This document shows, one piece after another, positions 1-32,605 of a stretch of 32,605 bases of DNA. The position numbers and the translations under genes were made by a program. The first letter of the stretch is position 1; every line of letters begins with the position of its first letter. The notes under the pieces are model-generated. The model did not search any database. It had not been told where the DNA came from and saw nothing but the letters and a program-made list of their open reading frames with translations. Origin of the DNA: Alphaproteobacteria bacterium (GTDB lineage: Bacteria; Pseudomonadota; Alphaproteobacteria; ATCC43930; CGMCC-115725); the NCBI GenBank assembly GCA_021325525.1, contig JAJPHB010000002.1, positions 1 to 32,605 on the forward strand. Direction: 5' to 3'.

Positions 1-1
1 G

Positions 2-28
2 CGCTTCATCGAGGCGGGGCGGCTTTAA
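2..28 (+). CDS. Possible 3' end of an upstream gene (partial)
   Basis: From base 2 one forward frame reads RFIEAGRL and stops at TAA (26-28). This could be the tail of a gene entering from outside the window; it would converge on the LuxR-type gene that ends at 178, with the palindromic repeat (58-136) between the two 3' ends, a typical place for such a repeat. Eight residues are too few to identify a family, and the frame may be chance. Confidence 0.25.
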   Translation, partial: RFIEAGRL

Positions 29-57
29 GGGCGCTGACCACCGCACGTTCCGGGCTT

Positions 58-136
58 CGTCTTTGCGAGGACGCGAAGCCGACGAAGCAATCCATGGCGC
101 GGGCTCCTGGATTGCTTCGCGTTGCTCGCAATGACG
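58..136. repeat. Intergenic palindromic repeat (GCGAAGCAATCCA type)
   Basis: A perfect 12-bp inverted repeat, CGAAGCAATCCA (83-94) and TGGATTGCTTCG (108-119), lies inside a second, imperfect outer pair: CGTC plus TTGCGAG (58-69) against CTCGCAA plus GACG (125-136). The transcript could fold into a long two-part hairpin. From memory, palindromes with this core and flanking TTGCGAG/CTCGCAATGACG are dispersed in many copies in Bradyrhizobium and related alphaproteobacteria. It lies downstream of the LuxR-type gene and could shape mRNA 3' ends, but it has no T-run typical of an intrinsic terminator. Confidence 0.8.
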
Positions 137-177
137 GCAATTGGCCGTAGGTTGAGAGAACGCTGAGGATCGGCGGC

Positions 178-753
178 TCAGAGCATGACGAGGCCGAGGC
201 GCGCGGCCTGCGCCACCGCCTCGGTCCGGCTCTCGGCGCCAAGCTTCGCAAGAATGGCGGCGACATGGAACTTGACGGTGTGGAAGGAAAGGCCGAGGCG
301 GCGGGCGATCGCCTTGTTGGAGGCGCCGTCGGCGAGGGCGCCCAGGATCTCGATCTCGCGCGGCGTCAGCGCGGGACGCTCGCTATCCTCGGGCGCTCTC
401 GGCCGCGCGGCGCCGCCGATCGCGGCAATCGCGGCGACCGTGGCGGCCGGATCAGCGGCGAGGCGCAGCACGGCATCGGCGCCGGCGCGGAGCGCCGCGA
501 TCGCCTCCGCCTCCTTGTCGATCAGCGCGATCCAGGCCGGCGGCCGAGCGCGCGGCGGAAGCGCCGGGAAGCCGTCGGCGTCCCGCCAATCCGCGATGAG
601 GACGTCGCAGGGCTCGTCCTCCTCGGCCGCTCCGGCGCCGGCGACGAGGGCGATGCCCGCAGCGCCTCTCAAGCGGCTCTCCAGAGCGCGGCGCCAGGCG
701 TGATCGCGCGTCCGGAGGGCGACAGAGAGAGGCCGCGATGCCGTGCCGGCCAA
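178..753 (-). CDS. LuxR-family transcriptional regulator with atypical receiver domain
   Basis: The C-terminal half (about residues 128-191) is a clear LuxR/GerE helix-turn-helix: LTPREIEIL, then SNKAIARRLGLSFHTVKFHV and a closing TEAVAQAARLGL. The N-terminal 115 residues have receiver-like spacing: DVLIADWRD places an Asp (D55) where the phosphorylated Asp would be, and IAALRAGADAVL resembles the fourth to fifth elements. The usual DD pair is reduced to RDH, and the Thr and Lys of the phosphorylation switch seem missing, so phosphorylation is doubtful. I chose the TTG start at 753 because GGAG lies 10 bases upstream and this start avoids a long overlap with the HtrA-like gene ending at 758; it gives 191 residues. 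An ATG at 795 is the alternative. It is probably co-transcribed with that gene. The role is DNA binding in the cytoplasm; targets are unknown. Confidence 0.82.
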   Translation of the reverse strand: MAGTASRPLSVALRTRDHAWRRALESRLRGAAGIALVAGAGAAEEDEPCDVLIADWRDADGFPALPPRARPPAWIALIDKEAEAIAALRAGADAVLRLAADPAATVAAIAAIGGAARPRAPEDSERPALTPREIEILGALADGASNKAIARRLGLSFHTVKFHVAAILAKLGAESRTEAVAQAARLGLVML

Positions 754-757
754 GGCG

Positions 758-1675
758 TCAGCGCTCCGCCGCCATCCGCTCGCCGATGACGACATCGAGA
801 GCGGCCGAGGCGCCGCCGCGCAGCAGCGCCAGCCTGACCGTGCCGCCGACGCTGTCGGCGCCGAGGAGGCGCATGACATCGCGCACGCGCGCCACCGGCG
901 TCCCGTTCCAGGCGAGAATGACGTCGCCGATCAGGAGGCCGGCGCGGGCGCCCGGCCCCTCGGGATCGAGGCTGACGACGAGGATCCCGCCCTTGCGCTC
1001 TGACGCGGGCGCCTCGCCTTTGCGCGTCCCGAGCGCCACCGCGTGCAGGCCGGCGCCGAGATAGCCGCGCGGAATGCGGCCTTTGGCGAGGAGCTGATCG
1101 ACGACGCGGTCGATCGTCGAGCGCGGAATGGCGAGCGCGCGCCGGCGCGGGCCGGACACGGCCATGCCGAGGACGCGCCCCTCCGCGTCGATGAGGGCGC
1201 CTCCCTCGGCGCCCGGAGGAAGGCGCAGATCGAGCCGCATCAGCAGGTCGATCGTGCCGCCGCGCCGGCTCTCCCACGGACCGCCGGCGACCGCGACGAG
1301 GCCGAGCGCGGCGGCAGGCGCGCCGTCATGGCTGCCGACGGCGACGACGATGCTGCCGGCGCGCGCCGCGCCGGCATCGCCGAGCGCGGCGGCGGGGAGG
1401 TCGCCGGGCTCGAAGCGGAGCAGCGCGACATCGGTCGTGGGATCACGCCCGACGAGCGAAGCCGGGAGCGAGCGCCCGCCCGGCAGTGCGAGGGTGATCT
1501 CGTCGTCGCGGGCCAGCGCCTCCTCCGCCGTCACGACGAGGCCGGGGCGCCAGTGAATGCCGCTCGCCGGCCAGCGGCTGCCGCTCTCGACGGCGACGAC
1601 GCTGTCGGCCGCGCGCTCGACGAGGCCCGCGAGATGCTCGGAAAAGGCGGCGACGGGATTAGCGGAGGGAGTCAT
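758..1675 (-). CDS. HtrA/DegP-like S1C protein with PDZ domain, catalytic residues lost
   Basis: This 305-residue protein has the order of an S1C protease: a trypsin-like domain (about 20-195) and one C-terminal PDZ domain (about 203-300, YLGAGL, ARAGLLIGDVILAWNG). Landmarks are GLVVTAEEAL (45-54), DPTTDVALL (78-86) and PPGAEGGALIDAEGRVLG (153-170). In active HtrA proteins these read TNxHVV, SDxALL and GNSGGAL. Here the His position is Glu52, the Asp is kept (Asp82) and the Ser position is Glu157, so proteolysis is not expected; a scaffolding or peptide-sensing role is inferred. No convincing signal peptide is seen at the chosen start, so it may be cytoplasmic, or the start may be wrong. The ATG at 1675 was chosen because an in-frame extension to 1855 would run through the divergent copper promoter. 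It is followed directly by the LuxR-type gene, suggesting a two-gene operon. Confidence 0.85.
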   Translation of the reverse strand: MTPSANPVAAFSEHLAGLVERAADSVVAVESGSRWPASGIHWRPGLVVTAEEALARDDEITLALPGGRSLPASLVGRDPTTDVALLRFEPGDLPAAALGDAGAARAGSIVVAVGSHDGAPAAALGLVAVAGGPWESRRGGTIDLLMRLDLRLPPGAEGGALIDAEGRVLGMAVSGPRRRALAIPRSTIDRVVDQLLAKGRIPRGYLGAGLHAVALGTRKGEAPASERKGGILVVSLDPEGPGARAGLLIGDVILAWNGTPVARVRDVMRLLGADSVGGTVRLALLRGGASAALDVVIGERMAAER

Positions 1676-1781
1676 GGCGCTCTCTTTCGGTGGCTGCATG
1701 GCAGCGAATATGGCGCCGCCGCCCTCCGCTTCATATCCGCCGGATGGCCAGGTCGCCGGACCTCGTCGTAGCGACCGGGCC

Positions 1782-1812
1782 TTGACCTTCCAGCGGCGGG
1801 AAGCCCCATATT
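1782..1812 (+). promoter_or_regulatory. CueR/HmrR-type copper promoter and operator
   Basis: A -35 element TTGACC (1782-1787) and a -10-like CATATT (1807-1812) are separated by 19 bp, the long spacer typical of MerR-family targets. Between them lies a dyad, CTTCC (1787-1791), 7 bp, GGAAG (1799-1803), with the same half-site and spacing as known CueR-type operators, as I recall them for E. coli copA. The site lies 34 bases upstream of copZ and the cognate regulator gene ends the operon, so copper-induced and autoregulated transcription is expected. Confidence 0.85.
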
Positions 1813-1845
1813 CCCTCCAGTAAGCTGGAAGGATGAGGATCGGCC

Positions 1846-2079
1846 ATGGATGCAAATCGCTCGCATGACACTCCCGCCTCGGGGACGGTGCTGGCCGTCA
1901 CCGGCATGACCTGCTCGGGCTGCGCCGCGACGCTGCAGCGCGTCTTGTCGCGCGTCCCCGGCGTCAGCCGCGTCGACGTCGACCTCGCGGGCGGCCGGGC
2001 GATGGTGGGCGGCACCGCCGCTCCCGCGGCGCTCATCGCCGCGGTCGAGGCGGCGGGCTACGGGGCACGGCTCTCGTAG
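1846..2079 (+). CDS. copZ: CopZ-like copper chaperone (heavy-metal-associated domain)
   Basis: A 77-residue protein that is essentially one ferredoxin-like HMA domain. The metal loop is GMTCSGC (residues 20-26), with the two Cys of the MxCxxC motif that bind Cu(I). The later PGVSRVDVDLAGGRA and AVEAAGYGA are typical of the fold. It would carry Cu(I) in the cytoplasm to the ATPase encoded 21 bases downstream. The ATG at 1846 has GAGGA six bases upstream. It is the first gene after the CueR-type promoter. It is slightly longer than usual CopZ because of a 13-residue polar N-terminus. A mercury-type MerP role is less likely, as there is no signal peptide and the context is copper. Confidence 0.9.
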   Translation: MDANRSHDTPASGTVLAVTGMTCSGCAATLQRVLSRVPGVSRVDVDLAGGRAMVGGTAAPAALIAAVEAAGYGARLS

Positions 2080-2100
2080 AGGAGGGTCGGGAAGAGCCAA

Positions 2101-4509
2101 ATGAGCACGGCCGAGACCATCGCCGCCGCCCGCGAACGCGTCATCCTGCCGATCGAAGGCATGAGCTGCGCCACCTGCGCCGGCCGCGTCGAGACGGCGC
2201 TGTCGCGCCTGCCCGGCGTGCACGCCTCGGTCAATCTCGCGGCCGAGCAGGCGGAGGTGCAGTACGATCCGGCGCGCGCCGGCCCGGCCGATCTCGCCGA
2301 GGCGGTCGAGCGCGCGGGCTACGCCGTTCCCCATGAGCGGCGCGTGCTCGCCATCTCCGGCATGACCTGCGCCACCTGCGCCGGGCGCGTCGAGACGGCG
2401 CTCCGCCGCGTTGCGGGGGTGACGCGCGCCGAGGTCAATCTCGCGAGCGAGAGAGCCGCCGTCGAGGGTCTCGCCGGCCTCCTTCGCCCCGCCGACCTCA
2501 TCGCCGCCGTGCGGCGCGCCGGCTACGAGGCCGAGCTCCTCACGGGCGACGCCGAGCGCGACCGTCACGTCGCCGCCGACGAGGAAAAGCGGCTGCGCCG
2601 GGAGAGCGGGCGCGTCGCCGCGGCGCTGGCGCTCTCCGCGCCGCTCCTCCTCCCCATGCTGGGCGTGCCGCTGCCGGGCTGGCTCCAGCTCGCGCTGGCG
2701 ACGCCGGTCCAGTTCGTCCTCGGCGCCCGCTTCTACCGCGCCGCCTGGAAGGCGCTGAGGGCGGGGACCGGAAACATGGATCTGCTCGTCGCGCTCGGCA
2801 CCTCGGCGGCCTATTTCCTCAGCCTCTATCTCCTCGCCGCCGGCATGGGGCGGCACCTCTATTTCGAGGCGGCGGCGATCGTCATCGCCCTCGTGCTCCT
2901 CGGCAAGTGGCTGGAGGGGCGCGCCAAGCGCTCCACCACCGCCGCGCTCCGCGCGCTGACGGCGCTGCGGCCGGAGCGCGCCCGGATCGAGCGCGAGGGC
3001 GGCGAGATCGAGGTGCCGGTCGATGCCATCGCCATCGGCGACGTCGTTGTCGTGCGGCCCGGCGAAAGGCTGCCGGTCGACGGCCTCGTCCTTTCCGGGC
3101 AGAGCGAGGCGGATGAGAGCCTCATCACCGGCGAAAGCCTGCCCGTCGTGAAATCGGCAGGCGCCCGCGTCACCGCCGGCTCCATCAACGGCAGCGGCTT
3201 GCTGCGCGTCGAGACGCGCGCCGTCGGCAAGGAGACGACGCTCTCGCGCATCATCGCCCTCGTCGAGACGGCACAGGCGAAGAAGGCGCCGGTGCAGCGC
3301 CTCGTCGACCGCGTCGCCGCCATCTTCGTGCCGGTTGTCCTCGCCATCGCCCTCGCGGCTTTCGTCGGCTGGTGGTTCGCGACCGGCGATGTCGCCGCCG
3401 CGATCCTTGCGGCCGTCGCGGTGCTGGTCATCGCCTGCCCCTGCGCGCTCGGCCTCGCGACGCCGACGGCGCTGATGGTCGGCACCGGCGTCGCGGCGCG
3501 GGCCGGCATCCTCATCCGCGACGCCGAGGCGTTGGAAAACGCGCATCGGCTCGACACGATCGTGCTCGACAAGACCGGCACCCTCACCGCGGGCAAGCCC
3601 GCCGTGACCGAGATCGTGCCCCTCGGGATCGCCGAGGACGAGCTGCTGCGCCTCGCCGCCGCGGCGGAGAGCGGCAGCGAGCACCCGCTCGCGCGCGCCA
3701 TCCGGCATCGCGCGGAAGGGCAGGACTTGCCGGTGCTCTCCGAATTCCGCAGCCATACCGGCAAGGGTCTGACGGCGGCGCTCGGCGGCCGCCGCTTCGC
3801 CCTCGGCAATCGCCGTCTCCTCTCCGAGAACGGCGTCTCGACGGACCCGCTGGAAGCCGCGGCGCGAGCCCTCGAAGCGCGCGGACGGACGGTGATGTGG
3901 GCGGCAGCGCTGACCCCGGCGCCGCAGCTTCTGGGCGTCATCGCCGTCGCCGATCCGGTGAAGCCTGGCGCGCGCGAGGCCGTGCGCCGCCTCCATGAGG
4001 CCGGCATCGCGACCGTGCTCCTCACCGGCGACAACGAGCGCACCGCCGCCGCCGTCGCGGCCGAGCTCGGGGTCCAGCGGGTGATGGCGGGCGTACTTCC
4101 GGAGGGGAAGGCCGCCGAAATCGAGCGCCTGCGCGCCGAAGGGCACTGCACCGGCATGGTCGGCGACGGCGTCAACGACGCGCCGGCACTGGCCGCCGCC
4201 GATATCGGCATCGCCATGGGGACGGGCGCCGATGTGGCGATGGAGACCGCGGGCGTCACCTTGATGCGCGGCGACCCGCTGCTCATCGCCGATGCGATCC
4301 GGGTCAGCCGCGCCACCTACCGCAAGATCCGCCAGGGCCTCTTCTGGGCGTTCTTCTACAATGTGGTCGGTATGCCGCTGGCGGCGATCGGGCTCCTGAG
4401 CCCGATGATCGCCGGCGCCGCCATGGCGCTCTCCTCGGTGAGCGTCGTCGCGAACGCGCTGCTGCTGCGCCGCTGGCGGCCGGCCGCCGCGAAGGAGGCG
4501 CTGAGATGA
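2101..4509 (+). CDS. copA: Copper-exporting P1B-type ATPase
   Basis: An 802-residue inner-membrane pump that uses ATP to export Cu(I). Two N-terminal HMA domains carry GMSCATC (Cys23, Cys26) and GMTCATC (Cys90, Cys93). About eight membrane segments follow from residue 172. The actuator loop has LITGES (341-346). The membrane copper site is CPC (446-448), with the late-helix residues YN and MxxSS (MALSSVS) that mark Cu(I)-specific P1B-1 pumps. The phosphorylated Asp is D490 in DKTGTLT. The nucleotide domain has SEHPLARAI, and the hinge is [12 protein letters not shown]. Its length is normal for CopA. It receives copper from the chaperone upstream, and its last four bases overlap the regulator start (ATGA), so the three genes form one operon. 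Silver may also be a substrate. Confidence 0.97.
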
Positions 4510-4919
4510 AGGCGAATGGCGCGATGACGATCGGCGAGGCGGCGGCGCGCACGGGCGTGCCGCCCAAGACCATCCGCTTCTACGAGGAGATCGGCCTCAT
4601 CGCGCCGGCCGAGCGGCTCGAGAACCGCTACCGGAGCTATGACGAGGCGGATATCCGCACCCTGCGCTTCATCCACCGGGCGCGCGGCCTCGGCTTCTCC
4701 CTCAAGGACATCGCCGCGCTGCTCGCGCTCTATCGCGACCGCAAGCGGGCGAGCCGGGAGGTGAAGCGCCTCGCCCTCGCGCGTGTCGCCGAGCTCGACC
4801 GCAAGATCGCCGAGATGACGGCGATCCGCAACACGATCGCCGACCTCGCCGCGCGCTGCCACGGCAACAATCGTCCGGACTGCCCCATCCTCGACGAGCT
4901 CGAAGCGGCGGCCCCTTGA
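4506..4919 (+). CDS. cueR: MerR-family copper-responsive regulator (CueR/HmrR)
   Basis: A 137-residue MerR-family activator. The winged helix starts at [20 protein letters not shown], then a dimerisation helix follows (about 80-112). The C-terminal metal loop contains Cys118 and Cys126 as C-x7-C (CHGNNRPDC), the signature of monovalent copper/silver/gold sensors. Ser83 (KRASREV) sits at the position that is Ser in CueR-type and Cys in divalent-metal MerR members. It would bind the dyad at 1787-1803 and distort it to activate transcription. The first ATG overlaps the copA stop; an internal ATG at 4524 gives the more conventional N-terminus MTIGEAA and is equally possible. Being last in the operon, it is likely autoregulated. 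The name hmrR is used for the same protein in rhizobia. Confidence 0.93.
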
Positions 4920-4926
4920 ACCCCGG

Positions 4927-5964
4927 TCAATACAGCAGGGATTTGTCGAGGATGTTGCGCATGAGATCCGTGCGGCCCGCGAGGTAATGCCGGAGGTTCT
5001 CGCAGAAAATCTCGGTGATCTTCGCGTTCTCCGTCACCACCGTCGAGGCCGAGTGCGGACTGATGAGGACGTTCTCCAGATCCCAGAGCGGGCTGTCGGG
5101 CGGCAGCGGCTCGATCGTCGCGACATCGAGCGCCGCGAAGCCGAGATGGCCGCTGCGCAGATTGGCGATCAGCGCCTCCTCGTCCACCACCTGCCCGCGC
5201 GCGATGTTGACGAAGACCGAGCCCTTGCGCATTGCCGCGAAGGCCGCGGCGTCGATCATCCGCTCGGTCTCGGCCGTATGCGGCACGGTGACGATCGTCG
5301 CATCGGCCTCGGCGAGCGTGGCGTGAAGCGCGGAGGCCGGCCTGATCTCGTCGAAGAGCGCGTTATGCGCCCGCCCCTTCTCGGCATGGCGCGCCACCGC
5401 GATGCTGCGCAGCTCGAAAGCGCGCGCCCGCTGCGCGATGCCGCGGGCGAGATCGCCCGCGCCGACGATCGCGAGGACGCGGCCCGCGACTTCGCGGCCG
5501 CAATAGCGCAGCCAGCGATGCTGCCGCTGCTCCGCTTGCAGATGGGCGAGGCCGCGCCAATGGGCGAGGAGCGCCATGAAGACGAATTCGGCGAGCGGGC
5601 CGGCATGGACGCCGCGCGCCGTCGTCACCAGCACATCGGAATCCTGGAGCCCGAGCGCCTTGACGCTCTGGCCGACGCCGGTCGAGGTCGTCTGCACCCA
5701 TTTGAGGCGGCGCGCCAGCGCCGCATCCTCGCGCTTGCGCGGCAGGTCCCAAAGAATGTCGGCGCGCGCCAGCGCCTCGCGCCAGCGCCGCTCCTGATCC
5801 GGGCTGCGCGTGAAGGGGTGGCCGACATGGTCGGCGACGTAGCGGATGGGCGGCCAGAGGTCGGGCTCGCAAACGATGTCGAGGCGCGCGGGATCGACGG
5901 CGCGAATGCGCGCGACATGTTCTGCCTCGAGAGGCGAGGTGATGAAGACGCAGAGCTTCGTCAT
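4927..5964 (-). CDS. D-2-hydroxyacid dehydrogenase, NAD-dependent
   Basis: A 345-residue cytoplasmic oxidoreductase of the D-isomer 2-hydroxyacid dehydrogenase family, which interconverts a 2-hydroxyacid and its 2-keto acid. The Rossmann loop is VGAGDLARGIA (about 167-177), a variant of GxGxxG. Catalytic residues are visible as Arg256 (NIARGQVVDE), Glu285 (IEPLPPDSPLW) and His304 (SPHSAS). The N-terminal substrate domain includes QTTSTGVGQ and a linker TARGVHAGPLAEFV. No ACT domain is present, so it is not SerA. The true substrate (glyoxylate, hydroxypyruvate or another acid) cannot be told from sequence. The gene converges on cueR with 7 bases between stop codons. A TATAAC element and a 14-bp palindrome lie about 100 bases upstream. 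Confidence 0.9.
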   Translation of the reverse strand: MTKLCVFITSPLEAEHVARIRAVDPARLDIVCEPDLWPPIRYVADHVGHPFTRSPDQERRWREALARADILWDLPRKREDAALARRLKWVQTTSTGVGQSVKALGLQDSDVLVTTARGVHAGPLAEFVFMALLAHWRGLAHLQAEQRQHRWLRYCGREVAGRVLAIVGAGDLARGIAQRARAFELRSIAVARHAEKGRAHNALFDEIRPASALHATLAEADATIVTVPHTAETERMIDAAAFAAMRKGSVFVNIARGQVVDEEALIANLRSGHLGFAALDVATIEPLPPDSPLWDLENVLISPHSASTVVTENAKITEIFCENLRHYLAGRTDLMRNILDKSLLY

Positions 5965-6059
5965 GGGGCGGCGTCCAGTGAAGCGGAATGGCGGGCAGCG
6001 CGCCGTCCGCTCCCGGCTCGCCGCGGCAGCGGGCGGTCACGCGCTGTGGGGAGGCGAAC

Positions 6060-6079
6060 GTTATACGGGCCGCGGCCCG
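6060..6079 (-). promoter_or_regulatory. Possible promoter with palindromic operator for the dehydrogenase
   Basis: On the minus strand TATAAC (6065-6060) could be a -10 element for the dehydrogenase starting at 5964. A perfect 14-bp palindrome, CGGGCCGCGGCCCG (6066-6079), abuts it on the upstream side, where a -10/-35 spacer would lie. A second small hairpin, GCAAAA/TTTTGC (6082-6097), follows. No good -35 hexamer is seen at 16-18 bp, so this is weak. The rest of 5965-6164 holds nothing I recognise. Confidence 0.3.
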
Positions 6080-6164
6080 GAGCAAAACGACTTTTGCGCC
6101 GTGAATGCGTGGCCGCGCGACGGCCGAAAGCCCCGCCCCTAGGGAGCGCCCGCTCGCTCGTTCC

Positions 6165-6771
6165 TCAATAGCGCAGCAAGGCGGCGGCGACGCCGGCACC
6201 GGGCAGCGCCTCTCTCGGCACCATGGCGACCATGCCGCCCTGGCGCAGCGTCTGCGCCGCGGCGTAGTCGAGGAGATCGTCGTCCTCGGCTTCCCGCCGC
6301 GCATGCGCGACCACCCGCTGCGCGCCGTCGTCGTATCGGCCCCAAAGATCGGCGCCCTCGGCGCGGCACCGCCGAGAGCGCCAGAATGAGAAAGGCGTCT
6401 TGCTTCTGCATCAAGGGCAGCAGCGGCCTTATGACGAAGCGCCGCCCGACCGCCACGGCCTCGTCGAGCGCGAATGGCACCCGGAAAAAGCGGAACGTCC
6501 CCGGCGCCGCGAACACGGCGAGGCCGCGCTTCTGATGACGCCAGAACTCGCCGTCATCGCTCAGCGTTCGAGCCGGCTTCAACAGCGCCGCCGCCGCGGG
6601 CCGGCGGCATCCGCTGGCGAGGAGGCGTTAGAGCGCGGCACCGACCAGGCGTCGCAGGCGGATGGCATCCTGGCGGATTTCGCGGCCGGCGATATGGGTC
6701 GGCATGAACATCGAAACCGCGGGCGTCGCCTCGGTCGCAGCGAGCGTGCGGAGATCGTCGATCCCGATCAT
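6165..6771 (-). pseudogene. Decayed baeRF-family (archaeo-eukaryotic release-factor-like) gene
   Basis: The start MIGIDDLRTL (ATG at 6771), followed by MFMPTHIAGREIRQD, then LLKPARTLSDDGEFWRHQ and RPLLPLMQKQDAFLILALS, matches the N-terminal part of the bacterial baeRF family (I judge family 3). The frame is cut by a TAA stop at 6630-6628, where the family continues without a break. After LALS (near 6372) the sequence jumps into another frame and resumes only with the family's C-terminus: EGADLWGRYDDGAQRVV, DDDLLDYAAAQTLRQGG and ALPGAGVAAALLRY before TGA at 6167-6165. By comparison with the roughly 360-380 residue family, some 170-180 middle residues are missing. Thus there is one nonsense codon and one out-of-frame internal deletion. 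Family members are thought to be linked to ribosome or tRNA-peptide release; no function is expected here. It lies 116 bases downstream of the methyltransferase. Confidence 0.85.
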
Positions 6772-6887
6772 GGCGTGCCTCGTCTCCTCAGCCTCTCCAT
6801 GCGGAACGCCGCGGCCGGCGGCGATCGTTCCACCGCTGTCGCAGCCGCGGTCGGCGCGCCGGCCGATGGCGGAGTCCCGCCGCGGGT

Positions 6888-7904
6888 TCACTTCATCCCG
6901 ATCACCATCGAATGCGGGCCGGCGAGCGGCGCGACGCGGGTATCGCGGAAGCCCGCCTCGCGCATCCAGCCCATGCACTCGGCGCCGGTGTAGTCGAAGC
7001 CGCCTTTCGTCTCGATCAGCATGTTGAGGCTCATCAGCAGCCCCGCCGCGTTGGTCCGGCGGTCGTCGTCGATGATCATGTCGTAGACGATGAGCGCGCC
7101 GCCCCCCGGCAGCGCCCGATGCGCCTTCGCCAGCAGCGCCTTCTTCGTCGGCAAATCCCAATCGTGGAGGATATGGCCCATGACGAGCACGTCGGCGCGC
7201 GGCAGCTCGTCGCGCATGAAGTCGCCGGGGAAGAAGCGGAGCCGGTCGGCGAGGCCGTGATCGCGGACATAGCGCTCGAAGACGCTGCGAACCGCGGGAA
7301 GGTCGAAGCCGCCGCCGCTGAGGTGCGGATGCGCGAGCGCGAGCTGCACGGGCAGGCAGCCCTGCGCCGCGCCGATGTCGATCACGGTTCGATAATCCTG
7401 CCAGGGAAAGGCGTGCGCCATGATCGCGGCATTGGCAAGGCTGGCGCCCGTCATGCCGGCGAGAAAGCTTTCGAGCCGCGCCGGATCGGCGTAGAGCGCC
7501 GCGAAGGTGTCGCCGCCGCCCTTCGATTCGTTCTGCGGCTCGCCCGTCCGCAAGGACTCGGTGAGCGCGCCCCAGAAGCCGTAGAGGCGGGCGTTCAGCA
7601 TTTCGAGGAGGCCGCCGACATAGCCGGGCTTGCCCCGGTCGAGATAGAGGCCGGTCTCCGCCGTATTCGCGTAGCGGCCGGCCGCGTCGCGCTCGAGCAT
7701 GCCGAGCGCGACGAGCGCGTCGAAGAAGTCGCGGGCGCTGCGCGCGTGGAGGCCCAGGCGGCGCCGCAGCTCTTCCGCCTCGAGCGGGCCGTCGGCAAGA
7801 GCCGTGAAGACCCCGAGCTCGACGGCGCTGAGGAAGGTCTTCGACGCCATGAAGCCCATGCCGAGCTGCATGATGCGGGCGGGCGTAACCGGAGCGTTCT
7901 GCAT
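6888..7904 (-). CDS. SAM-dependent O-methyltransferase (COMT / CrtF-like)
   Basis: A 338-residue methyltransferase of the plant-COMT-like family. The N-terminal part (about 10-100) is a winged-helix dimerisation domain ([19 protein letters not shown]). The C-terminal Rossmann domain has motif [10 protein letters not shown] (174-182), the acidic ribose-binding GFDLPAV (199-205), and HILHDWD (244-250), whose His247-Asp pair matches the catalytic base region of O-methyltransferases. It would transfer a methyl group from S-adenosylmethionine to a hydroxyl of a small molecule; hydroxyneurosporene methyltransferase (CrtF) is a relative, but no carotenoid or photosynthesis genes are nearby, so the substrate is open. 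I chose ATG 7904, with GAAGGAAG just upstream; the in-frame extension to 7961 is only translated intergenic repeat. It is divergent from the binding-protein gene at 8146. Confidence 0.88.
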
Positions 7905-7924
7905 GTGTCTTCCTTCTGTGATTT

Positions 7925-8071
7925 CCTCTCCTGCTTGCGGAAGAGGGCAGGGTGAGGGCACTCTTTCCGCGTCTCTCGGAGTAGGGACCGAGGTGCTCCA
8001 GAACCTTCGCCCAGGCCCTCTCCCGCGCGCGAGTCCTTTTCAAAATCCTCTCCCGCAAGCGGAAGAGGGAG
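7925..8071. repeat. Two copies of a CTCTCC(C/T)GC palindromic intergenic repeat
   Basis: The divergent gap holds two related hairpin-forming copies. The first is CCTCTCCTGCTTGCGGAAGA (beginning near 7925), followed by GGGCAGGGTGAGGG. The second is CCTCTCCCGCAAGCGGAAGA (beginning near 8047) and its continuation GGG. Each arm pairs CCTCT..CGC with GCGG..AGAGG with about one mismatch, and the inner bases of the two copies are inverted (GCTTGC versus GCAAGC). Repeats with this sequence are common between genes in many proteobacteria, from memory. Apart from these and the start signals of both flanking genes, 7905-8145 shows nothing else. Confidence 0.7.
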
Positions 8072-8145
8072 ATTTGCAAGTCCTCATGCGCGGGAGCGGG
8101 CGATCGAGAAGCCGGAGCATCGCGCTCAAGATACGGGAGGATGCC

Positions 8146-9354
8146 ATGAAACGCTGCGCCGTCGCACTCGCCGCCTCTGTCGCCCTTGCCGCCCTCCCCC
8201 TCGCCGCCGCCGCGCAGCAGGGCGAGCCGGTGCGGATCGGGCTCCTCCTCGACATGTCAAGCCTTTACGCCGACATCACCGGCATCGGCTCGGAGACGGC
8301 GGCCAAGATGGCGGTCGAGGATTTCGGCGGCAAGGTGCTGGGCCGGCCCATCGAGGTCCTGGCCGCCGATCATCAGAACAAGCCCGACATCGCCTCGGCG
8401 AAGGCGCGCGAGTGGTTCGACAACGAGCATGTCGACGCCCTTCTCGACGTCGCCGCCTCGGCGACGGCGCTCGCCGCGATGAACGTCGCCAAGGAGAAGA
8501 ACAAGATCATCGTCATGAGCGGACCCGGCGCCTCCTCGATCACGGGCGAGGCCTGCATCCCGACCTCGGTGCATTGGGTCTACAACACCTACGCCCTCGC
8601 CCATACGACGGGCAAAGCCGTGGTCGAGAACGGCGGCAAGAGCTGGTTCTTCATCGCCGCCGATTACGCCTTCGGCGCCCAGCTCGAAAAGGACACGGCC
8701 GATGTCGTGAAGGCGAGCGGCGGCATGGTGTTGGGCGAGGTCAAGGCGCCGCTCAACACCGCCGATTTCTCCTCCTTCCTGCTCCAGGCGCAGGCCTCGA
8801 AGGCGAAGATCATCGGCCTCGCCAATGCCGGCGGCGACTTCATCAATGCGGTGAAGCAGGCGGCCGAGTTCGGCATCGCGCAGGGCGGGCAGAATCTCGC
8901 CGGGCTCCTCGTCTACATCAACGACGTGCACAGCCTCGGCCTCAAGGCGACGCAGGGCATGATGCTCTCCGCCGCCTTCTACTGGGACATGAACGACGCG
9001 ACGCGCGCCTGGTCGAAGCGCTTCTTCGCCAAGCTCGGCAAGATGCCGAACATGTCGCAGGCCGGCGTCTACTCCTCGACCATGCACTACCTTGCAGCGG
9101 TGAAGGCCGCGGGCACGACGGCGACCGAGCCGGTCATGGACGCGATGCGGAAGATGCCGGTCAACGACTTCTTCGCCAGGAACGGCCACATCCGCGCCGA
9201 CGGCCTCATGCTGCACGACATGTATCTCTTCCAGGTGAAGAAGCCGGAAGAGTCGACGGGCGAGTGGGACACCTACAAGCTGGTGGCGACCGTGCCGGGC
9301 GAGGAGGCGTTCCTGCCCCTCGCCCAGTCGAAATGCCCGCTCGTCAAGAAATGA
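8146..9354 (+). CDS. ABC transporter substrate-binding protein (branched-chain amino acid type)
   Basis: A 402-residue exported protein with a clear signal peptide (MKR, then a hydrophobic Ala/Leu stretch, cleavage near AAA-QQGEP at about residue 23). The mature part starts VRIGLLLDMSSLYADITG and continues with GRPIEVLAADHQNKPDIA, typical of the Leu/Ile/Val-binding (Peripla_BP_6) fold with two lobes. It would capture a small solute, such as an amino acid, amide or aromatic acid, in the periplasm and hand it to a permease. No permease or ATPase gene is within the window, so its partners lie elsewhere. The ATG at 8146 has GGAGG five bases before it; an ATG at 8141 is out of frame. It is divergent from the methyltransferase. 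Confidence 0.92.
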   Translation: MKRCAVALAASVALAALPLAAAAQQGEPVRIGLLLDMSSLYADITGIGSETAAKMAVEDFGGKVLGRPIEVLAADHQNKPDIASAKAREWFDNEHVDALLDVAASATALAAMNVAKEKNKIIVMSGPGASSITGEACIPTSVHWVYNTYALAHTTGKAVVENGGKSWFFIAADYAFGAQLEKDTADVVKASGGMVLGEVKAPLNTADFSSFLLQAQASKAKIIGLANAGGDFINAVKQAAEFGIAQGGQNLAGLLVYINDVHSLGLKATQGMMLSAAFYWDMNDATRAWSKRFFAKLGKMPNMSQAGVYSSTMHYLAAVKAAGTTATEPVMDAMRKMPVNDFFARNGHIRADGLMLHDMYLFQVKKPEESTGEWDTYKLVATVPGEEAFLPLAQSKCPLVKK

Positions 9355-9371
9355 GGCGGCGCGCGCCGCGC

Positions 9372-10148
9372 TCAGCCATGCTTGGCGCGGAGCGCGGCGA
9401 GGCGGTCGGCGGCGCTGGCGGGCGCCGGCGGCGTGCCGGCCGCGGCCGCCATCGCCGCGGCGATATTGGGATCCTCGATCTCGGGGCGTGAGGGCGCCAG
9501 AATCTGCGCCTTGGCGCGCGCCGCTTCCGCCGCCTCATGGTCCTTCTCAGCGGCGGCGCTCATCGCCGCCGTCGCGACCGAAAGGCTGTCGGGCGCGCCG
9601 CCGAGCCCGGCAGCGATGCGGGCGGCATTGGCCTGGCGCTCGGCGGTCTCGCGTTCCTGCCGCGCCCGCTCCATCTCGCGCTGCGCATGATCGAGCTCGG
9701 ATTTGGCATTCTTCAGCTTGGCTCCCGCTTCCTGATAGGCGCCCTGCATCTGGGCGCTGAAGCTCGCGGCCTCGTCGGCGTCGCGTTTCAACGCATCGAC
9801 CTCGCGGCTCTGCTCCTCGGCGAGCTTCAGCAAGGTCTCGAGACTCTGCTCGAGGGCGGGCTTCTGCGCCGCGGCCGCGGCCTCGACCTGCTGCTGCAGC
9901 TTTTCGGCGGCGGCGATGCGCTGCTGGACGAGGGCCTTCGCCGTCGCATAGGCCTTGCCCTTGCGCTCGGCATCCTCCTTGGCCTTGGCGACTTCGAGGC
10001 CGAGCGCGTCGAGGTGACGCTCCATCTCGCGGAGCTGCGCCGCGCTGGCGCCGCGCGGGTCCCAGCGGACCAGCGCCTCAATCGCGGCATGCGCGGCGCT
10101 GTCGGCGCGGGTGGTGCCATAGCTGCGGATGAAGCCGAACAGGGACAT
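9372..10148 (-). CDS. Coiled-coil protein, PspA/IM30-like
   Basis: A 258-residue soluble protein without signal peptide or membrane segment. Residues about 35-170 are one long run of heptad-like, Lys/Glu/Gln/Ala-rich helix (LREMERHLDALGLEVAKAKE, QEREMERARQERE-like stretches), followed by an Ala/Pro-rich tail. The length and helical pattern resemble PspA/IM30 family proteins, but no diagnostic motif is certain. The gene follows the DUF2491 gene by 47 bases on the same strand, with GGGAG upstream of its ATG. In E. coli the DUF2491 gene yjfK lies beside the PspA-family gene yjfJ, so a membrane-associated role with the DUF2491 protein is a reasonable inference. A perfect palindrome, GAGACGTCTC (10150-10159), overlaps its ribosome-binding region. 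Confidence 0.72.
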   Translation of the reverse strand: MSLFGFIRSYGTTRADSAAHAAIEALVRWDPRGASAAQLREMERHLDALGLEVAKAKEDAERKGKAYATAKALVQQRIAAAEKLQQQVEAAAAAQKPALEQSLETLLKLAEEQSREVDALKRDADEAASFSAQMQGAYQEAGAKLKNAKSELDHAQREMERARQERETAERQANAARIAAGLGGAPDSLSVATAAMSAAAEKDHEAAEAARAKAQILAPSRPEIEDPNIAAAMAAAAGTPPAPASAADRLAALRAKHG

Positions 10149-10195
10149 TGAGACGTCTCCCTTGGTGCTGCGAATCGAAGCGCCGGCGCGGCCGC

Positions 10196-11779
10196 TCAGG
10201 CCAGCGACAGGCCGGCCGGGTTGATGTCGATGCCGGCATAGATGAGGACCGCCCCGGATTGGCCCTCGGTATCGGCCGAGACGAGAATGTATTCCTGAGT
10301 CGGCGCCGGCGGCGCGAGGCCGGTGGCGGCGGCGTAGAGCATCGCCTCATGGCCGATGGTGAAGGTGCCGCGGTCGGTCTCCAGCGTCTCCTTGCAGGAG
10401 ACGGGAGCGATGCGCTCGCTGCCGGGCGCCCAGGCGCGCTGATAGACCTTGCCGTCCTTGGTCTGGAACTCGGGGAGGCCGATCGAGCCGTCGCCCGCGT
10501 CGAGCCAGAAGCCCCACTCATCCGGCGTCGCCGGCGTCACCTCGTCGATCTTGCTGAAATAGCGGCACTCGTCGGGCTGTCCCAGCGGATCGAGATGGAG
10601 CTGGAAGAAGCGGTCCTCGGCGACGTAGAGGCGGTGCAGCAGCGCCGGGCCTTGGCTCAGATGCCCGATGCCCATGATGGTGACGGCGCCCGAGCCGGCA
10701 TCCCCGGTGAGCGGCCGCACCTTCGTCGCGCCCTGGGCCAGCACGAAGGGCGCGGGATCGGCGGCAAAGCTCATGCCGATGCGGAAGAGGCGCGGATCAT
10801 AGCCGCCGCGATGATGCAGCTTGTCGGCGACGTAATTGCCGAGCGCGCCGAAGGGCCCCATGGATGCGCCGCCTCCGAGTCCCGCCCCGCCCGCCATGGC
10901 CAGCGTCGGCCGGCGATGATGCGCGGCAACCCAGATGGCGAGGCCGGCGCCGAAGGCGAGAATGATGCCGATGCCCGGCCCCCAGGGCAGGCCGGGATTG
11001 GGGATGGTCGCGACCGCCGCGGGCTGCACCACATTGTCGGCGGCGAGCGCGACCTGCGGCGGCGTGTCGGCGGGGACGAAATTCGGGTCGCGCGGCTGCC
11101 CCTGGCGCGCCGCCATCTCGGCATCGAGCTTCGCGAGCTGGGCGCGCAGATCGGCATTGTCGCGCGCGAGGCGATCGGCTTCGGCGCGGAAATCGCGATA
11201 GGCGGGATCGTCGGCGTGGTCGTAGAAGAAGGCGGCGTGGCCGGGCCGACTCAGCGTGTCGAGCATCCACCACAGCCAGAGCGCGTCCCATGCCCCGAAG
11301 CTCGGCCGCGACAGATAGGCGTAGGGCGGGACGCCCCAGCCCAAATGCGAGAACCAGCCGTCGCGCCGGGCGTAATAGGCGCCGTAGCTGCTGTCGCGCG
11401 CGAAGGAGGACCAGGAGGAGGGCGGCGGCTCCAGCGGGCTCGCCGGCGCCGCGAAGCGCGCATTCTCCTGCGCCCGGAACTGGCGCAGCGCCGTGCCCGA
11501 GAGGCTGCGGCTCAGCGCCCGGTCGCCGCCCGAATTGGGGCTGGCGGCGTAGGGCGCGCCGGTGATCGAGGGCTTCGAATAGCCGCCGCTCGAACGGCTT
11601 CCCGAAGAATATGCCGAGCCGCCGAAGCTCGAAGAGGCGCCCGGCTTGAAGTAGCCGCCGGAGCTGCGCGAGCGCGCGTCGGCCGGCTGTGCCGCGGCGA
11701 AGGCGAAGGCGACGGCGAGAACCAGGGCGAGCACCGGAGCACGGTGCCGCGCGGCATCGACGAGCCTCGGCCGAAGCAT
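10196..11779 (-). CDS. DUF2491 (YjfK-like) domain membrane protein
   Basis: A 527-residue protein. Residues about 14-36 form a signal peptide or anchor (ending AAAQPADA). Residues 37-80 are Ser/Gly/Tyr-rich with two similar units, SSGGYFKPG and SSGGYSKPS. A Trp/Tyr-rich stretch follows (121-172), then a coiled segment (195-225) and a single membrane helix (266-286). The C-terminal 200 residues (GGYDPRLFRIGMSF, LLHRLYVAEDRFFQLHLD, GHEAMLYAA, AGIDINPAGLSLA) look like the DUF2491 domain of E. coli YjfK, which is much shorter. With the anchor cleaved and one helix kept, the DUF2491 domain would face the cytoplasm, where the coiled-coil product of the next gene resides. The start at 11779 was chosen for its GAGAGGAG Shine-Dalgarno. 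Function is unknown; the DUF2491 assignment is from memory of the family. Confidence 0.68.
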   Translation of the reverse strand: MLRPRLVDAARHRAPVLALVLAVAFAFAAAQPADARSRSSGGYFKPGASSSFGGSAYSSGSRSSGGYSKPSITGAPYAASPNSGGDRALSRSLSGTALRQFRAQENARFAAPASPLEPPPSSWSSFARDSSYGAYYARRDGWFSHLGWGVPPYAYLSRPSFGAWDALWLWWMLDTLSRPGHAAFFYDHADDPAYRDFRAEADRLARDNADLRAQLAKLDAEMAARQGQPRDPNFVPADTPPQVALAADNVVQPAAVATIPNPGLPWGPGIGIILAFGAGLAIWVAAHHRRPTLAMAGGAGLGGGASMGPFGALGNYVADKLHHRGGYDPRLFRIGMSFAADPAPFVLAQGATKVRPLTGDAGSGAVTIMGIGHLSQGPALLHRLYVAEDRFFQLHLDPLGQPDECRYFSKIDEVTPATPDEWGFWLDAGDGSIGLPEFQTKDGKVYQRAWAPGSERIAPVSCKETLETDRGTFTIGHEAMLYAAATGLAPPAPTQEYILVSADTEGQSGAVLIYAGIDINPAGLSLA

Positions 11780-11908
11780 CAACTCCTCTCCCGATGGTAT
11801 GAGGCGCAGCAACCCATCTCGCGCAGATGCCGTCATGCGACAGATGGGGGCGTCTTATCGAAGCGCCAAGTCTTTTTCAACGCGGCGGAGGAGGAGCGGT
11901 TGCGGCCG

Positions 11909-12613
11909 TCAGGCCGGCACGCAGGGCGGCTCCTTCGCCGCCAGCTCCTTCACCTTGGCTTCGAGGCGGTGCAGCGGCCCGTCGACGAGGCCGAGGCGTT
12001 CCAAATGCCGCACCGTGTTCTCGAGATATTCGCGGCAGTGCCCGCGCCCGCCAATTCCTTGCAGGATGAGGCGCGCCGTCTCGTCGAGCGACAGGCGGCC
12101 GGCATAGCCCGGATGCGAGCGGCGCACGGTGAAGGCATGCGCCGACACCGTGCCGCCGCCGGCGAGGCGCAGCGTCAGCTCGCGCATGTCGTAGACGCCG
12201 CCTACCATCTCGCGCTGCCAGAGCTGGCCCAGCGCCTCTTCCAGATCGGCGACGGCGATGCGGAAGGCCATGCCCTTGCACGAGCCGCCGCGGTCGAGGC
12301 CGAGGACGAGGCCCGGCCGCTCGGGCGTGCCGCGGTAGCGGCGCGAATAGACGCAGAAGCTGCGGTGCCAGCCATGGAGCAGCGCCGGCTCGGCGGCGCA
12401 ATGGCGGAACCCCGGATTCCACATGAGCGAGCCGTAGCCGAAGATCCAGATGTCGCAGCGCCGGGCGAGGCAGGCGCGCACCTCGGGAGCGGCGAGCGGA
12501 TCGCAGGCCTCCTCATTCTCGTCCGCGTAGATGTCGCTGTCCCGCGCCGGCAGGTCGCGGAGCGCTGCCACCGTCTTCGCTGCCACCGTTTTCTGCGCCG
12601 CCTCTGTCGTCAT
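11909..12613 (-). CDS. chaC: ChaC-like gamma-glutamylcyclotransferase
   Basis: A 234-residue cytoplasmic enzyme of the glutathione-specific gamma-glutamylcyclotransferase family, which cleaves glutathione to 5-oxoproline and Cys-Gly. The family signature FGYGSLMWNPGF (58-69) forms the substrate loop. REMVGGVYD holds Glu135, the expected catalytic acid/base. HAFTVRRSHPGYAG and REYLENTVRHLERLG are also typical. The N-terminal 50 residues are polar and longer than in E. coli ChaC. The ATG at 12613 is 7 bases after the stop of the EamA transporter gene on the same strand and has only a weak ribosome-binding site, so translational coupling is likely. The pairing with a transporter suggests metabolite turnover, but no direct link is visible. 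Confidence 0.9.
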   Translation of the reverse strand: MTTEAAQKTVAAKTVAALRDLPARDSDIYADENEEACDPLAAPEVRACLARRCDIWIFGYGSLMWNPGFRHCAAEPALLHGWHRSFCVYSRRYRGTPERPGLVLGLDRGGSCKGMAFRIAVADLEEALGQLWQREMVGGVYDMRELTLRLAGGGTVSAHAFTVRRSHPGYAGRLSLDETARLILQGIGGRGHCREYLENTVRHLERLGLVDGPLHRLEAKVKELAAKEPPCVPA

Positions 12614-12620
12614 TCTTCGT

Positions 12621-13523
12621 TTATCCGCGGTTGACAAGAGCGACGCCCAGCACCGCAAGCGCCATTCCGGCCAGCGCCGTCGGCCCCATGCTCTCGCCAA
12701 AGAGCAAATAAGCCATGAACGCGGTGACGGGCGGCACCAGGTAGAAGAGGCTGGCGATGCGCGCGGCGGCGCCGCGGCGGAGCAGGAAGAGAAAGAGAAT
12801 CGTGGCGCCGACCGAGAGGACGAGGCAGAGCCAGGCCAGGGCGAAGATGAATTGCGGGTGCCAGTCGATGCGCATGGTCTCGCCGGCGAGCGCGAGGGCC
12901 AGCATGAAGAGGCCGGCCGTCCCGTTCTGGATCACCGTCGCGGTCATGAGGTCGGCTTCGGCGCAGAAGCGCTTCTGATAGAGCGTGCCGATCGTCATGC
13001 CGAGGAGCGCGGCGACGACGGTCGCGAGGCCGGCGAGCTGGCGCGGGTCGAAGACGAGCTTCGTCCAGACGACGAGCACGGTGCCGGCGATGCCGAGGGC
13101 GAAGCCCAGCCATTGCCGGCCCGTCACCCGCTCGCCGAGGACGAAACCGACGACGGCCGCGGTCAGCGCCGGCTGCAGCCCGACGACGAGGGCCGAGAGC
13201 CCCGCCGAGAGACCGTGCGCGAGGGCGAAGAAAACGCCGCCGAGATATGTCCCCTGGATGAGGAGGCCGACGACGGCGCTGTGGAGGGCGGCGCGCCAGC
13301 CCGAGGGCCAGGCGGCGCCGGCGACGAGGGAAACGGCCGTCATCAACGCGGCGACGAGGCCGAAGCGCAGCGCGAGAAAGGTCAGCGGTCCCGCATAGGG
13401 CAGGCCGAATTTGGCGCCGATGAAACCGGTCGACCAGAGGACGACGAAACCCCCGGGCATCAGGGACAGCCATCGCGCGCTCGTCGCTGGCTTGGCGGCT
13501 GGTGTCCGGGCGAAGCTGGGCAT
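12621..13523 (-). CDS. EamA (DMT) family transporter
   Basis: A 300-residue inner-membrane protein with about ten hydrophobic helices arranged as two EamA repeats (about 22-153 and 165-298). Recognisable points are VLWSTGFIGAKFGLPYAGPL at the start of the first repeat, VLGERVTGRQWLGFALGIAG closing it, and FLLRRGAAARIASLFYLVPP with LLFGESMG in the second. Members move amino acids, metabolites or drugs; the substrate cannot be predicted. It is the first gene of a pair with chaC. The start ATG at 13523 is divergent from the DUF2125 gene (146 bases). A second, clearly different EamA gene lies at 21624, so this is not a local tandem duplicate. Confidence 0.92.
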   Translation of the reverse strand: MPSFARTPAAKPATSARWLSLMPGGFVVLWSTGFIGAKFGLPYAGPLTFLALRFGLVAALMTAVSLVAGAAWPSGWRAALHSAVVGLLIQGTYLGGVFFALAHGLSAGLSALVVGLQPALTAAVVGFVLGERVTGRQWLGFALGIAGTVLVVWTKLVFDPRQLAGLATVVAALLGMTIGTLYQKRFCAEADLMTATVIQNGTAGLFMLALALAGETMRIDWHPQFIFALAWLCLVLSVGATILFLFLLRRGAAARIASLFYLVPPVTAFMAYLLFGESMGPTALAGMALAVLGVALVNRG

Positions 13524-13632
13524 GCGGGGAGGCGGTGCGATTTTTCGCCCAATCTACCCGCCGCCGCCGGTTCGGGCGAAGCGCGCATCCTGCAATGCGG
13601 CAATGCGCGCCGCCCGCTCGTCGCCTTTGTCA

Positions 13633-13661
13633 TCGACCAGCGGTGACGGCCACCCTATAAG
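13633..13661 (+). promoter_or_regulatory. Candidate promoter giving a leaderless mRNA
   Basis: TCGACC (13633-13638) and TATAAG (13656-13661) are 17 bp apart. The ATG of the DUF2125 gene at 13670 begins eight bases after the -10 element, where transcription would be expected to start. No Shine-Dalgarno sequence lies between the elements and the ATG, which fits a leaderless transcript. Confidence 0.5.
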
Positions 13662-13669
13662 ACGCCGCC

Positions 13670-14719
13670 ATGCGACGGCCTGCGCGATTGGCGCTCCTTG
13701 CCCTCCCGGCGCTCCTCATCATCCTGGCGGCGGGCTATGCCGGATTCTGGTACTGGACGGCGGACCGCGCGCGCACCGCCCTCCAGGACTGGGCCGAGGC
13801 GCGGCGCGTCGAAGGCTTCGCCGTGGGCTGGGACCGCTACGCCATCGGCGGCTTCCCCTGGACGCTGCGCCTCACCATCGAGAAGCCGGTCTTCGGCAAG
13901 GCCGGCGCCGATCCCGGCTTCGAAGCGCGGGCGCCGGAGCTCGTCGCCTTCGCCCGCCCCTGGGCGCTCCGCCATTGGCGTTTCACGGCGAGCCAGGGCG
14001 GCCGCCTCGCCATCGAGCCCGGACAGGCCCGCCCGGCCGTGAGGGCCCTGGCCGCCCGCCTCGCCGGCAGCATCGAGCCGGACTCCGAGGCCGCCAGCGC
14101 CGGCGGCAAGAGCACGCGCCTCGCCCTCGCCGCCGACGGGCTCACGATCGATGCGGGCGCGCATCTTGCGATCGAGCACGCCGAGGCTGCGGCGGTGCTG
14201 CCGCAGCGCGCGGCGGCGAGCCATCTCGACACCTGGGCCGCGGCGACGGTTCGAGGCGCCGGCATCACCCTGCCCGTCGCTGTCGCCCCGCTCGGCGCGA
14301 CCATCGACCGCCTCGAAGCCCAAATAGCGATCAAGGGCAGCATCCCGGCCGGCAACCGGCGGCAGGCGCTCGAAGCCTGGCGGCAGGACGGCGGAACGGT
14401 CGAGGTCGAAACCCTCGATCTCGACTGGAGCAAGCTCGCGCTCTCGGCAAAGGGCACGCTCGCCCTCGATGAGACCCTCCAGCCCGAAGGCGCCCTCAGC
14501 GCCAGCATCCGCGGCTACGATGCCGTCATCGACGCGCTGGTCGGTGCGGGCACGCTCAAAGCGGGCGACGGCGCCATCGCCAAGCTGGCGCTCGGGCTCC
14601 TCGCCAAGCCCGGGCCCGACGGGGCGGCGCAGATCACGGCGCCGCTCACCTTGCAGAACGGACAGGTCTATATCGGCCCGGCGCGGCTCGCGAGGCTCCC
14701 GCTCTTCACTTGGGAGTAG
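13670..14719 (+). CDS. DUF2125 domain protein, membrane-anchored
   Basis: A 349-residue protein. An N-terminal uncleaved membrane helix (about 6-29) is followed by a periplasmic domain. The opening of that domain, FAVGWDRYAIGGFPWTLRLT (51-70), is the conserved start of DUF2125, in which a Gly-(Phe/Tyr)-Pro turn follows a Trp-containing strand. Alternating short beta strands and repeats of the ID.LEA type resemble large lipid-handling beta-rich proteins such as AsmA-like ones, but that is inference. Genes of this family are often found beside prephenate dehydrogenase and hisC in alphaproteobacteria, as here, with one small gene between. The biochemical function is unknown. The start lacks a ribosome-binding site. 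It converges on the tail-anchored protein gene with 18 bases between. Confidence 0.82.
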   Translation: MRRPARLALLALPALLIILAAGYAGFWYWTADRARTALQDWAEARRVEGFAVGWDRYAIGGFPWTLRLTIEKPVFGKAGADPGFEARAPELVAFARPWALRHWRFTASQGGRLAIEPGQARPAVRALAARLAGSIEPDSEAASAGGKSTRLALAADGLTIDAGAHLAIEHAEAAAVLPQRAAASHLDTWAAATVRGAGITLPVAVAPLGATIDRLEAQIAIKGSIPAGNRRQALEAWRQDGGTVEVETLDLDWSKLALSAKGTLALDETLQPEGALSASIRGYDAVIDALVGAGTLKAGDGAIAKLALGLLAKPGPDGAAQITAPLTLQNGQVYIGPARLARLPLFTWE

Positions 14720-14737
14720 CCGAGGGCCGGGCCGCGC

Positions 14738-15142
14738 TCAGCGGATGACGGCGAAGAACAGCGCCAGGATCGAGACGACGAGCGAGGCAATCGCGAGGTA
14801 GAGCGGGGCGTCCTTGTCCTCGATGAAGGCGCGGCCGGCCCCCCCGGCGCGGGCCGGCGCGACCGGCTCGGCCGGCTTCTTGCCTTTCTCGGGACGCGGC
14901 CCCGGCTCGTTGCCGCGGAACTCGGTGAAGACGACGCGGCTCTTGAAGACGCCCTCGGCGGCGTTGAAGACCTCCTCGGTCACCTTGACGCCGAGCCGCC
15001 GCGTCAGCACCAGCTTCGCCTGGCTCGCCGCCTCGGCGCCCGATTCGAAGACGCCTTCGAGGATCCACCGCGCGCCGTCCCAGCCGGCGACCTCGAAGCC
15101 GGTCCGACGGTGCGGAGGGGGAGTTTTCTGCGGTGCCGCCAC
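14738..15142 (-). CDS. Small tail-anchored protein of unknown function
   Basis: A 134-residue protein. Residues 13-80 form a compact, possibly alpha/beta domain (GFEVAGWDGARWILEGVF, then SQAKLVLTRRLGVKVTEEVF and KSRVVFTEF). A Pro/Lys-rich linker (79-105) follows, and the C-terminus is one hydrophobic helix, LYLAIASLVVSILALFFAVI, ending one residue later. The arrangement suggests a cytoplasmic domain anchored by its tail. I do not recognise the family. Translation starts at GTG 15142, with AAGGGA six bases upstream. It runs in the same direction as tyrC, hisC and the chorismate mutase gene, 142 bases beyond tyrC, and may belong to that transcript. Confidence 0.75.
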   Translation of the reverse strand: MAAPQKTPPPHRRTGFEVAGWDGARWILEGVFESGAEAASQAKLVLTRRLGVKVTEEVFNAAEGVFKSRVVFTEFRGNEPGPRPEKGKKPAEPVAPARAGGAGRAFIEDKDAPLYLAIASLVVSILALFFAVIR

Positions 15143-15284
15143 GATCCGTCCCTTGCGGGCGGCAGCGCGGCCGCCCTGCCCTATTCGGGCGGCAATATCC
15201 GGTTCTTTATGTAAAAAAAGGGTGAATTACGGCTGGTTGTCTAGGCAGCGTCTGTTTCGCTCGGCACCTACGAAGCCGCGCCGG

Positions 15285-16169
15285 CTATGCCTGCCGCGCC
15301 TCGATGATCGAGCGGCGGATGGCGCGGGTGCGGGTGAAGAGGTCCTGGAGCTTGTCGCCCTCGCCCCAGCGGATGGCGCGTTGCAGCGCGCTCAGATCCT
15401 CGCTGAAGCGCTGCAGCATTTCGAGCACCGCCTCGCGGTTGTTGAGAAAGACGTCGCGCCACATGACGGGGTCCGATGCGGCGATGCGCGTGAAGTCGCG
15501 GAAGCCGCCGGCGGAGAATTTGATGACCTCGGATTTGAGGCTCTCTTCGAGATCCGTCGCCGTGCCGACGATGGTATAGGCGATGAGATGCGGCAGGTGC
15601 GAGGTCATCGCCAGCACCTTGTCGTGGTGGTCGGGGTCCATCGTCACGACGCGCATCCCGGCCTGCTCCCAGAGGCGGGTGAGGCGGGCGAGCGCCGCGG
15701 CATCGGCATCGGGCAGCGGCGTCAGGATGCACCAACGGTCGCGGAAGAGCTCGGCGAAGCCGGCCTCTGGCCCCGAATGCTCGGTGCCGGCGACGGGATG
15801 GCCGGGAATGAAATGCACATGCGCCGGCAGCAGCGGCCGCAGGTCGCGGATCACCGCCTCCTTGACCGAACCGACATCGGTGACGATCGCCCCCGCCGCA
15901 AGGTGCGGGGCGATGCGCGCGCCGATCTCGGCATAGGCGGAAAGCGGCGTCGCGATGACGACGAGATCGGCGCCGGCAACCGCCTCGCCGGCATCGACGG
16001 TGGCGCGGTCGGCGATGCCGAGCTCGAGCGCCTTCCGGCGCGTTGCCTCGCGGCGGGCGCAGGCGATGATCTCGCCGGCGAGGCCGTCGCGGCGCAGCAC
16101 GCGGGCGAGCGACGAGCCGATGAGGCCGATGCCGATGATGGCGACGCGGGCGAAGGGCTGGATGCTCAT
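15285..16169 (-). CDS. tyrC: Prephenate/arogenate dehydrogenase (TyrA/TyrC)
   Basis: A 294-residue NAD(P)-dependent enzyme that oxidatively decarboxylates prephenate (or arogenate) to give the tyrosine precursor. The Rossmann motif is IIGIGLIGSS (11-20, GxGxxG). ATPLSAYAEIG and TDVGSVKEAV are typical. GHPVAGTEHSG contains His124, matching the catalytic His of the family. The helical dimer domain follows (HHDKVLAMTSHLPHLIAY). There is no fused chorismate mutase, ACT or aminotransferase domain. Its ATG overlaps the hisC stop (ATGA), so the two genes are translationally coupled. Whether it prefers prephenate or arogenate cannot be told from sequence. Confidence 0.95.
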   Translation of the reverse strand: MSIQPFARVAIIGIGLIGSSLARVLRRDGLAGEIIACARREATRRKALELGIADRATVDAGEAVAGADLVVIATPLSAYAEIGARIAPHLAAGAIVTDVGSVKEAVIRDLRPLLPAHVHFIPGHPVAGTEHSGPEAGFAELFRDRWCILTPLPDADAAALARLTRLWEQAGMRVVTMDPDHHDKVLAMTSHLPHLIAYTIVGTATDLEESLKSEVIKFSAGGFRDFTRIAASDPVMWRDVFLNNREAVLEMLQRFSEDLSALQRAIRWGEGDKLQDLFTRTRAIRRSIIEARQA

Positions 16170-17269
16170 GAGGGCGACAGGAACTCGGCGATGGCGGCGA
16201 CGACGAGGCGCATTTCCTCTTCGGTGCCGATGGTGATGCGCAGCCATTCGGGGAGGCCGTAGCCGCGCATCTTGCGCGTCAGGATGCCGCGGCCCTGCAG
16301 ATAGGCGTAAGCGGCATCGGCGTTGCGCTCCGGCGCGTCTGGAAAGCGGACGATGACGAAATTGCCGACGCTGGGATTGACGGTGAGGCCGAGATTGCGC
16401 AGCTCCGCCGAGAACCAGGGCAGCCAGATGTCGTTGTGTGTGCGCGCGCGGTCGACGAAGGCCACGTCGGCCAGCGCCGCGACGCCCGCGGCTTGCGCCG
16501 CCGCATTGACGTTGAAGGCGCCGCGGACGCGGTTCAGCACGTCGGCGCCGGCGGGCGGGCAATAGGCCCAGCCGAGGCGGAGGCCGCCCAGCGCGTAGAT
16601 TTTGGAGAAGGTGCGCAGCATGACGACGTTCGGCGCCGCATCGACGAGCGCGATGCCGGGTTCGTAGTCGTTGCGCGCGACGAACTCGGCATAGGCGGCG
16701 TCGAGCACGAGGAGAATGCGGCGCGGCAGGCCGGCATGAAGGCGCCTCACCTCCTCGGCCGTGATATAGGTCCCCGTCGGGTTGTTGGGGTTGGCGAGAA
16801 AGACGATCCGCGTTCGCGGCGAGACGCGCTCCAGCAGCGCATCAACATCGGTCGTGAGGTTCTTCTCGGGCGCCGGCACGGGCGTGGCGCCGGCCGCGCG
16901 CGCCACGATCTCGTACATGAGAAAGCCGTGGCGGCTGTAGAGCACTTCATCGCCCGGCCCGGCATAGGCCTGCGCCAGCAGCGAGATGAGCTCGTCCGAG
17001 CCGGTGCCGCAGACGATGCGCGCCGGATCGAGGCCGTGATGCTTGCCGAGCGCCTCGCGCAGCGCGTTGGAGCCGCCATCCGGGTAGCGGTGGATGTCGC
17101 GCGACGCCGCCTCGTAGGCGGCGATCGCCTTGGGGCTCGGCCCCAGCGCGTTCTCGTTCGAGGCGAGGCGAATGATGCGCGCCGCGCCCGGCGCCTTCGA
17201 TTCGCCGCCGACATAGGCCTCGATATCGAGGATGCCGGGACGCGGCAGCGGGCCGCTCTCGCCGCTCAT
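16166..17269 (-). CDS. hisC: Histidinol-phosphate / aromatic aminotransferase (HisC)
   Basis: A 367-residue class I/II aminotransferase that uses pyridoxal phosphate. RLASNENALGPSP (34-46) starts the domain, NPNNPTG (160-166) is the family motif, and FSKIYALGGLRLGW (221-234) carries the PLP Lys223. The final RITIGTEEEM is typical of HisC. It normally converts imidazole-acetol phosphate to histidinol phosphate. Its position between chorismate mutase and prephenate dehydrogenase, with ATGA overlaps at both ends, suggests that it mainly or also transaminates prephenate, phenylpyruvate or hydroxyphenylpyruvate. Other his genes are not nearby. Confidence 0.95.
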   Translation of the reverse strand: MSGESGPLPRPGILDIEAYVGGESKAPGAARIIRLASNENALGPSPKAIAAYEAASRDIHRYPDGGSNALREALGKHHGLDPARIVCGTGSDELISLLAQAYAGPGDEVLYSRHGFLMYEIVARAAGATPVPAPEKNLTTDVDALLERVSPRTRIVFLANPNNPTGTYITAEEVRRLHAGLPRRILLVLDAAYAEFVARNDYEPGIALVDAAPNVVMLRTFSKIYALGGLRLGWAYCPPAGADVLNRVRGAFNVNAAAQAAGVAALADVAFVDRARTHNDIWLPWFSAELRNLGLTVNPSVGNFVIVRFPDAPERNADAAYAYLQGRGILTRKMRGYGLPEWLRITIGTEEEMRLVVAAIAEFLSPS

Positions 17270-18147
17270 GCGCGACGGCTCCAGCCAGCGCCGGCGCCGA
17301 GCGCCAGCGGCGCCGCGTAGCTGCCGAGGACGACGATGCGCTCGACCGTGGCGTCGAGGCGGTCGGCGAAGCGCCGCAGCCGCGCATCCTTTCCGGCGAC
17401 GAAGCCTGCGATGTCGAGGAGGTTCAAGCGGCTGCCCGGTCCCGCCTCGACCGAAGCGAAGAAGCTGCAGGGGAGGCTCGCCGATCCGAGCTCGGCGAAG
17501 AGCCGGGCGCGGCTGATGTCGCCGCGCGTCTCGACCACGACGAGCGAGCGGTCGTCGCCCGTCGCCTCCAGAGCGCCGCTGCCGATCACGAGCGCATCGG
17601 CCCCGTCGCCCCGGGCATTGCCGCGCCCGCCGAAGGGCAGGCGCGCCAGAACCCGCGGAGTCGCCTCGTCCTCGGAGACGATGAGACGCCACCAGGGATC
17701 GCGGTCGTCCTCCTCCGGCAAGGGCAGGACGCCGACGGTCGCCTGCCCGTCGGTGACGGCGCGGATGACTTGCCCCACCGAGCGATAGGGCGTCATGACG
17801 GAATGGCTGCCGAAATGATCGCGCGCCAGATCCCAATAGCCGCTGCCCGGGCCGGCGACGAAGACGGCGACGGCAAAATCGGTCTGCATGCTGACCATCG
17901 CCGTCAGCATCTCGCGCCACATGCGCACGAGGGCGGCGGCGGGAAACTTGCCGGAATGGCGGCCGACGAGGCGGCGCAGGATCGCCGCCTCGCGCCCGGG
18001 CCGCAGGGGCGGCAGGCGGCCGCGGCGCTTCTGCGCGGCGATCGCCTCGACGACCTCCGTCCGCGCCATCAACAAATCGTGCAGCTGATCATCGATCTCG
18101 TCGATGCGCCGGCGCAAATCGTCGAGATTCGGGGTGCTCATGGCCAT
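17266..18147 (-). CDS. Chorismate mutase with degenerate prephenate-dehydratase-like tail
   Basis: A 293-residue protein. Residues 7-90 are an AroQ-type chorismate mutase (LDDLRRRIDEIDDQLHDLLM, then RTEVVEAIAAQKRR and PGREAAILRRL), with the Arg, Lys and Glu positions needed for chorismate to prephenate conversion. From about 92 on (VAVFVAGPGSGYWDLARDHF, IRAVTDGQATVGVLPLPEED, ending in SLVVVETRGD and a regulatory-like stretch) it has the length and rhythm of the two-lobed prephenate dehydratase domain. The catalytic TRF motif seems absent: the aligned place reads GDDRSLVVVE. Dehydratase activity is therefore doubtful; the tail may be regulatory. The gene leads the operon CM-hisC-tyrC. ATG 18147 and 18141 are both possible starts; neither has a strong ribosome-binding site. 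Confidence 0.88.
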   Translation of the reverse strand: MAMSTPNLDDLRRRIDEIDDQLHDLLMARTEVVEAIAAQKRRGRLPPLRPGREAAILRRLVGRHSGKFPAAALVRMWREMLTAMVSMQTDFAVAVFVAGPGSGYWDLARDHFGSHSVMTPYRSVGQVIRAVTDGQATVGVLPLPEEDDRDPWWRLIVSEDEATPRVLARLPFGGRGNARGDGADALVIGSGALEATGDDRSLVVVETRGDISRARLFAELGSASLPCSFFASVEAGPGSRLNLLDIAGFVAGKDARLRRFADRLDATVERIVVLGSYAAPLALGAGAGWSRRA

Positions 18148-18176
18148 GTGCGGATCGGAACGAGGCAAGGGCGATA

Positions 18177-18205
18177 CTGATAATTCGGGGCGCCGGCGAA
18201 AGCAA
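18177..18205 (-). promoter_or_regulatory. Candidate promoter of the chorismate mutase-hisC-tyrC operon
   Basis: On the minus strand TTGCTT (18205-18200) and TATCAG (18182-18177) are separated by 17 bp, about 30 bases upstream of the ATG. The -35 is imperfect. It is back to back with the metX promoter. Confidence 0.4.
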
Positions 18206-18213
18206 AGAAAACG

Positions 18214-18243
18214 TTGACACCCTTCGCCCCCCATCCCTAGCTA
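18214..18243 (+). promoter_or_regulatory. Candidate promoter of metX-metW
   Basis: A perfect TTGACA (18214-18219) is followed after 17-18 bp by CTAGCTA (18237-18243), a poor but possible -10 element for an alphaproteobacterial sigma-70 promoter. The leader to the GTG at 18313 would be about 65 bases and contains a hairpin, GCGCGCC (18253-18259) with GGCGCGC (18274-18280). I looked for a SAM-II riboswitch core here and did not find one. Confidence 0.45.
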
Positions 18244-18312
18244 TGCAGCGTCGCGCGCCGCCGCTCCGCGAGGGGCGCGCCCCCGTCGAGAGCTCGGGAG
18301 ACAGGCGCCTCC

Positions 18313-19476
18313 GTGTCCGCTCAGAAACCGCGTACCGTCCCCGGCGAGGTTGCCTGGCCGGGCCGCCGCCTCGAAGTGGCGGAGCCGCTGCGCCTCGATT
18401 GCGGCGCCCTTCTCGGCCCTTTCACCATCGCCTATCAGACCTACGGCACGCTCAACGCCGAGCGCAGCAACGCCATTCTCGCCTGCCATGCGCTGACCGG
18501 CGACCAATTCCTCGCCGAGCCGCATCCGATCACGGGCAAGCCCGGCTGGTGGGCGAGCTTGGCCGGCCCGGGCAAGGTGCTCGACACCGACCGCTACTTC
18601 ATCATCTGCGTCAACGTGCTCGGCGGCTGCATGGGGACGAGCGGGCCCAAGGAGATCAATCCCGCGACGGGCGAGCCCTGGGGCCTCTCCTTCCCGGTCA
18701 TCACCATCGCCGACATCGTGCGCGCGCAGAAGCTCGTCATCGACCACCTTGGCATCGAGACGCTGTTCTGCGTCATCGGCGGATCGATGGGCGGAATGCA
18801 GGTGCTGCAATGGGCGGCGACCTACCCCGAGCGCGTCTTCGCCGCCGTCCCGATCGCCTGCGCGGCACGCCATTCGGCGCAGAACATCGCCTTCCACGAG
18901 GTCGGGCGGCAGGCGATCATGGCCGATCCCGATTGGTGCGGCGGCGCCTATCTGACGAAGGGCCGTCGCCCGGCGCGCGGCCTCGCCGTGGCGCGCATGG
19001 CGGCGCATATCACCTATCTCTCCGAGCGGGCGCTGCACCGCAAATTCGGGCGCAACCTGCAGAACCGGCAGGCCGTGACCTACGGCTTCGATGCCGACTT
19101 CCAGGTCGAGAGCTATCTGCGCCATCAGGGCATCGCCTTCGTCGACCGGTTCGACGCCAACTCCTATCTCTACATCACGCGCGCCTGCGATTATTTCGAC
19201 CTCGCCGCCGAGCATGGCGGCGTCCTCGCCAATGCCTTCCGCGGCACCAAGACGCGGTTCTGCTGCATCTCCTTCACGAGCGACTGGCTCTACCCCACGG
19301 CCGAGAACCGCGCCATCGTGCACGCGCTCAACGCCGCCGCCGCCAATGTCAGCTTCGTCGAGATCGAGACGGACAAGGGCCATGACGCCTTCCTTCTCGA
19401 CGAGCCGGAATTCTTCGCGACCTTGCGCGGCTTTCTCGGCGGCTGCGCCGAGCGCCGCGGCCTCGCCGCCCGATGA
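18313..19476 (+). CDS. metX: Homoserine O-acetyltransferase (MetX)
   Basis: A 387-residue alpha/beta-hydrolase-fold enzyme that acetylates L-homoserine with acetyl-CoA, the first committed step of methionine synthesis. The nucleophile Ser158 is in GGSMGG (156-161). The acid and base are Asp324 (FTSDWLYP) and His357 (DKGHDAF). [16 protein letters not shown] and [12 protein letters not shown] are family hallmarks. Some MetX-like enzymes use succinyl-CoA instead; the length and motifs do not settle this. The start is GTG, with GGGAG 12 bases upstream. The stop overlaps the metW start (ATGA). It diverges from the aromatic operon. Confidence 0.96.
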
Positions 19477-20177
19477 GCCCGCAACCGGCCCGCCGCCCGC
19501 GCGCCGTGCCGCAGGGAGGCGAGGACGCCGCCGGCAGGACCCGGCCCGCCCTCGTCACCGCGCCGCCGCCCGGCGACATCCGCGGCGACCTCCGCCTCAT
19601 CGCCGAGATGGTGAACCCGGGCGCCCGCGTCCTCGACATCGGCTGCGGCGACGGCGAGCTTCTGGCGTTTCTGGCCCGCGAGAAGGCCGTCGACGGCCGC
19701 GGCATGGAGCTCAGCCAATCCGGCGTCAATGCCTGCGTCAGCCACGGCCTGCCCGTCATTCAGGGCGATGCCGACCACGACCTCGCCGACTATCCGAGCG
19801 ACGCCTTCGACTACGCCATTCTGAGCCAGACCCTGCAGGCGACGCGCAATCCACGCCTCGTCATCGCCAATCTCGTGCGCATCGGCCGTCGCGCCATCGT
19901 CTCCTTTCCGAATTTCGGGCATTGGCGCATCCGCCTCAGCCTGCTCTTCTCCGGCCGCATGCCGGTGACGCATCTCTTGAGCCACGCCTGGTACGACACG
20001 CCCAACATCCATCTCTGCACGATCAAGGATTTCGTCGCGCTCTGCCACGAGCTCGGCATCGTCATCGAGCGCAGCCTGACGCTCGACCGCGCCGGGCAGC
20101 CCTTCACGCTCGATCCCGGCGGGGGCCTCGCCAACCTCTTGGCGGAGCAGGCGCTTTTCCTGCTGCGCAAGGCATGA
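19473..20177 (+). CDS. metW: Methionine biosynthesis protein MetW
   Basis: A 234-residue methyltransferase-fold protein. [11 protein letters not shown] (53-63) is the SAM-binding motif I, followed by the MetW-typical [40 protein letters not shown] and [20 protein letters not shown]. MetW partners MetX in homoserine acetylation in bacteria that carry the pair; its catalytic role is not fully settled. The first 35 residues form a polar Arg/Pro-rich extension absent from shorter MetW proteins. The true start could be further in, but ATG 19473 overlaps the metX stop by four bases, which favours coupling. Confidence 0.95.
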
Positions 20178-20258
20178 TGCTGGGGCCGAGAGCAGCCTTT
20201 CCAATCCCAGCCATTCGCGGCACAATGTCGGCGTCCGCCCTTCGCACCCAGGGGAATC

Positions 20259-20486
20259 ATGACCCAGTACGACCGACGCCTCAGCGACAAGCTGCTCGTC
20301 GCCTTCGATCAAGCCTGCGATCAGAACCTGGTCGCCGTCGCCGAGCTGCTGCTGCGCGCCTTGGAGATGACGCTGACCCGCGAGGGTGGCCCCAAGAGCG
20401 TCGACAAGCGCCAGGATCTGGGTCCGGTCATCGCCGCCTATGCGCGGCTGAAGGAGCTGCAGGACACGACCGCGAAGCGCTCGTGA
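20259..20486 (+). CDS. Small conserved-looking protein of unknown function
   Basis: A 75-residue, charged, mostly helical protein (RLSDKLLVAFDQACDQNLVA, ELLLRALEMTLTRE, VIAAYARLKELQDT) without signal peptide, Cys pair or membrane segment. The ATG is preceded by AGGGGAAT, a good ribosome-binding site, and the codon pattern matches its neighbours, so it is probably real. It follows metW by 81 bases on the same strand. I do not recognise a family. It ends 30 bases before the convergent amidase gene. Confidence 0.7.
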   Translation: MTQYDRRLSDKLLVAFDQACDQNLVAVAELLLRALEMTLTREGGPKSVDKRQDLGPVIAAYARLKELQDTTAKRS

Positions 20487-20516
20487 TGCCGCCGGCCGAA
20501 GCGGGCTCCTCGGCCC

Positions 20517-21332
20517 TCAGGCCTTCACCACGAAATCGAAATAATCGTTGACCGAGCGGGCGAGGCTGAGCGCCAGCTTCTGCCGGTAGGAGGGGGTGCG
20601 CAGCGAGCGCTCCTCCTCGCGGTTGGAGAGCGCGCCGAGCTCGACCAGCGCCGAGGGAATGTCGGGCGCCTTAAGGACGGCGAAGCCGGCCGAGCGGTGG
20701 CTGTTGTTAAGGAGCCGCACCTCGTGGCCGAGCTCGGTCACGAGCCGGCGGGCGAGGGCGATCGAGAGGTTGTTCGTCTGCCGCCGCGCCAGATCGATGA
20801 GGATCGTGCTGACCTCGGGCGCGTGCCGCGACAGATCGATGCCGGCGATGAGATCCACCTTGTTCTCGCGCGCCGCGAGCGCCGCCGCCTCCTGGTCCGA
20901 GGCTTTCTCCGAGAGGGTGAAGACCGAGGCGCCGCGCATCTCGGGGCTGGGCAAGGCGTCGGCATGGATCGAGAGGAACAGCTCGCCATTGGCGGCGCGC
21001 GCCCGCGCGACGCGCTCCTGCAGCGGCACGAATTCATCGTCGGTCCGCGTCAGCACCACCGCATAGCGCCGGCTCGCCTCGAGCGTCTGCGCGAGCAGCA
21101 TCGTCGTCTCGAAGGCGATCTCCTTCTCATAGATGCCGCTGAGGCCGATGGCGCCGGGGTCGATGCCGCCATGGCCGGCATCGATCACGATGATGTGCTT
21201 GCGCGGCGCCGGCCGCTGGCGTGCCTGCGCCAGGGCGGGCGCGGCGACCGACGAAGCCCCGGCGGCCAGCGTCGCCGCGGCGGCGGCCAAACGGCCCATG
21301 AGCGCACGTCTTCCGATCTTGCGGTCGGCCAT
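20517..21332 (-). CDS. N-acetylmuramoyl-L-alanine amidase, Tat-exported (AmiC-like)
   Basis: A 271-residue periplasmic enzyme that cuts the bond between MurNAc and the stem peptide in peptidoglycan. The N-terminus (RKIGRRALMGRLAAAAATLA, cleavage near ALA-QA at about 36) has twin Arg and a mild hydrophobic core, so Tat export is likely. The Amidase_3 domain has the zinc ligands His54 (DAGHGG), Glu69 (IYEKEIAF) and His123 (SIHAD), and the catalytic Glu231 (VELGALSN). Compared with E. coli AmiC it lacks the AMIN targeting domain, so division-site targeting would differ. I chose ATG 21332; a GTG directly before it is also possible. It would act in daughter-cell separation. The upstream region is AT-rich and holds a CtrA-like motif. 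Confidence 0.93.
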   Translation of the reverse strand: MADRKIGRRALMGRLAAAAATLAAGASSVAAPALAQARQRPAPRKHIIVIDAGHGGIDPGAIGLSGIYEKEIAFETTMLLAQTLEASRRYAVVLTRTDDEFVPLQERVARARAANGELFLSIHADALPSPEMRGASVFTLSEKASDQEAAALAARENKVDLIAGIDLSRHAPEVSTILIDLARRQTNNLSIALARRLVTELGHEVRLLNNSHRSAGFAVLKAPDIPSALVELGALSNREEERSLRTPSYRQKLALSLARSVNDYFDFVVKA

Positions 21333-21500
21333 CACGCACCTGCCTTCCCGTTGCGCCGACGGACCGTCGCGGCCGGCGCGAAACCGCTACCATAAGTGCA
21401 AAATGAACAATATTCCATATCTAATTGGGTTCGCACCTAAAAACAATTTAATCCACAGGCGCTCCGAAGGCTGGGCACCCACATCCACGGTAGCGGCGCG

Positions 21501-21508
21501 ATGGTTAA
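21501..21508 (-). promoter_or_regulatory. CtrA-like 8-mer upstream of the amidase gene
   Basis: TTAACCAT is read on the minus strand, about 170 bases upstream of the amidase ATG. It matches the short CtrA motif reported for Caulobacter and rhizobia. CtrA controls cell-cycle and envelope genes, so the context is suitable, but a single 8-mer is weak evidence. It also lies upstream of the EamA gene at 21624. Confidence 0.3.
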
Positions 21509-21623
21509 TAACGGTTGAAGAGCGGAGGGCGTCTTCGCCGGCACTTGGCGCCCGACGGCTTGCGGCGGCTATGCGCCGGGACCAAGATGCGCCGCGTCAC
21601 CGGGGACGGGAAAGCATCGGGTC

Positions 21624-22532
21624 ATGGCGGACGGGGCGGCACGGCGAGCGGCAGCCCAGAGCCCGCTGCGCGGCATTCTCTGCATGCTCGCGGGCGGCGC
21701 CTGCTTTGCCGTCATGGACGCCCTCGTCAAATGGGTGTCGCCCCGTTTCTCCGTCGTCGAGATCATCCTCTTCCGCTCCGCCTTCGCCTTCCTGCCCATC
21801 CTATGGCAGCTCCGGCGCGAAGGCGGGCGCGGCGCCTTGAAGACGCGGCGCTTTGGCGACCATATCGCCCGCTCGCTCTTCGGCTTCGTCTCGCTCGCCT
21901 GCTTCATCTACGCCTTCGGCCGCATGCCGCTCGCCGATGTCGTGGCGATCGGCTTCTCGGCGCCGATCTTCATCACCGCCTTGTCGGTGCCGCTCCTCGG
22001 CGAGAGCGTCGGCCTCAGGCGCTGGAGCGCGGTCCTCGTCGGCTTCGCCGGCGTCCTCGTCATGGTGCGGCCGGGCAGCGGCATGTTCGAGGCGAACGCC
22101 CTCGTCGCGCTGGTCGGGACCTTGCTTTACGGCCTCGCCATGATCTGCATCCGCCGGCTCGGCGGGACCGAGAGCACGGGCGCGATCGCCTTCTATTACA
22201 CGCTGAGCTGCACCGTCATCGGAACGGCCGCCCTCCCCTTCGCCTGGACGGCCCCCGGCCCGGTCGATGCGGCGCTCTTGACCGCGATCGGCCTCATCGG
22301 CGGCTGCGGCCAGCTCTTCGTCACCGCGGCATTCCGCATCGGACCCGCCGCGGTCATCGCGCCCTTCGACTATGCCTCGATGATCTATGCGGCGCTGCTC
22401 GGCTATGCCGTATGGGGCGACGTACCGGACGGGCCGCTGCTCCTCGGCGCGGCCATCGTCGTCGCGAGCGGACTCTACATCCTCCGCCGCGAGGCGCGGC
22501 AGCGCGCACGGCGCGAGCACGCCGCCGCATGA
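21624..22532 (+). CDS. EamA (DMT) family transporter
   Basis: A 302-residue inner-membrane protein with about ten helices in two EamA repeats. GILCMLAGGACFAVMDALVK opens the first, and PLLGESVGLRRWSAVLVGFA closes it. The second begins near ALVALVGTLLYGLAMICIRR and ends with AVWGDVPDGPLLLGAAIVVA. It resembles RarD/RhaT-type exporters of small metabolites; the substrate is unknown. The ribosome-binding site is weak (GGGAA about 13 bases upstream). It converges on the GNAT gene with 3 bases between stops. It has a basic C-terminal tail (RREARQRARREHAAA). Confidence 0.9.
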   Translation: MADGAARRAAAQSPLRGILCMLAGGACFAVMDALVKWVSPRFSVVEIILFRSAFAFLPILWQLRREGGRGALKTRRFGDHIARSLFGFVSLACFIYAFGRMPLADVVAIGFSAPIFITALSVPLLGESVGLRRWSAVLVGFAGVLVMVRPGSGMFEANALVALVGTLLYGLAMICIRRLGGTESTGAIAFYYTLSCTVIGTAALPFAWTAPGPVDAALLTAIGLIGGCGQLFVTAAFRIGPAAVIAPFDYASMIYAALLGYAVWGDVPDGPLLLGAAIVVASGLYILRREARQRARREHAAA

Positions 22533-22535
22533 GCC

Positions 22536-23060
22536 TCAAGCGGCGAGGAGCTTGTAGTAGAGGGCTGTCGCGTGGAAGTGGCCGTGCCCGTCGCTGATGT
22601 AATCGGGAATGATGCCGGCGCGGGTGTAGTCGAGCTTCTGGTAGAGCACCTCGGCCTCGTCGCCGAGCCGGGTGTCGAGGGTGATGAGACGGATCCCGCG
22701 CTTGGCGGCCAGATCCTCCGCCGCGGCGATGAGCTGGCGCGCCAAGCCGCGGCGGCGATGGCTCTTGCGCACCAGCAGCTTCAGCATCTCGGCGCGATGA
22801 CGGCCGTTCTGCCGGGTCGTGAAGCCGAGCTGGACGGCGCCCACGATCTTTCCCTTCTCATCGCGCGCGACAAGCAGGGCCTGCAAGCCGGAGACGAGAT
22901 CGCAGGCGACGTCGCCCCAATAGGAGATGCCGCGCTCGCGGTCGAAGGGCAGGGTGAAGCCGACCGAGGCGCCGCCCTCGACGGCGTCGGCAAGCAGCTC
23001 CAAAAGCTCGCGCCGCATCGAAGGATCGTCGATCGCGGCGATTTGCGCGATTTCGGCCAT
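22536..23060 (-). CDS. GNAT-family N-acetyltransferase
   Basis: A 174-residue cytoplasmic acetyltransferase that would use acetyl-CoA to modify an amine. The acetyl-CoA-binding motif A is LLVRKSHRRRGLARQL (95-110), with the R-x-x-G-x-A pattern. LITLDTRLGDEAEVLYQKLD and YTRAGIIPDY follow, as in GNAT motif B. I chose ATG 23060, which has GAGGG seven bases upstream. An ATG at 23078 would overlap the stop of the reductase gene by eight bases and is the alternative. It is the last gene in the thiolase / alcohol dehydrogenase / reductase run. The substrate is unknown. Confidence 0.88.
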   Translation of the reverse strand: MAEIAQIAAIDDPSMRRELLELLADAVEGGASVGFTLPFDRERGISYWGDVACDLVSGLQALLVARDEKGKIVGAVQLGFTTRQNGRHRAEMLKLLVRKSHRRRGLARQLIAAAEDLAAKRGIRLITLDTRLGDEAEVLYQKLDYTRAGIIPDYISDGHGHFHATALYYKLLAA

Positions 23061-23070
23061 GACGGCACCC

Positions 23071-24063
23071 TCAGGCATTGACGTCGACGACGACGCGCCC
23101 CCGCGTCTCGCCTTTCAGAATGCGCGGCCCGAGCGCCGGCAGCGCGCCGAGCGGCACCGTCTCGGTCATGGCGTCGAGCGCGTCCATGGGGAGATCGGCA
23201 ACGAGGCGATGCCATGCTTCGCGCCGCTGCGGCTGCGGGCACAGCACCGAATCGATGCCGAGCAGGTTGACGCCGCGCAGCAGGAAGGGGATGACGCTCG
23301 CCGGAAGATCGTTGCCGCCGGCAAGCCCGCACGCCGCGACGCTGGCGCGATATTTGAGCTGCGTCAGGATGGTGGCGAGGGTGGTGCTGCCGACGGCGTC
23401 GACGGCGCCGGCCCAACGCTCGGTCTGGAGCGGCCGCGCCGGCGCCGTCGCCAGCTCGCCGCGGTCGATGATGGCGGCGGCGCCCAGCCGGCGCAGGTAA
23501 TCATGCGTCGCCGGCCGGCCCGTCGAGGCCGTCACCTGATGACCGAGCTTCGCCAGGACGGCGATGGCGATGCTGCCGAGGCCGCCGGCCGCGCCCGTCA
23601 CCAGCACCTCGCCGGCGCCCGGCGCGAGGCCGTGGCGCTCCAGCGCCATGACGGCGAGCATCGCGGTAAACCCCGCCGTGCCGATCGCCATGGCGCGCTT
23701 CGTCGACAACCCCTCCGGCAGCTTGACCAGCATGCCGGCATCGACGCGCGCCTTCTGCGCATACCCGCCCCAGCGCGTCTCGCCGACGCGCCAGCCGGTG
23801 AGGACGACCCTGTCGCCGGGGCGGAACTCGGCGGCCTCCGAGCGCTCGACCGTGCCGGCGAAATCGACGCCGGGGACATGCGGATAGGCGCGGACGAGGC
23901 GCCCCAAGCCGCCCAGAATCATGCCGTCCTTGTAGTTGAGGGTCGAATATTCGACGGCGACCGTGACGTTGCCGTCCGGCAGCGCCGCCTCCTCCAGCTT
24001 TTCGATCCGCGGCTCGACCTTGCCGCCCGCTTCGTGAAGAACGAGAGCCGTGAACGCGCTCAT
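23071..24063 (-). CDS. MDR-family quinone / acryloyl-CoA reductase (YhdH/AcuI-like)
   Basis: A 330-residue zinc-free medium-chain dehydrogenase. The N-terminal GroES-like domain has STLNYKDGMIL (40-50) and PHVPGVDFAGTV, both typical of the YhdH/AcuI group. The NADPH-binding Rossmann motif is VLVTGAAGGLGS (153-164). The C-terminal part includes FLLRGVNLLGIDSV. AcuI reduces acryloyl-CoA to propionyl-CoA with NADPH; YhdH is its E. coli relative. The length fits. No zinc-site cysteines are seen. It follows the iron-type alcohol dehydrogenase gene by 10 bases on the same strand, so co-transcription is likely. Activity on acryloyl-CoA is inferred from the subfamily. Confidence 0.9.
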   Translation of the reverse strand: MSAFTALVLHEAGGKVEPRIEKLEEAALPDGNVTVAVEYSTLNYKDGMILGGLGRLVRAYPHVPGVDFAGTVERSEAAEFRPGDRVVLTGWRVGETRWGGYAQKARVDAGMLVKLPEGLSTKRAMAIGTAGFTAMLAVMALERHGLAPGAGEVLVTGAAGGLGSIAIAVLAKLGHQVTASTGRPATHDYLRRLGAAAIIDRGELATAPARPLQTERWAGAVDAVGSTTLATILTQLKYRASVAACGLAGGNDLPASVIPFLLRGVNLLGIDSVLCPQPQRREAWHRLVADLPMDALDAMTETVPLGALPALGPRILKGETRGRVVVDVNA

Positions 24064-24073
24064 CCCCGCATCC

Positions 24074-25201
24074 TCATCCCATCGCCTCATGCAGCAGCGC
24101 CAGGTAATCCTCGCGGCGCGCCGGCCGCGGATTGGTGGCGTTGCAATGATCCTTCGTCGCCTCCTCGGCCATCGCCGGGAGGATTTGCCCCGGGACGCCC
24201 ATCGCGCGCAAGCCCGAGGGCAGGCCGAGACGGGCATTCAGCGCGGCCACCGCCGCCGCGACGTCGCTTTCCTCCGGCAGCCCCATCGCCGCCGCGAGGC
24301 GCTGCCATTTATCGCCGACGGCCGGGCGGTTGAAGCGAAGGACCGGCGGCAGGAAGAGCGCGTTGAGCGTGCCGTGATGCAGCTTCAGCTCCGCGATGCT
24401 GCCGAGCGGGTGCGACAAGGCGTGAACAGCGCCGAGGCCCTTCTGGAAGGCCATCGCGCCCTCCATCGCGGCCATCATCATGTTCCAGCGCGCCTCGCGG
24501 TCGCTGCCATCGGCGACGGCGCGCTCGATATGGCGGCTGGCGCGGGCAAGCCCGTCGAGCGCGATCGCCTCGGCCGGCGGATTGACCGCGGGCGCGAGAA
24601 AGGTCTCGATGCAATGCGCGATCGCATCCATGCCGGTGCCGGCGGTCAGCGCCGGCGGCAGGCCGAGAGTGAGCTCGGGATCGCAAAGGGCAAGGCTCGG
24701 AACGAGGTGCGGGCTGCCGATGCCGAGCTTCCGCCCGTCCGCCATGACGATGACGGCGCCGCGCCCGACTTCGCTGCCCGTCCCGGCGGTGGTCGGAATC
24801 GCAACCATCGGCGGCATCGACGGCCTGATCTTCGCCGCGCCGCCCTCGATGAAGGCGTATTGCACCAGCGGCTCGGGATGGGTCGCGAGCAGCCGCACGC
24901 CCTTCGCGAGATCCATGGACGATCCGCCGCCCAGCGCGACGAGCCCGTCGCAGCCCTGCTCGCGATAGAGCCGCAGCGCCGCAAGGACGGCGCGCTCGGT
25001 CGGGTTGGCCGGCGTCTCGGCGTAGAGGACATGGTGGGTCGGCAGCATGTCCTGCACCCGGCGCAGCAAGGAAGACGCGGCGATCCCGGGATCCGTGACG
25101 AGGAGCGGCCGCGCCATGCCGAGCGCCCGGAGCTCGGCGGGAAGCAGCGCCACAGCGCCGAAATCGAACTGGATGCGGGTCAGATAGTTGATGAGCGCCA
25201 T
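24074..25201 (-). CDS. Iron-containing alcohol dehydrogenase
   Basis: A 375-residue group III dehydrogenase. The NAD-binding stretch is ALGGGSSMDLAKG (89-101). The metal site is built from Asp192 and His196 (GTGMDAIAHCIE), His260 (GAVHALSHPLG) and His276 (LKLHHGTLN), matching the Asp and three His of FucO-type enzymes. PTTAGTGSEV is the conserved loop before them. It would oxidise a short alcohol, or reduce an aldehyde, with NAD(H). The last residues include DHCNATNPRP, common to the family. The ATG at 25201 is preceded by GGAAAG. The gene lies between the thiolase (103 bases upstream) and the AcuI-like reductase (10 bases downstream). Confidence 0.94.
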   Translation of the reverse strand: MALINYLTRIQFDFGAVALLPAELRALGMARPLLVTDPGIAASSLLRRVQDMLPTHHVLYAETPANPTERAVLAALRLYREQGCDGLVALGGGSSMDLAKGVRLLATHPEPLVQYAFIEGGAAKIRPSMPPMVAIPTTAGTGSEVGRGAVIVMADGRKLGIGSPHLVPSLALCDPELTLGLPPALTAGTGMDAIAHCIETFLAPAVNPPAEAIALDGLARASRHIERAVADGSDREARWNMMMAAMEGAMAFQKGLGAVHALSHPLGSIAELKLHHGTLNALFLPPVLRFNRPAVGDKWQRLAAAMGLPEESDVAAAVAALNARLGLPSGLRAMGVPGQILPAMAEEATKDHCNATNPRPARREDYLALLHEAMG

Positions 25202-25234
25202 CGATGCGGCTTTCCGAAGGGGACGCTTGAACCA

Positions 25235-25289
25235 CGAAGGCCCGAAAGTCACGAGGGCGGGAAAGGACCTCGCGCGCTTCGGGCCTTCG
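25235..25289. repeat. 12-bp inverted repeat between thiolase and dehydrogenase genes
   Basis: CGAAGGCCCGAA (25235-25246) and TTCGGGCCTTCG (25278-25289) are perfect inverted copies, with an inner pair CGAGG (25252-25256) and CCTCG (25268-25272). The RNA would form a stable two-part hairpin between the thiolase stop and the dehydrogenase start. There is no T-run, so it is not a clear terminator; an mRNA-processing structure or dispersed repeat is possible. Confidence 0.7.
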
Positions 25290-25304
25290 CGGCGATAACG
25301 GCTC

Positions 25305-26471
25305 CTAGCGCAGCGGTTCGAGGATGCTGACGAAATTGGCGACGGCGGCGCCGCCCATATTGAAGATGCCGGCGAGCTTGGCGCCCTTCACCTGGATGCC
25401 GCCCGCCGTGCCGGTGAGCTGCATCGCCGCCAGGACATGCATCGAAACGCCGGTGGCGCCGATCGGATGGCCCTTCGCCTTGAGGCCGCCCGAGGGGTTG
25501 ACGGGCAGCTTGCCGTCCTTTTCCGTCCAGCCTTCGAGAATGGCACGCGCGCCCTCCCCTTTGGGCGTCAATCCCATCGCCTCGTATTCGATGAGCTCCG
25601 CCGTCGTGAAGCAGTCATGCGTCTCGACGAGGCTCAAATCCTCGAGCCCGACCCTGGCCTTGGCGAAGGCGCGCTTCCAGGCGAGCTCCGGTCCCTCGAA
25701 GGCGAGGATGTCGCGCCGGCTCATCGGCAGGAAGTCGTTGACCTGCTCGGCGGCGCGGAAGACGACCGCCTTGCCGAGGGCGAGCGCCGTCTCGACATCG
25801 GCGAGGACGAGCGCCGCCGCGCCGTCGGAGACGAGCGAGCAATCGGTGCGCTTCAACGGGCCGGCCACGAACGGGTTCTTCTCCGAGACCGTGCGGCAGA
25901 ATTCGTAGCCCAGATCCTTCTGGATATGCGCCAGCGGGTTCTGCGCGCCGTTCTTGTGGTTCTTGGCGGCGATCCGCGCCAGCGCGTCGGACTGGTCGCC
26001 ATAGCGCTGGAAATAAGCCTGCGTGATGCGGCCGAAGACGCCGGCGAAGCCGCCCTCGATCTCGCCCTCCTCCTTGAGGTAGCTGGCGCGGATGAGGATG
26101 TCGCCGACCTGCTGGCCCGTCACCTCGGTCATCTTCTCGACGCCGACGACGAGCACCGTCCGAGCGCGTCTGGCGGCGATCGCGTTAAGGCCCTGATGGA
26201 TGGCGGCGGAGCCCGTCGCGCAGGCGTTCTCGACGCGCGTCGCCGGCTTGAAGCGGAAGGCGGGGTCGGCCTGGAAGACAAGGGAAGAGGGGAATTCCTG
26301 GCGCACGAAGCCGGCATTCATCGTGCCGAGATAGACGGCGTCGATATCGGCGGGCGCGATCCCCGCGTCATGCAGCGCGTCGATGGCGACGCGCACGATG
26401 AGGCTTTCCAGATCCTCGCTCTCGTGCTTGCCGAAGCGGGTATGGGCCCAGCCGACGATGCAGGCGGTCAT
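25305..26471 (-). CDS. Thiolase, SCP2-type acetyl-CoA acyltransferase
   Basis: A 388-residue thiolase-fold enzyme that would cleave or form 3-ketoacyl-CoA with CoA. The nucleophilic Cys84 is in ENACATGS (81-88). HDCFTTAE (285-292) is the characteristic block of the SCP2/SCP-x group, with His285. GGLKAKGHPIGATG (328-341) contributes His335. The last motif reads NMGGAAVA instead of the NxxGGxxCxG pattern of classical thiolases, which also fits the SCP2 group. The ATG at 26471 has an excellent GGAGGAG site. It heads a same-strand run with the iron-type dehydrogenase, reductase and acetyltransferase genes. The substrate could be a branched or aromatic acyl-CoA. Confidence 0.93.
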   Translation of the reverse strand: MTACIVGWAHTRFGKHESEDLESLIVRVAIDALHDAGIAPADIDAVYLGTMNAGFVRQEFPSSLVFQADPAFRFKPATRVENACATGSAAIHQGLNAIAARRARTVLVVGVEKMTEVTGQQVGDILIRASYLKEEGEIEGGFAGVFGRITQAYFQRYGDQSDALARIAAKNHKNGAQNPLAHIQKDLGYEFCRTVSEKNPFVAGPLKRTDCSLVSDGAAALVLADVETALALGKAVVFRAAEQVNDFLPMSRRDILAFEGPELAWKRAFAKARVGLEDLSLVETHDCFTTAELIEYEAMGLTPKGEGARAILEGWTEKDGKLPVNPSGGLKAKGHPIGATGVSMHVLAAMQLTGTAGGIQVKGAKLAGIFNMGGAAVANFVSILEPLR

Positions 26472-26565
26472 CTTGCTCCTCCGCGGCGCCGGGACGGGGC
26501 GGCGCCCTTCCTCATATAGCAACGAGGAGGGCGCCCGTCATCGGCGCCGGCGCAGGGCGCCGCGC

Positions 26566-27420
26566 TCAGGGCTCGATGGCCCAGGATCCGTCGGCGCGCC
26601 GGCAGGCGGTGCCGTCGCCGCGCCGCGTCTCGCCCGAGACGTAGATCGCCTGCTCGAAGCGCCGGCACCATTGCGCCGCGGCGTTCTTGAAGGGCCGCGC
26701 CGCGACGACCGTGCCGGCATTGCGGCTGAAGGGGTTGCGCCACCCGACCAATTGCCCGGGCCCTGCCGTTTCGAGCGTCTGCTGCGTCGTCTCGTGCAGG
26801 CGCCGCCGGTCGGCGGGATCGAGCATGCGGGCCAAATCGCTGTTGGCGATCGAGACGAGGAGATCGTCGTCATCGGCGCCGGCGGGCTGCGCCGGCAACG
26901 GCGCCGCGGAGCTCGCCGTCACGACCGGCGCCGGATGGCGCGGCGCCGCTTCCTTGGAGGGGGTTCCGGCGGGATCGGCGCAGGCTTCGTAGTCGGAGCG
27001 CGCGGTCGTCGCCTTGCCCGCCGCGTAAACGCGCAGGTCGCTCGGCCGCATCTCGCCGGCGAGCGCCACGAGGTCGAAGGCCTCGGCGCAGAAGGACGGC
27101 GATTGCGCCGCGCGGTCGGCCGCCTCCTTCTCGAGGCCGGCGATATAGGCCGCCACCGTCGGCGGGCCGTCGCCCGCGGCATCGCGCGCGAGGTGCTCGG
27201 CCAGGATCTGCTCATAGGCGGCGAAGGTGTCGCGATTGCGCTCGGCAAAGGCCGCGTAGCTCGGCTCCTTGCAGAGATCGCCGATGACCTTCATCTCGGT
27301 GCGGAGGCGAATCGCCTGGTCGGCCTCGACTTCCTCGGGGAGATAGCAGGATCCGGCGGCGGCCGCCTCAGCCGCGAAGGCGATCAGCAGCGCGGCGGAC
27401 GCGAAGGACACGCGCTTCAT
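26566..27420 (-). CDS. Exported two-domain protein with RT0821/Lpp0805-type C-terminus
   Basis: A 284-residue protein with a signal peptide (MKR, hydrophobic core, cleavage near AAA-GSC at about 22). The N-terminal domain (25-150) has four Cys (25, 50, 111, 147) and the stretch CYLPEEVEADQAIRLRTEMK, which I have seen in uncharacterised alphaproteobacterial exported proteins. A linker (150-185) precedes the C-terminal domain (222-284): GQLVGWRNPFSRNAGTV, then Cys252 and Cys273 (GTACRRADGSW). This matches the small C-terminal domain of 17-kDa surface antigen/RT0821 family envelope proteins. Both likely sit in the periplasm; function is unknown. The ribosome-binding site is GGGAGG. It diverges from the CpoB-like fusion gene. 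Confidence 0.8.
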   Translation of the reverse strand: MKRVSFASAALLIAFAAEAAAAGSCYLPEEVEADQAIRLRTEMKVIGDLCKEPSYAAFAERNRDTFAAYEQILAEHLARDAAGDGPPTVAAYIAGLEKEAADRAAQSPSFCAEAFDLVALAGEMRPSDLRVYAAGKATTARSDYEACADPAGTPSKEAAPRHPAPVVTASSAAPLPAQPAGADDDDLLVSIANSDLARMLDPADRRRLHETTQQTLETAGPGQLVGWRNPFSRNAGTVVAARPFKNAAAQWCRRFEQAIYVSGETRRGDGTACRRADGSWAIEP

Positions 27421-27663
27421 CGAGCGGCCTCCCGCTTGGCGAATTCACCTTATGGTAGATTAACGCGAAACCGCCTTCCGTGCGAGTCGCCAGTTGGGGC
27501 AAGAGAGAGAAAGACTAGGCCTAATGATCGATCGCCCGAAATACAGCAAAGCACGGCGCGACCGGCCGCGATGGTAAACGAAATTTCGATTTCCTCCTTC
27601 CGGGGCCTATGGCAACCTATGGGCGAACGGATTTGACTCGGATGTGATCTCCGGAGGGCCGCC
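27421..27663. promoter_or_regulatory. AT-richer divergent control region of two envelope genes
   Basis: This 243-base gap separates two divergent genes for exported envelope proteins. It is clearly richer in A and T than its surroundings and holds a perfect 10-bp palindrome, CGAAATTTCG (27579-27588). GGAGGG just before 27664 is the ribosome-binding site of the right-hand gene. TTGACT (27633-27638) lies too close to that start to be its -35. I could not place -10/-35 pairs with confidence. Confidence 0.4.
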
Positions 27664-29355
27664 ATGAAGCGCCTGGTTCTCGCCGGAATCGTGATCCTCT
27701 CGGCCGCTGCGGGCGGCGCGACCGTCGCGGCGCCGGCCGATCCGGCGCAGGCGAGCTACGACATGGCCTTCGGCCTGACCCGCGCCGGCAGCTTCGGCCT
27801 CGCCGAAAGCGCCTGGCGGAGCTTTCTCAGCAAATATCCCGACCATCCCTTGGCCGGCAACGCCCAGTACTTCCTCGGTGAGACCTTCTATGACCGCCGC
27901 GACTTCGCGCGCGCCGCGATCGCCTTTGGCGTCGGCGCCGAGAAATACCCGAAGAGCGAGATGGCGGCGCCGACGCTGCTGAAGCTCGGCATCGCCCTCG
28001 GCCGCTCGGGCGAGACGGCGCAGGCTTGCGATGCCTTCGCCCGCCTCCACCGGCAATTTCCGGAGCTCGGCGGCGTCATTCGGGAGCGCGCTCTGGTCGA
28101 GGCCCGGCAGTATCGCTGCGCCGAGGCGGCGGCGGCGCCGCCGGCCGGCGCCGCCCCTTCCGCGCCGGCGGTGAAGCTCGCCGCCGCGCCAGCCGCGCAT
28201 GACACGGCGCCGCTGCCGCCCGCCCCGCCGAGCGTCATCGCCGCCCCGGCGCCGGTCGCCCCCGCCACGCCGGCTGCCGCGGCGCCGCCCGGCACCTCGG
28301 TGCCCGACCGCTCGGGCGAGCCGCTCAAAGCGGCGGAGGCCGAGCCGGCGCCGCCGGCGCAGCCCGTCCCTCCCGTCGATCGCGCCCCGCTCGCCGGCGT
28401 CGATGCCGAGCGGGCGGCCGCCAAGGCCGAGCTGGTGCCGACGCCGCCGCCGGTGGTGAAGCCGCGCCTCGCCGCGCTGACGCGGCCGGCGGCATCGCCG
28501 CGCCAGGCCGGCGCCGACGAGATCAAAGCGGCCCAGACGCTGCTCGCCGCGCTCGATTACGATCCCGGCCCCATCGACGGGCAGAACGGCGCCAAGCTGC
28601 GCGAGGCGGTCCGCGCCTTCGAGAAGCGCAACGATATGCGCCCGGACGGCGAGGTCTCGGACCGTCTCCTCCAGCGCCTCAGCGCCGCCGTGGCGGCGCG
28701 CAAGGCGCCGGCGCCGGCGGCGACGACCGCGGCGCAGCGTCTCGCCGGCACCGGCTTCGTCGTCAGCAAATCGGGCTTCGTCGTGACGAGCTACCGCCTC
28801 GTCGCGGCATGCAAGGAGGTGCGCGTCCGCTCTGTCGCCTCCGAGAGCGTGCCGGCGCCGGTCATCGCCGCCGACCAGCGCGACGATCTGGCGCTGCTCC
28901 GCTTCAAATCGGCCGCCGCCGCGGCGGTCAGCTTCCGCGACGGGCGCGGGCCGCGGCAGGGCGAGGGAGTGGTCGTGACCGGGCTGTCGCTCGGCGAGGG
29001 CGGCTCCTCGGATTTTTACCTGACGACCGGCGTCATCAACGCGCTTTCAGGCGGTCATGACGACAACCGCCTGCTCCGCATCAGCGCGCCGATCGACGCC
29101 GAAAGCGGCGGCGCGCCGGTCTTCGACGGGCATGGCCACGTCATCGGCATCCTCGGCGCCGCCGGCCGCGGGCGCGGCAAGGGCGGCGACGGAACGGGCG
29201 AGGCAGGTCTCGCCTTGCGGGCGACAGTCGCGCGTAACTTCCTCGACGCGCACAATGTCGATTACGACAGCGCCGCGGCCGGCGCCGAGCTGAAGGCCGC
29301 CGAGATCGGCGATGCCGCCAAGGACGTCGTCGTCCTCGTCGAGTGCCACCGCTGA
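27664..29355 (+). CDS. CpoB/YbgF-like TPR - peptidoglycan-binding - trypsin-like fusion, catalytic His missing
   Basis: A 563-residue exported protein (signal peptide to about residue 23). Residues 30-152 are a CpoB/YbgF-type TPR unit ([60 protein letters not shown]). A Pro/Ala-rich linker spans 155-285. Residues 286-342 are a PG_binding_1 domain ([35 protein letters not shown]). Residues 360-535 are a trypsin-like domain: [29 protein letters not shown] and [19 protein letters not shown]. Compared with the HtrA pattern TNxHVV the His is Arg378; Asp408 and Ser481 are retained. Protease activity is therefore doubtful. The CpoB part suggests a link to the Tol-Pal system or to peptidoglycan synthases, but no tol genes are nearby. 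The GGAGGG ribosome-binding site is strong. The domain order is unusual and I do not know a described homologue. Confidence 0.85.
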
Positions 29356-29413
29356 TCTGACGACGCTTCCCGCGCCATTCGCGTTTTGCCGCCGGGCCGC
29401 TATGCTGGCCGCC

Positions 29414-30448
29414 ATGTCCCAGAGCCTCGCCCTGCGCCGTCCCGACGACTGGCACCTCCATCTGCGCGACGGCGCCATGCTGGCCGCCGTCCTCCCCTTC
29501 ACGGCGCGGCAATTCGCCCGCGCCATCATCATGCCGAACCTCGTGCCGCCCGTAACGACGGTGGCGGCGGCCGCGGCCTACCGCCGGCGCATTCTCGCCG
29601 CTCTCCCTCGCGGAGCGGAATTCACCCCGCTGATGACCTGCTATCTCACCGACGCGACCGATCCCGAGGAGCTGGCGCGCGGCCACCGCGAGGGCGTCTT
29701 CACCGCGGCGAAGCTCTATCCGGCGCACGCCACGACGAATTCGGCGCATGGCGTCACCGACCTCGCGCGCATCGAGCCCGTGCTGGAGCGCATGGCGCGC
29801 ATCGGCATGCCGCTCCTCGTCCATGGCGAGGTGACGGAGCCCGGCGTCGATGTCTTCGACCGCGAAGCCGTCTTCATCGAGCGCGTGCTGGCGCCGCTCC
29901 ATCGCCGCCTGCCGGAGCTGAAGATCGTCCTCGAACACGCGACGACCGAGGAGGCCGTCGCCTTCGTTTCCGCCTGCGGCCCCACCGTCGCGGCGACGAT
30001 CACCGCCCATCACCTCGTCATCAACCGCAATGCCATTTTCGCGGGCGGCCTCCGCCCGCATCTCTACTGCCTGCCGATCGCCAAGCGCGAGACGCACCGC
30101 CTCGCCCTGCGCCGCGCCGCCGCCTCGGGCGATCCGCATTTCTTCCTCGGCACCGATTCGGCGCCGCACCCTGTCACGGCGAAGGAGAGCGCCTGCGGCT
30201 GCGCCGGCATCTTCACCGCGCCCGCCGCCCTCGAGATTTACGCGCAGGTCTTCGAGGAAGAAGGCGCGCTCGACCGCCTCGAAGCCTTCGCCTCGCTGAA
30301 CGGCCCGCGATTCTACGGCTTGCCGCCCAACGAGGCGCGCATCGCCTTGCGGCGGCGGAGCTGGCGCGTGCCGGAGCGGGTCGCTGCCGGCGAGGCTTGG
30401 ATCGTGCCGTTCCTGGCGGGGGAAGAGGTCTTGTGGGCAATCGCGTGA
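29414..30448 (+). CDS. pyrC: Dihydroorotase (class II, PyrC)
   Basis: A 344-residue zinc amidohydrolase that closes carbamoyl-aspartate to dihydroorotate in pyrimidine synthesis. Metal ligands are His14 and His16 ([10 protein letters not shown]), the Lys to be carboxylated Lys100 (TAAKLYPA), His137 (LLVHGEV), His175 (LEHATT) and Asp248 (GTDSAPH). The length matches E. coli PyrC (about 348). ATG 29414 places the conserved start at the usual distance; an in-frame ATG at 29402 is possible. No Shine-Dalgarno sequence precedes either. The gene stands alone 58 bases after the CpoB-like fusion gene and converges on asnB. Confidence 0.95.
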
Positions 30449-30488
30449 TCGTTGCGCGCACGTCTCCGCGCGCCCGTGAATAATGAGG

Positions 30489-32255
30489 CTAAGGCGCCGC
30501 CAGGGCCGCGAAGACATCCGGCACCGGCGGCCGGCGCAGGATGTGATGGCGGTGCCAGAGAGCGTAGAAGAGGAGAGTCCAGGCGGCGAAGCCGCGGCGC
30601 TTGCCCTCGATATGGGCGAACAGCTTCTCGACCGCGCCCGGCAGGCAGAGCTCGCGAATGCCGGGCTGCGCCGCGACGAGCGGCCCGAGCGTGGCGCCGC
30701 GCCGCGCCAGCCACTCGATGACCGGCACCGCGAAGCCGCGCTTGCGGGCGAAGGCTTCGGCGGCCGGCAGGCGCTCGGCGAGCCAGCGCCGCAGCAGCCA
30801 TTTGCCGAGGCCTTTGCGCACCTTGAGATCGTCGGGGAGGCGAAAGGCGAGTTCGGCGACGCGGCGGTCGAGGAAGGGCGTCCGCCCCTCGACGCCATGC
30901 GCCATGAGGCAGCGGTCGAGCTTGACGAGGAGATCGTTCGGCAGCCAGTCGGCGCAATCGGTCGCCTGCGCCACCTGAAGGCGCGTCCGCCCCGGACGGG
31001 CGCTGCGCACCTCGGCGGCGGCGATGCCGTCGCGCCAGCCCGCGAGGTCGCCGCGCAGAATGCCGAGCCCATCGAGATTGCCGCGGCCGCGCGCCAGCTT
31101 GCCGCCCGCCCACCAGGGCCGCATCACCGCGCGGTAGCGGCCGTAGCCGGCGAAGAGCTCGTCGCCGCCTTCGCCCGAGAGGATGACTTTGAGGCCCTCG
31201 GCGCGGGCGGCGGCAGCGAGCTTATAGGTGGGCAGCAGGGCGTAATCCGCGGTCGGATCATCGACGGCGCCGGCGATCTCGGGCAGAAGGCGCCAGAAAT
31301 CCGTCTCGCCGAACTCGATCACCCGATGCTCGGCGCCAACCGCGGCGGCAACGGCGCGCGCCTGGGCGCGCTCGTCATGGACGCCGGTATTGGCGAAGCC
31401 GGCCGTGAAGGCGCGGACCGGCCGGTCGTTGAGCCGCGCCATCATCGCCAGCACGGCCGCCGAATCGATGCCGCCCGAGAGGAACATGCCATAGGGCACG
31501 TCCGAGCGCTGATGGATGAGGACGCTGTCGGCCAGCACTGCATCGAGACGGGAGAGGGCCTCGCCCTCGCTCATCGGAAGCGGCGCCCCGGCGGGCAGCG
31601 CCTCGCGATGCTGGCGCTCGACGACGCGGCCGCGGCGGACGACGACGGTCTCGCCCGGCAGAAGGCGGTGGATGCCGGCGAAGATCGTCTCCCGCCCGGT
31701 CGTGAATTGGAGCTGCAGCAGCTCGTCCCGCGGCTGACGCAGCGCCACCGGCTGGACGAGCCCGGCGGCGAGGAGCGCGTTCGGCTCCGAAGCGAAGGCG
31801 AAGCCGGCGGCGGTCTCGGCATAGTAGAGCGGCTTGATGCCGAAGGGGTCGCGGGCGAGGACGAGGTGACCCGCCGCCGGATCGTGAATCGCCAGCGCGT
31901 ACATGCCGCGCAGATGCTCGGTGAAAGCGAGGCCATGGCGGCGATAGAGATGGAGCGGCGGCTCGCAATCGGAGGCGGTGGCGAAACTCGCTCCCGGGAG
32001 CTCGGCGCGCAGCTCGATGTAGTTGTAGATTTCGCCATTGGCGAGGAGCGCCGCGCCGCCCGGCTCGTAAAGCGGCTGGTCGCCGGTTTCGAGGTCGATG
32101 ATGGCAAGGCGCATCTGAACGATGCCGACGTCGCCGGCGCGGTAATGGCCGGCGCCGTCGGGCCCGCGATGCCCGAGGGCGGCGCCGAGGGATTTGAGCA
32201 GCCCCGCATCCGGCGCCGTTCCGTCCACCGTCATGATGCCGGCGATGCCGCACAT
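30489..32255 (-). CDS. asnB: Asparagine synthetase (glutamine-hydrolysing), AsnB type
   Basis: A 588-residue two-domain enzyme that makes an amide from Asp (or a similar acid) with ATP and glutamine nitrogen. The glutaminase domain starts with the nucleophile Cys2 (MCGIAGI), and HRGPDG and NGEIYNY (73-79) follow. The synthetase domain holds the ATP loop SGGIDS (260-265), SGEGGDELFAGY and VEGRTPFLD. Lengths are typical of AsnB. The ATG overlaps the stop of the glycosyltransferase gene (TGATG, one shared base), indicating coupling. Such AsnB-glycosyltransferase pairs are common in exopolysaccharide and exosortase-linked clusters, where the enzyme may amidate a sugar acid or peptide rather than supply asparagine. 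That role is inferred from context only. Confidence 0.93.
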   Translation of the reverse strand: MCGIAGIMTVDGTAPDAGLLKSLGAALGHRGPDGAGHYRAGDVGIVQMRLAIIDLETGDQPLYEPGGAALLANGEIYNYIELRAELPGASFATASDCEPPLHLYRRHGLAFTEHLRGMYALAIHDPAAGHLVLARDPFGIKPLYYAETAAGFAFASEPNALLAAGLVQPVALRQPRDELLQLQFTTGRETIFAGIHRLLPGETVVVRRGRVVERQHREALPAGAPLPMSEGEALSRLDAVLADSVLIHQRSDVPYGMFLSGGIDSAAVLAMMARLNDRPVRAFTAGFANTGVHDERAQARAVAAAVGAEHRVIEFGETDFWRLLPEIAGAVDDPTADYALLPTYKLAAAARAEGLKVILSGEGGDELFAGYGRYRAVMRPWWAGGKLARGRGNLDGLGILRGDLAGWRDGIAAAEVRSARPGRTRLQVAQATDCADWLPNDLLVKLDRCLMAHGVEGRTPFLDRRVAELAFRLPDDLKVRKGLGKWLLRRWLAERLPAAEAFARKRGFAVPVIEWLARRGATLGPLVAAQPGIRELCLPGAVEKLFAHIEGKRRGFAAWTLLFYALWHRHHILRRPPVPDVFAALAAP

Positions 32256-32605
32256 CAGCGCGCCGCCACCTCGGCAAAGAAGGCGCGATACTGCGCGACG
32301 ACGCGGGCTTCGGTGAACTCCGCCTCATAGGCGGCGCGGCCGCCGGCGGCAAGGCGCCGGCGCAGCGCCGCATCGCCGGTCACCTGCCGCAGCGCCGCCG
32401 CCAAGGCCGCCGCGTCATCGACCGGCACGAGGAGGCCGCTCTCGCCCTCGCGGATGAGCTGGCGCGGGCCGGCGCTCGCCGCCGCCACCACGGGGCGCGC
32501 CGCCGCCCATGCTTCGATAACGACATTGCCGAGCGGCTCGTGCCGCGATGCACAGACGAGGAGATCGGCCGCGGCGAGCAGCGCCGCCGTGTCCTCGCGC
32601 CAGCC
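32255..32605 (-). CDS. Glycosyltransferase family 4, partial (3' part)
   Basis: Only the last 116 residues are in the window; the start lies beyond 32605. The visible part is the C-terminal lobe of a GT-B glycosyltransferase: LLAAADLLVCASRHEPLGNV, IEAWAAARPVVAA and IREGESGLLVPVDD, in which the EPLGNVxIEAW stretch holds the nucleotide-sugar-binding Glu of family 4. The terminal helices are AAALAAALRQVTGDAALRRR and ARVVAQYRAFFAEVAAR. It would transfer a sugar to a lipid-linked or polysaccharide acceptor. It runs in the same direction as asnB and shares one base with its start. Confidence 0.92.
   Translation of the reverse strand, partial: GWREDTAALLAAADLLVCASRHEPLGNVVIEAWAAARPVVAAASAGPRQLIREGESGLLVPVDDAAALAAALRQVTGDAALRRRLAAGGRAAYEAEFTEARVVAQYRAFFAEVAAR

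Follow-up and report, generated by a model that had tools for sequence, protein, structure and literature searches.

A gene preceding pyrC in an alphaproteobacterial genome joins a CpoB-type TPR, a peptidoglycan-binding domain and an apparently degenerate HtrA-like domain

In this study, we describe an open reading frame of 563 codons at positions 27664-29355 (+ strand) of a 32,605-nucleotide stretch of alphaproteobacterial DNA, referred to here as the window. The frame begins with ATG directly downstream of a GGAGG ribosome-binding site, and its stop codon is followed after 58 nt by pyrC, encoding dihydroorotase (29414..30448, + strand; TIGR00856, 469 bits), for which the start at 29414 was our choice. 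On the other side lies a divergent gene (26566..27420, - strand) encoding an exported-looking, two-part protein of 284 amino acids, with a C-terminal stretch resembling the 17-kDa antigen (PF16998, 24.2 bits, below the cut-off of 26.6). Partial relatives of this neighbour were found in 36 of 39 genomes of the family, its two halves matching mostly separate genes, and because such relatives are so many the neighbour was not singled out as a partner.

Residues 1-27 (27664..27744) of the 563-amino-acid protein were read by eye from the translation as a likely Sec signal peptide lacking a lipobox cysteine. Residues 28-152 (27745..28119) form a YbgF/CpoB-type TPR domain, for which TIGR02795 (tol_pal_ybgF) was matched over residues 29-134 with 91.9 bits, above its curated cut-off of 90.1 (E = 4.3e-26), and the solved structures of YbgF (2xev) and CpoB (6g5s) were matched as well. 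This domain is followed by a linker of 129 residues (153-281; 28120..28506) containing 32 prolines and 42 alanines, by a PG_binding_1 domain at residues 285-339 (28516..28680; Pfam, 50 bits, cut-off 23, E = 3.4e-13) carrying the YDPGPxDG motif common to most of the printed relatives that combine this domain with the protease, and by a Trypsin_2 domain of the S1C/HtrA-like kind at residues 362-496 (28747..29151; Pfam, 71.1 bits, cut-off 27.6, E = 2.1e-19), which is catalytically degenerate. The protein ends in a conserved tail (residues 501-563; 29164..29352) with a cysteine, Cys561, that co-occurs with Cys383; all these features lie on the + strand. With such E values the three domain matches are not chance, and each was above its cut-off, so that the fusion and the Pro/Ala linker of about 130 residues proposed in an earlier note made from the letters of the DNA were both confirmed. 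Moreover, GC content by codon position in the segments encoding the TPR, the peptidoglycan-binding domain, the protease domain and the tail resembles that of the neighbouring genes, and these segments therefore all look coding; the linker has a higher GC content at codon positions 1 and 2.

The catalytic positions were read from an hmmsearch alignment of 60 subfamily rows. The column of the catalytic His held 58 His, one Arg (Arg378 of the 563-amino-acid protein; 28795..28797, + strand) and one gap; the gap belongs to a fragment lacking the His region (L047), and one of the 58 His rows, L096, duplicates L139 in truncated form, leaving 57 distinct. Since all other rows covering the site have His, Arg378 is private to this protein, and since a whole-protein orthologue was not found it cannot be called conserved. 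The Asp column held 59 Asp and one Glu, and Asp408 (28885..28887, + strand) is retained, as the same note had stated. Its further statement that Ser481 stays did not hold. Glu480-Ser481-Gly482 (29101..29109, + strand) replace the Gly-Asn-Ser of the nucleophile loop, and in the alignments produced with phmmer against a solved DegQ, with hmmsearch and with MAFFT, each ungapped throughout the loop, the nucleophile (Ser in 58 and Thr in one of the other subfamily rows) is matched by Gly482, the Asn of GNSGG by Ser481 and the Gly before it by Glu480. The Gly directly ahead of the nucleophile loop in the family was absent from this protein in every alignment inspected. In the aligned register the His-Asp-Ser triad of the HtrA/Deg proteases is represented by Arg378, Asp408 and Gly482, and the motifs TSYRLV and AESGGAP stand against TNxHVV and GNSGGP in the subfamily. 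Judged from these alignments, Ser481 is likely off the nucleophile column, where a local gap could restore its register, and the His is lost whichever way the Ser481 loop is aligned; the loss of catalysis seems to reach further than had been noted.

The pattern of residue loss was examined at columns with at least 85% agreement among 54 other members, comparing segments placed around the three triad positions with the remainder. The alignments comprised 57 others plus the 563-amino-acid protein (A2) and 54 others plus the same protein (A3), with L096, L047, L100, L150 and L152 left out of A3. Within the catalytic segments 8 of 14 consensus residues are missing, a loss that exceeds 3 of 14 in none of the 54 others; outside them 4 of 19 are missing, where the other members lack a mean of 0.98 and, among the rows printed, as many as 5. 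The contrast between loops and remainder is modest (Fisher one-sided p = 0.039) and, because the segments were picked after the alignment had been viewed, the member-by-member comparison carries more weight. Among the changed positions outside the segments are the family consensus residues Pro442, Gln472, Asn513 and Phe516, some of which probably line the cleft, and the conserved glycines beyond the catalytic loops are kept together with both subfamily cysteines. The Trypsin_2 subfamily, as seen in the window at 28735-29352 and in the relatives, has one conserved Cys five residues past the catalytic His and another near the C-terminus. These two (Cys383 and Cys561) co-occur in 52 of 55 rows and may possibly form a subfamily disulfide.

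An AlphaFold2 model of residues 279-563, built from a 55-row alignment, had a mean pLDDT of 84.4, with most of the protease in blocks of 93-98, a weak peptidoglycan-binding part (52-73) and a C-terminal tail that was mostly ordered apart from a weak stretch near residues 499-508. The folds nearest to the model, found using Foldseek and VIA-align, were DegS, HtrA and MucD, and superposition with DegS (3lgv_H) gave a Z of 20.5 and an rmsd of 2.1 over 166 aligned residues. At a Z of about 20 to DegS the predicted model has the S1C fold of HtrA/Deg proteins, and an HtrA-like fold is thus predicted to be retained despite the catalytic degeneration; the alignment rows were mostly intact relatives, which pull the prediction towards their own fold, and the model shows compatibility and no more.

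Among 58 subfamily members scanned, this protein included, Trypsin_2 was found in 58, Sel1 in 24, PG_binding_1 in 14, MORN in 4 and Peptidase_S11 in 1, the architectures of 30 of the 57 others being scanned one by one. TPR_6 was matched only in the 563-amino-acid protein, and TPR_16 in that protein, L094 and L149; the last two, Sel1-rich and scoring 20.4 and 27.9 bits against a cut-off of 32.7, were taken as Sel1 cross-matches and not as TPR members. PG_binding_1 occurs in 13 other members (in L105 below the cut-off); eight of them combine it with Sel1 and Trypsin_2, one has MORN in place of Sel1, and the others carry no Pfam module besides PG_binding_1 and Trypsin_2. His, Asp and Ser occupy the triad columns in all 13. 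Homologues with an intact triad, which the earlier note would have counted against its proposal, therefore do exist for the protease domain; the host's own paralogue on C120 (L036) also has an intact triad. The four best relatives, with open frames of 657-951 codons and 39-40% identity within residues 263-562, align across both domains as a single block, so the peptidoglycan-binding and protease parts probably arrived as a unit. A separate observation concerns L045:5145-7034 (+), where a D-alanyl-D-alanine carboxypeptidase (Peptidase_S11, 195 bits) is followed in one frame by the same protease domain (Trypsin_2, 100.4 bits).

By its PG_binding_1 and Trypsin_2 domains, C-terminal tail and both cysteines the 563-amino-acid protein belongs to this subfamily, departing from it in the catalytic motifs, and it scored 267.8 bits against family model A1, of which it was itself one of the 10 rows. 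Nine of those rows have an intact triad, and the family as gathered with the model may favour intact relatives. The block of peptidoglycan-binding domain, protease and Cys tail is common in the class. Matches to a model of its protease part, a large share of them apparently ordinary HtrA genes, occurred at E 1e-25 in at least 336 of the 385 class genomes. On the evidence of these domain matches, the C-terminal half belongs to a large module-swapping subfamily whose N-termini are most often Sel1, and the description of the gene as an undescribed protein type was too strong.

The N-terminal half retains 36 of the 43 columns conserved in 33 CpoB-like rows. The host has its own CpoB, encoded by a separate gene beside pal, tolB and tolR on contig C19 (TIGR02795, 130.1 bits), whereas the 563-codon gene precedes pyrC and lies outside the tol-pal cluster. 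The cpoB model NF008068 gave 51.1 bits against a cut-off of 383, a weak test, since the host's own CpoB reached only 90.3. In the 563-amino-acid protein the signal region runs straight into the TPR, so that a coiled coil would not fit between them. A recent copying of the host CpoB was considered and rejected, as the two TPRs are 43% identical and the fused one has a long branch of its own. In the trees, where the exact root of the TPR branch and the position of the protease domain are uncertain, the terminal branches measured 1.57 for the TPR (median 0.096) and 1.32 for the protease domain (against 0.5), which means that the fusion is old or evolves fast.

A second gene with both halves was sought in genome sets that overlap and include the host. 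None was seen among the matches listed in a whole-protein search of 61 relatives' genomes (host included), nor, with the C-terminal part as query, in the 39 family genomes (host included); of the subfamily open frames fetched, none showed the TPR when checked with the whole protein. Matches at E ≤ 1e-30 likewise yielded no gene with both halves in 385 class genomes (best three candidates per genome) or in 150 phylum genomes (best nine per genome), and there was none in one genome from the family of the best relative. Among 20 matched plasmid records none covered 80% of the whole-protein query, and a search of a contig collection returned five loci with partial matches only. Long matches of low identity (e.g. 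G035:C101, residues 157-517, 28%) were set aside, being apparently HtrA genes partly aligned to the linker. The combination of TPR, PG_binding_1 and protease was found in one genome only among those searched, and no description of the three in one protein was found among the open-access papers listed, judged by titles and the openings of abstracts.

Of 13 genomes with a pyrC match, the surroundings were examined in 11 others, G044 being omitted. In 10 of the 11 a thiolase gene is found close to pyrC, and the space between the two (26522-29414 in the window; L126-L136 in the relatives) varies, being close to empty in several; by product names read by eye, it holds a chemotaxis receptor and a YbaK-like gene in L126 and chemotaxis genes in L127. 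The 563-amino-acid protein and its divergent neighbour were absent from all 11 loci at E 1e-2. With such variable content, and with the gene in none of the 11 loci, the site says little about function.

The window contains another HtrA-like gene, at 761-1675 (- strand), next to a gene at 181-879 (- strand). Its product (TIGR02037, 130.3 bits, cut-off 416.2) has Glu-Asp-Glu at the triad positions. Its nine closest matches, from nine other genomes of the 39 searched, have Glu-Asp-Glu (one) or Gln-Asn-Glu (eight). With the window's protein counted, none of the top ten, drawn from 10 of 39 family genomes, has a working triad (Glu-Asp-Glu in two, Gln-Asn-Glu in eight); the weaker matches that were read have His-Asp-Ser. 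Of the 10 loci, 3 have an HtrA with an intact triad inside the fetched flank and 9, counting that of the window, have a relative of the adjacent regulator gene, judged by eye to be LuxR-type. Judged by these residues, the 761-1675 protein looks like a member of a conserved pseudoprotease family. Because its dead triad recurs across genera, a pattern that the 563-amino-acid protein as a single-genome case cannot display, it is the better pseudoprotease lead and the better subject for studying non-catalytic functions of HtrA proteins.

For the 563-amino-acid protein, the reading that we hold to be probable, by a little, is a periplasmic, wall-tethered, non-proteolytic pseudoprotease scaffold; the non-catalytic, wall-tethered adaptor of the earlier note is still the best reading, its novelty as a protein type being the part that did not stand. 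Sec export and PG_binding_1 would place the protein on the peptidoglycan. The HtrA-like domain would keep its predicted fold while lacking the His and, in the alignments inspected, the nucleophile and the oxyanion-loop Gly, and this dead domain could hold a protein or peptide ligand without cutting it. The sensing of peptides or wall state suggested in the earlier note would be speculative. The TPR is related to that of CpoB but diverged, and lacks the coiled coil; it would serve as an arm for binding partners, held out on the flexible linker, and might perhaps reach TolA or a PBP. As to origin, the gene would be a peptidoglycan-binding and protease member of the module-swapping subfamily, bearing a CpoB-type TPR where eight relatives have Sel1. 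The domains and their order, a loss centred on the catalytic loops, the predicted fold, the conserved TPR columns and the coding-type codon pattern speak for such a scaffold. As a separate CpoB is encoded beside pal, tolB and tolR, the gene is free for another role. Against such a scaffold, ligand binding may be gone too, given the changes at probably cleft-lining residues, and the long terminal branches also fit relaxed constraint; no orthologue was found that would reveal selection on the dead site.

The main rival, which we consider unlikely though deserving of serious weight, is a decaying or recently orphaned gene, once an active peptidoglycan-binding and protease fusion and now functionless under relaxed constraint. 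Its restriction to one genome among the sets searched, the long branches of both domains, losses that extend past the triad loops and a site of variable content among relatives all suit decay. Set against this are 563 open codons whose GC pattern is of the coding type and resembles that of the genes nearby, a ribosome-binding site, a TPR with most of its conserved columns, and the retained glycines and both cysteines of the protease domain. An assembly in 172 contigs and the single occurrence would also suit a chimera of a cpoB fragment and a protease gene, an explanation that we find scarcely credible, as the frame is continuous within the contig, codon use is of the coding type to either side of the junction, and a TPR only 43% identical to the host CpoB has no donor seen in the genome.

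Two further explanations were considered. In one, the TPR acts on TolA and a peptidoglycan synthase as CpoB does, the remainder being a mere wall anchor; passage of the curated TIGR02795 cut-off and the binding of TolA and PBP1B reported for the CpoB TPR in PMC7391070 and PMC4458516 speak for it. We regard this as doubtful, since the host has its own, higher-scoring CpoB in the tol-pal cluster, the TPR is very divergent and follows the signal region without space for a coiled coil, and the NF008068 score is far below its cut-off, although that of the host's own CpoB is also low. In the other, the protein is still a protease, a local shift bringing Ser481 to the nucleophile position and a different base standing in for His. 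Asp408 is retained and an SGG motif is present one residue off, so that a gapped alignment is possible, but the alignments inspected were all ungapped in the loop, Arg stands where His is found in all other rows that span the site, and Glu lies opposite the oxyanion-loop Gly; continued proteolysis is thus very improbable.

An extension of the scaffold reading, speculative and in our view improbable, is that a CpoB-derived arm fixed on peptidoglycan, together with a dead HtrA domain binding unfolded or C-terminal peptides, couples envelope folding stress to Tol-Pal or a peptidoglycan synthase; if true, the protein would be a non-proteolytic stress reader of the wall. More generally, the peptidoglycan-binding and trypsin module is widely shuffled in the class, with Sel1, MORN, TerD, DD-carboxypeptidase and now YbgF-type TPR N-termini, and the catalytic loops can be lost from a protease domain that keeps its predicted fold, next to a retained anchor domain. 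If functional, the protein would combine a pseudoprotease fixed to the wall with an arm of the Tol-Pal type. Its parts are familiar and the combination looks like a one-off variant of a mix-and-match family; as a single-genome case it settles no open question.

The protein was also compared with known systems. CpoB/YbgF has the same TPR type, as the TIGR02795 match indicates, but carries a coiled coil ahead of it according to PMC7391070, whereas here the TPR comes first; and the 33 CpoB-like rows extend at most 4 residues past the matched TPR, against about 400 in this protein. DegP, DegQ and DegS (HtrA, S1C) share the predicted fold, with a sequence match to a DegQ at 2.3e-10, and differ by their intact triad; TIGR02037 gave 58.4 bits against a cut-off of 416.2, and no PDZ domain, which follows the protease in HtrA/Deg proteins, appeared in a Pfam scan of the 563-amino-acid protein at E up to 1. 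The closest architectural relatives, Sel1, PG_binding_1 and Trypsin_2 proteins of the same class such as L048 (945 amino acids, 13 Sel1 stretches), share the peptidoglycan-binding domain, protease and Cys tail, with 39% identity over residues 279-561, and also have a repeat-bearing N-terminus; they differ in having a Sel1 array and an intact His-Asp-Ser in place of a YbgF TPR and a broken triad. A trypsin with six Sel1 repeats is on record in PMC2605481. MamO, described in part of PMC4794232 as an HtrA-like protease repurposed without catalysis, resembles the present protein in its fold, and its solved domain (5hm9) was among the fold matches of the model; in MamO the Ser is replaced by Thr, with His and Asp retained, and there is a TauE-like transporter domain, that part of the paper mentioning neither a TPR nor a wall-binding domain. 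The periplasmic part of PodJ likewise combines TPR and a peptidoglycan-binding domain in a scaffold protein, with a transmembrane anchor and no protease fold mentioned in the corresponding part of PMC8980812; the likeness is one of domain arrangement. MamO serves as a precedent for a repurposed HtrA-like domain and PodJ for a periplasmic TPR and peptidoglycan-binding scaffold.
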